From assembly GCA_003597935.1 (NCBI GenBank), contig QZJT01000120.1, positions 1-64,000 of the forward strand: 64,000 bases of DNA. The letters run 5' to 3'. Origin of the DNA: Phycisphaerales bacterium. Its GTDB lineage: Bacteria > Planctomycetota > Phycisphaerae > UBA1845. The notes beneath the pieces were generated by a model. The model saw nothing but the letters and a program-made list of their open reading frames with translations, was not told the origin of the DNA and made no database searches. Below are positions 1 through 64,000 of this stretch, in pieces. Every line of letters starts with the position of its first letter. Position 1 is the first letter of the stretch. Made by a program: the position numbers and the translations under genes.

Positions 1-2
1 GG

Positions 3-401
3 ATCACCGATCCGGAGGTGCTCGAGGCCCGAGTTCCCGTCCGCCTGCGGCGCTTCGCCGTCCGTCGCGGATCGGGGGGGGGCGGGCGGTGGCGCGGCGG
101 CGACGGCGTGGTGCGCGAGTTCGAGTTTCTGGAGGACCTGGAGGTGTCGATCCTGAGCCACCGGCGCGCCCGCGGCCCGTACGGGCTGGCCGGCGGCGCG
201 GAGGGCCGGCCGGGGCGGAACCTGCTGATCCGGGCGGGCCGCGGCGGTACAGGTGAAGCCGAGGCTTTGCCGCACATCGCCTACCTCCGGGCCCGCCGCG
301 GCGACCGGCTGATCATCGAGACGCCCGGGGGGGGTGGGTACGGCATGGACGATGTGGCAGCCTTCGGAAACCGGTGCCACCTGAGACCGGACCGGCGATG
401 A
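3..401 (+). CDS. Hydantoinase B/5-oxoprolinase family protein, C-terminal part (5' truncated by window)
   Basis: Translation ...[38 protein letters not shown]...[15 protein letters not shown] matches the glycine-rich C-terminus of HyuB/oxoprolinase proteins; ATGA overlap with the next gene. Confidence 0.8.
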
Positions 402-2467
402 ACCCCCGAATCAGCTCCATCGAGAACCTCATCGCCCGCGACCCGGCCGGGCGCAACGTGTTCGGGCTGCTCATTCCCGATCAGTTGCGGCTGGCGGCCC
501 AGTCGCTGCGGCTGGCCCGGCGGGTGGGCATCGTCACCGGGTTCTACGTCCCCGCGGCCGAAGCCCCCGAAACCGACGGCCCGCACGGGGCGCACGTTGT
601 CGGCGCGGCGCTGACCCGGCTGGGGCTGCACGTCGACTACGTCACCGACGAGCGCAACGCCGGCGTTTTGCGGGCGCTGGGCATCGAGCCGATCCTCGAC
701 GCCGATTCGTATCTGGCCGGCGCCCGTCCGTCGCACCTGGTTTCCATCGAGCGCGTCGGCCGCGCCCGCGACGGGCGCTACCGAGACATGCGCGGGCGGG
801 ACATCACCGCCGCCGCCGCGCCGCTGGATTCGCTGTTCCTGGCGGCGTCGGACGAGGGTCTGACCACCATCGGCATCGGCGACGGCGGCAACGAGATCGG
901 CATGGGCCGCGTGTTCGCCGCCACGCTGTCGCAGATCGCCCACGGCCCCGAGATCGCCTGCGTCGTGTCCACCGACTACTGCATCGCCGCGGGCGTCTCG
1001 AACTGGGGGGCGTACGGCCTGGCCGGGGCGCTGTCGGTGCTGGTGGGCAGAGATCTTCTGCCGGACGCCGCGGCCGTGCTGGAAGACCTGCGGGCGATGG
1101 TGGACCGGGGGGGGGCCGTGGACGGCGTGACGCTGCGGCGCGAGCCCACCGTCGACAGCGTCAGCGCCGACGAGAGCGTACGGATGCTGGAGGAGATCCG
1201 CCGCCAGATCATCCCGCTGCCGGACTTCCGCGGCGGCCGGACGCTCACCGTGGGGATTCTCGGTTACGGCGAAACGGGCCGGGCCGCAGCCCGGCTCCTG
1301 GTGTACCACGGCCACAAGGTGCGCATCTCCGATGAGGGCCCGGTCACGCTCGATCCACCGCTGGTCGCCGACGGCGTCGAAAGCGGCGGGCACAGCATCG
1401 AGTTTCTGCACGGTTGCGACGCCGTGGTCGCCAGCCCGGGCGTCCCGGCCGACGCACCCATCCGCGCCGCCCTGCACGCCTGCGGCACGCCGGTCATCAG
1501 CGAGCTGGAGATGGGCTCGCAGTTGTGCCCCTTTCCGCTGGTGGCGGTGACGGGAACGATCGGCAAGCGAACCACGCTGGAGATGCTGCAACGCATCGTC
1601 GAAAACCACGACAACCGACCGTCGGAAGCTGCGCACCCGATCCGCGACGCACGTGCCGGCTCAGAATCCGACAGCGAGCCGCGCGCTTCAGCCCGCGCGG
1701 ACTTGCCGTCGGAGAAGCGCACTGAGGCCGAGCACGCTCATCCCCGCCTGAAAACGCCCGTCCGAATCGCCATCGGCGGCAACCGCGGCCTGCCGCTGTC
1801 GGAACTGCTGATGCGGTCGTATCAAGAAGCGTCGCGCTGCGGTGCGGATGGCGAGCGACGACAGAAGTGGCCCTCTGCCGGGGCAGGTGCCGAGGCTTCC
1901 ACCCGTCTCTCCGACGGCGGCTCCGCGCGGGCTGAAGCCCGCGGCTCGCTGCACGACGCTCCCGGCTCGCTGGCCGAAGCCCGCGGCTCGCTGGCGGAAA
2001 CGCGCGGCCCGCTGGCGCTCGACGACCGACGTCCGTCCGGCTCCGCGACCATCCTGGCCCTGGCCGTCTCCAGCTTCCAGCTTGAATCGATCGTCCGTTT
2101 CCGCCCACAGATCGCCGTCATCCTCAACGTCGGCGAGGCCCACCTCGACCGCCACGGTTCGGTCGCCGAATACGTCCGCATCAAGAGCCGCATCTTCATG
2201 AACCAACAGGCCGACCAGTGCCTGATCCTCAACTACGACGACCCGCGCGTGCGGCCGCTGTCGCGCAAGCACCGCGGCCAGACGATGTTCATCTCGGCGA
2301 AACAGCCGGTGGACCGCGGCGCCTGGCTGGAGGGGGGCCGTCTGCACATGAACGTCGCCGGCCGCGACGAGTCCTTCGATGCCGCCCGCTTCGGCGACGC
2401 CACTTTTCCCGAGGACCTGCTGGCCGCGGCCCTGGTGGCGCGGCTGTGCGGCGTGACGCCCGGGTGA
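398..2467 (+). CDS. Fusion protein: D-glutamate cyclase (DUF4392) N-terminal domain plus truncated MurD-like ligase
   Basis: N-half has DUF4392 hallmark [15 protein letters not shown]-half has [37 protein letters not shown] and [26 protein letters not shown], typical of MurD. Ends before the MurD C-terminal domain. Two repeat-rich in-frame insertions. Confidence 0.8.
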
Positions 2468-2569
2468 CGGCTGGTGCTGAATGTCGAACGGGGAGTGTCC
2501 AATGCTGAATTGCGTATCGCGCGTGAACCGCGGAGGGCGAGCGATCGTAGCCACGGACCTCAGTCATTG

Positions 2570-2646
2570 ATCGTTACCCACAAGTGGGGGGCGGGGGCCC
2601 TCCGGGCGATCCCCCGCTGGAGCGAGGCCGGAATGTGGGCAACGAT
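2570..2646. repeat. Imperfect inverted repeat, 13-bp arms (ATCGTTACCCACA ... TGTGGGCAACGAT) around a GC-rich core
   Basis: Arms match at 12 of 13 positions as reverse complements; in the intergenic gap between the DUF4392-MurD and DUF1445 genes. Confidence 0.7.
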
Positions 2647-2759
2647 GAGGGCTGAAGTTCCTGGCTTCGACCGTGCGCCGTCCCGGCGTACAGGCGTATC
2701 GCGTGGAAGCTCACGACGGCAATGATGCCCGAGCCTGACGGCGGTACAATCGGCGTGCG

Positions 2760-3578
2760 ATGGTTTCGCTGCCGCCCGACAAATCGCCGGCCGATCTGAC
2801 GCCCGTGCAACTCCGCATCCTGTGCCGCGCCGGCTCATTGTCCTCCCCCACGGCCGGTTATGCCCGCGGCTTCGCCCAGGCGAACCTGGTCGTACTGCCC
2901 GTCGAGCACGCCGACGCCTTTGCGCGGTTCTGCAAGGCCAACCCGAAGCCCTGTCCGCTGCTGGAGGTTCTGCCGCCCGGCGCATTCGAACCGGTGCGAT
3001 GCGCCCCTGGCGCCGACCTTCGCACCGACCTGCCCCGATATCGCGTGCTGGAGCACGGCCGGTGTGTCCAGTGGCCGACCGACGTGACACCGTTGTGGCG
3101 ACCCGACTTCGTTGCGTTCCTTATCGGTTGTTCGTTCACCTTCGAGTGGGCATTGTCAGCACTGGGAGTGCCGGTCCGGCACGTGGAAGAGGGCCGCAAC
3201 GTGCCCATGTTCCGCACCGACAGGCCATGTGTATCGGTCCCGCCGTTCGCCGGTCCGCTAGTGGTGTCGATGCGTCCATTAACGCCCGCCGACGCGAAGC
3301 GGGCCGCCCACATCACCGCCGCCTTCCCGGACGTCCACGGCGGACCCGTCCACGCCGGCGACCCGGCCGCGCTCGGCATCGGCGACCTTTCGCACCCGCA
3401 CTACGGTGACGCCGTCACCATCAAGCCCGGCGAGATCCCCGTCTTCTGGGCCTGCGGCGTCACGCCTATGGAAGCCATCCTCGCCGCCCGCCTGCCGCTG
3501 GCCATCACGCACGAGCCGGGGCACATGTTCGTCACCGATATCCCGAATGAAGCGTTGCGGAGAGAATCGCCGGAGTGA
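2760..3578 (+). CDS. DUF1445 (YcsI/UPF0317) putative hydro-lyase / D-glutamate cyclase-associated protein
   Basis: Translation with SPTAGYARGFAQANLVVLP, VAFLIGCSFTFEWAL, RNVPMFRTDRPC, HYGDAVTIKPGEIPVFWACGVTPMEAI, ITHEPGHMFVTDI typical of DUF1445. Confidence 0.88.
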   Translation: MVSLPPDKSPADLTPVQLRILCRAGSLSSPTAGYARGFAQANLVVLPVEHADAFARFCKANPKPCPLLEVLPPGAFEPVRCAPGADLRTDLPRYRVLEHGRCVQWPTDVTPLWRPDFVAFLIGCSFTFEWALSALGVPVRHVEEGRNVPMFRTDRPCVSVPPFAGPLVVSMRPLTPADAKRAAHITAAFPDVHGGPVHAGDPAALGIGDLSHPHYGDAVTIKPGEIPVFWACGVTPMEAILAARLPLAITHEPGHMFVTDIPNEALRRESPE

Positions 3579-3667
3579 AGGTCGAAGGTCGAAAGTCGAA
3601 AGTCGAAGGTCGAAAGTCGAAGGTCGTAGGTCGAAGGTCGAAGGTCGAAAGTCGAAGGTCGAATGAC
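3577..3667. repeat. Degenerate 7-bp tandem repeat (GTCGAAR-type: GGTCGAA/AGTCGAA)
   Basis: Consecutive aaggtcgaaggtcgaaagtcgaaagtcgaaggtcgaaagtcgaaggtcg... directly after the stop of the DUF1445 gene; further copies at about 3747-3800, with related traces at about 2475-2520 and 5125-5165. Confidence 0.9.
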
Positions 3668-3708
3668 GAACGTCGAGTATCGAAAGCACGGCGTGCGGAG
3701 GGCGCACA

Positions 3709-3868
3709 ACAATCCGGACCGCGACCGTGAGGGAGCGGCTTCCTGGGGAATGTCGAATGTTGAAGGTCGAACGTCGAAGGTCGAAGGTCGAATGTCGAAA
3801 GGAGGAACGGCGCGCGGAGAGAGCACGACAATCCGAACCGCGACCGTGAGGGAGCGGCTTCCTGGAAG
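3709..3868 (+). repeat. Two copies of an approx. 35-bp unit (AATCCGRACCGCGACCGTGAGGGAGCGGCTTCCTGG) flanking a GTCGAA block
   Basis: Near-identical text at about 3712-3747 and 3827-3866; diverged copies at about 4295-4335 (reverse orientation) and 45495-45595. Confidence 0.88.
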
Positions 3869-4102
3869 AATACGAATTGTGCGAACGTGCATCGTCAGCG
3901 AGCCGCGGGCTTCAGCCCGCGCGGAACTCGCGACCCTGATGTGATCGCCGAGGCGATGGAATCGGCGGCGCCCAGAAGACGCAGCTCATGGTCGCTCAGT
4001 GGCTCGTCCGTGGGTGCTCGCCGCTCCGCGGCGAGTCAGGACCGCCGCACAGCGGCGGCCCACCAAAGAGCACCCTGGAGCCGCGCGCGAGAAGTGCAGG
4101 TC

Positions 4103-5122
4103 TTATGGCGGCGCGAAGTACGCCACCGCCTTCGGATAGTCCACCGTCACGCGAAAGTGCCGCAGGGCGTTGCCGCCCAGGGCGCCTTCGACCTGCTTGT
4201 CCATCCACTGCGACATGAACTGGTGAAAGTTGGCGTTGGCGCGGCGGGTGAACCAGACGGGGCCGACCTCCATGGCGGCGGGACGCGCCTCGCCAGGCCC
4301 TTCCCTTACGGTCGGGGTTCCGATCGTGACCTTCGGTACTTGGATCATCGCCTCGCGGCCGTCGCCGATGACGTCGGCCGCTTCGATCACGCGCCAATCC
4401 GGGTGCTCGGCCCGCCACCGGTCGAAGTGCACGGCCGCGATGAAGCAGGTCGCCCGCACCGCCGGCCTGCCGTCGTCAAGTGCTTTCAGCGCTTCGGGCG
4501 AAAGGTGCGTCGTTGCGCCAGTGTCGAAGAGCAGGTCGAGCGCCTCCCCAGCGATCTCGACGCTGATGCGGGGAAAGTCCGACCCGCGGCCGCCATCGGC
4601 ACTCGTGGGGAAGCCGAGCGGGACGCGCTTTGCGCCCTTCGGCGGCGATTCAAGCCCATCCGGGTGCAGCCAGAGCTGCTTGCCGGGGTAGTCGAACGTC
4701 CACACGCGGCCGGAAAACCAGGCCTGGCCCAGCATCCCGCCATTCTCGAACGCCTTGTCGAGGCTGCTCTTTCCGTCCAGCGCGTGAATGAAGATCTTCC
4801 CGGCGGTTCTCAGCGGCGGCGGGATGCTCGCCTCCGGCTTGAATTGCGGGAATGGGACGCCCTCTTCATCGCCGCCCGCCGTCAGACCGATGCGCTCAGC
4901 CACGGACTCCGCGATGAAGAGGCCCCCGCCCGTGTCAGTGAAGAACTCCAGCGTGACGCCGCCGGTGGTGACGGGCCGCACGAAGAAGCGATCCTCATCG
5001 TAGCGGGTCGGCAGGGCGATCGGCGACTCGGGCCGCGCCGTCGCCTCCTGTTCGGCGCGGGCCGCGGCAGCGCTCGGCGTCAGGACCAGACCGAGCCACA
5101 ACGACATGGAGCCGGCATTCAT
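4103..5122 (-). CDS. Secreted aspartyl protease-like protein with two DTG sites
   Basis: N-terminal signal-like sequence MNAGSMSLWLGLVLTPSAAAARA; LEFFTDTGGGLF and LDLLFDTGATTHLS are two retropepsin/pepsin-type active-site motifs. Confidence 0.75.
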   Translation of the reverse strand: MNAGSMSLWLGLVLTPSAAAARAEQEATARPESPIALPTRYDEDRFFVRPVTTGGVTLEFFTDTGGGLFIAESVAERIGLTAGGDEEGVPFPQFKPEASIPPPLRTAGKIFIHALDGKSSLDKAFENGGMLGQAWFSGRVWTFDYPGKQLWLHPDGLESPPKGAKRVPLGFPTSADGGRGSDFPRISVEIAGEALDLLFDTGATTHLSPEALKALDDGRPAVRATCFIAAVHFDRWRAEHPDWRVIEAADVIGDGREAMIQVPKVTIGTPTVREGPGEARPAAMEVGPVWFTRRANANFHQFMSQWMDKQVEGALGGNALRHFRVTVDYPKAVAYFAPP

Positions 5123-5170
5123 CGCGGCGCCCTTTCATTCGACATTCGACATTCGCGTTGAACGTGTCGT

Positions 5171-6007
5171 TCACGCTCCCACATTCGTCACGATCTCCCG
5201 ATACCGCTTCGTCGCCGCAGCGCTGGCCTCGCCTTTGCGACAAAAGCTCATCTTCGCCAGTTCCCGCCGCGGCGCTTCGACGATCATGTTGCCGTCCGCG
5301 TCCAGCTTGGACGTCAGCGCTTCCATCGCCGCCTGGAACCGCTTGTCGCGATGGGCCGCCTTGTAGAACGACAGCACGTACACGTAGTAAAACAGGTTGT
5401 AGCGCAGAAACGGGTACTCCACCTGCATGAACCGCGAGCCGATGCCGAACTCGCACGGGCCCAGCGGGCGGCGCGTGTCCCAATGGTCCAAAAGAAACGA
5501 CACCGCCCGATCGAGCCGCTTCTCCCTGTTCGCCGCGGCCGTGAAACGAAACGCGTCCAGCGCGGCCAGCGTGACGCCGGGGTTGGAGGCGTCGGTGATC
5601 GGGCTTTGGCCCAGCTTGCACACGTTGCAGCGCCAACCGCCGTCGGTGTGCTGAATCTCGAGCAGGTGCTCGAAGGTGCGGGCCATGCGCTTGTCGCGGG
5701 CGCAGCCGAGCCAGCACAGCGTACGGGCGACCGTGGCCGTGTGGCAGGGGTAGATCGTCTGCTTCGGCGCGATCCGGAATCGTCCGTCCTCCTGCCAGGC
5801 GTCGAAGAGCACCTCGGCCGCGCCGCGCATCGCCGGGTCGGTGCGGCTGACGCCCAGGTCCGCCAGCATCAGGGCGCAGTCCACGGCCGCGAACGGGCTG
5901 CCCTTGCCGATGCGCCGATCCGGCGTCGTCCAGAAGTCAGCGCCGAGATGGCCCCGCCGCGCCAGGATCGCGTCCACGTCGGGTTGGTATTGCCGCAGGA
6001 CCGCCAT
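5171..6007 (-). CDS. Prenyltransferase/squalene-oxidase-repeat-like protein
   Basis: alpha/alpha-toroid style repeats: LLEIQHTDGGWRCNVCKL, ASNPGVTLAALDAFRF, FLLDHWDTRRPLGPCEFG. Start taken at ATG 6007 rather than the longer ORF. Confidence 0.65.
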   Translation of the reverse strand: MAVLRQYQPDVDAILARRGHLGADFWTTPDRRIGKGSPFAAVDCALMLADLGVSRTDPAMRGAAEVLFDAWQEDGRFRIAPKQTIYPCHTATVARTLCWLGCARDKRMARTFEHLLEIQHTDGGWRCNVCKLGQSPITDASNPGVTLAALDAFRFTAAANREKRLDRAVSFLLDHWDTRRPLGPCEFGIGSRFMQVEYPFLRYNLFYYVYVLSFYKAAHRDKRFQAAMEALTSKLDADGNMIVEAPRRELAKMSFCRKGEASAAATKRYREIVTNVGA

Positions 6008-6021
6008 GGACCCAGTGTACC

Positions 6022-7116
6022 TCAACCGGACCGACGACTCACCACCGCTCCCATCGTCGCCGATCGTCTTCTGAGTTGCCCGCAGGCGGCGTCTACGTCG
6101 ATGCCGCGGCTGCGGCGCAGGTGGGTGTTGACGCCCTCGGCCCGCAGAATGGCCATGAACCGTTCGGCGGCGGCAGCGTCCGGCCGCTGGAACGGCAGCG
6201 ACTCGACCGGGTTGTAACGGATCAGGTTCACGTTCGACCTCATGCCCTTCGCCACCTGCGCCAGCTCGCGGGCGTGCTGCGGAGCGTCGTTCAGACCGCC
6301 CAGCAGCACGTACTCGAGCGTCACCTCGCGGGTGGTTTTCTCGAAGTAGACGCGGGCCGCCTCGACCAGGGACGCGATGTCGATCGCCTCCGCCCACGGG
6401 ATGATTTGGCGGCGAAGCTCATCGTTGGGAGCGTGGAGCGAGACCGCCAGCTTGATCTGCAGGCCCTCCTCCGCCAACTGCCGGATCGCCTTGGGCAGGC
6501 CCACCGTGCTGACGGTGATCTTCCGTGCGCCGATCCCGACGCCCCAGGCCGCGTTCAACGTCCTGACGGCCGCCACGGTGGCGTGGTAGTTGTGCAGCGG
6601 CTCGCCCAGGCCCATGAACACCACGTTGGACAGCCGCGCGTCGCCGCACACCTGCCGCACCCGCATGGCCTGCTCGACGATCTCGCCGCAGGAGAGCTGC
6701 CGCTGCAGCCCGTCCAGGCCGCTGGCGCAGAACAGACACCCCACCGGGCAACCGACCTGGGTCGACACGCAGGCCGTGCGGCGGTCGCTGTCCGGGATGC
6801 AGACGCACTCGGAAGTCGCTCCATCGGGCCAGCCCAGCAGCAGCTTCGTTGTGCCATCGGCCGCGACGCGACGTGCCAGGACTTGTGACCGATATATCGG
6901 CAGGCTGGCGCCCAGTTTCGCCCGCAGCGGTCCGGGCAGGTTGGACATGGCGTCATAGTCGTCGGCATCCCGCCGATATACCCAGGCGAGAATCTGGTCG
7001 GCGCGATAGGCCGGCTCGTTCCACCCGCTCAGCACCTCCTTGAGGGCATCGGGCGTCAGGTCGAACACGCCCACCCCGACCGGGGCGGCGCCGACTGGCA
7101 GCGCAACGTCGTTCAC
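6022..7116 (-). CDS. rlmN: 23S rRNA (adenine2503-C2)/tRNA methyltransferase RlmN, radical SAM
   Basis: CVSTQVGCPVGCLFCASGLDGLQRQLSCGEIVEQ, NVVFMGLGEPLHNYHAT, ITVSTVGLPKAIRQLAEE, VTLEYVLLGGLND; GTG start at 7116 inferred. Confidence 0.92.
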   Translation of the reverse strand: MNDVALPVGAAPVGVGVFDLTPDALKEVLSGWNEPAYRADQILAWVYRRDADDYDAMSNLPGPLRAKLGASLPIYRSQVLARRVAADGTTKLLLGWPDGATSECVCIPDSDRRTACVSTQVGCPVGCLFCASGLDGLQRQLSCGEIVEQAMRVRQVCGDARLSNVVFMGLGEPLHNYHATVAAVRTLNAAWGVGIGARKITVSTVGLPKAIRQLAEEGLQIKLAVSLHAPNDELRRQIIPWAEAIDIASLVEAARVYFEKTTREVTLEYVLLGGLNDAPQHARELAQVAKGMRSNVNLIRYNPVESLPFQRPDAAAAERFMAILRAEGVNTHLRRSRGIDVDAACGQLRRRSATMGAVVSRRSG

Positions 7117-7311
7117 GTCGCGATTATAGCGGCGCCGGCGTCTGCTCTGCCCCTCCGGACGCCGGACCGCGGGGCGCCTGCAATGCGGCGCTGCCTTGAT
7201 CAACATGGGAACGTGGAGCAACCTTCTGAAAGATACGCCCCTCCCGGCGGAATACGCTTTGTGTCGCGGGTCCGCTGCGGGTTGGGCCGCGACGTGTGAA
7301 GAGACGAAACC

Positions 7312-7728
7312 ATGTCCAGTCGTTCGCAAAAAGGGCGGGGCCGGCAGCGCACGGTTGCTCGCCGGGTGATCGAGATCGGAATTCTGACGCTGGCGGCGTT
7401 CCTTGCCGGGGCCGCCTTGGCGGGGTGCCCGTCCATCACCGAGCCGGGGGCCAACGAGGTCCTCATCCGCGAGTTCGCCTTCGACCCGGGGACCATCACC
7501 ATCGAGATGGGCGAGTCGATCACCTGGCGGAACGTGGGGAATGTGTCGCACACCGCCACGTCCGGCAATCCCGGCGACGCGGATCTGGGATCCGTCTTCC
7601 GGTCCGAGCTTCTGGCGCCAGGTGATACGTTCACCCACCGGTTCGACGAACCGGGTGACTTCGTCTACTTCTGCGAAACTCATCCGACCACGATGCGAGG
7701 CGCCCACGTGGTGGTTGAGGCCCCCTGA
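7312..7728 (+). CDS. Cupredoxin/plastocyanin-like lipoprotein
   Basis: Lipobox-like LAGAALAGC; EFAFDPGTITIEMGESITWRNVGNVSHTAT ... PGDFVYFCETHPTTMRGAHVVV shows a type-1 copper site pattern (H...C..H...M). Confidence 0.85.
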   Translation: MSSRSQKGRGRQRTVARRVIEIGILTLAAFLAGAALAGCPSITEPGANEVLIREFAFDPGTITIEMGESITWRNVGNVSHTATSGNPGDADLGSVFRSELLAPGDTFTHRFDEPGDFVYFCETHPTTMRGAHVVVEAP

Positions 7729-7779
7729 TTTGCCAAACCCGGCTGCCGCCGTTCCAATGCCGCCACCGCGGAGGCGCTC

Positions 7780-9252
7780 ATGCCGGAACGGCCGCTACGA
7801 ACACCATCCCGGCCACCGCCCGGCGGCGGTCCCGCCGCCGACGAGCGAGGGCCGCGCTACACCTTCGACCGCGTCGTCCGCATGACGCTGACCGCGGCCG
7901 CGGCGGTGGCGCTATTCACGCTGCTGCGTTACCTGTCTGACGTGCTGGTCCCGTTCGCCGCGGCCGCGGTGCTGGCCTACCTGCTGAATCCCCTGGTCAA
8001 CGCATTCGAGGCCAAACTCCACCGCCGCTGGGCGGCCGTTTCGGTGACCCTCGGTGGCGGGATGATCGTCGGGTTTGCGATCGCGATCGTGGTCGCGGCG
8101 CTGTCGGTACGACAATACGACCAGTTCTCGCGATCCCTGTCGCGCTGGAGGGAGACGTTTCAGGCCGCCGCGGCCGACCTGGACGCCATCAGCCAGGCCA
8201 TCATCAAGCCGACCGGCGCCAGTCCCGCCGACGGCTCAGCCGGCCAGGGGCCTGCTCCCAGCGCCGGAACGGACGCACCCGCCGGAGTCGACGCGAGTGT
8301 TGGCGGGGACCACGCGGCGGCTCAACCCGGCGAGGAGGCTGCTGCCGCGACGCCGGCTGACAAGGGAAGGGACGACGCGGACCAGCCGGGCAATGAAAAG
8401 TCCTTCACCGGGTGGCGGGAGCTTCCGCACGCCTGGTCGGAGTTCCGCGCGGCCGCCTCGACGCGGACGCCCCGGGAACGCGTCGCCGCGTTGATGACGC
8501 GCCTCGAGGGCACGCTGATCGGGCGCGGCCTGCGCAGCCTGGCTCAGCGGGACGACTACGATCAGGTCGCGGTGGACCTCGCCCGCCGCGTGCTGCGCGG
8601 AGGCTGGAACGTGGTTTCCGCCGGCGTCGATACCGTCCTGGGTCTGACCGTCCTGATCGTGGTGGCCCTGTATCTGTGGTTCCTTCTGCTGGACTATCCG
8701 CATTACGCCCGCAACGCCCGCGAGTTCATCCCGCCGCAGTACCGCCCGGCGCTGCTGGAGTTCGCGCACGAGTTCGAGATCGTCATGCGGCGATACTTTC
8801 GCGGCCAGGCGATCGTGGCTCTGCTGGTCGGGATCCTGTTCATGGTGGGGTTCTCGCTGATCGGTCTGCCGCTGGCGGTGCCGTTCGGCATGTTCGTCGG
8901 GCTGCTCAACGTGGTCCCCTACTTGCAGGCGGTGGCGCTGGTTCCGGCCGGGATGCTGGCGGTGATGCGGGCCATCGAGCACGATGGGAGCCTGGCCTGG
9001 TCCCTGGGACTGGTGCTGCTGGTCTTTCTGATCGCCCAACTGGTCCAGGACGTGGTGTTGACGCCCCGGATTATGGCGGGCGCGACCGGGCTGCGCCCGG
9101 TGGCGATCCTGCTCGGCGTGTTCATCTGGGGGAAGCTGCTCGGGTTTCTCGGACTGCTGCTGGCGATCCCGCTCACGTGCGTCGGGATCGCCTATTATCG
9201 CCGGCTGGTGCTGAAGCACGCGCCGGACGCCACGGCGCCGGGAACAGGGTGA
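7780..9252 (+). CDS. AI-2E family transporter (PerM-like)
   Basis: Multiple TM segments and conserved IVALLVGILFMVGFSLIGLPLAVPFGMFVGLLNVVPYLQ ... LVQDVVLTPRIMAGATGLRPVAILLGVFIWGKLLGFLGLLLAIPL. Confidence 0.88.
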   Translation: MPERPLRTPSRPPPGGGPAADERGPRYTFDRVVRMTLTAAAAVALFTLLRYLSDVLVPFAAAAVLAYLLNPLVNAFEAKLHRRWAAVSVTLGGGMIVGFAIAIVVAALSVRQYDQFSRSLSRWRETFQAAAADLDAISQAIIKPTGASPADGSAGQGPAPSAGTDAPAGVDASVGGDHAAAQPGEEAAAATPADKGRDDADQPGNEKSFTGWRELPHAWSEFRAAASTRTPRERVAALMTRLEGTLIGRGLRSLAQRDDYDQVAVDLARRVLRGGWNVVSAGVDTVLGLTVLIVVALYLWFLLLDYPHYARNAREFIPPQYRPALLEFAHEFEIVMRRYFRGQAIVALLVGILFMVGFSLIGLPLAVPFGMFVGLLNVVPYLQAVALVPAGMLAVMRAIEHDGSLAWSLGLVLLVFLIAQLVQDVVLTPRIMAGATGLRPVAILLGVFIWGKLLGFLGLLLAIPLTCVGIAYYRRLVLKHAPDATAPGTG

Positions 9253-9387
9253 TCCACGCGAGAATCCACCTCCGCTCCCCCGTCCGGCTGGCCGGAGGAT
9301 TGACAAGAGACTACAACCCAGGCGGGTCGCGGCCCCGGACTGCTCGTCTGTATACTAGGTTGAGCGGGCAGGCCCCCGGGGCCGACC

Positions 9388-10482
9388 GTGTTTTTTCCGT
9401 GCAGGACGATGGACATGCATTATCGCAGATTACTCGGACTCTTGACGTTCGCCCTTCTGTCGCCGATCGCCCACGGGCAGTTCGGCGCCGCCCCCCGCCT
9501 GAAGGTCGGCGATATGGCCCCGCCGCTGGCGATCGCCGAATGGGTCAAGGGCGAGCCGGTGGACCTGGCCGCAGGGAAGGGCAAGCACGTCTTCGTGGTG
9601 GAGTTCTGGGCGACCTGGTGCGGCCCCTGCCAGTACAGCATCCCGGAACTCACCGAGCTGCAAAAGGTGTACGGCGACAAGGGGCTGAAGGTGATCGGCG
9701 TGACCTCGCCCGATCTGCGCGGCAACACCCTGAAAGCGGTCAAGCGATACGTCGAGGAGCGCAACGACACCATGGCTTACACCGTCGCCTTCGACGACCA
9801 GACGAAGACGAACGACGCCTGGATGATGGCGGCGAACCAGTACGGCATCCCGACGGCCTTTATCGTGGACCGCTCCGGCAAGATCGCCTGGATCGGCCCG
9901 CCGCTGGTGCCGGAGTTCACCGAGATCGTCGGCCAGGTGGTGGACAACGTCTTCGACCCGCAGCGGCAGGAGCGGATTCGGAACCTGTCCGACGCCCTGG
10001 TGGAAAAGGCCCAGGGCGGCGACCTGCGGGCCTCCATCGAAATCGCCACCCAGATTCTCGAACTGGATCCCGGATACCAGTGGGCCATCCAGGCGGTTTA
10101 CACGATCTACGTCGAGCAGTTGGAGGACGTGGCCGGCCTGCGGGAATGGGCGGGCAAGTTCATCGCCAAGAACCGCGGCCACAGCCGGGCGATGACGCGC
10201 CTGTCCACGCAGTTGATGGGCACCGGGATGCTGCCCAATCGCCTGCCGGACCTGGCCCTGGACGCGGCCCGGGCGGCATACGAGGGAACGCAGCGGAAGG
10301 ACGCCGAGGCGGCCGCCGTGTATGCCCGGGCGCTCTACCAGATCGGCGCGATCGACGAGGCGATCAAGACGCAGGAACTGGCCGTGAGCCTGACCAGCGC
10401 CTCGATGGCCGACGACCACCGGGCCCTGCTGGCGTTTTACCAGGACTGTAAAAAGGCCAGGAACACGCTTGCGTCGCCGTGA
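9388..10482 (+). CDS. TlpA-like thioredoxin-domain protein with C-terminal helical repeat region
   Basis: VVEFWATWCGPCQYSIPELTELQKVYGDKGLKVIGVTS active site; C-terminal TPR-like helices. Confidence 0.85.
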   Translation: MFFPCRTMDMHYRRLLGLLTFALLSPIAHGQFGAAPRLKVGDMAPPLAIAEWVKGEPVDLAAGKGKHVFVVEFWATWCGPCQYSIPELTELQKVYGDKGLKVIGVTSPDLRGNTLKAVKRYVEERNDTMAYTVAFDDQTKTNDAWMMAANQYGIPTAFIVDRSGKIAWIGPPLVPEFTEIVGQVVDNVFDPQRQERIRNLSDALVEKAQGGDLRASIEIATQILELDPGYQWAIQAVYTIYVEQLEDVAGLREWAGKFIAKNRGHSRAMTRLSTQLMGTGMLPNRLPDLALDAARAAYEGTQRKDAEAAAVYARALYQIGAIDEAIKTQELAVSLTSASMADDHRALLAFYQDCKKARNTLASP

Positions 10483-10525
10483 ACGCGGCTCAAGACCTCC
10501 ATCAGCGGTCGGGAGGACCAGTGAA

Positions 10526-13500
10526 GTGGCGAGAAGGACCGGATCGCGGCCGGACGACCTTCTGACGGCACTGGCGTTTGACGAGGCGCCGACGTTTCTT
10601 CGAGCCGGGGACCGTCGCTTTTCGACTGCGCCGGCGTTCGGACACGTCTTTCGCCGCGCCGCGAAACCGGCCGAGGGCGACCGGCCGGGGCCCGGGCTGG
10701 TCGGCGTCTACACGCTCCGCTCCGCAACTGCCACCGCAAGCACTCCGCCGATCCCAGTCCTGTACGTGTGCAAATGCGATTCCGTCGAGACAGCCGACAA
10801 GGTTCATCGCCTCGTCTGGAATCAGGACGTCGTACCGTTCGTGCTGGTGGCGACTCCGGAAGACTACCGCCTCTATTCCGGGTTTGATTACAACGTGCGG
10901 TCGGCAAAGCGGTCCGCGAACCTGCTACGCGCGTTCAACAGCGCCGCCGAGGTTGCGGAAGCCGGCTTTCATGCCGACGCCATCGACGACGGACGGGTCT
11001 GGCGCGAGTGGGGCGCCCGCGTGCGCCCCGAGGGACGCGTCGATTGGACGCTGCTGGACAACCTGAAGACGCTGGCCGCCCGGTTGCAGGATAACGGGCT
11101 GCCGATCGAGCTTGCCCACGCCCTGATTGGGAAGTACGTCTTCCTCCACTATCTGCGCGACCGGGACATACTGTCGCAGCGCAAGCTGGACGCCTGGACC
11201 ATCAAGCGGGAGTCCGTCTTCGGCCGCGATGCCTCGCTCTCCGGCTTGAGGGCCGTCGTCAAGCGGCTGGACGACTGGCTGAACGGCAGCGTATTCCCGC
11301 TCCGGCTGAGCGGGAAGGGCGCGCCGGACACCGAGCATGTCCGCATGGTGGCCTTGACTTTCGCTGGCGATGAGCCGAAATCGGGCGGCAGTTGGCAACT
11401 CCACCTGGACTTCCAGGCGTACGACTTCTCCTACATCCCCATTGAGACACTCTCGGTAGTCTACGAGCAGTTCCTGCACGCACCGTCAAGCGACAAACGC
11501 TCGCGCGGCCGGGAGGCTGGCGCTTACTACACGCCCATCCCGGTCGTCAACTTCATGCTCGCGGAGCTGGAGGATCGGCATCCGCTGACGGACAAGACGA
11601 GGATTCTCGACCCGGCCTGCGGCTCCGGTGCTTTTCTCGTTCAGTGCTATCGCCGGCTGATCGAGAAGGCGCTGACTATGCGAAAGGGCGAACTCCGTCC
11701 CATTGAATTGCGATCCCTGCTCACGCGGAGCATCTTCGGCATCGACCGCGACCCGGAAGCGTGCAGCGTCACGGAGTTGTCGCTGATCCTGACGCTTCTG
11801 GACTATTGCGACCCGCCGGATCTTGAAAATGGCAGCCGTTTCAAGCTCCCCACGCTGCGCAGCTCAAACGTGCTGGCCGAGAACTTCTTCTCCACCGATC
11901 CGGATCCATTTGCCAATCTGGGCGGCCGCGGCTTCGATTGGGTTGTGGGCAACCCGCCTTGGAAGAGGCTCAAGTCCGACAGGCTCAGCGATGACGACAG
12001 GCCCGCCTGGGACTGGATGCAGCGGTCGAAGAAACAGGACATGCCCGTCGGCGGCCACCAGGTGGCTCAGGCCTTTGCATGGGAAGTATCGCGGTATCTG
12101 GCGGAGGGCGGACACGTCGCGCTGCTCATGCCTGCCATGATGTTGTTTGAGGATCCGTCGCAGGACTTCCGTTCGTCGTTCTTTCGTCGCAACCAGGTCC
12201 AATCGGTCGCGAACTTCGCCAACCTGGCGGAAGTGCTATTCGCCGGGCGATCGCGCGTTCCCGCGGCAGCCATTTTCTACACACCACGTGCCGAGGAGGC
12301 CGGCGAACCATCCTTCGACGAGTACATTGCGGTCTGTTCGCCGCTCGTCGCCAACCAGGAACCCACGCGGCCGGTGCAGGCGGGCACACGCACCGAGAGC
12401 TGGAGCCTCGTGGTTAACGGTGCGGAGGTGCGCGGGATCCCGGCACGGTCTGTCTTGAAGGGGAACGGTCTGCCCTGGAAGCTCGCTACGTGGGGCAGCC
12501 ATCTCGACGCTCGCCTGCTGGAGCGAGTCAGCCAGCGCTTTTTGACATTGCGAGATGCGATGCGGTTGGACCTGCTTGTCTATGCAGAGGGTTCTCAGCT
12601 TCGTGCGGCTGCCGGTGGTGAAGTCGAACGGTGCGAGGAGGTCGCAGGCAAGCAGACCATCAATGTGAAAGCACTAGAAGGCCTTCGCCACCTCTTCGCA
12701 TTTCCCATTCAGGCTTTGCTTTCAAACAAGAAGAACTACCTCAGACTCCGCGGCGGAAAGCTAGGGCTCGACGTCTGCCGTCCACCGCACGTCATCGTCA
12801 GTGCGGCCCGCAATTTCGCCATTTACTCCGAAGAGTATCTGATTGTGCCGCCACGTCAGATCGGGGTGATCAGTCCGTCGGGCGACAAGCGATTGCTCAA
12901 GGCCTTTGCTGTCTACATGAACTCAGATTTCGCCTACTATCATCAATTCCTCCGCTCCACAGAGTTGGGAGTGAAACGGGATAGGGCAACACTGTCGGCG
13001 TTCAAGACGATCCCCCTCCCTATGATCTCGTTCGATGCGCAGTCCCTGGACCGGTGGGCCGGGTTGCATGACAGGTTGGTGGCCGCGTCGAAGGCAGCGC
13101 TCGCGATGCCGAATCGGCGCGGGCCCGATTTGTTTACGCAACAATCGGACGACACCGGAAGTGAGTCGATTGCCGCACTGCTCGTTCAAGCAAACGAGGC
13201 CGTCAGCGACGCGCTCGGACTGAAACCCCGGGAGCGGGCGATCGTCAACGACCTGGTCAATGTGCGATTGGAACTCAATGATGGGAAACTGGGCGCAAAC
13301 GCCGTCGGGCCACCCACGGCGGATCACCTGCGGGCGTACGCCGATCGCCTCCAAACCGAACTCGATACGTTTGTCGGCGACGCACTGCCGAAGCGGCACA
13401 ACGTCGAAGTCTTGAATGACCGGAATACCGGCATGATTCATGTCGAACTTGTTCCGGCAGGCAAGGCGCGCCCGGTCGCCGTGCTCGCCGCGGACTCCAA

Positions 13501-13714
13501 GACCGCCGTACAACTGGAGCGAACACGGGCACGCCTGCGCCAACAGCGCGCCCAGTGGGTCTATTTCGACCGCAACCTGCAGATCTTCGAGGGAACCAGT
13601 ACGTACACCTTCAAGCCCATGCAGCGATTCCACTGGACCGAGAGCCAGGCCATGTGCGATGCGGCCGAGATTATCGCCAAGACGCTGAGCAGTTCCGGAG
13701 GTCGTTCGCGTTGA
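10526..13714 (+). CDS. Large N-6 adenine DNA methylase (Eco57I/type IIG or PglX-like)
   Basis: TRILDPACGSGAFLVQCYRRLIEKAL (SAM motif), FDWVVGNPPWKRLK (NPPW). GGGAGGA Shine-Dalgarno-like sequence at about 10511 before GTG 10526. Confidence 0.82.
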   Translation: MARRTGSRPDDLLTALAFDEAPTFLRAGDRRFSTAPAFGHVFRRAAKPAEGDRPGPGLVGVYTLRSATATASTPPIPVLYVCKCDSVETADKVHRLVWNQDVVPFVLVATPEDYRLYSGFDYNVRSAKRSANLLRAFNSAAEVAEAGFHADAIDDGRVWREWGARVRPEGRVDWTLLDNLKTLAARLQDNGLPIELAHALIGKYVFLHYLRDRDILSQRKLDAWTIKRESVFGRDASLSGLRAVVKRLDDWLNGSVFPLRLSGKGAPDTEHVRMVALTFAGDEPKSGGSWQLHLDFQAYDFSYIPIETLSVVYEQFLHAPSSDKRSRGREAGAYYTPIPVVNFMLAELEDRHPLTDKTRILDPACGSGAFLVQCYRRLIEKALTMRKGELRPIELRSLLTRSIFGIDRDPEACSVTELSLILTLLDYCDPPDLENGSRFKLPTLRSSNVLAENFFSTDPDPFANLGGRGFDWVVGNPPWKRLKSDRLSDDDRPAWDWMQRSKKQDMPVGGHQVAQAFAWEVSRYLAEGGHVALLMPAMMLFEDPSQDFRSSFFRRNQVQSVANFANLAEVLFAGRSRVPAAAIFYTPRAEEAGEPSFDEYIAVCSPLVANQEPTRPVQAGTRTESWSLVVNGAEVRGIPARSVLKGNGLPWKLATWGSHLDARLLERVSQRFLTLRDAMRLDLLVYAEGSQLRAAAGGEVERCEEVAGKQTINVKALEGLRHLFAFPIQALLSNKKNYLRLRGGKLGLDVCRPPHVIVSAARNFAIYSEEYLIVPPRQIGVISPSGDKRLLKAFAVYMNSDFAYYHQFLRSTELGVKRDRATLSAFKTIPLPMISFDAQSLDRWAGLHDRLVAASKAALAMPNRRGPDLFTQQSDDTGSESIAALLVQANEAVSDALGLKPRERAIVNDLVNVRLELNDGKLGANAVGPPTADHLRAYADRLQTELDTFVGDALPKRHNVEVLNDRNTGMIHVELVPAGKARPVAVLAADSKTAVQLERTRARLRQQRAQWVYFDRNLQIFEGTSTYTFKPMQRFHWTESQAMCDAAEIIAKTLSSSGGRSR

Positions 13715-14379
13715 TCGAGGACGCACAGGCTGGAGACGGGGGCGCCTCCGCGAACCTCGCTGATTACCGGTGGGTGTTCCTCCAGCGCGTCCACGGCGTC
13801 CTTCAGGCCGGCTACCTGCGGCTCAACGCCTCCGACTATGCCGCCGCCGATGAACCCACGATCAGCGGAGTTCTCGCAGGGTGCATGCGTGCGTTCCTCC
13901 GCGAGGACGTGCCCGACTGGGCCGACCACTTCAGCATCCACGATGATCCGCCGGTGAGCGACGGCGTTCGCACCGGCAAGCGTCGAAAACGCATCGACAT
14001 TGGTGTCGAGTCAGCGGTTCCGCGACCGGGACAGCGGTTCTCATTTGAGGCGAAGCGCCTCGGTGCGGAACATCCCATCGGCATCTACCTCGGCCCGGAG
14101 GGTCTCGGTTGCTTTCTTGCGGGCGACTACGCCCGCAACGACGACTCGGCCGGCATGATCGGCTACGTCCAGTCACACACGCCGTTTCACTGGGCGTCGC
14201 AACTGGAGCATCGGCTCCGTCTTGGCCCTGCCGCGTATCACACGTCCACCGAGCGGTGCTGGAAGAAGCACCTCTTCGTGGATGGCCCGCAGCACTGTTT
14301 CGTGTCCCACCATGAACGGGCCATCCTCGCGCGACCCATCACGATCTATCACAGCCTGCTGTCGTTCGTCGCCTCGTAG
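13711..14379 (+). CDS. Small PD-(D/E)XK-like nuclease candidate coupled to the methylase
   Basis: TTGA start/stop overlap with the methylase; RIDIGVES...RFSFEAKRL resembles D-x(n)-ExK nuclease core. Confidence 0.5.
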   Translation: MIEDAQAGDGGASANLADYRWVFLQRVHGVLQAGYLRLNASDYAAADEPTISGVLAGCMRAFLREDVPDWADHFSIHDDPPVSDGVRTGKRRKRIDIGVESAVPRPGQRFSFEAKRLGAEHPIGIYLGPEGLGCFLAGDYARNDDSAGMIGYVQSHTPFHWASQLEHRLRLGPAAYHTSTERCWKKHLFVDGPQHCFVSHHERAILARPITIYHSLLSFVAS

Positions 14380-14433
14380 ACCGTATCCATCCTCTATCCG
14401 CCGATCCAGCGGGAAGGCAGGGACTCATGCCAG

Positions 14434-15516
14434 TCAACGGACCAATTCCAGCACCAGGTTAGCGTAATACGTGTTGTCGAGCCGTTCGAGACCGGGCTGC
14501 GGGCGCGAGTTGTATTCGTTCCTCATGCCCAGCTTGAACTTGAGGGCGTCGTTCTGGAAAGGGATGACCGCGGCCGTGTCGAAGTCCAGGCGGTAGTCTT
14601 TGAAGTCGAGGATGTCGGGGCTGTAGGTCGCCGAGTGGGTGAACTGCAGCCAGGGGGCCACGTCGACCCGGTAGTCCAGCCCCAGGTCGATCACAGCCGC
14701 GTCATCCGCGGTGCCGTCGTTGAAGGCCTCGTGACGGTATCCGAAGCCGCCGCGGTTCTTCAACTCGTGCTCCGGCTTGCGGATCCAGTAGTAGCCCGCG
14801 CCGGCCGCCACCGTCGTCCGCAGGTCGATCTGTTCGAACTCGTCGTACTCGAGCTGCAAGCGCGTGTACCAGTACCAGCGGTCTGTGAGCTCGTTCTCGT
14901 AAATGACGCCGCCGCGGTATTCGTTGACCGTGCGGTTGTCGTCCTGCTCGCCGTAATCGGCGGCGATGAAGAAGTGCAGCAGGTCTTCGTTGGTGGTGCG
15001 CTTGACGTCGAAGCGGCCGCGGGTTTCCAGCCGGTCCGTATTGCCCTCGGTGAACAGTCCGCCGGCTTCCAGCGTGGCCGTCCACTTCGGCTTCATCGCC
15101 TCCTTCTGCGCCTCGAACTCGGCCCGCAGGGCGACAGTCTGCGGGTCTTCCTGCCCCACTCGCCAGGCCGTCGTAACGCTGGAGGGCGCCACCTTGACGG
15201 GGCCGAGGGCCGTCTGCACCGTCGCCCCCTCCGGCGTGCTCACCACCACTCCGACCAGTCGATCGCCGGATTGAAACTCGAGGTTGATCGGTTCGTCGGT
15301 CTCGATCGAGACCACGTACGCAGCGTCGATGACGAGCGTGCCCGCGACGGCGGTCTCGAGCGTGAGCTTGCCGTCCGACCACAGCGCGATCCTGCCGACG
15401 ATGCGGCTGCCGTCGGACGTGACGACGACGTCGGCCCCGGACGGGTACGCGGCCAGCAGCGTAACGCCCGTTGCGATCAGACGCGCCCAGGCTCGATCCG
15501 TCGAGAGTCTCATCAT
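14434..15516 (-). CDS. DUF481 (YdiY-like) outer membrane protein
   Basis: WTATLEAGGLFTEGNTDRLETRGRFDVKRTTNEDLLHFFIAADYGEQDDNRTVNEYRGGVIYENELTDRWYWYTRLQLEYDEFEQIDLR is a typical DUF481 beta-barrel pattern. Confidence 0.85.
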   Translation of the reverse strand: MMRLSTDRAWARLIATGVTLLAAYPSGADVVVTSDGSRIVGRIALWSDGKLTLETAVAGTLVIDAAYVVSIETDEPINLEFQSGDRLVGVVVSTPEGATVQTALGPVKVAPSSVTTAWRVGQEDPQTVALRAEFEAQKEAMKPKWTATLEAGGLFTEGNTDRLETRGRFDVKRTTNEDLLHFFIAADYGEQDDNRTVNEYRGGVIYENELTDRWYWYTRLQLEYDEFEQIDLRTTVAAGAGYYWIRKPEHELKNRGGFGYRHEAFNDGTADDAAVIDLGLDYRVDVAPWLQFTHSATYSPDILDFKDYRLDFDTAAVIPFQNDALKFKLGMRNEYNSRPQPGLERLDNTYYANLVLELVR

Positions 15517-15603
15517 CACCTTCGCCGCTGATGGGTCTGCGGCGCCGCCGGCCCCCGATGCCGCGCGCCACGACGTGGATCGACCCACGCCCCTGGTTCG
15601 CGA

Positions 15604-15825
15604 TCACTCGTCGCTGAACAGATCGCTCACTGCCCCGGTGACGTAGGCGTCGATCGGGTTCAGGATGGCGGAGCGAATCAGGGTGATGATCAACTCCTCA
15701 GCGCTGAGCGTGACCGAAGCCGTCACCTCGCCGAGGTCGCAGCCGCCGGACTGGGTGAGGACGGCGCCTGCGACCAGCAGTTTCGCGGTGGCGGTCCGGA
15801 CTCGGTGAAAAGCAGATGGTCTCAC
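15604..15825 (-). CDS. Small lipoprotein-like hypothetical protein
   Basis: VRPSAFHRVRTATAKLLVAGAVLTQSGGCDLGEVTASVTLSAEELIITLIRSAILNPIDAYVTGAVSDLFSDE; signal peptide plus Cys, reading frame ends just upstream of the DUF481 gene. Confidence 0.5.
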   Translation of the reverse strand: MRPSAFHRVRTATAKLLVAGAVLTQSGGCDLGEVTASVTLSAEELIITLIRSAILNPIDAYVTGAVSDLFSDE

Positions 15826-16085
15826 GCTTGCGTTCTCCGTGAAGGTGGAGGGCGGCCGGGACGGCCAGAAACCGCTCCGTGCCGGTTCGGGGTGCCGCCT
15901 CGGCCACGACGCTGAATCGAGCGGGAACGACATCGTCCCCCCGCCGCAGACGTTGCGTCACCCGCCCTTGTCGCCGGCAGCGCCACTGTGGCCGCCAGAG
16001 GGGCAAACTACCCTCCCCCCCATGTTGGGGCAACCCGCCCACCGTGGCGGTGGCGGTAAGCGTGCGCGTCACGATCGGCGGCTCG

Positions 16086-16193
16086 CCCTGGGACCGTCTC
16101 GCTCCCGCCTGGCGGCGCGGGAGAATGCCTTCCCGACCAAGACACGCTTTACGCGAGACTCCGCGCGGGCTTGAAACCCGCGCGGATTCTATG
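16086..16193 (+). repeat. Composite palindromic element copy 1 (module D + module A)
   Basis: CCCTGGGACCGTCTCGCTCCCGCCTGGCGGCGCGGGAGAATGCCTTCC ... ACTCCGCGCGGGCTTGAAACCCGCGCGG; shares the order and spacing of modules with copies at 23220-23335, 30843-30955 and 63071-63165. Confidence 0.7.
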
Positions 16194-16594
16194 GCCGAGG
16201 GGATCGTCCGGGGTGGAGCGCTATCGATCTGGAACCTCCGCGCGGACAGAAGCCACGCCTCCCGAGCGGCCGCCGGATAGTTCGGCCGACTGGAACCTCC
16301 GCGCGGGCTGAGGCCACGCAACTCGCCCAGAAGGGCCGCTCATGCCGTCACCGGCTCCGGCTTCGAATCGTGGTCGGTGGACGGAGTTGCTCCGGGCCGG
16401 ACCGGCACTAAGATGACAATGACGGCCCTCGATGACGGCCAGGTCCCATGCAGTGGGTCTCGGCGGCAACGGGTCAGGCTGGAGACAGAGCAGCCCACCG
16501 GCGCGATTCAGGTGCCGTGGATCGCCTGGTCGTCATCCAGGGCCGTCAGCACAGCCCCTCCTTTGACCGGGGCTGAGCGTCTACTTCCCTACGA

Positions 16595-17463
16595 TCAATC
16601 CGGGCCTGATTGCGTCTCGATCATGTGTTGCAAGGCTCGCCAGCCGGCCATCTGGTGCTCGGTCAACGTGGCATCGCGGCCGGTGGCCAGGCGATGCTCG
16701 ATGGCGCGAAGCCGCCGCCGCGTTTCGCGCGGCAGGTTCGGCCGTCGGTTGACCACCAGCCCGGTCACGTACTGTCGCTGATGCGCGCGGCGGACGTGCA
16801 GCTTCTTCCGCCGGTGCAGCCGATAGCCGTAATCTTCCGCGATCAGGCCGGCCAGCCGCATCAGTTCGCGGCAGCGCGGCGCGTCATCCTCGGCGAACGA
16901 AAACGTCAGGTCGTCGGCGTAGCGCGTGTAAACCGCGCCGGCGCGAGCGGCCGCGCCAGCCAGGCGGGCGTCGAGCCGGAAGTTGACCAGGTTGCTCAGT
17001 CGCGGGCTGGTGGGCGCGCCGGCGGGTAATGCGTCCTCGAACGTACACACCTTCGTCAACAGGCGGGCGGCCGGGCGGTTCCAGCCGATCCGGCGGAAGT
17101 AGCGGCGAACGCGCTCAGCCGTGGTGGATGCAAAGAACTCCTCCACGTCCATCCGTACGACTATCCGCCGCCCAGCGTGTACACGCGCGTTGGTGACGAT
17201 GGAGCGGCCGCGCTCGAACCCGATGGCCGCCGGGTGGACCGTCAGGCCGGACAGCACGCGGCGCAGGATGCGCTTCTGCATGATTTTCAGCGCCCGGTCC
17301 GGCGACTGAATGCGCCGCTGACCGCCGCCGCGCTTCGGGATCGTGAAGGTGGTGTAGCTCTGCTCGAAGGCAAGCAGTTCATGAACGTCCGTGCCCAGCC
17401 AGGCGGCCAGTTCCTCAGCACTTCGTCCCTTGCCGTGAATCAGCCTGGTCCACAGTCCCATGC
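16595..17463 (-). CDS. Retron-type reverse transcriptase
   Basis: FTIPKRGGGQRRI, VVRMDVEEFFASTT, LPAGAPTSPRLSNLVNFRLDARL, YTRYADDLTFSF (YADD), VTGLVVN: RT domain with retron-typical signatures. ORF can extend to 17545 with an alternative start. Confidence 0.88.
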
Positions 17464-17564
17464 TCGTGCCTCGATTCCGCGACTGTGCGCTGCGCCGATG
17501 CCACAATGCGGCGATGCGGCGACGCAGCCTCGAAGGACGGTTCACGAGGTTATTGGGCCAGCGC

Positions 17565-17720
17565 TACGGACCCGGAAAAAAGACCGGGCGCGGCCGCCCG
17601 CGCCCGGCCCGTCCTGCATCGGTTGCGAACCGATAGCCGAATTCCAAGGCCACGTCGCGTGACCCGGCCGACGAAACATCGGCCTTGCACTTTGCGTTCA
17701 AGTGCCGCCAGGACGGTGTC
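17565..17720 (-). ncRNA. Candidate retron msr-msd noncoding RNA (hairpin-rich region just upstream of the RT)
   Basis: On the minus strand: GGCCGATGTTTCGTCGGCC, ATCGGTTCGCAACCGAT, then CCGGGCGCGGGCGGCCGCGCCCGGTCTTTTTT. Three consecutive hairpins upstream of and co-directional with the RT. a1/a2 ends not resolved. Confidence 0.38.
17574..17611 (-). terminator. Rho-independent terminator-like hairpin plus T-tract (minus strand)
   Basis: CCGGGCGCGG/CCGCGCCCGG stem followed by TCTTTTTT on the minus strand. Confidence 0.65.
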
Positions 17721-17780
17721 GGCATGGTGCAGTCGTCGCCGCGCCGAGTCAACCCGCTCCGCCGGACGATGCGCGCGTCA

Positions 17781-17810
17781 TTGACTCGATACCACCGTTT
17801 TCGCTATCCT
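17781..17810 (+). promoter_or_regulatory. sigma70-like promoter TTGACT-N18-TATCCT
   Basis: TTGACT at 17781-17786, TATCCT at 17805-17810, about 85 bp upstream of the 17896 start codon. Confidence 0.5.
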
Positions 17811-17895
17811 CACAAGTGCGAATGGAGGATTCCGGCACAGGACGACCCGGCCGGCGAACCTTCCGGGATGCGCCGACATCGGGGAGGGGACACCT

Positions 17896-18648
17896 ATGAA
17901 CGGTAGCATGCTGATGGGATTCGCGGCGGCACTTGTCGCCGTCAGCCTGGCCGCGCCGGGTCAAGTGGTGGAGGATGGGAGCTTCGAACTGGGAACGCCC
18001 AACCCGGTATGGGACGAGCACTCGCAGAACTTTCCGTCGCCGGTCTGCAACGTGCAGCGGTGCGGCAACTTCTTCGGCGATCCCTACGACGGAGACTGGT
18101 GGGTCTGGTTCGGCGGCATCGAACAGGAGGAGACCGGCTGGATGCGGCAGAAAGTGACGATCCCCCGGGGCGCCGCCACGCTGACCTTCTGGCTGGACAT
18201 CACCGCCTCCAGCGGCAACCGGACCGATTTCTTGTCGGTGTCCATCGACGATGAAGAGGTGTTCAAGGCGCTGGAGTCCGACGCCGGCCGCTACCACCCG
18301 TGGACGCAGGTGCGGCTGGACATCAGCGACTTCGCCGACGACGGCGAACACCTGCTCAGCTTCGACAGCACGATCACCGGTCCCCGGCGCTCGAACTTCT
18401 TCCTCGACCTGGTGGAGATCGTCGTCGAAGGCGGCGGCACGTGCGTCTACGTCGTCAAGAGCACGCCCAAGGGAAAGAAGGGCTGCCCCAACGAATTCTG
18501 CCCCGCCAGGAACTCGTCGTTCGACAGCGGCATCGTCTGCGGCCCGCCCGATTGCCCCAAAAAGCAGAAGATCAACAAGCTCGATTGCCCGGAGGGCAGA
18601 GGTTTCTGCAAGAAGGTGAAACTGGCCAAGCCCCAGTGCCGGTCCTGA
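17896..18648 (+). CDS. Secreted protein with jelly-roll/carbohydrate-binding-like domain
   Basis: Signal peptide MNGSMLMGFAAALVAVSLAAPGQ; EDGSFELGTPNPVWDEHSQNF...WWVWFGG...ATLTFWLDI...FLSVSIDDEEVF; Cys-rich basic C-terminus. Confidence 0.7.
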   Translation: MNGSMLMGFAAALVAVSLAAPGQVVEDGSFELGTPNPVWDEHSQNFPSPVCNVQRCGNFFGDPYDGDWWVWFGGIEQEETGWMRQKVTIPRGAATLTFWLDITASSGNRTDFLSVSIDDEEVFKALESDAGRYHPWTQVRLDISDFADDGEHLLSFDSTITGPRRSNFFLDLVEIVVEGGGTCVYVVKSTPKGKKGCPNEFCPARNSSFDSGIVCGPPDCPKKQKINKLDCPEGRGFCKKVKLAKPQCRS

Positions 18649-18849
18649 AGCACCGCAACACGCGAACCGCCGGCTCCCGCGAGATCCCGTTCAGCGGACT
18701 CTTGATCGCGTTATTGGGAGTTCACCCCGCCCATTCCCCCTCCATGCCGTCCATCCCGCGTTCATCCCGTCCATTCCGCGTCCATACGGTCCATCCCATC
18801 CAAGCGGCATCGCCGCCAGCCCGCAACGGCCCCTCCGCCGCCCGCCCGC

Positions 18850-20430
18850 CTACTTCCGCGCCGCTGCTTCCGCGATCCGCCGCGCCAGCGCCTCGACGTC
18901 GTCGGCCTGGTTCATCGCCACCACCACCGCCTCGTCGCCTTCCGGAAACACGCTGACTAGGGCGTAAAACGTGCCCGCCGAGCCGTTGTGCCAGTGCATC
19001 AGCTTGCCCTCGAACTCGGCGATCACCCACCCGCCGGCGTAGTCGTCACCCGGAGCGGGAGTGTGCAGACGCTGGATGGTGGCCGCCTTCAGCGGCCCAT
19101 CCTTGCCGCGCAGGCCGGCGAGGTGAAACGCGGCGAAGCGGGCCAGGTCGTCGATCGACATGTGTACGTCCCCGGCCGGGGCGAGAAACTCGCCCAACTC
19201 ATACTCGCCGATCGGCTGGACCTGGATGGCGTCGCCGCTGCCGGCGTGGCCGTGCGGCTGATACGGGCGCGCGTGCGTGGCAGGCCAGCCGAAACCGGCC
19301 GACTTCAACCCGAACGGTTTGAACACGTATTCGCTCACCAGTTCCGCCCAGGGCTTGCCCGTCGCCCGCTCGGCGAGATACCCGACCAGGGCGTAGCCGG
19401 CGTTGGAATACTCGCTTTTCGTCCCGGGCGTGTTGGCCGGCGACATCATCAGGATTTCGGACAGGAACGCCTTGCGCTGCTCCGTCGGTTCGCCGCCCAG
19501 CGCGGTCAGCCGGTCCAGTTCCTCCTGGTCGAAGGTCAGCGCCGGCGTGATGCCGCCGCGGTGCTGCAAGAGCTGCGTCAGCGTCACGTCGCGGTAGGCC
19601 TCGTGCATCTTCATGTCTGGAAGTGCCCTGGCCAGCGTGGTGTCCCAGTCGAGCTTCCCCTCTTCGATGAGCCGCCCGATCAGCGTGGCGGTGATCGACT
19701 TGGTGAGCGATCCGACGTGGAACAGATCGCCCGGCTGGACCGCCTCCTGCGACCCGTGGCGGCGAACGCCGACCACGGCGTGATCGACGACCTTGTCGCC
19801 CTTGACGTGCGCGGCCGCGATGGCAGGGATGCCGTGAAGCTCGCGCAGTCGGGTCAGCAGGTCCTTGATGTCCTTGAAGGACTTGAAGACGGCCTCGTCA
19901 TCGACCGGCGGCGTGCCCGGCTGCAGGAGCAGACCGTTGATCAGGTGGGGCTTTTCGCTCTCCACCGAAATCGACATCTTCAGCCATTCGCCCTTGGTGG
20001 TCAGCGCGTGGACGACCATGCCGAAGTCCTGCCCGCCGTCGTAGCGCTTGATCTCGGCGATGCGCAGCGGCCCGGTGGCCGTCTGCATGAGCACTTCGTA
20101 GGTGCCGAAGCGGATTTCCTTCTGAAACGCCTCGGTGAAGGCCGTCTCGAAGTGCTGCTTGATCTCGACCGCGTCGCCCTTGCGGATGACCTTCAGCCAG
20201 GCGTCGAAGGCTTTGCCCACGGGGCTGTCCGGCAGCGGGATGTCACCGGCGCGGACCGGCGGCGCGGCGGCGAGCAGCACCACGGCCAGGCTGGCGGCCG
20301 TGCAGCGATGGAGAGTGAGGCGCTGGCGGCCGCGGAACTGCCGCCCGCGGGGCGGGCAGCGACGGACGGCATGGGCGGCGGATGGACTCGATGGACCGGA
20401 TGGACTGGATGGACGCAATGGAGTTGGCAT
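18850..20430 (-). CDS. Serine hydrolase, beta-lactamase family (class C-like)
   Basis: FHVGSLTKSITATLIGRLIEEGKLDWDTTL (SxxK), YSNAGYALVGYLAERATGKPW (YxN). The true start is probably inside the ORF, because the extreme N-terminus reads through a GTCCAT repeat. Confidence 0.87.
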   Translation of the reverse strand: MPTPLRPSSPSGPSSPSAAHAVRRCPPRGRQFRGRQRLTLHRCTAASLAVVLLAAAPPVRAGDIPLPDSPVGKAFDAWLKVIRKGDAVEIKQHFETAFTEAFQKEIRFGTYEVLMQTATGPLRIAEIKRYDGGQDFGMVVHALTTKGEWLKMSISVESEKPHLINGLLLQPGTPPVDDEAVFKSFKDIKDLLTRLRELHGIPAIAAAHVKGDKVVDHAVVGVRRHGSQEAVQPGDLFHVGSLTKSITATLIGRLIEEGKLDWDTTLARALPDMKMHEAYRDVTLTQLLQHRGGITPALTFDQEELDRLTALGGEPTEQRKAFLSEILMMSPANTPGTKSEYSNAGYALVGYLAERATGKPWAELVSEYVFKPFGLKSAGFGWPATHARPYQPHGHAGSGDAIQVQPIGEYELGEFLAPAGDVHMSIDDLARFAAFHLAGLRGKDGPLKAATIQRLHTPAPGDDYAGGWVIAEFEGKLMHWHNGSAGTFYALVSVFPEGDEAVVVAMNQADDVEALARRIAEAAARK

Positions 20431-20472
20431 TTCAGGTGGGTTCCTGTTCGCGTTCAGGTCGAGGAATGGCGC

Positions 20473-21675
20473 TCAGCCTAGATCGAAAGCCATGATGTCC
20501 TTTCGGTCGCGGATGTAAAGTCGGCGGCCGACCAGCGTCGGCGCCGCCCACGACCACTTCTCGGTGGCTACCTTGGCCTGGGAGACGATTTTCAGCCCCT
20601 CCGGCGACGCCTGCGCCAGGGCCAAGTTGCCGTCCTCATCCAGGATGATCAGCCGATCGCCGGTCGACAGGCAGGTGGCCTTGGTGAAGCCTCGTTCGCG
20701 CCACAGCACCTCGCCGTCGCTCATGCGGACGGCCTGGAAGAACGCCGGGCCGAAGTCCCCGCTCGATCCGTACACCACGTCGCCTACGATGACCGGGTTG
20801 GCGTGGTGCAGGCGCATCTTGCGGTGGAACCAGACCTCTTCGGTCGTAGTTTTCTCGCCCTCCGCCTTCAGTCGGATCACCCGGCTGCCGGAGTCGTACG
20901 CGGCCGAGCAGAAAAGCAGGTCTTTGCTGTTCCAGACCGGTGTGGAGAGGTTCGCCCCGTACTGCGTCGGGTGCTCGTGCCGCCACAGCAGCGTCCCGTC
21001 GGCCGGGTTCACGGCCGCCAGCTCCGCCGCCATGAAGCAGACGAGCTGGTCCTGGTTGTTGAAGCGGATCAGGATCGGCGACGAGTGCGTCGGCTCGAAG
21101 TCCAGCGATTTCCACGCGACCTTGCCGTCCTCCTGCTGGAACGCCATCACTGCCTGCTCCTTCCCCCCCCCGGCGTAGACGACGACGGTACGTTCATAGG
21201 CGATGGGGCTGGTCGAATACCCCCGGCCGGGCACCTCGGCGCCGAATTCTCTGGGGATGTCGTGCGTCCATCGGACTTTGCCGGTCTTCTTGTCGAAGCA
21301 GTGGAGCACCGCGTTGGTGCCGATCGAATAGAGCCGGTCGCCGACGATCAGCGGCGTGGCGCTGGGGCCGGGTCCGAACTGGGTCATCAATTCGGTAAAC
21401 GGCGACGCCTGCCTGTATTCCCAGTGCGTCTTGCCGGTGGCCGCGTCCAGGCAGACGGTGAACTCGTCGTCGCCGGCACGGTACATGGTGTACAGGGCGT
21501 CGCCGTCCGCCAGCACCGTCGAGTAGCCGTCGCCCAGCGCCCGCTTCCACACCTGCTTGGGGCGGGCGTCTTCCCAGGTCTCGGCCAGGCCGGCAGCCTC
21601 CGTGGTGAAGTCGCGATGAGGCCCGCCCCACTGGGTCCACTGGGCCAGGGCAGCCGCCGAGCACGACAGCGCCAT
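20473..21675 (-). CDS. PQQ-like beta-propeller (WD40/PQQ repeat) secreted protein
   Basis: QWTQWGGPHRDFTTEAAGLAETWEDARPKQVWKRALGDGYSTVLADGDALYTMYR..., VCLDAATGKTHWEY, CFDKKTGKVRWTHDIP; ATG at 21675 preferred over the longer ORF. Confidence 0.88.
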   Translation of the reverse strand: MALSCSAAALAQWTQWGGPHRDFTTEAAGLAETWEDARPKQVWKRALGDGYSTVLADGDALYTMYRAGDDEFTVCLDAATGKTHWEYRQASPFTELMTQFGPGPSATPLIVGDRLYSIGTNAVLHCFDKKTGKVRWTHDIPREFGAEVPGRGYSTSPIAYERTVVVYAGGGKEQAVMAFQQEDGKVAWKSLDFEPTHSSPILIRFNNQDQLVCFMAAELAAVNPADGTLLWRHEHPTQYGANLSTPVWNSKDLLFCSAAYDSGSRVIRLKAEGEKTTTEEVWFHRKMRLHHANPVIVGDVVYGSSGDFGPAFFQAVRMSDGEVLWRERGFTKATCLSTGDRLIILDEDGNLALAQASPEGLKIVSQAKVATEKWSWAAPTLVGRRLYIRDRKDIMAFDLG

Positions 21676-22034
21676 CGCCGCGGCGCAAGCGACGATCGCC
21701 CGCGGTCCGCATGGCGCGGCCCGCCCGCGTGCGATGAATCGGCGCGCCCGTTCTCGCCCCGCAGGCGAGCCGCAGGCTTCACCCTGCGCGGAGTCGCCCT
21801 GTGGATCGCGTTCACACAGGCGATGAGGCCTTTCCGCCATCGCCAGCCCAAAGCCGGACGCTTCCAGCCAGCGGCGGGCTTCAGCGTGCGCGGAGTCTGC
21901 GATCGTTTCACGACGACGCGTCGCGCTCGGCGACATCGTGCGTGACCCGCTGACATCCATCAAGCGATCAGTCAAGCGACATCGGGTGAGGAATCCGGCC
22001 ATTCTGAATGTGCTCCGAGAGTCACCAAACAATA

Positions 22035-22063
22035 GCGGGCTCGCCGTGAGGGGGCGAGCCCGC
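22035..22063. repeat. Perfect 11-bp stem hairpin GCGGGCTCGCC-gtgaggg-GGCGAGCCCGC
   Basis: Read directly; intergenic. Confidence 0.85.
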
Positions 22064-22523
22064 CGCTTCCGGGTCTACCTCCTCCCGAAGCCCCCGGAAT
22101 CGCCGCTCGTTTCGACCTCGGGCCTGTCCGACTGGCGCACCGATTCAGCGCGGGCCGGAATCGCTTCCTGACCACCGGCGCCTGCTCGGTACGCTGACGG
22201 ACCCCACCGAAAGAACGGCAGACTCCATTGTGCCAAATGGTGCCGCCCGGATCAACTGCCGCCTCGGGATTCGGCAGCGCTGGACGGCATCCGACATCGG
22301 CCGGTCGCCCTGCGACAGCACTCCGGACCCTGGCGCTCCGCGCCCGTCGGACCATGAGGAAACGCGATCATTCGTTCGTCCGCGGGGCGCACGGTGCTCC
22401 GCGCTCGTCGGGCGATGTGACCGAGTCGGCCTGCCCGCGCACTGACCGTCGGAAAGACGCCGATCGCACGAGCCCCAAGCCGCTTCGTGGGTACCGAAGG
22501 TGTGGCGCCACGTCCGTGCGTCC

Positions 22524-22640
22524 GTCCAGTCCATGTCGTCCATCCAGTCCATGTCGTCCATCCAGTCCATGTCGTCCATCCAGTCCATGTCGTCCATCCA
22601 GTCCATGTCGTCCATCCAGTCCATGTCGTCCATACGGTCC
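22524..22640. repeat. Tandem 18-bp repeat (CCAGTCCATGTCGTCCAT), six contiguous units
   Basis: Exact repeats; isolated GTCCAT/TGGACTGGA-type copies at about 18725-18810, 20375-20430 and 35010-35060. Confidence 0.95.
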
Positions 22641-22663
22641 ATCAAGTCCATCTCCGCGCAGCC

Positions 22664-23998
22664 TCAGTATGACATCCGCTTCTGTCGCAACGCCTCGTCT
22701 GACGTCAGCGACGCCAGAATCTCCGCGATGCGCGTACCGGCGCGGCCGTCGCCGTAGACGGTCGTCCTGCCGGGGCGCGGACGCAGGCGCAGGGCGGCGG
22801 CGATGGCTCGTCGGATCGCGACGGGCGATTCGTCGGCGTCGATGACACATCGGCCGGCCTTCTCACGCCCGCGCTGGCGGTCGCCGACATTGACCGAGGG
22901 CGTCCCGGCCGACGCCGCTTCGATGATCCCGCACGACGAATTGCCGATGACCAGCCTCGCGCCGATCAGCGCCCGCAGGAAGGCGTCGCGCGGCATCGAG
23001 CGATGGACCTCGACCGATCCCGCGGGCGAGCGCTGCGCGTGGGCTTCGATTGCGTCGATGACGCCGGTGTGGCCCCGGTCGCTGTTGGGATAGACGACCA
23101 CGCGGCGCAGCCCTCCGGCTGCCACCGCGTCGAGCACCATCGCCGCGACGCGGCGCTCGACCACTCGGGATCGGCCGTAGGCGTGCTGGATCACCAAGGC
23201 GAACGAGTCCGCGGATCCCGGCGAGCCGCGTGGCTTCAGCCCGCGCGGAGGCGCCCCGCGAGACTGCCTCGCAAATGGGGACGACGTCCCCGCCTCCGCC
23301 AGGCTGGAGCCAACCGGTCCCAGGGAGGCGGCCGCGTCCTGGGTTCGCGTCGAGGATCCGGTACTGGCGGGCAACGTGATACTGCTCCGCGAATCCGGTG
23401 CGCGCCGCGATGCGGCCCGCAGACACATCGCCAGTTCCACCAGATCATCCAGCCCCGGCGCGCCGACGACGTGGACGCGCCACGGCTCTTCGCCCATGCG
23501 GGTGATCCGGCGCGCCGCGGTCTTCGTGGCGGCGAAGTGAACGTGGGCGAGCTTGGTGATCGCGTGCCGCTGCGGATCGTCGAAGTCGCCAGGCGCGACG
23601 TCGCCGCCGTGAATGTGCGCGACGATCCGCCCGGTCGCCGTGCCCGCCAGCGCACCGGCCAGCGCCTCGATGCGATCGCCGAGCACCAGAACGACGTGAT
23701 CGTCCCAGGCCTGGAGTGCCTCGGCGATCCCCGCCACGCCGCGCGACAGGCCGCGGGCCTGGTCCAGCGGATCGTCGTCGCCCTTCTGCATCCGCACCCG
23801 CGCCAGGATCGGCCACCTGTCCGTTTCGATCTGGCGCACGGTCAGCCCGAACTTCTTCAGCAAGTGCATACCCGTGGCGATGACCCCCAGTTGAAGCTCG
23901 CGCCGCTGCGCGATGGCCCGCATCACGGGCCGCAGCAGCCCGTACTCCGCCCGCGTCCCCGTCACCACCGCGATCCGCGTCACCGCACGACCTGCCAC
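22664..23998 (-). CDS. neuC: UDP-N-acetylglucosamine 2-epimerase (hydrolysing), NeuC-like, with in-frame repeat insertion
   Basis: RIAVVTGTRAEYGLLRPVMRAI, LVLGDRIEALAGALAGTATGRIVAHIHGGDV, HFAATKTAARRITRMGEEPWRVHVVGAPGLDDL, IGNSSCGIIEAASAGTPSVNVGDRQRGRE. An approx. 70-aa low-complexity insert follows LVELAMCLRAA. Confidence 0.9.
   Translation of the reverse strand: MAGRAVTRIAVVTGTRAEYGLLRPVMRAIAQRRELQLGVIATGMHLLKKFGLTVRQIETDRWPILARVRMQKGDDDPLDQARGLSRGVAGIAEALQAWDDHVVLVLGDRIEALAGALAGTATGRIVAHIHGGDVAPGDFDDPQRHAITKLAHVHFAATKTAARRITRMGEEPWRVHVVGAPGLDDLVELAMCLRAASRRAPDSRSSITLPASTGSSTRTQDAAASLGPVGSSLAEAGTSSPFARQSRGAPPRGLKPRGSPGSADSFALVIQHAYGRSRVVERRVAAMVLDAVAAGGLRRVVVYPNSDRGHTGVIDAIEAHAQRSPAGSVEVHRSMPRDAFLRALIGARLVIGNSSCGIIEAASAGTPSVNVGDRQRGREKAGRCVIDADESPVAIRRAIAAALRLRPRPGRTTVYGDGRAGTRIAEILASLTSDEALRQKRMSY
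23220..23335 (-). repeat. Composite palindromic element copy 2, inside neuC (in frame)
   Basis: Reverse complement CCTCCCTGGGACCGGTTGGCTCCAGCCTGGCGGAGG...CTCCGCGCGGGCTGAAGCCACGCGGCTCGCC; same module order as other copies. Confidence 0.75.
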
Positions 23999-25209
23999 GA
24001 GAGAGGCTCGTCCGCCGCCACCGGCGCCGTCAGCCGCCGGCCGATCAGGTGGTCCAGTTCCGCCGGCTCGATGCCCCCCCCCGGGCGCTTGACCGCCAGC
24101 ACCTCGGCCGTCAGCACGGCGCCGGCGGGCAGGTCGACGGCCGCCACCACGCTGCGCCGGGCCACAGCGCGCACGTCCTGCTCCACCTCCGACATCCCCG
24201 GCACGCCGTCGCCCAGCGCCCGCCCCGCCTCACGGGCGTGTGCGACGTACTCACGGAGTCCGGCCGGATCCAGCGACATCGCGTGGTCCGGACCCTCGGC
24301 GGACCGATCCAGCGTGAGGTGCTTCTCGACCACGCTCGCCCCGCACGCGACCGCCCAGCCGCCGGTAAGCGTGGACGTAGTGTGGTCGCTGTAACCCACC
24401 AGCACGTGGAACCGCCCCCGCAGGCCGGACACCGCCGCGACGTTGGCGCGGTCGATCGGCGTGGGATAGGCGCTGACGCAGTGCAGCAGCACGGTGCGCT
24501 CCAGTGCTCCCCAATCCGCCAGCCACCGCACCGAGCGTTCCAACTCGTCGAAGGTGCAGGCGCCCGTCGAAACCAGCAGCGGAAGCCCGATCGACGCTGC
24601 CCGCTGGAGGAGCGGGTGGTTCACGATGTCCGTCGAAGCGATCTTGACGGCGGGCGGGCGGATGGCGGCATACGCCGCCAGCGCCTCGACCGAGAAGGGC
24701 GTCGCCAGAAAGTCGATGCCCCGCTGTCGACAGTGCCTCGCGATCGTATGGAACGCATCGGCGCCGAGTTCCAGGCGCCGGAGCATCTCATGCTGATCGC
24801 CCGGCGGCGCCCAGGCGAGTCGTCCGGCCGACCGTCCCCGTCCGACCGGTGGCCGCGGCGAACTCGGAGAACCCGCGCGGGCTGACCTGCCTGCCTGCCG
24901 GCAGGAGTCCCGCGGCTCGCCGGGCGCACCCATTCGAGCACCGGGGTCTGACGTTCCATCTCGCTGATAAGCCGCCAGCGGCGCGGCCCGTGTCACCAGC
25001 GCATCGGCCGTGAACCACTGGAACTTCACGGCATCGGCCCCGCACTCGGCGGCCGCGTCCACCAGGGCCAGCGCCTGCTCGAGCGAACCGTTATGATTGA
25101 CGCCCGCTTCGGCGATGATGTACGTGGGACATCCGTCGCCGATCGCGCGACGGCCGAGGTCGATCCGCTTCGCCCCCCCCCAGCCGCCAACGGCGCCGCC
25201 CCCCGTCAT
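23980..25209 (-). CDS. neuB: N-acetylneuraminate/legionaminate synthase, NeuB-like, with in-frame repeat insertion
   Basis: TYIIAEAGVNHNGSLEQALALVDAAAECGADAVKFQWFTADALV, FLATPFSVEALAAY, PAVKIASTDIVNHPLL, VLLHCVSAYPTP, GYSDHTTSTLTGGWAVACGASVVEKHLTLDRSAEGPDHAMSLDP; SAF domain at C-terminus. Confidence 0.92.
   Translation of the reverse strand: MTGGGAVGGWGGAKRIDLGRRAIGDGCPTYIIAEAGVNHNGSLEQALALVDAAAECGADAVKFQWFTADALVTRAAPLAAYQRDGTSDPGARMGAPGEPRDSCRQAGRSARAGSPSSPRPPVGRGRSAGRLAWAPPGDQHEMLRRLELGADAFHTIARHCRQRGIDFLATPFSVEALAAYAAIRPPAVKIASTDIVNHPLLQRAASIGLPLLVSTGACTFDELERSVRWLADWGALERTVLLHCVSAYPTPIDRANVAAVSGLRGRFHVLVGYSDHTTSTLTGGWAVACGASVVEKHLTLDRSAEGPDHAMSLDPAGLREYVAHAREAGRALGDGVPGMSEVEQDVRAVARRSVVAAVDLPAGAVLTAEVLAVKRPGGGIEPAELDHLIGRRLTAPVAADEPLSWQVVR
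24868..24923 (-). repeat. Module A palindromic repeat inside neuB with a second CCTGCCTGCCGGCAGG palindrome in its loop
   Basis: CCCGCGCGGGCTGA-CCTGCCTGCCTGCCGGCAGGAGT-CCCGCGGCTCGC read on the plus strand. Confidence 0.7.
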
Positions 25210-25940
25210 GGCGACACCGCCGCGGGTTCGGCAAGCCCGCGGGAACGCAGCACCGCTTCGGCCAGCAGCAGATCCAGCGGCTCGTCCACGTCCACAGCGT
25301 CGTCGGGCCGGCAGACGATGGCGCGGCGGTCGCTGCCCAGGAAGGCCTGGCCGTTGTCGGGGTAGCGCTCGGCCTCGAACAGCGGTCCGCGCCGCACGGC
25401 CACGCCGGCGCCGTCGTGATAGTAGAGCGGCTCCAGATCCTGCCGGCGGAAGATGCCGTTGGGGCGAAACTGCGACATCCGGTCGCCGTCGAGGCGGTGC
25501 AGCCAGTCGGGGTGGTGCCGGCCGACCGACGCCACCGTCCGGACCGAGTCGGCGCCGGTCGCACGCAGGTGGTCGATCACCCGGTCCAGGATCCCCTCCG
25601 CTCGCACGGGGATGTTGGCGTACAGCAGCACGACGGCGTCGACGTGAAACGAAGAGGGCGAATCTTCCCACGCCAGCACCGCGTGGCGCGCGGCCGCGTC
25701 CACTCTGGCGGTGTCCGTCGCAAGCTCTGCCGGGCGCTGGATCGTCACGACGCCGCGCGCCGACGCCACCTCGCGTGCGGCCGGCGAATCGGTGGTTAGG
25801 AGCAGGCCGCGAATGAGGGAAGACTCACAGGCGTGATCAATGGTGTACTCGACGAGCGGCCGGCCCAGCAGGGGCGCGACGCACTTGTTCGGCAGCCCGC
25901 GACTGCCCGCCCGCGCCAGGATGATCCCCAGGACGTTCAC
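25206..25940 (-). CDS. neuA: CMP-nonulosonate (acylneuraminate) cytidylyltransferase, NeuA-like
   Basis: MNVLGIILARAGSRGLPNKCVAPLLGRPLVEYTIDHACES...TTDSPAAREVA...RPAELATDTARV; ATGA overlap with neuB. Confidence 0.9.
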   Translation of the reverse strand: MNVLGIILARAGSRGLPNKCVAPLLGRPLVEYTIDHACESSLIRGLLLTTDSPAAREVASARGVVTIQRPAELATDTARVDAAARHAVLAWEDSPSSFHVDAVVLLYANIPVRAEGILDRVIDHLRATGADSVRTVASVGRHHPDWLHRLDGDRMSQFRPNGIFRRQDLEPLYYHDGAGVAVRRGPLFEAERYPDNGQAFLGSDRRAIVCRPDDAVDVDEPLDLLLAEAVLRSRGLAEPAAVSP

Positions 25941-26165
25941 ACTGCACTCTTATCGACCCGCACGGCGCGCAGACTTGATCGCCGGAACCCCGGGGGTCCA
26001 GGGAGTGGCGGACTGTGGGAGTCAGGGAGTAAAGGACAGAGGCAGCGAAGGAACCGCGCAACGATACCCACTATGGAAGCCGACGGGTATTTCCTCTGAA
26101 CCTGAGTACACGCCCGGGCCGCATCTGTGCCGCCGAATCCTCCGAAGCGGGACCTCAACCCGGTT

Positions 26166-26213
26166 TCTTCCGCTCTCTGCGCTCTCTGCGCCCTCTGCGG
26201 TGATCCCCGCGCT
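26166..26213. repeat. Low-complexity CTCTGCGC/CTCTGCGG intergenic repeat
   Basis: ccgctctctgcgctctctgcgccctctgcggtgatcc; a related CGCAAAGGTCGCAGAG-type stretch is at about 36519-36570. Confidence 0.6.
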
Positions 26214-27879
26214 ACGCGGCGACCATGTCCGCCAGCGACGGGGAGAGCACGGCCTTGAGCTTCTTGATCGCCCGGCGCTCGATCTGGCGGATGCGCTCCT
26301 TGGTGACCCCGTAGCGGTCGCCGATCTCCTGGAGCGTCTTGGCTTCCTTTTCCTCGAAGAGACCGAAGCGGGCTGACACGACGTCGCGCTCGCGCTCGCT
26401 CAACTCGGCCAGGCCCTGCTTGAGCATCCGGCGGACCTGCTCGGCGTCGTGTTGTGGATGCTCCGGCTCACGATGATCGGGCGCGGCGGCCAGGATTTCG
26501 TCCTGCCCGGTGATGCAGCGGGAGAGGCGGAAGTGCTGCTCGGGGATGGTGCGGGCGTAGTTCTTCATGATCGCCCACGACGCATAGGTGCTGAAGCGGA
26601 AGCCGCGGCTGAAGTCGAACTTCTCCACCGCCCGCATCAGCGACATGTTGCCGTCGCTGACCACCTCGAAGAACTGGGTGGACCAGCCCACGTGCTTCTT
26701 GGCCACGCTGATGACCAGCCGCAGGTTGGCCCGGATGATGCGCTGGCGGAGCGCCTCCTGCTGCACGATCAACGCCTGCACGTCATTCACCTCGGCGGCC
26801 GTGACGTGGCAGGGATCCAGCTTCCGGATCTGGCGGGCGGCCAGGTACTTCACGAAGTTGTAGCGCCGGAACAGATCCTGCTCCTGTTCGGCGGTCAGAA
26901 GCGGAACCTCGTAAAGGGAGCGAATGTAGGCGGGCAGTTCGGGCGGCGGGCGGAACGCCTCGGCGGCTTCGCCGGCCGGTTCGGGCGCGTCGAGGATGAG
27001 CGCCCGGGCATTGGGTGCGTCGAACAGCTCGTGGTGAACGTAGGTGATCGGCTGCTCTCGCCAGCGGCGGACCTGCACCTCGCGCAGCACCCGCTCGATC
27101 TCATCGGTGGTCGTCTCGAATGCCGCCGCCAGCGTGCCGACCGAGTCGCCCGCGGCATGGGCGTTCCAGATGGCGTCCTCGCGGCGGGTCAGCCGGGGCT
27201 GGCCTTTCACGCCGAACAGAGCCCGGCCCTTGTTGGCACGGTCAAAGCGGCGCAAGGTATAACGAATGGTCTCGACGGCGCGGCCGGTCTCTGCGGAGAT
27301 GATGCGGGCGGTTTCGTGCAGCTTCATCCGCCGCTGGGACAGCAGCGTCTGCGCCCGCTCGATGATGTTCCGGCGCTCTTCGTCGGTAAGCTGCGTGAAC
27401 GACGCCGCCTTCTCCACCAGCGCCCGATTCCGCTCGACGAACCGGGCCACGAACCGCCGCGGGATCAGCAGACGGCCGACGCCGTCCTCGCCCAGCACCC
27501 GGATCCCCAGAAGCCCCCGCGCCCGCCAGCGGCGCACGGTCTTCGGGCTGACGTGCAGTTCCGCCGCCGCCTCGTCTTGCGTAAGGCACGGCTCGGCCAC
27601 CTCCGCCGCGGTGAAGTTCGCCTTCTGACTGATGTGTTCGACCAGCCGGACCAGGTCGGCGATCAACGCGCGCCCTGGAATCGCCGGACCGGTGTCCGGG
27701 CCGCGACGCGCGTATTTGGTGATGTGGTAACAGACCCAGTCGTAGGGGTACGCACGGTCCTCCTCCACCAACGAGAGCAGATTCGCCACGTTGTCGATCT
27801 GCTCCATCCTCAGCCGGCGGGGAGAGAGCGTCAGTTGGTGGGCGAGTTGATCGAGGTCAGCGTTGTAGAATCCGGGCAT
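26212..27879 (-). CDS. sigma70-family RNA polymerase sigma factor with long N-terminal HTH-containing extension
   Basis: C-half: LRQRIIRANLRLVISVAKKHVGW...DGNMSLMRAVEKFDFSRGFRFSTYASWAIMKNYARTIPEQ (region 2), KTLQEIGDRYGVTKERIRQIERRAIKKLK (region 4). N-half includes LTQDEAAAELHVSPKTVRRWRARGLL (excisionase/MerR-like HTH). Confidence 0.9.
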   Translation of the reverse strand: MPGFYNADLDQLAHQLTLSPRRLRMEQIDNVANLLSLVEEDRAYPYDWVCYHITKYARRGPDTGPAIPGRALIADLVRLVEHISQKANFTAAEVAEPCLTQDEAAAELHVSPKTVRRWRARGLLGIRVLGEDGVGRLLIPRRFVARFVERNRALVEKAASFTQLTDEERRNIIERAQTLLSQRRMKLHETARIISAETGRAVETIRYTLRRFDRANKGRALFGVKGQPRLTRREDAIWNAHAAGDSVGTLAAAFETTTDEIERVLREVQVRRWREQPITYVHHELFDAPNARALILDAPEPAGEAAEAFRPPPELPAYIRSLYEVPLLTAEQEQDLFRRYNFVKYLAARQIRKLDPCHVTAAEVNDVQALIVQQEALRQRIIRANLRLVISVAKKHVGWSTQFFEVVSDGNMSLMRAVEKFDFSRGFRFSTYASWAIMKNYARTIPEQHFRLSRCITGQDEILAAAPDHREPEHPQHDAEQVRRMLKQGLAELSERERDVVSARFGLFEEKEAKTLQEIGDRYGVTKERIRQIERRAIKKLKAVLSPSLADMVAA

Positions 27880-28168
27880 AGGATCCCTGCGTTTCTTCGC
27901 GCCAGCGCCGACATCACGCGCGGAACGTGCCCCGCGAGCGATGGCTTCAGTTCCGATTTACCGCCGCGAGCGAAATCCCCCGTCAGACGTTCACGCAGCC
28001 AAACCGAACAGCGACGATCCGGAAGAACGACGATCTATGATACCCGGAATCTCTACAGGATTATCGTCCTGACGTCCCCGTTCGTCAAGAGTCAGCCTCG
28101 CGGCGGCCCGCCGTCGCGCCTGCGTGACAAACTTTTACATGCCGGATGCCGCCGGCGGGGTAAAAGCC

Positions 28169-29992
28169 CTACTGCATTTTTTCCACTTTGGCTAGACGCT
28201 CCTTGAAGGTGGCCGCGGCCGGTGTCGTTTCACGGCCGGCGATCGCATTCCGATAATTCGCGACCACGTCCTTGAGGTACTGGCGTTCGCCGAACACCAC
28301 TTTCAAGTACACAGCGCCGGCGTACTGAGCGACGACCGTCCAGTTCTTGCCCAGCTTTCCGTGTACGTTCTGGATGGCCTCGATGGCGGAGTCCGCAGCC
28401 TGTACGCCGGCAGTACGCGCGGCTTCCGCCAGGTCGCGGCGGGGCTGGGCCACGTCGTCGCCCAGTCCCAGGGCATTTGCGGCGGAGGCCAGCGCCTCGG
28501 CAAGGCCGGTTTCATTCTGATACTGCTGGAAGTGTACCCACGCGGCCGCGGTCTTCGCTCCCGCCCGCTCGGTGGACAGATGCGCTCCGATCCAACTGTC
28601 GTCTTTCAGAATGGAGGCCGCAGACACATCCTCCGCCGTGGGGGAGACAAGTCTGGCAGCTTCCGCGGCGGAGCGGACGGCGTTGTCCGCGGCCACTTCC
28701 GCCGCCCGCCAGGCGTCGGCCGCCTGCGAGAACCGGCTGATGGCTTCATCCTCGAGCCGGCGGGCGTCGTCGGAATCCCGGATCAGATCTTCGACGGCCG
28801 CGGCCCCCGTGGCCTGCGCTTCCCGGATACCCGCAGCGGCCGCCGATTGCTGTTGCTGGTAGGTGGCCAGCGTGTCCTTCAGCCGCCCGATGCGCTCCTG
28901 GTAGCGCGTGACCGCGTCGGTCGCCGAGGCGACGGCGCCCGCCACGCGGTCCCGCTCGGCGCGGTAGTGGGCCAAGCCAGGTGCGACCGTAAAGTTATCC
29001 GTGCGTCCATTCTCGACGTAGGCGCCGCGCAGATAATCACCCGAAGCGTCGATCGTCGCCTTCGGCAACGTCCCATGATTGATGGCGTGTACGCGGCCAA
29101 GGGCGCTGCGATACTTCGCCGCCGCCGCCGAGTAGTCGCGCTCGAACGTCACGAACCCATCGGGGCGGGAAAGGTCCATGCCGCTTCGGCTCATGGCGTC
29201 CATGACGGCGCGGGCGGCGTCGGCTTCCGCCTGGGCTGCGGCCAGCTCGCCTTCGAGCCGGGCGATGTTGGCGTCGAGGTCCGCCAGCGTCTGTTTGACC
29301 TGAGCGGACGCGGCCTGCCGCTCTGCCGATTCGGCCTCCATCGAGGCGATCTGCTCCTGGATGCCGCTGGTGGAGACCAGCGTCGTGCGCGGCTGGTCGG
29401 CCGCAATCGATGCGACGGCGGAACCCACGCGATCTCGCGCGGCCAGCGCCCGCCGCCGCACGCCGGCGGACTTCCGCGCCATGGCCTGCCCCTGAAAGGT
29501 GAGGATCGAGCCCTTCACCCGGTTGGCCGCAGCGTGCGAGGGCGACAGGCGCAGCGCCTCGCCCACGGCGGCGAGCGCGTCGGCCAGCAGCTTGTCGTTG
29601 TCGGCGATCAGCGACGCGCGGGCCTTCACGCCGTCGCGAATCTGGCTTTCGATGGCGCCGGTCGGCCGTCTGCTGCGATCGATCTCCAGCACCTCGACGG
29701 TCGTGTCCACTTCATCCTGGTACAGTCCGGCGAAGTCCTCGTCGCGGGCCCGTTCGGACGCCTGAGCCAGATCGGGCACGCTCGGTCCCAGGTCGGCCGT
29801 CAACGCCTCGATGCGGGCGAGGTTCGCGTTGTACTGGTACAGCAGGCGCTGCGCCGCCTCGACCTTGCGCGATGCCGCCTCGTAGTCGGTGCGGGCGGAA
29901 TCCTGCAACGACGGGGCCAGCACGTACCCCGCCCCACCCAGGACCAACGAGACCACCAGCGCGACCCCAGCGATTCCACCTTGGTTCTTCAC
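28169..29992 (-). CDS. Membrane-anchored, Ala-rich coiled-coil protein
   Basis: N-terminal TM (VKNQGGIAGVALVVSLVLGGAGYVLAPSLQ) followed by long heptad-like Ala/Glu/Arg-rich helices; GTG 29992 inferred. Confidence 0.6.
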   Translation of the reverse strand: MKNQGGIAGVALVVSLVLGGAGYVLAPSLQDSARTDYEAASRKVEAAQRLLYQYNANLARIEALTADLGPSVPDLAQASERARDEDFAGLYQDEVDTTVEVLEIDRSRRPTGAIESQIRDGVKARASLIADNDKLLADALAAVGEALRLSPSHAAANRVKGSILTFQGQAMARKSAGVRRRALAARDRVGSAVASIAADQPRTTLVSTSGIQEQIASMEAESAERQAASAQVKQTLADLDANIARLEGELAAAQAEADAARAVMDAMSRSGMDLSRPDGFVTFERDYSAAAAKYRSALGRVHAINHGTLPKATIDASGDYLRGAYVENGRTDNFTVAPGLAHYRAERDRVAGAVASATDAVTRYQERIGRLKDTLATYQQQQSAAAAGIREAQATGAAAVEDLIRDSDDARRLEDEAISRFSQAADAWRAAEVAADNAVRSAAEAARLVSPTAEDVSAASILKDDSWIGAHLSTERAGAKTAAAWVHFQQYQNETGLAEALASAANALGLGDDVAQPRRDLAEAARTAGVQAADSAIEAIQNVHGKLGKNWTVVAQYAGAVYLKVVFGERQYLKDVVANYRNAIAGRETTPAAATFKERLAKVEKMQ

Positions 29993-30154
29993 GGTCTGCT
30001 CCGTCAGCTCCCCCGGCCAGCGTTCACCGCGGCCGGGCGCACGCCGACCGCTGGAAAACCCGCAGTCTAGAAAGCCGTCCCCTTTGCGTCCAGCCCTGTT
30101 TTGGCGCCCGGCGCCCGGATGGTGCATGACAGTTGCGGCGTGCGGCCTTTCGGT

Positions 30155-30243
30155 GTGGCACCGGCTTCCAGCCGGTGGGCGTGGCCTTCCAGCCCACGCC
30201 AGTCGCGGTTTCGCCGCAAACACCGGCAAGATGCCGGTGCCAC
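30155..30243. repeat. 89-bp inverted-repeat element with terminal GTGGCACCGGC / GCCGGTGCCAC
   Basis: Perfect 11-bp terminal inverted repeats, internal GCACCGGCTTCCAGCCGGTG and GGGCGTGGCCTTCCAGCCCACGCC dyads. Confidence 0.85.
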
Positions 30244-30302
30244 ACGCATCGCGGAGCGTATTCTCAGCCCAGCCGCATCCGTCGCGCACCCACGCCCGGA
30301 GG

Positions 30303-30680
30303 TCAGTCCATCATCTCGAAGTACGTCCGGCGGGCGTTTTCCTCGTCGCCGGCCAACAGATCCTGGGTCCACTGACGGAACATCGGCTGACGGTCGTGCC
30401 ACTCCCGCTGGCGGCGGGCGGTTTCCGCGTCGAGGTAGGCATCCATCGCCTGGAGCCGCCGCGCGTGATAGGCGCCGCGGGCTGCGCACCAGTCGTCCCA
30501 TTGGCGCAGGTTGGCCCCGCAGCGGGCCTCGCGGGACTGAAGCGTATCGTGAACGAATCGGATGTTGGCGTCGCGGTAGACGCGGGCCTGGCGGTAGTGC
30601 GGGTGCTGGCACCCGCCGGAGGCGCCTGCGATGAGCGCTAGCGCGACGAGCGCAATTGCGGTTTTCCGATGATGGGTCAT
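30303..30680 (-). CDS. Small hypothetical lipoprotein
   Basis: MTHHRKTAIALVALALIAGASGGCQHPHYRQARVYRD...: lipobox-like signal, full-length ORF. Confidence 0.6.
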   Translation of the reverse strand: MTHHRKTAIALVALALIAGASGGCQHPHYRQARVYRDANIRFVHDTLQSREARCGANLRQWDDWCAARGAYHARRLQAMDAYLDAETARRQREWHDRQPMFRQWTQDLLAGDEENARRTYFEMMD

Positions 30681-30842
30681 TCGCGGGCCTCGGCGCCAAA
30701 TAGCTCGTGCTGGTCAAACCCGCACGCTTGCCCGATTATAACCGACGACGCGGGCCGGGTCGCACGGCCGCCGGGCGGAGGTAGCCCGCGCGGCCGGGGA
30801 GCCGTGCCGGAATTCCCGGGCGCCCATGGAACCGCCTGGCGT

Positions 30843-30955
30843 CACTCGGACCGTCTGACTCCAGCTTGGCGGCAGTCGGAAAAGGCGTTCGCGGCGCAGG
30901 ACCGCACTCACCGCGGAACGTCCGTTGGGGCTGCAAGCCCACGCCGCAAGGCGCG
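30843..30955 (+). repeat. Composite palindromic element copy 3
   Basis: TCGGACCGTCTGACTCCAGCTTGGCGGCAGTCGGAAAAGGCGTTC...GACCGCACTCACCGCGGAACGTCCGTTGGGGCTGCAAGCCC. Confidence 0.65.
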
Positions 30956-30980
30956 CCTCTGTCGGCCTTTGAGAATCCTC

Positions 30981-31451
30981 ATGGACGACGCATCACACCT
31001 GTCGCCGCGCGTGCGGGAGATGTTCGAGCGGCAAGGGTTCGCGCGCACGGCCGGCGTCCGGGTCGATTCGTGTGCCGACGGCCGGGCGCAGGTGTCGCTG
31101 ACGCCGCACGAAGGCGTCACGCAGCAGCACGGCGCCGCCCACGCCGCCTGCCTGACGCTGCTGCTCGACGTGGCCGGAGGGCTGGCGTCCTACTCCCTGA
31201 CCCATCCAGGCGAGGACCTCGTGAGTTCCAGCATCCACATCCACTTGTTGCGCCCGGGTGTTGGCGTGCGGCTCATCGCCCGCGGGCGGGTCGTCAAGCA
31301 CGGACGTACGCTCAGCGTATCCCAGACCGAGATCCACGCGGTCCAGGAGGGCCGCGAAGTGCTGGTGGCGCAGGGGACCATGACCTGCGTCGTGCTCCGG
31401 TCCGAAGCCGGACCGCAGCCCGACGGTGAAAGGAGTGAACGGGGAGCGTGA
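30981..31451 (+). CDS. PaaI-like hotdog thioesterase
   Basis: GVTQQHGAAHAACLTLLLDVAGGLASYSL...VSSSIHIHLLRPGVGVRLIARGRVVKHGRTLSVSQTEI pattern. Confidence 0.8.
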   Translation: MDDASHLSPRVREMFERQGFARTAGVRVDSCADGRAQVSLTPHEGVTQQHGAAHAACLTLLLDVAGGLASYSLTHPGEDLVSSSIHIHLLRPGVGVRLIARGRVVKHGRTLSVSQTEIHAVQEGREVLVAQGTMTCVVLRSEAGPQPDGERSERGA

Positions 31452-31894
31452 ACCAGGCCGTGGGAGTCATCCAGTCCATCGCCGTCCGCACAGCGCGAAG
31501 AGGCCCGATGAGGGAGATCGCTTCCGCCCGGGCCGTGGTGGATGCCGGCCTCGCCGCTGACATCGAGGTCACGGCCAACCGCGGGATGACCTTCCTGGCA
31601 TCCGGAGCATGGCGCAAGACCTGCGAAGACCTGAACGTGGATCTTCCCTGGCACACCCGCCGGGCCAACGTGCTCATCGACGCCGAATCGCTGGCCGACC
31701 TGATCGGCAGGACGATCCGCTTCGGCAGCGTCGCGGTCGCGGTCCGGGGCGAGACCCGTCCCTGCGGCCTGATGGATGAACTCCACTCCGGCCTGCTGCA
31801 GGCGCTGACGCCGGACGTGCGCGCCGGCGTGATGGGGCGCGTCATTTCAGGGGGGAGCTTCGCCATCGGGGACACGGTGTGGGTCGGGGATTGA
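31448..31894 (+). CDS. MOSC-domain protein
   Basis: GMTFLASGAWRKTCEDLNVDLPWHTRRANVLIDAESLADLIGRTIRFGSVAVAVRGETRPC...GVMGRVISGGSFAIGDTV; ATGA-type overlap with the thioesterase gene. Confidence 0.8.
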   Translation: MNQAVGVIQSIAVRTARRGPMREIASARAVVDAGLAADIEVTANRGMTFLASGAWRKTCEDLNVDLPWHTRRANVLIDAESLADLIGRTIRFGSVAVAVRGETRPCGLMDELHSGLLQALTPDVRAGVMGRVISGGSFAIGDTVWVGD

Positions 31895-32149
31895 TGTTCG
31901 ACCCGCAGAAGCACGCTCACAAGTTCGTGCACACGTAGACTGGTGCAACGACGTAGTCCCGGGCATTGAACAACGGATCGGCACTTCGGTAACATGACTG
32001 CTGTGACATGGGGTACACGTCACGCGACGGCGGGGCGATGGTCCGCCCGCGGCCGGCGGGTCGGTCCTTCTTGCGGCGCGACTTCTCCAGGCCGCCCGTG
32101 CAGGGCCGCCTTGCGGGGGTTCCGCTTCCTCGAGAGACAGGGGTGATTC

Positions 32150-33814
32150 ATGGAACAGGTGCGACAGATCTTGACCTTGCAGCGAGTTTGTTCGACGCGC
32201 GCGTCGGCGCTGATCGTGCTCTGTGCGGCCGCCGCCGTGATGGCCCAGCCGCGCACTCGAGTGAGCGACTCGGAGTACGTCGTCGGCCCGCAGACGTATG
32301 ACCGGGTCACCTACCCGGCCCCCCAGCCCCCCACGGCGACGGAAGTGCAGGCGATCGACATCACGTTCGCGCACGCGCCGATGGCGCGCAACGGTCAGGC
32401 CGTGCCCGGCGGCGGCACGCTCAACGCGGCCGCCTGGGGCAATCCGGCGACCGTCAACGCATCCGGCCGGATCGCCTTCTTCGCCCAGATCAGCGGCGAC
32501 CAGCGCAACCAGGGCATGTTCACCGCCGACGAGCGGGGTTTGCACGTGATTGCCCGCGGCTGCGGCGGGCTGGGCGGAAGCGGCAATCCCGGTTCGTGCG
32601 GCGACCCGACGCCGGTGGGCGGGACGTTCTCCGGGATGTTCTTCGGAACGTTCTTCGTCCCGTCGATCAACGACGCGGGCGACGTGCTCTTCATCTCCGA
32701 CGTCTTCAACGGCCCCACGTCTCGGGGGCTGTTTCTCTACCGCTCCGGCGAAGCCGACATCATCAAGATCGCCGCGGTCGGGGATCCGTCGCCGATGGGC
32801 GGGAGCATCGGCATGGTCGGACCCGGCTCGATCAACAACCGCCGGCAGATCGTCTTCCTGGCCTTCAACGAGGGCTCGCTGGACGGGCAGATCTTCCGCT
32901 GGGAGAGCGGCGTGGTCACCAGGCACGTCGTCGTGGGTGATCCGGTTCCCGGGGGGGGGACGTTCAGCATCCTGGCGGGGGAACGGGTGCAGTTTCAGGA
33001 CGGCACCTGGGTGCCGACCGGCGTCGTGCCGGACATCAACGACCAAGGCGACGTGAGCTTCTTCTCGGTGACGCAGGGCGCCGAGGCGGACCGGGGCCTG
33101 TTCGTCACGCGCGACGGCCGGCACGAATGGTACGTCCGCAGCACCGAGCAGACGCCGCTGGGCGGGCGCTACTTGAACCTCTTCGCTCCGATTCTGAACA
33201 ACAACGGTGAGATCGCCTTCTACTGTGACATTCAGATCGGGCAGGGCCAGTTCAACTCGGCGTGGATCGTCGGCCGGCCGGGGGCGTACCAGAAACGGCT
33301 GGCGTTCTTCGACGTGTTCGACGACGGCCGGGTGTGGGTGCAGGCCCTCGGCCGCAACCCGATGAACGCGCTGGACGATTGCGGCAACTTCACCGCCTGG
33401 TGCAAGCTGCAGATGCGGGACCTGTCCGAAGTGGATCGGATGCTGGTGTTCGGCCCGGACGGCGCGCGGCACGTCGTGGCGCGATACAACGACCCCACCC
33501 CGCTGGGCGGGCGCTTCACGGCCATGCAGGGCTGGCCGTCGATGAACGACTTCGGCGACCTGACGCTGGGGGCCAACACACCCGGGGCAACCGCCGCCAA
33601 CGTGCAGTTCCTCTCCGGCATCGGCAACGCGCGCGGCGACGGGGATGACAACGGCGCGATCGACCTCTTCGATTACTCCGGCATGGCCGATTGTCTTGCC
33701 GGCCCCGAATCGTGCCCGGCGACCTACGAGTGCAAGGTTTTCGATTTCGACGGCGACGGGGACGTGGATATGGCCGACGCCGGCGGGTTCCAGCGGGCGT
33801 TTACCGGGGAATAA
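32150..33814 (+). CDS. Secreted repeat protein with C-terminal dockerin-like EF-hand motif
   Basis: Signal peptide; repeated GGTF/INDxGDVxF units; C-terminus GDGDDNGAIDLFDYSGMADCLAGP...CKVFDFDGDGDVDMADAGGFQRAFTGE. Confidence 0.8.
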   Translation: MEQVRQILTLQRVCSTRASALIVLCAAAAVMAQPRTRVSDSEYVVGPQTYDRVTYPAPQPPTATEVQAIDITFAHAPMARNGQAVPGGGTLNAAAWGNPATVNASGRIAFFAQISGDQRNQGMFTADERGLHVIARGCGGLGGSGNPGSCGDPTPVGGTFSGMFFGTFFVPSINDAGDVLFISDVFNGPTSRGLFLYRSGEADIIKIAAVGDPSPMGGSIGMVGPGSINNRRQIVFLAFNEGSLDGQIFRWESGVVTRHVVVGDPVPGGGTFSILAGERVQFQDGTWVPTGVVPDINDQGDVSFFSVTQGAEADRGLFVTRDGRHEWYVRSTEQTPLGGRYLNLFAPILNNNGEIAFYCDIQIGQGQFNSAWIVGRPGAYQKRLAFFDVFDDGRVWVQALGRNPMNALDDCGNFTAWCKLQMRDLSEVDRMLVFGPDGARHVVARYNDPTPLGGRFTAMQGWPSMNDFGDLTLGANTPGATAANVQFLSGIGNARGDGDDNGAIDLFDYSGMADCLAGPESCPATYECKVFDFDGDGDVDMADAGGFQRAFTGE

Positions 33815-33836
33815 CGCCGGGCAAGCGGACGGGTCT

Positions 33837-34127
33837 TCACGACCCCGCGAGCGCCTCGCGGACCTGGTCGGCGGGGACGCCGCTGATTTCGACCGTTTTC
33901 AGCGGCGTCGTCAGACCCTGCACGACCTTCACGTCGCGGCGCCGCACGCCGAGCGCCCTGGCGAGCAATCTCTCCACCGCCGCATTGGCCCTGCCCTGCT
34001 CGGGGGGGGCGGTGACGGCGATCCTGGCGCGGCCGTTCCACTCGCCCATCAGCCGGTCGCGTGAGGCGCCGGGGACGACCTTCACGTCCAGCCGGACCAC
34101 GCCATTCTGTTCGGTTACGAGGATCAT
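33837..34127 (-). CDS. DUF167/UPF0235 (YggU) family protein
   Basis: VRLDVKVVPGASRDRLMGEWNGRARIAVTAPPEQGRANAAVERLLARALGVRRRDVKVVQGLTTPLKTVEI. Confidence 0.88.
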   Translation of the reverse strand: MILVTEQNGVVRLDVKVVPGASRDRLMGEWNGRARIAVTAPPEQGRANAAVERLLARALGVRRRDVKVVQGLTTPLKTVEISGVPADQVREALAGS

Positions 34128-34262
34128 CGCGGATCCGCCGTTCTACCACCCCGGACCCGTACCCGAGCTTCGACGCCGAGAATTCTTCAGTCGCTCGCCC
34201 GGCCCGCCGGCAGGCGCGGCGCGATTCGGCGCGCCCCACGTGCCGCCTCCATCCGCTGGAGA

Positions 34263-34988
34263 CTACGAGGCCGGCGGGGCGAGCCACTCCCGCAACGACG
34301 CGACCGGCTCGACGTCTAACGGCTGGTGGCCGCGGCGGAAGACGCGGGCCGGGGCGCAGTGCAGCGTGACGTCGTCGTCGCTGACGTGCAGGATGCCGCC
34401 CTCCCACAGGCCCAGCACCGGCCGGTCGTTCATCTCGTGATACTCGCGGATGCGGTCGTCGCGGGTCTCGCCGAAGTGCGGCACCAGCCTCTCGCCCTCC
34501 TGAACGTGAACCTGCCCGTTGAAGTAGTGCGGGTTGATCTGAAACGGGACCAGATCCAGCGTCTCGAAGCTGGGCGGCGCCACGATCGGCATGTCGTTGG
34601 TCGTCATCAGGGTCGGGCAGGCGACGTTGGTTCCGGCGCTGATTCCCAGGTAGGGCACGCCGGCCCGCACGCGCTGACGGATCACCTCAATGAGCCCAAA
34701 CCGGTAAAGATCGTGGACCAGCCGGAACGTGTTGCCGCCGCCGACGAAAATGGCGGGCGCCTCCGCCACCGCCCGCGCCGGGTCGTCGTAGTGGTGGATG
34801 CCGTCGAGGCGGTAACCGGCGTGGATGCCCCGCTGCACCATCATGCCCACGTAGGCGTCGTGGTCCGCCAGGGCGTAGGGGATGAAGAGCAGCCGGTCGA
34901 CGTCGCCGAAGTGGGCGCGCATGTGCCGTGCGAGGTTGGCGACGCGCTCTTCGGTACGAAACCCGCCGCTGCCCAGGAGGAGGTTCAT
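34263..34988 (-). CDS. pepE: Dipeptidase E (peptidase S51)
   Basis: RLLFIPYALADHDAYVGMM, AIFVGGGNTFRLVHDLYRFGLIEVIRQRVRAGVPYLGISAGTNVACPTLMTTNDMPIV. Confidence 0.9.
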   Translation of the reverse strand: MNLLLGSGGFRTEERVANLARHMRAHFGDVDRLLFIPYALADHDAYVGMMVQRGIHAGYRLDGIHHYDDPARAVAEAPAIFVGGGNTFRLVHDLYRFGLIEVIRQRVRAGVPYLGISAGTNVACPTLMTTNDMPIVAPPSFETLDLVPFQINPHYFNGQVHVQEGERLVPHFGETRDDRIREYHEMNDRPVLGLWEGGILHVSDDDVTLHCAPARVFRRGHQPLDVEPVASLREWLAPPAS

Positions 34989-35157
34989 GTCGGATCGCCT
35001 TGGGTGCGCATCATGGACTTGATGGACAGTATGGACCGGATGGACTGGATGGACAAGCGGGCGCGGATGGCTCGCCGCCCGCTTCCGGTGGCACGCTCAT
35101 TGCTTCGGGAATACCTTTGGCGCACCGCGGCCGTGCGGCGATCCGGGAGTGTACGCC

Positions 35158-36513
<1,356 letters not shown>

Positions 36514-36726
36514 GGAAGAGGCTCACGCAGCGGCGCAAAGGTCGCAGAGAAGAAAAGGTCGCGGTGAGTAAGAGAAGGGAGAAAGGACAAGCTCGTCGAA
36601 CGCAACCTGGCAGAAACGGGTGCGCGACGGAATCGGCGGCTCCTCTGAGCGAGCCGCGTGGCGTCAGCCTGCGGGTTCCCGCGCGGCTTGCCGGCCGCGG
36701 GGCTTTCCGAGAGACTCGCAGCGACG

Positions 36727-38049
36727 ATGAGCGAAGACGCGACCGGATCCATCGACCTCACCCCTGCGTCCATGTCAACCGCCGCGCCGACCGGCGTCGC
36801 TTGCCCGCCAACCGCAGCGACAGTGCTCGACGGCGCGTCGGCGAGCCTCGCCCGCGTGGTCGCACCCCTGTCGCTGGTGCTGTTTCTGACCATGCTGCCG
36901 GTCACCATGATCGTGCTGGTCCTCAAGGAGCTGAAGGAGACGTTCAACGCCGGCACGTTCTGGTCGCACGCCTTCATGTCGGTCAACATGATCGCCGCCG
37001 TGCTGGCGGCGCCGGTCGGGGCCGCCGTCGCGGATCGCCTGTCGCGGCGCAAGCCCGTTCTGCTGGCCGCCCTGGCCCTCAACGCGGCCACGCTGCTGGT
37101 GATGGGCCTGCTCTGCGCCCGCCAGCCCGTGTTGTGGGTGCTGATGATCGCGCGCTTCGTCGAAGGCGCCGCCCACATCGTCGTCGTCACCAGCGTCATG
37201 GCGCTGGCGGGCGACTGGGCGCCGTCGGCGCGGCGCGGACGTGTGATGGGGCTGGTGGGCGGTTCGCTGATGTTCGGCACCGCCTGCGGCGCGGTGATCG
37301 GGGGCCGCATCGCCGGGGCGGCGGCGGACCGCGTGTTTCACCTGGGCGCGGCCATCATCGTGGTCGCGGGGCTTCTGGCCGCCGGGTGGGTGCGCGACGC
37401 CGGGGCGCAGCGCTGCGGCACGACGCTGCGCGACACGCTGAACCTGATCGCGCGCAGCCGGCGGCTGCTGGTGCCCTACGCCTACGCCTTCATCGACCGG
37501 CTCTGCGTCGGCGTGGTCGTCTCCACGCTCATCCTGTATCTGAGCGAGATCGTCAACCTGACGCCGGCAGAAAGGGGCGCGATGCTGGCGATGTTCCTGG
37601 TGCCCTTCGCGCTGCTGTGCTACCCCGCCGGGCGTCTGGCCGACCGATGGGGTCGGGCGCTGCCGATGGGCTTCGGAAGCCTGGCGTTCGGGCTCGTCTT
37701 TTCCGCCTACGGCCTGGTTCCGCACGCCTGGCTCTGGTCGGTCATGCTCGCCTCCGGCGTGCTGAGCGCGATTATGTTTGCCCCCAACCTGACCATGTGC
37801 GCAGACCTTGCTCCGCCCGAGCATCGTGCGGCCGCGTTCGCGGGGTTCAACGTCGCCGGTTCGCTGGGGTTCCTGGTCGGCCCGTTGCTGGCCGGCGGGA
37901 TATGCACGCTGCTGGAGCCCCGCCTGGGCACGGATCGGGCGTACACCATCACCTTCATCATCACCGGCGCCGCCGAAGTCCTCTGCGCGCTGGTCACGCT
38001 CCCCTGGCTGCTCCGCCTGCACCGCGCCGCCCGCTCTGCGCCACGGTGA
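36727..38049 (+). CDS. Major facilitator superfamily transporter
   Basis: 12-TM hydrophobicity; VGAAVADRLSRRKPVLLAALALNAAT (motif A-like), YPAGRLADRWGRALPMGFGSLAFGL. Confidence 0.85.
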   Translation: MSEDATGSIDLTPASMSTAAPTGVACPPTAATVLDGASASLARVVAPLSLVLFLTMLPVTMIVLVLKELKETFNAGTFWSHAFMSVNMIAAVLAAPVGAAVADRLSRRKPVLLAALALNAATLLVMGLLCARQPVLWVLMIARFVEGAAHIVVVTSVMALAGDWAPSARRGRVMGLVGGSLMFGTACGAVIGGRIAGAAADRVFHLGAAIIVVAGLLAAGWVRDAGAQRCGTTLRDTLNLIARSRRLLVPYAYAFIDRLCVGVVVSTLILYLSEIVNLTPAERGAMLAMFLVPFALLCYPAGRLADRWGRALPMGFGSLAFGLVFSAYGLVPHAWLWSVMLASGVLSAIMFAPNLTMCADLAPPEHRAAAFAGFNVAGSLGFLVGPLLAGGICTLLEPRLGTDRAYTITFIITGAAEVLCALVTLPWLLRLHRAARSAPR

Positions 38050-38066
38050 CGCACTATCCCCCGAGC

Positions 38067-38171
38067 CCCGGCATTCATGCCGGGAGTTCCCCGCACGACG
38101 CCACCATCGCCGGCGCCGGTCACAAGCACTGTCGAACCAGCCCCCCCCCGAGCCCCGGCATTCATGCCGGG
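38067..38171. repeat. Two copies of palindrome CCCGGCATTCATGCCGGG (third copy at 42928-42945)
   Basis: Identical 18-mers at 38067-38084, 38154-38171 and 42928-42945, each preceded by CCCGAGC. Confidence 0.95.
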
Positions 38172-38364
38172 AGTTTTGCCGGCGTGTGATCGTCGGTCCC
38201 CGCTCGGCATGCGATCCCCCGAACACTCCCGCCTTGAAAGGCGGGGCTCTGAGGGGCAGAGTTCTGAGGGGCGGGGAACCGCGTGGCGGGGCAGCTACGG
38301 CAGGCACTCCGCGCTGGGGCGCGTTTCGAGTATAGTGCGGGTGGCCCGGCGGCTGGAGAAGGCG

Positions 38365-38988
38365 ATGTCGCAGGAGGTTACAGATTGTCTGACACGGGCG
38401 GCCCGTGGGGACCGGGCGGCGCTGCGGACGCTGCTCGAGGACTTCGGACCGCAGGTATGGGCGCACGTCAACGGCAACATCAGCGCCCAATGGCGCTCGG
38501 TCCTCGACGCCGACGACGTGATGCAGGTGACCTACATGGAGGCGTTCCTGCGCATCGACCAGTGCGAGGCCCGTGACGCCGGCGCCTTCGTCAGTTGGCT
38601 GCGCCGCATCGCGGACAACAACCTTAGAGACGCGATCAAGGAACTGAGCCGCAAGAAACGCCCCCACCCCGCCCACCGTGTTTACGCCGATGGCACGGGT
38701 GATTCCTGCGTCACGCTGGTCGAGGTGCTGGGCGCCGGCGGATCCACCCCCAGCCGGCACGTCGCCCGACAGGAGGCGGCCGATGCCGTCCACGCCATGC
38801 TCAAGCGCCTCCCTCCCGACTATGCCAAGGTCATCCAGCTTTACGACCTCCAGGGACACGAGATCGCCGAAGTCGCGGCGGAGATGGGGCGGTCGCCCGG
38901 CGCCGTACACATGCTCCGCTCCCGCGCCCATGACCGGCTGCGGTCCCTGCTGGGCGCGGAGACCGATTTCTTCACCCGGATGGCGTGA
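38365..38988 (+). CDS. ECF-type RNA polymerase sigma factor
   Basis: VLDADDVMQVTYMEAFLRIDQC...FVSWLRRIADNNLRDAIKELSRKKR; LKRLPPDYAKVIQLYDLQGHEIAEVAAEMGRSPGAVHMLRSRAHDRLR. Confidence 0.9.
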   Translation: MSQEVTDCLTRAARGDRAALRTLLEDFGPQVWAHVNGNISAQWRSVLDADDVMQVTYMEAFLRIDQCEARDAGAFVSWLRRIADNNLRDAIKELSRKKRPHPAHRVYADGTGDSCVTLVEVLGAGGSTPSRHVARQEAADAVHAMLKRLPPDYAKVIQLYDLQGHEIAEVAAEMGRSPGAVHMLRSRAHDRLRSLLGAETDFFTRMA

Positions 38989-41900
38989 ACCAGGCCCCTC
39001 AACCATCGCCCTCGACGTGGAGAAAGGTCGTGATGAACCGCAGCGGCGACATCGAACAGCCTTCGGCGGCCCGCCAGAAACGCCTCATCGACGCCGCCTG
39101 GGAGCAGGTGGAGCAGGCGGCGTCGACGCAGGCGGCCGCGGCCACCGGCGACCGCATTGTCCCGCCGCTGGAGCGCCGGCCGCCGGGCGCCCTGCCGGGC
39201 GCCCTGCCCGGCTACCGCATCGTGCGCGAGGTGCACCGGGGGGGGCAGGGCGTCGTGTACCAGGCGGTGCAGGCGTCCACCGGGCGGCAGGTGGCGATCA
39301 AGGTCATGCACGGCGGCCCCTTCGCCGGTCCGCGGGAAAAAGCCCGCTTCGAGCGAGAAGTCCACGTGCTCGCCCAGCTCAAGCACCCCAACATCGTCAC
39401 CGTCCACGACAGCGGCGCCGCCGGCGACTCAGTCTTTTTCGTGATGGACTTCATCGAAGGGCACCCGCTCGACCAGTACGCCCGCAAGTTCCAGCCCGGC
39501 CTGCGCGACCGGTTGCGGTTGTTCGCGCGGATCTGTGCCGCCGTACACGTCGCACATCTGCGCGGCGTGATCCACCGCGACCTCAAGCCGGGCAACATCC
39601 GCATCGACGCCGCCGGCCAGCCGCACGTGCTCGACTTCGGCCTGGCCAAGACCACCGACTGGGACGCCTCCAGGTCCGGGCCTGAGGAGGTCATCACGCT
39701 CACCGGCCAGTTCCTCGGCTCGCTGCCCTGGGCCAGCCCGGAGCAGGCGCAGGGGCTGCACGATGAGACGGACCTTCGCACCGACGTCTATTCGCTCGGC
39801 GTGATGCTCTACCAACTCCTGACCGGCGCATTCCCCTACGGCGTGAGCGGCTCCTTCAGCGAGACGGCCCACAACGTCATCCACGCCGATCCGAAAAACC
39901 CGCGCACGCTGAACCGCGAGCTGGACGACGAGATCATCGCGATCGTGCTCAAGGCGCTGAAGAAGGAGCGGGAGCTGCGATACCAGTCGGCCGGCGCCTT
40001 CGGCGCGGACATCGAACGATATCTCGACGGCGAGCCGATCGAAGCCAAGCGCGATTCGATGACGTACGTGCTGCGCAAGCACCTGGTCCGGCATAAGGCG
40101 GCGGCGGGCGTCGTCGCGCTCTTCGTCGCCGTCGTCACCATCGGCTTCGGCGTATCGCTGTCCTTCTGGCGGCAGGCGGCATTGGCCCGCGACGCCGAGT
40201 CGGACCAGAAGCACGCCGCCCAGCGAAGCGCCGCGGCGGCGGAGCGCGCGGCCGCCCGGGCGGAGGCCGAGTCGGCCAAGGCACGAGCCGTCACCGAGTT
40301 TCTCACCGACATGCTCGCGTCGGCGGATCCGGACGAAATGGGCAGGAAGGACGCGACCGTGCGCGAGGTGCTCGACGCCGCCTCGCGCCGCGTGGACGAA
40401 GGAACGCTGGCGGACAAGCCGCAGATCGAAGCAGCGGTCCACCGCGTGCTGGGCGCGTCGTTTAGTTCGCTCGGCGCCTCCGAGCCGGCGCATCGTCACG
40501 CCGCTCGGGCGAAAGAACTCTATGAGCAGATCGAGGGGCCGGACTCGGAGGAGACGCTGCGTCAGGCGATCCGGCTCGCGGACGTGCTGCGGTCCCTGGG
40601 CAAGGTCGATGAGGCGGAAGCGGCCTTTCGCGAAACGGCGGACCGGATCGCCGGTGCGTTGGGCCGGCGGCACCTCCTCATGGCCCAGTGCCTGCGCGGA
40701 CTGTCGGGCGTGTTGCGCGACCGCAAGCTGCCGGACGAAGCGGAGCCGCCCGGCGCCGAGGCGGTCGAGATACAACGGGCGCTCGGCGAAACGGAGACTG
40801 ACGAGTACGCCTCGGCCCTCAACGATCTGGCCATCGTCTATCAGGATCAGGGCCGCATGGACGACGCCCTGACGCTGCAGCTCGAAGCGCTGGATACGTT
40901 CCGCCGCATCTACGGCGACGACCACCAGGCCACGGCCGTGGCTAGGTTCAACGTGGCCGTGCTCTATACCCAGCAGGCCCGCTTCCCGGAAGCGGAGACG
41001 ATCTACCAGGAAGCCCTGGCCACGATGCGGCGGGTCTACGGTGACGAGCACCCCACGACGGTCACCTGCCTCAACAGCCTGGGCCTGCTGTACGTCAAGC
41101 AGAAGCGGCTTCCCGAGGCCCGGCAGGCGCTCACCGAATCGTTGACGACTGCCCGTACCCTGTTCGGCAACGAACATCCCAAGGTGGGCATGAGCCTCAA
41201 CAGCCTGGCGATCGTCCAGTACGAACTGGGCGACCTGGAGGCGGCGGTGGAGAGCTTCCGCGAGTGCGCCCGTATCTTTACGAACATCTATGGGGCGGAT
41301 TCGCCCTCGGTGCTGACCATCGAGGGGAACATGGCCGCCGTCATGCGCGTCCGCGGCGACGTGGAGGGGGCGCTGCCGGTGCTCCGCGGCGTGCTGGAAC
41401 GGCGCCGCGCCCTGCTCGGTGAAAACCACCCGACCGTCATCGGCGATCTGCACAACGTGGGGATTACGCTCAACGACTTGCGGCGATTCGACGAAGCCGC
41501 GCCGATCCTGCGCGAGGCGCTGCGGCTTCGGACCGGCGTCCGCGGCGCGGACCATCCGGAGACGATCGAGTCGAAGCTGGGCCTGGCAGGAGCGCTGCAC
41601 GGGTTGGGGCAACTGGAAGAAGCCGAGTCGCAGGCGCGGGAGGCGCTGGCGGCGCTGATCCGCACGGTCGGCGAAGGACACCTGTCCACCGCCGGCGGGA
41701 TGGACACCCTGGCGCTGGTGCTAACCGATCGGGGCCAGGCGGCTGAAGCCGAGGAGTTGTACCGCAGCGCCGTGGCGATCTGCGAGCGTGAGCTGCCACA
41801 AGCCCACTGGCGCACGGCCGTGTACCGCGGCCACCTGGGCGCGCAACTGGCCGCGAGGGGGCGGTTCGACGAGGCCGAGCCGTTGCTGCTGGCGGCATAC

Positions 41901-42035
41901 GAGGCGATCGCCGCCACGCAGGGCGATGAGCGGGAACGCACCCAGCGGATCATTCAGGAACTCGTTGAGCTATATGAGGCGTGGCAACGTCCGGAAGAGG
42001 CCGATCGCTGGCGGGCGAAACGGATCGGCGGCTGA
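38985..42035 (+). CDS. Ser/Thr protein kinase with C-terminal tetratricopeptide repeats
   Basis: GYRIVREVHRGGQGVVYQAV...VAIKVM, HRDLKPGNI, DFGLAKTT; one TM (AAAGVVALFVAVVTIGFGVSLSFW) then many TPR units. 4-bp overlap with sigma gene. Confidence 0.92.
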   Translation: MNQAPQPSPSTWRKVVMNRSGDIEQPSAARQKRLIDAAWEQVEQAASTQAAAATGDRIVPPLERRPPGALPGALPGYRIVREVHRGGQGVVYQAVQASTGRQVAIKVMHGGPFAGPREKARFEREVHVLAQLKHPNIVTVHDSGAAGDSVFFVMDFIEGHPLDQYARKFQPGLRDRLRLFARICAAVHVAHLRGVIHRDLKPGNIRIDAAGQPHVLDFGLAKTTDWDASRSGPEEVITLTGQFLGSLPWASPEQAQGLHDETDLRTDVYSLGVMLYQLLTGAFPYGVSGSFSETAHNVIHADPKNPRTLNRELDDEIIAIVLKALKKERELRYQSAGAFGADIERYLDGEPIEAKRDSMTYVLRKHLVRHKAAAGVVALFVAVVTIGFGVSLSFWRQAALARDAESDQKHAAQRSAAAAERAAARAEAESAKARAVTEFLTDMLASADPDEMGRKDATVREVLDAASRRVDEGTLADKPQIEAAVHRVLGASFSSLGASEPAHRHAARAKELYEQIEGPDSEETLRQAIRLADVLRSLGKVDEAEAAFRETADRIAGALGRRHLLMAQCLRGLSGVLRDRKLPDEAEPPGAEAVEIQRALGETETDEYASALNDLAIVYQDQGRMDDALTLQLEALDTFRRIYGDDHQATAVARFNVAVLYTQQARFPEAETIYQEALATMRRVYGDEHPTTVTCLNSLGLLYVKQKRLPEARQALTESLTTARTLFGNEHPKVGMSLNSLAIVQYELGDLEAAVESFRECARIFTNIYGADSPSVLTIEGNMAAVMRVRGDVEGALPVLRGVLERRRALLGENHPTVIGDLHNVGITLNDLRRFDEAAPILREALRLRTGVRGADHPETIESKLGLAGALHGLGQLEEAESQAREALAALIRTVGEGHLSTAGGMDTLALVLTDRGQAAEAEELYRSAVAICERELPQAHWRTAVYRGHLGAQLAARGRFDEAEPLLLAAYEAIAATQGDERERTQRIIQELVELYEAWQRPEEADRWRAKRIGG

Positions 42036-42077
42036 ATCGGATTGCACGCGCCGATCGGGCCGGGTATTCACGAACCC

Positions 42078-42905
42078 GTGCCCGAACTGCCCGAAGCCGA
42101 GACGATTGCCCGACAACTTCACGCCGGACTGGCCGGGGCGGTCGTGTCCAGCGTCCGCGTCCAGCGGGCGGACATCCTGCACGGCGATCCGCGCCCGCTG
42201 GCGGCCGTCATCCGGCGCCGTCGCGTCGAAGGCGTCACGCGGCGCGCCAAGCGGGTCCAGGTGCAGCTTGACGGCGGCGTGATGCTGGTCTTCCGCTTGG
42301 GCATGTCGGGGCGGCTGACCCTCGTCCCGCGTGCGGCCCCCGTTGAACCACACACGCACGTGTGCATTCGGTTCCGCGCCCGCGGCGACGAGCTTCGCTT
42401 TCGCGATCCGCGCCGCTTCGGCGGCGTCTGGTGCCTGTCTGGACGGGAGGCGTATGCCGGACGACGGATGGGCGAGGTGGGGCCGGAGCCGCTGACTCTC
42501 GAACAGTCTGCGTTCGCGGCCATACTTAAGGATCGCCGGCGGTCGATCAAATCGCTGCTGCTTGACCAGACCCTGATCGCCGGGCTGGGCAACATCTATT
42601 GCGACGAAGCGCTCTTCGCAGCCGGCATCCACCCGCTCACGCCGGCCGGCGCGCTGGACGGGCCGTCGGCTCAGAGGCTGCTGCGAGCCATCAAGCGGAC
42701 GCTGAACCGGGCGATCGACGCGAACGGCTCGACGCTATCCGACTACCGCCGTCCGGACGGGCTGGACGGTTCGTATCAGTTTTCGCACAAGGTCTATGGA
42801 CGCCTGGGCGAGCCTTGTCGCCGCTGCCGCGTTCCCATCGAGAAGCTCACCATCGCGGGTCGGACGACGCACCTGTGCCCGGTGTGTCAGGTGGGCAGGC
42901 GTTGA
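42078..42905 (+). CDS. mutM: Formamidopyrimidine-DNA glycosylase family
   Basis: VPELPEAETIARQLHAGLAG N-terminal catalytic Pro/Glu, LLDQTLIAGLGNIYCDEALFAAGIHP, C-terminal CRRCRVPIEKLTIAGRTTHLCPVCQ zinc finger. Confidence 0.93.
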   Translation: MPELPEAETIARQLHAGLAGAVVSSVRVQRADILHGDPRPLAAVIRRRRVEGVTRRAKRVQVQLDGGVMLVFRLGMSGRLTLVPRAAPVEPHTHVCIRFRARGDELRFRDPRRFGGVWCLSGREAYAGRRMGEVGPEPLTLEQSAFAAILKDRRRSIKSLLLDQTLIAGLGNIYCDEALFAAGIHPLTPAGALDGPSAQRLLRAIKRTLNRAIDANGSTLSDYRRPDGLDGSYQFSHKVYGRLGEPCRRCRVPIEKLTIAGRTTHLCPVCQVGRR

Positions 42906-42992
42906 TGAGTCGATCCCCCCCCCGAGCCCCGGCATTCATGCCGGGCGGGCTGCTGATCACACGAATCGCCACCCGGCGTCAGACGTACACGC

Positions 42993-43433
42993 TCACGATC
43001 CGGTCGGCTCCAGCACCGCCGCCCGCACGTCGTCGTAGCTCACGCCCAGCGCCTTGAGCGCCTTGTGGGCCACGCAGCCCGGCTCCTTGAGCAGCGCCAG
43101 CAGCAGGTGCTCGGTGCAGACTTCTTTCGACTCAAGCTGCTGGGCCTGTTCGATGGCCTTGGCGATGACGTTCTTGAAATGAGGCGTGCCGGGCAGACGC
43201 CCGAACACCCACGTCTCCTCCATGCTCTTGCGCACCAACCGGTCCACCTCCGCCCGGGCGGCCTTTTCGGTGACGCGCTTGCGATCCAGGATCGAGGCCC
43301 CCACCCCGGTGCCCTCGCGCAGCACGGCCAGCAGGATGTGCTCGGTGCCGACGTATTCCTGGTCGTACTCGCGGGCGATGTCGTTCGCCAGCTTCATCAC
43401 CTGATCGACGCGCTTACTCGCTTTGGGCAGCAT
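42993..43433 (-). CDS. Stand-alone Clp N-terminal (double Clp-N) domain protein
   Basis: VMKLANDIAREYDQEYVGTEHILLAVLREGTGVGASILDRKRV ... AIEQAQQLESKEVCTEHLLLALLKEPGCVAHKALKALGV: two Clp-N repeats without AAA domains. Confidence 0.87.
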   Translation of the reverse strand: MLPKASKRVDQVMKLANDIAREYDQEYVGTEHILLAVLREGTGVGASILDRKRVTEKAARAEVDRLVRKSMEETWVFGRLPGTPHFKNVIAKAIEQAQQLESKEVCTEHLLLALLKEPGCVAHKALKALGVSYDDVRAAVLEPTGS

Positions 43434-44268
43434 GGACGGATCGTTCCTGTGTCGGGTTCGGCACCGCTCTCGATTGGACGTAATGATAACCCAGGCTGAT
43501 GACCGCGACAATCACCGCGGTCACCAGCGTGATGCGCATCAGCCGGATGCGATTGGCCAGTTCGCGGTCCCGCCACTCCTGCATGCGCTCGTCGATCTGG
43601 TCCAGCTTGGCGTCGATGCGCCGTTCGATCTCGTCGAGCTTCTCGCGGACGTAGTCGTCGGCCACCCCGCGCAGCGTGCGGGCGATGCCGCCGACCACCC
43701 CCTCATTCTCGATGCGGCGACGCACCGCGTCGCCGCGCTCCTCGTCCGGCAGGAAATGATACTCGCCGGACGCCGACGCCCGCGGCATCGAGTCCTGCGC
43801 CGGCTCCAGCACCCGTGACAGCAGCGACCCGATCACCGAGCGCCGCAATCGTCTGAAGCGGGCGCCGAGCCCTTCCGCCCTGCGGATGCGCGCCGTCAAG
43901 GCCTCGCGTGATTCACCGGCTCCCGGCTCCACCCCGCGCAGCCGCGCCAATGCGTCCAGCCCGCGGCAGGTGAGGGTCTCATATTCGTCGTGCGTCGAGC
44001 GGATGATGATGCGGGCCAGTTCGTCGTTGGAGGCCTCGCGCCGCACCGGCCAACGCACCCACATGACGATGTCCAGCAGGGCGTCGCGGTCGAGGCCGCG
44101 GATCAACTCCTGCCGCTGCCGGATCAGCCGCAGCCGCTGCCCGCGTGGCGTGTCCTGGGCCAGCTCCAGCCCGAGTTCCCGCCCGAAGCGCAGCAGTTCA
44201 TCGTCCGGCAGATCGGCAATCGAGTCTGCCCGCGCGGCGATGTCCGGACTGGACGACGCTTCAGCCAT
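43414..44268 (-). CDS. Hypothetical membrane protein with coiled-coil and C-terminal TM
   Basis: KLDEIERRIDAKLDQIDERMQEWRDRELANRIRLMRITLVTAVIVAVISLGYHYV; overlaps the Clp-N gene on the same strand. Confidence 0.65.
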   Translation of the reverse strand: MAEASSSPDIAARADSIADLPDDELLRFGRELGLELAQDTPRGQRLRLIRQRQELIRGLDRDALLDIVMWVRWPVRREASNDELARIIIRSTHDEYETLTCRGLDALARLRGVEPGAGESREALTARIRRAEGLGARFRRLRRSVIGSLLSRVLEPAQDSMPRASASGEYHFLPDEERGDAVRRRIENEGVVGGIARTLRGVADDYVREKLDEIERRIDAKLDQIDERMQEWRDRELANRIRLMRITLVTAVIVAVISLGYHYVQSRAVPNPTQERSVHAAQSE

Positions 44269-44512
44269 ACGGGCATTGTATCACGCCGCGCCGTTATCAC
44301 CCCCGCCGAACGGAGGACCGCAGCGAGCCGCCGCGCCGTTCCGATAGCGAGCGCCCCGTCCGGGCCGTGGTGGTACGGATTACAGACTGCGAATCCCTGC
44401 CGCGGACCCGCGGACCGGAAACCATAGTTATCCCGCGGGCGGCGATCCCCCCGGCCGACAACGCAGAGTGAGCCGCACGCCGTTGCGGCCTTCCTCTGTG
44501 GAGACCAAACCC

Positions 44513-45400
44513 ATGCTGACGCTGCTGCTGACCATCGCGAGCCTGAGCACCGCCGCTCCCGTCACGGCCAATGCGCCGGCCGTCGGCGACGGTCCCGAAC
44601 ACGTGGACGTGCGCGTCCTGAGCATCGCCGAAAACCGGTTCAAGGACCTGACGCCCAGGTCGTCGGACGGGTCGGTGGTGCAGGTGTTTTCAAGCTGGAA
44701 CCAGGACCGCAACACGCTGACCGTCGCGCTGGGGTTGCGCGGCCGCCCGGTCACGGCCGCGACCCACTACGGGCGGATCGCGCTGAAGGGCGCGAGCTTC
44801 GACGGCGGCGCGGCGTTGACCCTCAACGCGGACTTCAAGGTCGGTTTCACCGATCCGCGCACCGAGTTCGTGCAGATCGACCGCGACTCGATGTATTTCG
44901 GCCGCCCCGACGCCTCGGCGGATCAGATCATCGTCGAGCTGAAGTTCGACCTGCCGCCGCGCAAGGCCACCCGCATCGAGAAACTCACGGGCGTCATCGA
45001 GCTGCGCACCGGCGACACCCGCGAACTGACCATCGACGGCATCGCGTCGAAGCCCGGTGCGGCGATCGAGAACAGCGCCCTCCGGGCGGCGGGCGTAACC
45101 CTTACCGTGGCCGACCCCAAGTCGAAACAGCCCGGCTTCTTCATGAGCGGCGCGCCCGGCAAGTCCGTGACGCTGAAGGTATCCGGCAACGTCGACGCCC
45201 TGCTCGACGCGGAGCTGATCGACGCCGACGGCGAACCGCTCTACGCCAGCCGGATGACCTCGACCGGAGAGGGCGCCACCGTGATCGTGCTGGAAGACGA
45301 CGCCGACCTTCCGCCGACCACCAGGCTCAAGCTCCGCGTGGCCGTGGATCAGAAAACGATCCCGGTGCCGTTCGACCTGAAGAGCATCGAGCTGCCGTAA
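44513..45400 (+). CDS. Secreted hypothetical protein
   Basis: Signal peptide MLTLLLTIASLSTAAPVTANA; beta-rich sequence. Confidence 0.6.
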   Translation: MLTLLLTIASLSTAAPVTANAPAVGDGPEHVDVRVLSIAENRFKDLTPRSSDGSVVQVFSSWNQDRNTLTVALGLRGRPVTAATHYGRIALKGASFDGGAALTLNADFKVGFTDPRTEFVQIDRDSMYFGRPDASADQIIVELKFDLPPRKATRIEKLTGVIELRTGDTRELTIDGIASKPGAAIENSALRAAGVTLTVADPKSKQPGFFMSGAPGKSVTLKVSGNVDALLDAELIDADGEPLYASRMTSTGEGATVIVLEDDADLPPTTRLKLRVAVDQKTIPVPFDLKSIELP

Positions 45401-45494
45401 GAGCGAATCGTGATGGCCGGGGGACAACTGCACAGTGGCGGATGACGAGCAGCGCTTGCGAAACGGCGAATGGCCGATCCGTGCGGGCTGCGCG

Positions 45495-45600
45495 ACCGCC
45501 ATCCGAACGACGACCGTGAAGGAGCGGCCCCAATCCGAACTGCGACCGCGACGGAGCGGCCCCCATCCGAACCGCGACCGTAAGGGAGCGGCTGATGCGT
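45495..45600 (+). repeat. Three tandem degenerate copies of the CCGAACCGCGACCGTRAGGGAGCGG unit
   Basis: CATCCGAACGACGACCGTGAAGGAGCGGCCCC / AATCCGAACTGCGACCGCGACGGAGCGGCCCC / CATCCGAACCGCGACCGTAAGGGAGCGGCT. Confidence 0.92.
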
Positions 45601-45699
45601 CGCGGCGCGTTCATGGCCCTGCGCCACGCTGCCGCCGTTCAGAGGCCGCTTCCTGACGGGCGCGGTTCGGATTAAGGACGGCGGCGGGCGTTGGAACGC

Positions 45700-47094
45700 T
45701 CACCCAGTCGAGCGCAGCCCCCCCCCGAGCATCGCTTCCCACCGCCGGGTGAAACCGGGAAACGACTTCGACGCACAGTCCGGATCGCGCACGCTCAGCC
45801 CGTCGATGCCCAGGCCCGCCAGGCAGAATGCCATGACCATGCGGTGGTCGTCATACGTCTCGATCGTCGCCGCGCGGTATCGCGCGGCCGGGTGAATCGT
45901 CAGGCCGTCGGCGTGCAGATCGACCCGCGCTCCGATGCGGGTCAACTCGCAACGCAGCGCCTCCAGGCGGTCACTCTCCTTGAGCCGCAGATGAGCGACG
46001 TTGCGAATCCGCGTCGGCCCGTCGGCGAACAGCGCCAGCGCCGCCAGCGTCGGCACGGTATCCGGCATCGCGGACAGGTCCACGTCCACGGCCCTCAGGC
46101 GCGGCGACGGCCCCGCGCCACGGGCGCTCAGCGGCGGCGACCCCCCACCACGGGCGGTCAGCGGCGATGGCTGCGGGCCGACGACGGTCAGCCACTGCGC
46201 CGCGCGATCGACGGCGCAACCCATTCGCTCGAGTACGTCAGCGAAGCGCGCGTCTCCCTGCAACGAATCCGGCGCCAGACCCGTGATGGAGACGCGCCCG
46301 CCCCTCAGGGCGGCGGCCGACAGGAACACCGTCGCAGCCGAAGCGTCCGGCTCGATGCTCACGTGGGCCGCCCGATAGACTTGCGGCGCGGGCACGATGA
46401 TCCGCATCCCGCCCTGGCCGTCGTCGTCCGCCACGGTGGCGACCCCGAACCGATCCATCACCGCCAGCGTCACGTCGAGATAGGGCCGGCTGGCGATCGG
46501 GGGGGGGACCTCCAGCATCACGTCGCGGACGGCGCAGACGGACGCCATCAGCAGGGCGCTGGCGAACTGGCTGGAATCCACCGCGCTGATGCCGACCGGC
46601 CCGCCGGCCAGGTGCCGGGCATGGACCGTCAGAGGCGGATAGCCCTCGACGCCGTGGAACTCGACCAGCGCTCCCAACCCGCGCAGCGCGTCCACCAGCG
46701 GTTCCATCGGCCGCTGGCGCAGCCGAGCCGTGCCGTCCAGGCGGAAGTCGCCGAAACCCGCCGCACACAGCGCGGTGGCGAACCGCATCACCGCCCCGGC
46801 CGCGCCGCAATACAGCACGGCGTGCTGGCCCGGGACGTGTCCCCGACAGCCGGTGACCTCGATGGCGGCCGCCTCTTCATCGACCGTTGTTGCGATGCCC
46901 AGCCGCTCCAGCACGTCGAGCATGGCGCGGGCGTCGTCAGACGTGGACGCCCCGGCCAGCACGCTGTCCCCGTCCGCCAGCGCGGCGGCCATCAATGCCC
47001 GGATCGTTAAAGACTTGCTGCCCGGCAGCACGACGTCGGCATCGAGAGGCCCGGCGGCGACGGGACAGGCGTAGCAGTTCGCGTCGGTGCTCAT
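45700..47094 (-). CDS. aroA: 3-phosphoshikimate 1-carboxyvinyltransferase (EPSP synthase)
   Basis: VLPGSKSLTIRALMAAALADGDS, CGAAGAVMRFATALCA, IRNVAHLRLKESDRLEALRCELTRIGA, YDDHRMVMAFCLAGL. Confidence 0.93.
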   Translation of the reverse strand: MSTDANCYACPVAAGPLDADVVLPGSKSLTIRALMAAALADGDSVLAGASTSDDARAMLDVLERLGIATTVDEEAAAIEVTGCRGHVPGQHAVLYCGAAGAVMRFATALCAAGFGDFRLDGTARLRQRPMEPLVDALRGLGALVEFHGVEGYPPLTVHARHLAGGPVGISAVDSSQFASALLMASVCAVRDVMLEVPPPIASRPYLDVTLAVMDRFGVATVADDDGQGGMRIIVPAPQVYRAAHVSIEPDASAATVFLSAAALRGGRVSITGLAPDSLQGDARFADVLERMGCAVDRAAQWLTVVGPQPSPLTARGGGSPPLSARGAGPSPRLRAVDVDLSAMPDTVPTLAALALFADGPTRIRNVAHLRLKESDRLEALRCELTRIGARVDLHADGLTIHPAARYRAATIETYDDHRMVMAFCLAGLGIDGLSVRDPDCASKSFPGFTRRWEAMLGGGLRSTG

Positions 47095-47190
47095 GCGGCG
47101 CCGTCCCGGCAGGGAAGTAGCAGAGTGAGAGAGTGAGGGAGTAAGAGATTAGAGTCGCGGGCCATGCTTCACCAGCGTCAGTCTGTCGCG

Positions 47191-47430
47191 TGATTCCACA
47201 AGAGCATCCGTGATCCGACGGGCCGTGGCAACACCAGCGACGAGGTCATCATCCCATCGAACGAGCAACCGGTGTACGAGGGCCGGCGCCGCCGCTGGCC
47301 GGAACCGACCGGCAGCTTCCCGCTCAGCGAAGACCTGGGCGCGCGCGGACTATGCCCGCCCAGCGGCGCGGGGCTGACCCGCGACGATCAGGAATACGTG
47401 GTCGAGCAGCTTCTTTCGTGCAGACGCTGA
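47191..47430 (+). pseudogene. Remnant of a DegT/DnrJ/EryC1/StrS aminotransferase C-terminus
   Basis: Start-less frame ending at 47430 reads ...PTGSFPLSEDLGARGLCPPSGAGLTRDDQEYVVEQLLSCRR*, resembling the DegT-family C-terminus (ARGLxLPSGxxLTxxD). In-frame TGA immediately upstream, no N-terminal domain. Confidence 0.5.
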
Positions 47431-48932
47431 GGCGGCCGGCGCCGGACGAGCAACTCCTTATACCACGCGAGGTATTCGTTCGTCTGACGGCGGAGGTCGA
47501 AGCGTCGGTGGGCGTCTGCGGCGGCGTTGTCAGACAGCCGCAGGCGCAGCGGATCGTTGATGAGCAATCGTTCCACGGCAGCGGCCAGGCCGGCCTCGTC
47601 CGCTGGCGCGGTCAGCATGCCGGTCGCTCGTTCCGCGTTTTCGTCGGCGTCGTCGAGGCCGATCACCTGTTCCGGGATGCCGCCGACGGCCGTGGCCGCC
47701 ACCGGCAGGCCGCACGCCAGCGCCTCCAGCACGGCGTTGGGGAACGTGTCGGCGCGGGCGGCGTGGACGTAGACGTCGGCCGCCTGGTAATGGCAGGCCA
47801 CGGCCGCCGGATCGGCCTGGAAGGGCACGAACCGGACCTCGGCGCCGGCCGCGCCGCGACCGATCCGCTCAGCAGGGGCATCCTCACCGAGGGCGACGAA
47901 GATCAACGGCCGGCCAGCGGTCGCTGGCGTCTGAGCTTCGGCATTCAGCCCTCGGCTCTCAGCCAGCCGCGCGATGGCGGCCCGCATGGTGCGAAAGTCC
48001 TTCCACACATTGTCGCGTATTCCACTGGCGGCGAAGAGCAGGACACGGGCCTGGCGCGGCAGGCCCAGCGCGGCGCGGGCCGCAGCGTGGTCGCCAGGCC
48101 TGAAGACGTCGAGGTCCACCCCGTACGGAATCACGCGGGCTTCGACGACGCCGGGTGCGAGCATCGACTGCTCGACTCTGTCCCTCAGCCAGTGGCACGG
48201 CGTGGCGACGTGCAGCCGGCCGGCGGCGTAGATATCGCGCTTGCGCCGCCAGTTCTCGGCCGACCCGTCGCGCCGGATGGGCGAATAGAGCGATAGCGCC
48301 GGGCACTCGCCGCAGCCGGTCTTCCAGCGCTCGCAGTCGAACGAGTGCGCGCAGTGTCCGGCCAGCAGCCAGGCGTCGTGCAGCGTGAGCACGACCGGCG
48401 CCTGGCGGCAGAGCCACGGCAGGGCACGCAAGTCGAAGTAGTTCTGGTGGAGGTTGTGGCAGTGAATCACGTCCGGCCGCCGCGGCGTGATGTCCAGCAG
48501 CCGCCACGTCCCGGGGTAGTGGAAGTCTTCCAATCCGCGGCGCACGTCGCGCCAGCCGCGCGGCTCGGCGATGCGATGGATCAGCCGGCACAGGCTCCGC
48601 GAACCGGTAAACCGGCCGTAGCAGGGCTGGAGGCCGCGGTGCAGGCCCCACCAGAACCGCTGCCAGCGGGACGACGCTTCGTGATTAGGTAACAGCAGCA
48701 CGTCAGGGTCGGCGCTGCGCTTTCGTCCCACGGCGAAGTACGAGGCATGGCCCAGGCTGCGGTAGGACTGAAAGAGGTCCCACGCCACGCGCTCGGCGCC
48801 GCCGTGCCGGTCGAACGCGCTGACTTGCAGGATGGTCAGCGATGGTTCGCGATCCCGCGGTGTCGAGCGCCGCCCGTCTGCCGAAGCGCGACGTGCGGTG
48901 TCCAGGTCCGGCCTGTCCTCAAGCGCCAGCAC
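47388..48932 (-). CDS. Glycosyltransferase family 4
   Basis: LQVSAFDRHGGAERVAWDLFQSYRSLGH, PDVIHCHNLHQNYFDLRALPWL, ADVYVHAARADTFPNAVLEALACGLPVAATAVGGIPEQV. Confidence 0.9.
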   Translation of the reverse strand: MLALEDRPDLDTARRASADGRRSTPRDREPSLTILQVSAFDRHGGAERVAWDLFQSYRSLGHASYFAVGRKRSADPDVLLLPNHEASSRWQRFWWGLHRGLQPCYGRFTGSRSLCRLIHRIAEPRGWRDVRRGLEDFHYPGTWRLLDITPRRPDVIHCHNLHQNYFDLRALPWLCRQAPVVLTLHDAWLLAGHCAHSFDCERWKTGCGECPALSLYSPIRRDGSAENWRRKRDIYAAGRLHVATPCHWLRDRVEQSMLAPGVVEARVIPYGVDLDVFRPGDHAAARAALGLPRQARVLLFAASGIRDNVWKDFRTMRAAIARLAESRGLNAEAQTPATAGRPLIFVALGEDAPAERIGRGAAGAEVRFVPFQADPAAVACHYQAADVYVHAARADTFPNAVLEALACGLPVAATAVGGIPEQVIGLDDADENAERATGMLTAPADEAGLAAAVERLLINDPLRLRLSDNAAADAHRRFDLRRQTNEYLAWYKELLVRRRPPQRLHERSCSTTYS

Positions 48933-50001
48933 GGGACCACTCCTGGTGGAGACGTTGTTCGAACAGGTCGGCGTCCCAGTCGCGCACCAGGATTCTGGGC
49001 AACTGAAACACGTCGGTGTGGGGTTGAACCGTGCCGCGGAAGTTGGAGACCGCGCGGGCAAAGCTGGCCTCGCGGACCAGCCGGACCGTGTTTTCCGAGT
49101 AGTCGCGGCGCGTGCCGAACGGATAACTGAAGCTGGTCACGGGCGCCGCAAGGAGTGATTCGAGGCGATGCTTGCTGGCCGTCAGTTCATCCCGCTGCAC
49201 GCTCTCGCTGTGGGCGGCCAGCCGGGCGTGCGATACCGTGTGGGCGCCGATCTCAATCAGCCCGCCCTCGGCCAGCGCCGCGACCTCGTCCGCCGTCAGC
49301 GGCCGGTGACTCTCTCGCGGCGAGCGGGGCACGCCCGACCACGCCGACAGCGCGTCCAGCGCCCGCTCGCGGGCGGCCTCCGTACACGGCGCCAGGCGAT
49401 CGAACAGATCGAGGTACAGGGCCTGCCGGCTCCACGGTCCGGCGGCGGGGGGGGGCGACGGTCCGTGGGCGTCGAGCACGGTCCACGACCGCCGGCGCTG
49501 AAACGCGTCTTCGTCATGGTCCCCGGCGTCCGCCAGCGTCCAGGATCCCGGCCGGCCTTCGATTTCGAGTTCCAGCCGCTGCGGCAGAGCGCGCGGCTGG
49601 AGCAGGATCCGCTCCAGCGCATCCCACCAGAACTCGCGCCGCCCGTCGAGATAGCCGGTGGCGATGAAGACCGTGGCCGGCACGCCGTGGCGCTCCAGCA
49701 GCGGCCTGGCGGCCAGCAGGTTGTCGGCGTAGCCGTCATCGAACGTGATCGCCACGGCCTGCTTCGGCAGTCGATTCTGCAGGGCCAGGTCGACGACGTC
49801 GGCAAGGCTCACCGGCGTGGCCACCCGGCGGAGGACGTCCAGATGATCGGAAAACCTCCCGTCGGAGACCGAGAGGAGTTGCGGGTCGGTCTGCGGCTCG
49901 GCCACGCGATGGTAGAGCAGGATCAACCCGCCCGGTGGAGGGGACTGCGGCTCGGGCCGCGGTGGACCGGCATGACGCGCTGTGACACCCGTCGCACTCA
50001 A
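48919..50001 (-). CDS. Polysaccharide deacetylase (NodB homology)
   Basis: LILLYHRVAEP, AITFDDGYADNLLAARPLLERHGVPATVFIATGYLDG, EIGAHTVSHARLA; TTGA overlap with the upstream methyltransferase. Confidence 0.9.
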   Translation of the reverse strand: MSATGVTARHAGPPRPEPQSPPPGGLILLYHRVAEPQTDPQLLSVSDGRFSDHLDVLRRVATPVSLADVVDLALQNRLPKQAVAITFDDGYADNLLAARPLLERHGVPATVFIATGYLDGRREFWWDALERILLQPRALPQRLELEIEGRPGSWTLADAGDHDEDAFQRRRSWTVLDAHGPSPPPAAGPWSRQALYLDLFDRLAPCTEAARERALDALSAWSGVPRSPRESHRPLTADEVAALAEGGLIEIGAHTVSHARLAAHSESVQRDELTASKHRLESLLAAPVTSFSYPFGTRRDYSENTVRLVREASFARAVSNFRGTVQPHTDVFQLPRILVRDWDADLFEQRLHQEWSRAGA

Positions 50002-50780
50002 GGCGTTTCCTGCGGCTTGACCGCCCTCATCGTGATCAGCAGTTGGTAGTCCGGGTCGTGGTGCTCGAGTTCCTCGGCGGCCAGGTCGCCGGCGCACAGA
50101 CCGTGCAGAAACGCGACCGCCGCGAGCACGTTGCCGGCGGATGTCACCTCCACGTGTTGCGCGGGAAAGGCTTCCTCCAGCAGCCGTCGGGCGGATTTCG
50201 TTGTCAGCCGCCAGCAGTCGCCCCAGCGATCCATATCATATCGGCTGATCTGGCTGATGCCCGGATTGGTGGCGAGCAACACGCCGCCGGGTTTCAGGAT
50301 CCGGTGCAGCGTCCGTACCGCGGCCCGGAGGTCGAAGATCATCATCAGCGTCTGCGTCAGGATCACGCAGTCGAAGGCGGCCGAGGGGATGGGATCGCCG
50401 CGCGTCAGGTCCGCGACGATGGTGGTGCGCGCCCCGCCCGGCTCCAGGTGGAGTACGTCGCTGCGCGTCACGCGGGCGCCGCCGAACCGCCGGGTGTAGG
50501 CGTCGTCCGCCACCTCCAGCACGCGGCCGCGGATGTCGTCCGCGTGCCGGCCCAGAAACGCCTCGATGTAATAGCGGTCGATGCAGAGTCCGCGATCGAA
50601 GCCGAACCGGCGGTCGATCGGATCCAGTCGGCGCAGGTCGCCGAAGTCCACCGCCCCGACGCCGAGTCCGTCGGCGCTTTCCCGGTGCGCACCGCCGCGA
50701 TGCTCGCCGTGCCCGCGCCCGCGAGTGGAAAGGACGTTCACGTCAGCGAGGGCGTGTTTCCCGGTGTCCGTTCCGCGCAT
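49998..50780 (-). CDS. Class I SAM-dependent methyltransferase
   Basis: FDCVILTQTLMMIFDLRAAVRTLHRILKPGGVLLATNPGISQISRYDMDRWGDCWRLT. Confidence 0.82.
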   Translation of the reverse strand: MRGTDTGKHALADVNVLSTRGRGHGEHRGGAHRESADGLGVGAVDFGDLRRLDPIDRRFGFDRGLCIDRYYIEAFLGRHADDIRGRVLEVADDAYTRRFGGARVTRSDVLHLEPGGARTTIVADLTRGDPIPSAAFDCVILTQTLMMIFDLRAAVRTLHRILKPGGVLLATNPGISQISRYDMDRWGDCWRLTTKSARRLLEEAFPAQHVEVTSAGNVLAAVAFLHGLCAGDLAAEELEHHDPDYQLLITMRAVKPQETP

Positions 50781-51697
50781 TACTCCCTCCGCCTGGCATA
50801 GATCAGCAGGAAATAGCGGGTGGCGGGCGTGAGCCTGAAGGGCGGACATGCGCCGGGGTTGGTCTGCCCATCGAAGTCGTTGATGAGGTACTCGAAGCCG
50901 CACCGATCGAGCACTTGGAGAATCCGGTGCAGCGTTCTGGGCAGACCGGGCAGGTGGTGATACTCGATGACCATCTCGCGGACGTGGCGAAGGCACGGCT
51001 CGCCGTCCGCGATCACGTCCCACTCCGCGCCTTCGATGTTCATCTTGAGAAAATCGACGGGACCGGTCAGCACGTCGCCAAGCCGCACGGCGGGCACGGT
51101 CACGGATGGCTGGCGCGGCGCGGCGTCCGTGGCATACGGTTCCAGGCAGCTTGCACAGACGCCGTCCGAAGCCAACCCAAGGGCGCCCGAAGCGGCCGCC
51201 ACGGCGGCCTGGTGCAGTTCGACGCGCTCCAGCCCGTTGCGTTCGACGTTCTCGCGCAGCAGCGGGAAGATGGCAGGGTCCGGCTCGAAGGCGATGACCC
51301 GCGCGGCCGGGTACACGTGTTTGAAGTAGAGCACCGACATGCCGATGTTGCTGCCGCAGTCCACGACGAGCGGATCCGGGCGGGCAGCCTCGAAGTGGTA
51401 GATGCGCTGGACGAAAATGTCCTTGAAGAGAATGTAGAAGTTCGGTCCATCGTTGATGCGCACGCGGAAATCGAGACACGGGACGACGGCGCCGGCCGGC
51501 GTGCCGGCCATGCGAGCTTTCAGGCGCGACAATCGAAGCGCCCAGCCGGCGGCGTTCCAGCCGCGCCGCGGCGCCGGCGCCGCCTCGATGTCGGCGAACG
51601 GGCGCACTGCCGGCGGAGCTTCCGACTGCGTCCCGGTGGCGTGGCCCGTACCGCTGTCCGTCAAACAACGCTGCACGATCAAGGCTCCACGGGCCAA
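50780..51697 (-). CDS. FkbM family methyltransferase
   Basis: PLVVDCGSNIGMSVLYFKHVYPAARVIAFEPDPAIFPLLRENVERNGL...VDFLKMNIEGAEWDVI. Confidence 0.9.
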   Translation of the reverse strand: MARGALIVQRCLTDSGTGHATGTQSEAPPAVRPFADIEAAPAPRRGWNAAGWALRLSRLKARMAGTPAGAVVPCLDFRVRINDGPNFYILFKDIFVQRIYHFEAARPDPLVVDCGSNIGMSVLYFKHVYPAARVIAFEPDPAIFPLLRENVERNGLERVELHQAAVAAASGALGLASDGVCASCLEPYATDAAPRQPSVTVPAVRLGDVLTGPVDFLKMNIEGAEWDVIADGEPCLRHVREMVIEYHHLPGLPRTLHRILQVLDRCGFEYLINDFDGQTNPGACPPFRLTPATRYFLLIYARRRE

Positions 51698-51760
51698 CTA
51701 TGGTCGGACACGGAGACTCTCTATCAGCTATCGGACGCAAGCTCCGTTACCTTGAGACCA

Positions 51761-51783
51761 TCGCGGGAGGTCCAGTCCCGCGA
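51761..51783. repeat. Perfect 8-bp stem hairpin TCGCGGGA-ggtccag-TCCCGCGA
   Basis: Read directly in the intergenic region. Confidence 0.75.
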
Positions 51784-51934
51784 AGCCGCAAACAAGAACG
51801 GCCACCGTCGACGGCCGGCTCCCTGCCGGTGCGGGCCAGCCGCCGACCAGCCGGCTGATCAACGGCTTCGCCCGCCTGGCGCTCGGCGGCTCTGGGCCCT
51901 CACGTCGGATCGCTCGGCGGGAAGAAGCCGCGTT

Positions 51935-53224
51935 TCACCCTGCGCTGGCCATAAACGGAAACTCCCACTGTCTGTCAGGGTAGGCGATGTTCTCGAGTTC
52001 CATGAGCGATCGTATGAACGGCCGCATCAGCGGATTGCTGAACTTGTAATAGCCCTCGCGCACCTTCGTCAGGGTATGCGCCCGCTTGTCGCTCGCCAGT
52101 TCGCCCAGGTTCCAACTGAAGCTGGCAGGCTTCGGTTCGTCGCCGACAAACAGCGCCATGTTGCGGGCGATGTCCTTGACCTGGATTTCGCGTTCGTCGG
52201 ACAGCGCCATCCCCCAGAGCACGAGCGTGAACTTCTCGCTCGGCTTGCGGGTCGTGATCGTCGCCCGCCCGTATTGCTCGCTGAGCGTGTGCTCGGCGTT
52301 CTGAAGCGCATCCTGCAATCCGGTTGCGTACTCGTCCTCGCCGATCGTCACGTCCGGGGAGGCGCCCGCCAGGAGTTGCCGCGCGGCCGCGTGGGCCGCA
52401 TGCCGGCAGATCAGGTGAACGAAGTAGGGAAATCCGTCCGCCAGGCGAACGATCCGATCCCGGACGGCGCCTTTGACGGTAGCTCCCGTGTGCAACTCGC
52501 CTTTTCGCACAACGTCAGTCAGCTCGTCGATCGACATCCGGTCCAGCCTGAGCTGCGCCAGCGACCTGCCCAGCGACTCGTGCTCGCCGATCAGTTGCGT
52601 CAGCGTCTCGGCCACTCCGACGAGCATGATCTTCGTACGTGAGTCCGCGTCGGAGAACTGTTTCAGGAGTTCCGCCATCCTCGTGTGTGTCGGAGCGTCT
52701 TCGACCCGGTCGAATTCGTCGATGATGATCAGCCCCTCGGTCCCCGCGAACTGGTCGAGCAGCAGGCGCGGCGTGATCTGCTGCTCGGCGACGATGCGGC
52801 GGTAGGACTGTCGCATGCGGCGGGTCCCGCCGAATCCCAGCGTACCGCCGAATCCGAGATTTCCCTGCCGCTCCCCTTCCGATTCCACTCCGTTGAGCAC
52901 GACGTCGACGCCGGCGCTGGCCAGCACGTCACGGAAGATCGTGTCAAACGTGCTGGACCTCTCGCAGCGCACGAAATGCGTCTGATCTTCATCTCGCTGA
53001 ACGAAGAAGTACGCCAGCCTGGCAAGCGAGGTCTTTCCAACGCCGCGCTCGCCGTAGATCGCGACTTGACGCCCAGGGGCGCGAATCTCTGATTCGAGCC
53101 GGCGAATGTGCTCACTCCTGCCGGCGAAGAAGTCGGGCAGGTCGATCGGAGCGTAGGGCCTGAATGCCTGCTCGGCCCTGGCCAGGAAGTTCAGGTAGGT
53201 TTCTCTGGCCGGATCCTTGGTCAC
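51935..53224 (-). CDS. AAA/STAND-type ATPase (Orc1/Cdc6-like fold)
   Basis: QVAIYGERGVGKTSLARLAYFF (Walker A), LIIIDEFDRVED (Walker B), sensor-like MLVGVAETLTQLIGEHESLGRSL. Confidence 0.82.
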   Translation of the reverse strand: MTKDPARETYLNFLARAEQAFRPYAPIDLPDFFAGRSEHIRRLESEIRAPGRQVAIYGERGVGKTSLARLAYFFVQRDEDQTHFVRCERSSTFDTIFRDVLASAGVDVVLNGVESEGERQGNLGFGGTLGFGGTRRMRQSYRRIVAEQQITPRLLLDQFAGTEGLIIIDEFDRVEDAPTHTRMAELLKQFSDADSRTKIMLVGVAETLTQLIGEHESLGRSLAQLRLDRMSIDELTDVVRKGELHTGATVKGAVRDRIVRLADGFPYFVHLICRHAAHAAARQLLAGASPDVTIGEDEYATGLQDALQNAEHTLSEQYGRATITTRKPSEKFTLVLWGMALSDEREIQVKDIARNMALFVGDEPKPASFSWNLGELASDKRAHTLTKVREGYYKFSNPLMRPFIRSLMELENIAYPDRQWEFPFMASAG

Positions 53225-53292
53225 GCGGTCACTGTAGCGCTGGCGTCCTGCTCATGCAAGGCGGCCGGGCGGGCGTCCGGAGAGCCACCCAC

Positions 53293-54318
53293 TCAGGCAC
53301 ACCTCCCGCCGCGTGATGCCTTTTTTGGGCTGCGGCCATCTGACCACAACAGCGGATGCGCCGGGTCCGACGTGGACGCTGATTTCGCTCGCCCGTTTCG
53401 CGAGGCACGCCCCGCCTTGGTCGCCGGCGCGCTCAGTTCCGGATTCTCCGGGCCGACCAGCGGATCGCCGGGATTGATGTTCGCGAGTCGATCTTCGACC
53501 TTCTGGGCGTACTTGTTCGACAGCTCGAACCCGACGAACTTCCGCCGCAGTTTTTTCGCGACTGCCAGCGTGGTGCCGCTGCCGGCGAAGGGGTCCAGCA
53601 CCACGTCGCCCTCGTTCGAGCAGGCGCGGATGATGCGGCCCAGCAGTTGCTCGGGCATCTGGCAGCCGTGCCAGCCGCGGCGCTCGGCGAACGTGCCCGC
53701 CACCCGCGAGAAGTACCACGTGTCGCTGTGCGGCGGGAAGCGGTCGGGGATGTCCTGCGGGCGGAGCACGAAGCCGTCCCACATGGGGGTGCCCTGGGGA
53801 AGCTCGGGCGTGGCCATCCACGTGTCGTCGGGCACTCGCCCATCCGGGTTGGCCCGGCTGTCGCCGTAGACGATCTGCCGCGCCGACGGCACCCGGATCG
53901 CCAGCGAGTTGAACGTGAAGTCCTTCGGATCGCGCACGAAATAGAACAGGTGGGCGTGGCTGCGGGTGAACTTGTGCGTACAGTGGACGCCAAAGGTGTA
54001 GAACCAGACGACCCAATTGCGGCAGATGAAGCCCAGTTCACGGGTACAGAGCACCTTCAGCTCGGCCGCGTACTCGTCGCCGATCGCCAGCCAGAAAGTG
54101 CCGTTGGGCTTCAGCACGCGCCGGACGCCTTCGATCCACGACTTCGACCAGGCCACGTAATCGTCGGCGGCCCGCCAATCGTGATACACGTCGTAGTCGT
54201 AGCCGATATTGAAGGGCGGATCGGCGAATGCCAGATCGACCGACCCCGCCGGCATCGCGGCCATCCCCGCCACGCAGTCCGTGCCCTGTACTCGTCCCAG
54301 TCCAAGGGCCATCCTCAT
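53293..54318 (-). CDS. DNA modification methylase (N4/N6, beta-type motif order)
   Basis: [27 protein letters not shown] (motif IV DPPF), [30 protein letters not shown] (motif I). Confidence 0.9.
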
Positions 54319-54526
54319 CGCCTCCCCAAGGATAGTGGTACCAGGCAGCCTCGGCCTCAAGATGTTGGGCCACCGTTACGGTCGGACCATTATCGTGTCG
54401 GCCGACCGATGTCAACGCCGCCGTTACGCCGGGGGTGGGACGGCGCAGGGACCGCGGTCAGTGGCACCCGGCCGTCGGCGGCCAGGGGGCCAGGAAGGGT
54501 TGACCCCGCCCCGCGGCCTCCGCACG

Positions 54527-55699
54527 ATGCCGCCGTCCATGAAGATCTGCCACGTCATCACGCGCCTCATCATCGGCGGGGCGCAGGAGAACACGCTGCT
54601 GACCTGCCGCGGGCTGGTCGAGCGCGGGCACGAGGTGATGCTGGCGGCCGGGCAGGAGACCGGGCCGGAGGGGTCGCTGTGGCCGCAGGCGCAGGCCAGC
54701 GGAGCGTCGCTGGTCACGCTGGAGCACATGCGGAGGGCGGTGCGCCCGGCGGCTGACCTGCGGGCGATCCGAGAGCTGACCGACCTGTTCCGCGACTACC
54801 GTCCGGATGTCGTCCACACCCACAGCAGCAAGGCGGGCATTCTCGGGCGAGAGGCCGCCGCCCGCGCAGGCGTCCCGATCATCGTCCACACCATTCACGG
54901 CATGAGCTTCAACCGAACGCAGACGGCAGCGGTCCGATGGCTCTACCGCCAGTTGGAGCGACGGGCCGCACGCCGCACGCACCGCATCGTGTGCGTCGCG
55001 GACGCGATGGTGCGGCAGGCGGTGGCGGCGCGGCTGGCGCCGCCCGACCGGTTCGTCACCATCCGCTCCGGTATGGACACGGAACGGTTCCATCCGGATC
55101 CCGACCTGCGGGCGCGAGTGCGGACCGGCTGGGGCGTCGGCGAGTCGGGCGTCGTCGTCGGCACCGTCGCCCGGCTGTTCGACAACAAGGGTTACGAGGA
55201 GATCATGGCGGCCATGCCGGCCATCGTCGGTGCGGCGCCGGGAGTGCGGTTCGTATGGATCGGCCACGGTCCGCACCGGGAGCGTTATTCCCAACAGCTC
55301 GATCGATCGGGCCTGCGCCACCGAGTGACGTTCGTCGGGCTGGTCACGCCGGACGAGGTCGCCCGCCTGATGACCGGTTTCGATATCCTGTTGCACGCTT
55401 CCCGCTGGGAAGGACTGCCGCGGGCGGTGGTGCAGGCGCTGCTGACGGAGGTCCCGGCGGTCAGCTTCGACAACGACGGCGCGGCCGAGGTGGTGGTCAG
55501 CGGCCAGACCGGCGTCTGCGTTCCCTACGGCGACGTCGCCGGGCTGGCGGACGCAGTGATCTTGCTGGCGGGCGACGCCCGGCGGCGGGCGGAGCTGGGC
55601 CGGCTTGGGCGGCAGCGGTGCGTTGCGGAGTTCGACTGGCGGACGATGGTGGAGCGCCTCGACGGGCTGTACGCACAACTGGCGGAAGCGGCCGGGTAG
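54527..55699 (+). CDS. Glycosyltransferase family 4
   Basis: KICHVITRLIIGGAQENTLLTCRGLVERGHEV, VVHTHSSKAGILGREAAARAGVPIIVHTIHGMSF, DILLHASRWEGLPRAVVQALLTEVPAVSFDNDGAAEVV. Confidence 0.93.
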   Translation: MPPSMKICHVITRLIIGGAQENTLLTCRGLVERGHEVMLAAGQETGPEGSLWPQAQASGASLVTLEHMRRAVRPAADLRAIRELTDLFRDYRPDVVHTHSSKAGILGREAAARAGVPIIVHTIHGMSFNRTQTAAVRWLYRQLERRAARRTHRIVCVADAMVRQAVAARLAPPDRFVTIRSGMDTERFHPDPDLRARVRTGWGVGESGVVVGTVARLFDNKGYEEIMAAMPAIVGAAPGVRFVWIGHGPHRERYSQQLDRSGLRHRVTFVGLVTPDEVARLMTGFDILLHASRWEGLPRAVVQALLTEVPAVSFDNDGAAEVVVSGQTGVCVPYGDVAGLADAVILLAGDARRRAELGRLGRQRCVAEFDWRTMVERLDGLYAQLAEAAG

Positions 55700-55748
55700 C
55701 CGGCGGCAACGCCGAGCGGACCGGTGAGGGCAGCAGCGGCGACGGGAC

Positions 55749-55820
55749 AGCCGACGGAGGGATTCGAACCCTCAACCCCGGCTTTACGAAAGCCGTGCTC
55801 TACCGTTGAGCTACGTCGGC
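55749..55820 (-). tRNA. tRNA-Thr (anticodon CGT)
   Basis: Reverse complement folds as GCCGACG TA GCTC AACGGTA GAGC A CGGCT TTCGTAA AGCCG GGGTT GAGGG TTCGAAT CCCTC CGTCGGC T; anticodon loop TTCGTAA. Confidence 0.95.
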
Positions 55821-55909
55821 GAACGAGTTTGGTCGGCAGGATAATCCGTTCTGCGGGGCGGACTGTCAACGGCGGCGGTGGTCCAGGGACGGCTGCTCTG
55901 GAATGCGCG

Positions 55910-55938
55910 TTGGCATCGCTGATCCGATTTGCTATAGT
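55910..55938 (+). promoter_or_regulatory. sigma70-like promoter TTGGCA-N17-TATAGT
   Basis: Near-consensus -35/-10 with 17-bp spacer upstream of the hppA gene. Confidence 0.6.
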
Positions 55939-56132
55939 CCCGCCTTCCGGTGCAGAGCCGGTGGCGCGGTTGCGGCTCTATGCGTGCAACCTCATGTTTG
56001 ACAGGTGGTTACAGCGCCGTTGGGATGCCCCTGGCATCGGGTGCCGGCGGTCCGCCCTTTCCTGAAAAATATCGCAGCGAAATCGACGGATTCTATGGAG
56101 ATGAAGCGTTGAGACCCAATGTATTGACACCG

Positions 56133-58814
56133 ATGAAGCTGCTCCTGCTGGGAGCGATGTGTCTGAGCGTCGCGGGCGACGCACTGTTCGCCCAGGATGA
56201 GGCCGCCGCGCCGGCGGCGCAGGCCGAGATCCACATCCATGGCATCGCGGACATCCACTGGCTGTGGTATCTGGCGCCGGTCTGCAGCGTGATCGCGCTG
56301 GTCATGGCGCGAAAGTACTTCCTGGAAGTGCGCCTTTGCGACGAGGGCGATCCCGAGATGCAGCGCATCGCCGGCTACGTGCGCGAGGGCGCCATGGCCT
56401 ATCTGTTTCGGCAGTATCGGGTCGTGGGGGTCGTGTTCGTCGTCCTGATGGGCATCCTCGCCTGGATGGCGTATGGGCTGCACGTGCAGCACGGGCTGGT
56501 GCCGTTCGCGTTCATCACGGGGGGCTTTTTCAGCGGCTTGTGCGGCTATTTCGGCATGCGCACGGCCACCATGGCCGCCCATCGCACCGCGGCCGGAGCA
56601 CGGAACAGCCTCAACCAGGGGCTGCGCGTGGCGTTCCGGGCCGGCGCCGTTATGGGCCTGGTGGTTGTGGGGTTCGCCCTGTTTGACATTTGCGCGTGGT
56701 TCTTCGGCCTGAGCCTGTTCACGGAAATGCCGCTGCAAGAGATCACGGTCGTGATGCTGACGTTCGGCATGGGGGCCAGCACACAGGCGCTGTTCGCCCG
56801 CGTGGGCGGCGGCATCTACACCAAGGCCGCCGACGTGGGGGCGGACCTGGTGGGCAAGGTGGAGGCGGGCATTCCGGAGGACGACCCGCGCAATCCGGCC
56901 TGCATCGCCGACAACGTCGGCGACAACGTCGGCGACGTGGCCGGCATGGGGGCGGACCTGTACGAGTCCTACGCAGGGTCGATCCTTGCGACGGCGGCGC
57001 TGGGCGTGGCCGCGGCCCATGCCGTGGGCAACGTCGGCGAAATGCAGGACGCCATGAGGTTCATCGCGGTCCCGATGGTGGTGGCCGGCGTGGGCATCCT
57101 GGCGAGCATCTGGACCGGCATCAACCTGGTGAAGACGGAAGAGAATGCGACGATGTCGGTGCTGATGGCGGCGCTGAACCGCGGCCTGATCGCATCGAGC
57201 GTCGTGATCATGGCCGCCACCTACGGCGTGTGCTGGCTCCTGCTGGGGGGCATCCCCAGCGTGTCCTGGGCGGGCATCGCGACGTCGGTCGTGATCGGGC
57301 TGGTCGCCGGATACCTGATCGGACAGTGTACGGAGCGATATACGAGCTATGACTACAAGCCCACCCGGTCCATCGCCGAGCAGGGTCAGACCGGTCCGGC
57401 GACCGTCATCATTGCGGGCGTCGGCGTGGGCATGAAGAGCACGTGGGCGGCGCTGACGATCGTGATCGTGGGGATCATGTTCTCGTTCGCCCTGGCGGGC
57501 GGCCGGCAGGAGTTCATGCTGGGGTTGTACGGCGTGGGTCTGGCGGCGGTGGGCATGCTCGCCACACTCGGATTCACGCTGGCGACCGACGCCTATGGTC
57601 CCATCGCCGACAACGCCGGCGGCAACGCCCAGATGACCCATCAGGAACCCCACGTCCGTGAGCGAACGGACGCCTTGGATTCGCTGGGCAACACCACCGC
57701 CGCGACGGGCAAGGGGTTCGCGATCGGGTCGGCGGCGCTGACGGCGCTGGCGCTCCTGGCGGCGTACGTCGAAGAGGTCCGCATCGGACAAGTGCGGGAG
57801 GGCATGGCCAGCGTGGCCCGGATCGACGCTCGGACGAAGGCGGACGCCGATGCCGGCGTCGGCGACGTGTACTACATCGGCAACGGCAAGTTCGGCTGCA
57901 AGTTCCGGCCGGGGACCACGGAAGCGTCGTTCGACGCGTACATGCTGCTCAGCGGCGCCGCCCAGCCGGCGCTGGATGAGCTTCTGGCCGGCAACAACGG
58001 CGCGTACAAACTCCCGGCGCTGACGCCCGCCGCCCGCGAGAACGAGTTCGTGCAGGAGACGACGATCACGGACGCTTCGGGATCGCCGCACGACATACAG
58101 GTCGTCTCGTCGCGCAACGCCGCCATGGCGCACTTCATGGACTATTACAACGTGACGCTGATGAACCCGACGACGCTGTGCGGGATGTTCGCCGGCGTGA
58201 TGCTGGTGTTCGTCTTCTGCGCCCTGACGATGCAGGCGGTGGGCCGGGCAGCCTATCGCATGATGCTGGAGTGCCGCGAACAGTTCGGCCGGATCGCCTC
58301 CTACGTCGTCGCGACGAAGGGGCTTTCGGAGGAGGATTCCCGCAAGGCGGAGAACTGGCCGAACGAGCAGATCGTACACCAGGGCCAGAAGCTGCCGGAC
58401 TACGCCCGGTGCGTCGACATTTCCACGCTCGGCGCTCAGAAGGAAATGATCTTCCCGTCGCTGCTGGCGATCATCGTTCCGGTGGTCATCGGGCTGCTGT
58501 TCGGCGTGTCCGGCGTCATGGGGCTGCTGGCCGGGGGCCTGACCAGCGGGTTCGCCGTGGCGGTGTTCATGGCCAACGCCGGCGGGGCGTGGGACAACGC
58601 CAAGAAGTACGTGGAAAAGGGCAACTACGGCGGCAAAGGCAGCTTCACGCACAAGGCCACCGTGGTCGGTGACACGGTCGGCGACCCGTTCAAGGACACG
58701 TCCGGCCCCAGTCTCAACATCCTCATCAAGCTGATGAGCATGGTGAGCGTCGTGTTCGCCGGGCTGGTGGTGAAGTACGCCCCCGAGATCGGCGCGCTGA
58801 TCGGGCTGGGGTAG
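56133..58814 (+). CDS. hppA: Membrane-bound proton/sodium-translocating pyrophosphatase, K+-dependent type predicted
   Basis: GGGIYTKAADVGADLVGKVEAGIPEDDPRNPACIADNVGDNVGDVAGMGADLYESYAGS; DAYGPIADNAGGNAQM; GNTTAATGKGFAIGSAALTALAL (Ala at K+-dependence position); GDTVGDPFKDTSGPSLNILIKLMS. Confidence 0.95.
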   Translation: MKLLLLGAMCLSVAGDALFAQDEAAAPAAQAEIHIHGIADIHWLWYLAPVCSVIALVMARKYFLEVRLCDEGDPEMQRIAGYVREGAMAYLFRQYRVVGVVFVVLMGILAWMAYGLHVQHGLVPFAFITGGFFSGLCGYFGMRTATMAAHRTAAGARNSLNQGLRVAFRAGAVMGLVVVGFALFDICAWFFGLSLFTEMPLQEITVVMLTFGMGASTQALFARVGGGIYTKAADVGADLVGKVEAGIPEDDPRNPACIADNVGDNVGDVAGMGADLYESYAGSILATAALGVAAAHAVGNVGEMQDAMRFIAVPMVVAGVGILASIWTGINLVKTEENATMSVLMAALNRGLIASSVVIMAATYGVCWLLLGGIPSVSWAGIATSVVIGLVAGYLIGQCTERYTSYDYKPTRSIAEQGQTGPATVIIAGVGVGMKSTWAALTIVIVGIMFSFALAGGRQEFMLGLYGVGLAAVGMLATLGFTLATDAYGPIADNAGGNAQMTHQEPHVRERTDALDSLGNTTAATGKGFAIGSAALTALALLAAYVEEVRIGQVREGMASVARIDARTKADADAGVGDVYYIGNGKFGCKFRPGTTEASFDAYMLLSGAAQPALDELLAGNNGAYKLPALTPAARENEFVQETTITDASGSPHDIQVVSSRNAAMAHFMDYYNVTLMNPTTLCGMFAGVMLVFVFCALTMQAVGRAAYRMMLECREQFGRIASYVVATKGLSEEDSRKAENWPNEQIVHQGQKLPDYARCVDISTLGAQKEMIFPSLLAIIVPVVIGLLFGVSGVMGLLAGGLTSGFAVAVFMANAGGAWDNAKKYVEKGNYGGKGSFTHKATVVGDTVGDPFKDTSGPSLNILIKLMSMVSVVFAGLVVKYAPEIGALIGLG

Positions 58815-58858
58815 GCAGCGCAGACGGCCCGTCGGTGCGAATCCTGATCTGCTTCACG

Positions 58859-58892
58859 GACCGGCCCGCCATAGCGGGGCCGGTCTTTCTCT
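58859..58892 (+). terminator. Rho-independent terminator of hppA
   Basis: GACCGGCCCGCcatagCGGGGCCGGTC followed by TTTCTCTT. Confidence 0.75.
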
Positions 58893-59113
58893 TGGGGCGA
58901 GGATGGCTGGTGGGAGAGAAGTGACTCAGCGCGATTCACCCCCGGACGGGGAACTGCCGCGGCGCGGTGCAGCGGCCGCGCGGGACGTCGCTGGGGGAGC
59001 ATGAGGTCCGGCAAACGGCGCGGTCGCCCGCGGGCGACGTCACGGGATCGATAACGTCCCGATTGCGGTTCCGAACCCCCAGTCCTCCGAGACGATCGGG
59101 TCAGTGGGGACAA

Positions 59114-59152
59114 TTCTCCAGATTGAGAAGAGATCATTCTCGAATCAGAGAA
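59114..59152. promoter_or_regulatory. Two tandem TTCTC-N6-GAGAA dyads (putative operators)
   Basis: TTCTCCAGATTGAGAA at 59114-59129 and TTCTCGAATCAGAGAA at 59137-59152, 23 bp start-to-start. Confidence 0.55.
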
Positions 59153-59404
59153 ACGGCCTCAATAGGTGGGTCTACGGGCGTTCGGATACATCGCGGGCGA
59201 GTTGCACGCGGGAATCAAGGATGACTCCCCCACTCGGTTCGACCCACCCGCCGCGCCGCCGGCCGCCAGGCGGGGTGGGCCGGACGCCCCAGAAGCCGGC
59301 GAGGCGAGCGCCCGCCGCTTGGGGTCCGATCCGGTCACTTCCTCACGACGGCGCTTGCCGGCTCCCTTCTCGACTCTGGTACGCCATCTGCCAGCGGATT
59401 CGGC

Positions 59405-61240
59405 ATGAATCGCGACCGGAACCTGCTCACTCCCGAAATGGTGCCGCCCCGCCGGATGCCGAGCGCGGTGCGCGTGATCGGCTCACTGTGGTTCGGGGCG
59501 ATCACCCTGGTACTCGTGCTGGTGGTGATGGCGGCGGCCACCGTCTACGAGTCGGGCCACAGCACCGAACGGGCACTGACGGACTTCTACCGTTCCTGGT
59601 GGTTCTCCACTCTGCTGGCGCTGGTGGCCGTCAGCGTCATCGCGGTGCTGGTCCTCCGTTTCCCGTTCAGGAAGCGTCAGATCGGCTTCGTGCTCACCCA
59701 TGCCTCGGTCCTGCTCATCCTCGCAGGCGCACTGGTCACCGAAAAGTGGGGGATCGACGGCACGCTGGAACTGGCCGAGGGCGAAACACGGCAGGAGTTC
59801 GACGTACGGCAGGACGCGCTCTCCGTCGTGCGCATCGCGGATGGCACGCGAGCCGCGCTGGCGCTTCCCGCCCGCGTCTTCGCCGGAGCGCGGCCGTCAC
59901 AGCGGGAAACCGGGCCGCTGGTGCTGGGCGATCTGACCGTGACGGTCGACCGGTACCTGCCCCATAGCGAATGGCGCCGCGAAGTCGTCAATGACAGCGC
60001 GGTCGAACACCCGGCCGTCGAGGTGACGCTGACCGCGTCCACCGGAAGCATCACCGACTGGGTCTTCGCCGATCAGAGCGCGACCTTTGGACCATTGCAG
60101 GTTGCCTACCGGCGCGTGACCAGCACCGATGAATGGCAGCGGCTGATGTCTGATCAGGGCGACGCTCAGCAGGACAAGGGCGGGATCGTGCGGGTTTCTT
60201 ACAACGGCCAGATTTACGAGATCGCGCTGGATGCGTGCCTGGCGGGTGCGGCCGCGGTGGGCGAGACGGGCCTGTCCGTGCGGGTTCACCAGTATCTGCC
60301 GCACGCCGTGGTGGGCCCGGACAACAAGGTCATCAGCGCTTCAGAGCAGCCGGTCAACCCTGCCATCGAGGTGGAAGTGACCGGAGCGGCCGGCGCGGAA
60401 CGGCGTTTCGCGTTCGCCAAGTTCCCGGACTTCCGACATGGGGAGGAGGGCATCCCCGGTCTCAACCTGACGTTCATCGCGCCGACGAGCGACGCCTCCA
60501 CCCCGATCCAGATCGTCAGCAACGCAGAAGGTCAACTGTACGCCCGCTTTTCCGCGGGCGGCGGATACGTGTTGACCCAGCGGCTGGAGCCGGGCGCTGA
60601 GGTGGAGACGCCCTTCCCGGATTGCCGGCTGGCCGTGATGCGCCGGTTCGATCGCGCCCGCATCGACTGGCAACTCGTAGCGGCCGATCCGGACGTTCCC
60701 CGCCGTAACCCGGCGATCCGGGCCAGCCTGGCGGCCGGCGACGAGGTACGGATGGTCTGGCTGCAGAAGTACCGGCCGCGGGCCGAGGTGATCGGCGGTG
60801 CTTCCTATGAACTCGGCTTTGGCGCCAGTCAGATTCCCCTCGACTTCAAGGTGACGCTCGATCGGTTCCGGATCGGCCGCTATCCGGGAACGATGCGTCC
60901 GCGCTCGTTCGAGAGCCAGATCACCATCACCGACCCGACCGCGGGTGGAGCGCAGAGCCGCGTGGTCAGCATGAACAATCCGGCGTCGTACGGCGGCTAC
61001 ACGTTCTTCCAGTCGAGCTACCGGCAGGAGGCCGGGCGCTCCACCACCGTGTTGAGCGTGGCGGCGGACCCGGGCCAGCCGATCGTCTTCGCGGGCTACA
61101 TCTTAATGCTGGTCGGGATGGTGGTCGTGCTGGTGATCCGGGTCGGCGACCGGCGGCAGGCGACGGCTGCGCCGCAGCCTCGCGTTGAAGCCAGACGGGT
61201 CCGCAGGAAAGAAAACCATCACAGCCTGGTGCGCGTATGA
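59405..61240 (+). CDS. ResB-like cytochrome c biogenesis protein
   Basis: N-terminal TM segments (IGSLWFGAITLVLVLVVMAAATVYES), long soluble domain, SYGGYTFFQSSYRQEAGRSTTVLSVAADPGQPIVFAGYILMLVGMVVVL near the C-terminus. Confidence 0.85.
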   Translation: MNRDRNLLTPEMVPPRRMPSAVRVIGSLWFGAITLVLVLVVMAAATVYESGHSTERALTDFYRSWWFSTLLALVAVSVIAVLVLRFPFRKRQIGFVLTHASVLLILAGALVTEKWGIDGTLELAEGETRQEFDVRQDALSVVRIADGTRAALALPARVFAGARPSQRETGPLVLGDLTVTVDRYLPHSEWRREVVNDSAVEHPAVEVTLTASTGSITDWVFADQSATFGPLQVAYRRVTSTDEWQRLMSDQGDAQQDKGGIVRVSYNGQIYEIALDACLAGAAAVGETGLSVRVHQYLPHAVVGPDNKVISASEQPVNPAIEVEVTGAAGAERRFAFAKFPDFRHGEEGIPGLNLTFIAPTSDASTPIQIVSNAEGQLYARFSAGGGYVLTQRLEPGAEVETPFPDCRLAVMRRFDRARIDWQLVAADPDVPRRNPAIRASLAAGDEVRMVWLQKYRPRAEVIGGASYELGFGASQIPLDFKVTLDRFRIGRYPGTMRPRSFESQITITDPTAGGAQSRVVSMNNPASYGGYTFFQSSYRQEAGRSTTVLSVAADPGQPIVFAGYILMLVGMVVVLVIRVGDRRQATAAPQPRVEARRVRRKENHHSLVRV

Positions 61241-63054
61241 TTTCAGTTCTGATGATCGTCAGCAGTCTTGCGGTCGGAGCGGGCTCGGAGTCGGGCTGGC
61301 CGCCGTTGCCGGCCGCTGTCGACGTGACGGCGGTCCGGTCGCTGGTGGTGCAAAGCGACGGACGGTGGATGCCGCTCGACACGGTCGCCCGGGACCTGGT
61401 GAGCACCGTGACCGGCAGCGAATCGCCCGGCGGAAGGGACGCGGTGGCGTTGCTGCTCGCCTGGACGTTCGACCCCCAGGCGTGGCAGCAGGCGCCGGTG
61501 GTCCGCATCTCCAACGCCGAACTCAGACGCGAACTGGAACTGCCGGCGGATCAGACGACGTTCTCCTACGCCCGGCTGACCAGCCACGGGCGACTTCTCG
61601 ACCTGATCGACGCGCTCGAACACGTTGAGGAGGGCCGCAAGCTGGATCCGCTGGAAGCCAAGGTTAGCGACATCAGCAACACGCTCAGCGTGCTGCAGGC
61701 GATTCTCCGCCAATCTGCGGTCAAGCTCATTCCCGATCCGCGTGATCCGGCCGGCGCCTGGCGGCCGATCGTCGTTCACAACCACGCCGACGCCCACGGC
61801 GAAGCGCCGGTGGAAGCGGCGTGGGCGGCGCTGGGCGCGGCCTTCCGGGCGGACGACGGCCCCGGGTTCGCCGCCGCGGGCCGGAACCTGGCCGGCGCGC
61901 TGGCGGGCCTGCCGGCCGCGTACCGTCCCCCCCCCGGGCGGATCGCGATGGAGCTGACGTATAACGAGGTCCGGCCGTTCCGGCTGGCCTGGATCATCAT
62001 GGCGGCCGGCGCCATCCTGTCGATCGCGGGCCTTTTCGCACGGCGGACGGCCGTTTCGGTCTTGTCGTTCGTGGCGCTGCTGGCGGGATTCGCCGTCCTG
62101 ACCTGGGGGCTTTACCTGCGCTGGCAGATCGCCGACCGCATCCCCGCGTCCAACATGTTCGAATCGCTGCTCTTCCTGAGCTGGGGCGCCGGCGCGTTCG
62201 CCATCCTCTCCATTCTGATCTTCCGCGACCGGATGGTGCCGATGACCGCGTCCGTCATGGGGGCGGCGTCGCTGATGCTGGCCGACTGCCTGCCGATGGA
62301 CCACTTCGTGCGCCCGATCGCACCGGTCCTGCTGGACACGATCTGGATGTCGATCCACGTGCCCATCATCATGGTGTCCTATTCGGTGCTGGCGCTGGCG
62401 GTGCTGATCGCCCACGTGCAACTGTTCACGCTGGCGCTTGCGCCGCAGGCCCGGCGGGCGGCGGACAAGATCGACTCGCTGCACTACTGGTACGTCCACG
62501 TCGGTTCGATCCTGCTGGCGACCGGCATCTTCACCGGCAGCATGTGGGCGGCCTCGTCGTGGGGCCGTTACTGGGGGTGGGACCCGAAGGAGGTCTGGTC
62601 GCTGGTGGCGCTCTTGGGGTACCTGGCGATCCTGCACGTGCGGGCCGAGCACGCGGCGATCCCGCGCTGGGGCTGGATCGTGGGCGGGATCCTGGCGGCG
62701 CTGCTGCTGGTGGCGGTGGTTCCGAAGTTCGACCCGCTCACGGCCGGCAAGCTGGCGGCGTTCGTCGCCGCGGTTGCGGCCTGTGCTTACTTCGTGTTCG
62801 CACGCGGGTACTTCGCCACCGCGGTCAAGAGCATCCTGGCGTTCTGGATGATCATCATGACCTACCTGGGCGTGAACTATGTGCTGGGCATCGGGCTGCA
62901 CAGCTACGGATTCGGCACCGGGGCGATGGCGCGCTACATGATTCTCGTCGGCTCGATCGACCTGCTCATCGTCGCAGCCTTGTGGGTGGTGGGCCGGGTC
63001 CGCGGGGCCACCGGGGCGCTGGCGTCAGGCGCCCTGATAACTTCGGTTGCCTGA
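61237..63054 (+). CDS. CcsA/ResC-type cytochrome c assembly protein
   Basis: [33 protein letters not shown] tryptophan-rich WWD motif, multi-TM; ATGA overlap with resB-like gene. Confidence 0.9.
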   Translation: [605 protein letters not shown]

Positions 63055-63070
63055 CAGGCTCGGCGGGCGC

Positions 63071-63165
63071 GCCTGGGACCGCCTGGCTCCAGCCCGGCGG
63101 CAGCGGGGAAAGGCGTTCATGGATTGAGACTGCACTGACCCGCGGAACTCCGGGCGGGCTTCAAG
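63071..63165 (+). repeat. Composite palindromic element copy 4, followed by further module A copies to about 63230
   Basis: CCTGGGACCGCCTGGCTCCAGCCCGGCGGCAGCGGGGAAAGGCGTTC...GACTGCACTGACCCGCGGAACTCCGGGCGGGCTTCAAGTCTGCGG, then GGAACTCCGTGTGGCTTCAAAGCCCGCGGAACGCCGCGCGAGCTTCAAGCCTGCGG. Confidence 0.75.
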
Positions 63166-63405
63166 TCTGCGGAACTCCGTGTGGCTTCAAAGCCCGCGGA
63201 ACGCCGCGCGAGCTTCAAGCCTGCGGCCGGGCGGATTGCGGCGATTCCGTCACGCCCTCAATAGCTTCCATTGGACCGGCGAACGGTGGACTTGCGGGGT
63301 ACCACGTCCTATGATGCGTTGCGCGTGCCGCGGGCGGTTTGCCGGGTTTCGGCGGACCTGCCCGCGGCGCCTTCGTTGTGCCCATCTTCGTACGGGACGC
63401 CGCCG

Positions 63406-63852
63406 TCAGGATCCCGTCCGGCGGCGGTCCCGTGGGGCTTGCACCACAGGCGGAGGCCTGGCCGCGATCACGGACCAGAATGACGCAACTCGCCGTGCCC
63501 GGCGGCGGACCGGGATATCGAACAGCATCGGTTTCCCGCCGCCGTCATCGCCGCCGTCCCAGTCGTCCCCGCCGCCGTCCCAACCGGCCGCCCATTCTTC
63601 GGCGTCTTCCCACGTGAACTGCGCGGGAGCGACCCGCCATCGCAGCACGTCCGCCCACAGCCAGCCAGGCAGCGGCAGCGCCACCACCCGCCACAGCCAA
63701 CTCATCAGCGGCAGCGCCTCCGCCCGCCATAGCCAGGCCGCCAGCCGGCGTACCGCTTTCGGCGGCGCTGCGGGGATCGCGCTACCGGATGGTTCCGTGC
63801 TCGCCGCCCCGGGGGGCGGTTCCGCGCCCCGCGCCAGGCGCAACGCCGGCAC
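63406..63852 (-). CDS. Hypothetical protein (Trp-rich, possibly membrane associated)
   Basis: GTG-start ORF just downstream of the truncated gene ending at 63862; VRRLAAWLWRAEALPLMSWLWRVVALPLPGWLWADVL. Confidence 0.35.
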   Translation of the reverse strand: MPALRLARGAEPPPGAASTEPSGSAIPAAPPKAVRRLAAWLWRAEALPLMSWLWRVVALPLPGWLWADVLRWRVAPAQFTWEDAEEWAAGWDGGGDDWDGGDDGGGKPMLFDIPVRRRARRVASFWSVIAARPPPVVQAPRDRRRTGS

Positions 63853-63861
63853 GACGGCCGT

Positions 63862-64000
63862 CTAATCCCACACCTCTCCCGTCATGTCATAGTGGTAGAG
63901 CGCGGACGCGACCACGTACCACGGGTATCGGAATGTTTCGTCCGACGGCGCCTCCGCGGCTGCGTCGTCATCCCAGGGTTCCGCGGCCGCGCCGCCATCC
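63862..64000 (-). CDS. C-terminal end of a gene entering from beyond the window
   Basis: Minus-strand frame reads ...DGGAAAEPWDDDAAAEAPSDETFRYPWYVVASALYHYDMTGEVWD* without stops. Confidence 0.45.
   Translation of the reverse strand, partial: DGGAAAEPWDDDAAAEAPSDETFRYPWYVVASALYHYDMTGEVWD

Follow-up and report, generated by a model that had tools for sequence, protein, structure and literature searches.

Introduction

Retrons are currently explained as anti-phage systems that guard a toxin. They are built around a template RNA that lies between two inverted repeats, a1 and a2, and is primed from an adjoining conserved guanosine (PMC8989520). Known retrons also typically possess an effector (PMC12548924). 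Two described groups come closest to the locus considered here. Ec86 (Eco1), a type II-A retron, carries its effector gene before the non-coding RNA (ncRNA) and has a long msd. Type XIII retrons, which are also common in planctomycetes, have HEAT-ARM and SWIM partners adjoining the reverse transcriptase (RT).

The window analysed here is a stretch of 64,000 nucleotides from a Phycisphaerales bacterium (contig QZJT01000120.1, assembly GCA_003597935.1). On its minus strand lies an element that, by every feature testable in sequence, is a retron consisting of an RT and an msr-msd RNA. A preliminary description of this DNA had proposed either an effector-less retron or a new type, and this is supported: the RT belongs to a clade of its own, and no effector is seen family-wide. 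The family is probably an effector-less, membrane-attached retron variant, apparently undescribed, that is widespread in planctomycetes.

The reverse transcriptase and its relatives

The RT gene occupies positions 16595–17461 of the minus strand and encodes 288 amino acids from an ATG codon. The strand is open over 16595–17545, the frame extending upstream to a GTG at 17545. Of these two codons, the ATG (17461, MGLW...) is the probable start, because orthologues begin with a conserved ATGGGACTG-like start. The preliminary description had called the enzyme a retron-type RT on the basis of three signatures. All three (YTRYADD, NARVH and VTGLVVN) are present in the translation, representing the YADD, NAxxH and VTG motifs of the retron lineage, and profiles, solved-structure relatives, clade and fold bear the assignment out. 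The window RT scores 60 bits with RVT_1 (cut-off 29.6). Among PADLOC profiles, RT_XIII matches it best (275 bits, E 3e-82), followed by many other retron profiles, with group II intron and Drt2 models scoring far below them. The top relatives of solved structure are retron RTs, including Ec67 and, as the best match, Ec86 (154 bits), whose identity to the window RT is just ~30%. An AlphaFold model computed from 41 aligned family members has a mean pLDDT of 94.9. When this model is compared with the PDB, the first 18 matches are without exception retron RTs, headed by Ec86; group II intron and DRT structures rank after them. No folded extra domain was found on the RT besides its compact core.

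About 840 genome searches across the phylum, some covering the same genome more than once, gathered a family of ~50 members with roughly 42–60% identity; one more came from GTDB contigs. The source genome, an assembly of 155 contigs that is 76.96% complete, contains just one RT gene. In a tree of 89 RTs, 49 form a single clade (support 99/90) that contains none of the other sequences, and the type XIII, Ec67-like, Ec86/Ec78-like and group II RTs all fall outside it. The sole low-scoring ‘member’ outside the clade, L113, is also devoid of the RNA described below. Searches of plasmids, phages and viral contigs returned merely distant retron RTs, with at most 46% identity. In related pairs, dN/dS lies between 0.06 and 0.45, which indicates that the RT is under purifying selection; dS approaches saturation in some of these pairs.

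Group II intron RTs and DRT systems share the RT core with this enzyme. Intron RTs are nevertheless split off by a branch with 100/100 support and the window has no intron RNA match in Rfam, so a group II intron identity is rejected. The preliminary description had named placement with group II introns or DRTs as the outcome that would count against it; the RT instead falls in its own retron clade. Filing the family under type XIII on its best profile is likewise rejected by the tree (99/90), by missing partners and by a score gap: RT_XIII-type RTs, which form another clade, reach 346–569 bits on the profile that gives the window RT 275.

A conserved msr-msd RNA upstream of the reverse transcriptase

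Upstream of the RT, on the same strand, the window encodes a retron ncRNA of 108 nt (17609–17716). From 5′ to 3′ it consists of a1, a guanosine, stem-loop 1, stem-loop 2, a weaker hairpin, a linker, the msd hairpin and a2. The a1 repeat CCGTCCTG (17709–17716) pairs perfectly with its partner a2, CAGGACGG (17609–17616); across the family this helix 1 is 97% paired, and seven of its nine pairs have changed on both sides. The candidate priming (branch) guanosine, G17708, directly follows a1, and a guanosine is present in this place in the family. Msr stem-loop 1 (GCACTT GAACGCA AAGTGC, 17687–17705; helix 2) is 94% paired, with all six pairs covarying. Msr stem-loop 2, GGCCGATGTTTCGTCGGCC (17666–17684; helix 3), is 98% paired and displays a conserved UGUUUCG loop. 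The third hairpin (GGUCAC GCGAC GUGGCC, 17648–17664; helix 4) is weaker, just 56–61% paired, and shifts its register between species. Ahead of a2 lies the msd template hairpin ATCGGTTCGCAACCGAT (17618–17634; helix 5), with a CGC loop closed by a U-A pair and a variable stem whose length differs among species; it is 87% paired in an unfitted MAFFT alignment and 98.6% in the model-fitted one. The whole RNA folds at -84.4 kcal/mol (z -5.5), a value matched by none of 200 shuffled sequences. A structured ncRNA enclosed by a1 and a2 thus adjoins the RT at this locus, as in the retron plan.

The preliminary description had proposed a structured RNA between about 17565 and 17720, upstream of the RT. 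The msr-msd-like RNA is real and the hairpins are where they had been seen, namely msr stem-loop 2, the msd hairpin and a terminator-like GC hairpin. The extent needs correction, as the retron RNA proper ends at 17609 and the GC hairpin is a separate element outside a2. The description had also missed the a1/a2 ends and the homology to Ec86 RNA.

The structure is conserved well beyond the window, which answers the earlier question of whether the hairpins persist in orthologues. A covariance model, R1, was built from planctomycete RNAs alone. It gives the window RNA 87.2 bits and finds the RNA ahead of the RT at 49 other planctomycete family loci, a count that leaves out one match with E 0.54 (L003). 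On 22 aligned RNAs, the 30-pair structure is 89% paired, and 24 pairs have changed on both sides. Two-sided changes fill 113 cells of this alignment, against 12–23 when pairing partners are slid and 33 when they are shuffled. All 53 RNA matches together are 90% paired with 282 such cells, in an alignment that is fitted to the covariance model. The RNA has no match in Rfam.

The RNA is linked exclusively to the RT. It is confined to the RT locus in all 25 RT-bearing whole genomes, which rejects dispersed copies elsewhere in these genomes, and it is absent from all five relatives searched that have no RT. The source genome itself has one clear copy (87 bits), the next match having an E value of 0.036. 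At two loci, a pair of msr-msd RNAs that have diverged from each other stands in tandem before a single RT (L076, 5637–5748 and 5803–5911; L099, 7087–7232 and 7331–7450). Each RNA is bounded by its own a1 and a2, and together they would provide one enzyme with two templates. On a 3.3-kb contig (L021), the RNA (2442–2550, plus strand, 87 bits) lies upstream of a family RT on the opposite strand, a reversal that may be an inversion or an assembly artefact.

Kinship to the RNA of Ec86

An unplanned result connects this RNA to the best-studied retron. Just upstream of the RT on a viral contig (L178), R1 recognises an RNA with 24.9 bits (E 0.009), a modest score that is the best across families. 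The RT of this contig is Ec86 (E 3.5e-184). The preliminary description had suggested a search with retron ncRNA models; Rfam offered nothing, as noted above, and the model built from the family itself matches a genuine retron RNA. In 790 kb of sequence from 90 other retron loci, R1 gives 13 matches up to E 1, and 12 of these lie directly upstream of the retron RT on the same strand. Because several of the contigs are near-identical, these 12 count as about four distinct sequences, of which that on L178 alone was checked by name. In the R1 alignment, G17708 stands opposite the G of UUAGC in the Ec86 RNA, and the UGUUUCG loop is identical in both. The G of UUAGC is the branch point of Ec86.

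Like Ec86, the planctomycete ncRNA runs through a1, G, stem-loop 1, a UGUUUCG stem-loop 2, msd and a2, which is the msr layout and loop of type II-A, and by sequence and fold the Ec86 RT is the closest one solved. In contrast to Ec86, the family has no effector, its msd is usually shorter, its N-terminus is of a membrane type and a terminator-like hairpin of its own precedes the RT. A nucleoside deoxyribosyltransferase-like effector before the ncRNA, which is characteristic of type II-A, was not found among the family's neighbours.

R1 found no RNA of the planctomycete-family kind at type XIII loci. Planctomycetes also harbour solitary retron-like RTs (L162–L169 and L171–L174), which resemble the family in having no widely conserved neighbours, the same type of N-terminus (amphipathic or transmembrane) and, by eye, structured sequence upstream. 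Unlike the family, they sit on other RT branches and have no significant R1 match, and their upstream structure does not resemble R1.

Transcription signals

The RNA is flanked by signals of its own. A -35-like TTGACT (17747–17752) and a -10-like CACCAT (17724–17729), the latter a weak match to TATAAT in the window copy, are separated by a 17-nt spacer on the minus strand and form a probable ncRNA promoter that ends 7 nt before a1 and scores 8/12 overall. Across the family, a TTGACR-17-TANNNT-like promoter ending 4–8 nt before a1 scores at least 9/12 at 20 of 49 loci, compared with 1.2% of shuffles. On the other side, outside a2, the hairpin GCCGGGCGCGG/CCGCGCCCGGT followed by CTTTTTT (17576–17608, minus strand) resembles a terminator and is the strongest of four such elements found, against 0.7 expected. 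At 47 of the 49 loci, a stem of at least six pairs begins within 22 nt after a2, and a T run often accompanies it. These promoter-like and terminator-like signals suggest that the RNA is probably transcribed as a separate unit and that read-through supplies the RT.

The same order of promoter, structured RNA, terminator-like hairpin and gene would also fit a cis-regulatory leader, an attenuator of the RT gene that never serves as a template for reverse transcription. This interpretation is very improbable. R1 recognises the established template RNA of Ec86 at the right place, a guanosine follows a1, and the msd varies in length while the msr is conserved, as in retrons. Moreover, tandem RNAs before one RT (L076, L099) and an RNA on the opposite strand (L021) would be odd for a leader.

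Gene neighbourhood and the search for an effector

The preliminary description had seen no recognisable effector beside the RT, an observation that extends to the whole family of ~50 loci. Across 42 oriented loci, the proteins encoded up to 6 kb to each side include no family that is common to many loci. Neighbour clusters overlapping the RT were discarded, since their ORFs are antisense or shadow frames of that gene and not conserved genes. The largest other cluster (six loci, varied positions) is sulfatase-like by eye, and a prfB neighbour is common to three close relatives. Of 93 flanking ORFs, at most five match any defence model, none of these models recurs in more than two, and Pfam assigns mostly housekeeping functions (e.g. 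release factor, GidA, 6PGD, purH). The sole defence-like neighbour in the window is a type IIG restriction-methylation gene (10469–13714, plus strand; PADLOC E 1.5e-46), which lies 2.9 kb away and is not shared with other loci. A 274-aa ORF after this gene (13555–14379) gives no Pfam match.

Type XIII partners were sought both in cis and in trans. HEAT-ARM and SWIM proteins are absent from 14 family genomes, whereas two of two control genomes were positive, the queries having been verified beside a real type XIII RT. With neither an effector gene nor a fused effector domain found for the family, it is not classed as a tripartite retron defence system. A complete tripartite retron is nonetheless conceivable if the gene for the toxin lies elsewhere in the genome or has diverged so far from locus to locus that no common family is recognisable. 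Effectors are typical of known retrons (PMC12548924), and the partners of the type XIII relatives adjoin the RT. Given that no neighbour is conserved over the 42 loci, that the flanking ORFs are mostly housekeeping with five scattered defence-model matches and that the type XIII partners are missing in cis and in trans, we regard such a hidden partner as doubtful.

Inheritance also bears on the nature of the family. Defence islands usually turn over fast. Labels for 20 host families change 24 times on the RT tree, compared with a mean of 37.7 (minimum 32) when shuffled, and in one host family 8 of 12 genomes have the retron. The pattern of labels resembles slow and mostly vertical descent more than fast turnover.

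Immediately downstream of the RT, and convergent with it, lies a bacterial small SRP RNA (16437–16534, plus strand; Rfam RF00169, 48.9 bits). It was considered as an insertion site and rejected; the arrangement is not seen at 11 other, orthologous loci and is therefore probably coincidental.

The N-terminus and probable membrane attachment

The preliminary description had missed that RTs of this family begin with a membrane-type segment. In 16 of 48 members, a hydrophobic stretch of transmembrane strength precedes the RT core, and most others start with a short segment such as MGLFDWLRGLFD (MG[LF]-type). The type of N-terminus has switched only about three times on the RT tree. In the AlphaFold model of one transmembrane-type member, residues 3–61 form a helical hairpin (pLDDT 43–89) before the RT. 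The same hydropathy cut is passed by two of 77 distinct retron RTs encoded on plasmids and viral contigs, and the motif test by none of them; the motif test is a strict one that overlooks about one in three members of the family as well. The window counterpart, MGLWTRLIHGKG (17426–17461, minus strand), is weak and among the least convincing of the set, with a pLDDT of ~50 compared with >90 for the RT core. The N-terminus, which consists either of helices predicted to span the membrane or of a short amphipathic stretch, suggests that the RT is membrane-attached.

N-termini of these kinds are also found in type XIII relatives, whether or not partner genes are present. For instance, a transmembrane or MGLFDFVKKLFGG-type segment opens the RTs L160, L161 and L170, which are true type XIII enzymes accompanied by HEAT-ARM and SWIM-like proteins. 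On this ground, the membrane segment was rejected as a substitute for the missing partners. We read it as a probable membrane tether of the broader group rather than a replacement effector, because type XIII relatives share the N-terminus types irrespective of partner genes.

A more specific version holds that the segment itself is the effector, held harmless by the RT-DNA complex and damaging the membrane once a phage disturbs that complex. It is kept in nearly all members despite changes in sequence and type, and nothing other than a compact RT follows it. However, the same segments on type XIII RTs with separate partners suit a tether better than a toxin, and in many members, the window included, the segment is very short. 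This mechanism appears distinctly improbable.

A possible mechanism and its meaning

Taken together, the features of the locus outline a toxin-less retron whose RT would prime at G17708, copy the msd and reside at the membrane through its N-terminus, a proposal that rests on sequence and that we consider highly probable as a whole. A short RNA (17609–17716, minus strand) would be made from its own promoter and would mostly end at the GC hairpin, read-through past which would yield the RT. Pairing of a1 with a2 would close the RNA; the RT would then bind the two msr hairpins, prime on the 2′-OH of G17708 and copy the msd in front of a2, producing a small hairpin DNA joined to RNA. The N-terminal segment may keep the complex at the membrane. 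As no effector is encoded with it, the RT-DNA complex might either act together with the product of a distant gene or need no toxin at all.

A further, tentative possibility, to which we give somewhat less than even weight, is that this widespread and largely vertically inherited family operates with no toxin whatever. Its membrane-tethered RT would then make a small RNA-DNA hybrid that serves, at the membrane, in housekeeping, in sensing or in a form of defence that is not suicidal. The family combines a conserved RNA, a constrained RT, housekeeping surroundings, clustering by host family, an apparent membrane anchor and no toxin seen, and it offers a clean test of retron roles beyond toxin-mediated abortive infection. 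Its RNA family is absent from Rfam, and the kinship to the Ec86 msr links a distant phylum to the best-studied retron.

The window copy

The window RT has an unusual residue that the preliminary description had also missed. Alone among 41 family RTs, it reads LPAGAP in place of LPQGAP (near 17017–17035). The replaced Q corresponds to a dNTP-contacting residue of RTs, and with A in its place the window enzyme may have little or no activity. The copy could thus be a relic in decay, belonging to a family that functions in other genomes, which would also account for the long distance from a2 to the start codon (147 nt, compared with mostly 40–90 in the family) and for the weak N-terminal helix. 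Nevertheless, the reading frame is intact, the YADD, NAxxH and VTG motifs are retained, a1 and a2 pair perfectly and the RNA scores 87 bits. Decay of the window copy is accordingly judged unlikely.

Repeats and other RNAs

Several repeats occur elsewhere in the window. Related GTCCAT/ATGGAC units make up separate tandem arrays at 18720–18802, 20379–20422, 22519–22652 and 35013–35054, of which the third contains 18-base units that are 97% alike (22519–22642). Arrays of 7-base GAAGGTC units lie within a 119-base repeat at 3577–3865. At two orthologous loci, runs of matches to Acido-Lenti-1 RNA (six in 600 bases) are found a few kb from the retron (L082, 10519–11098; L075, 3570–3615).
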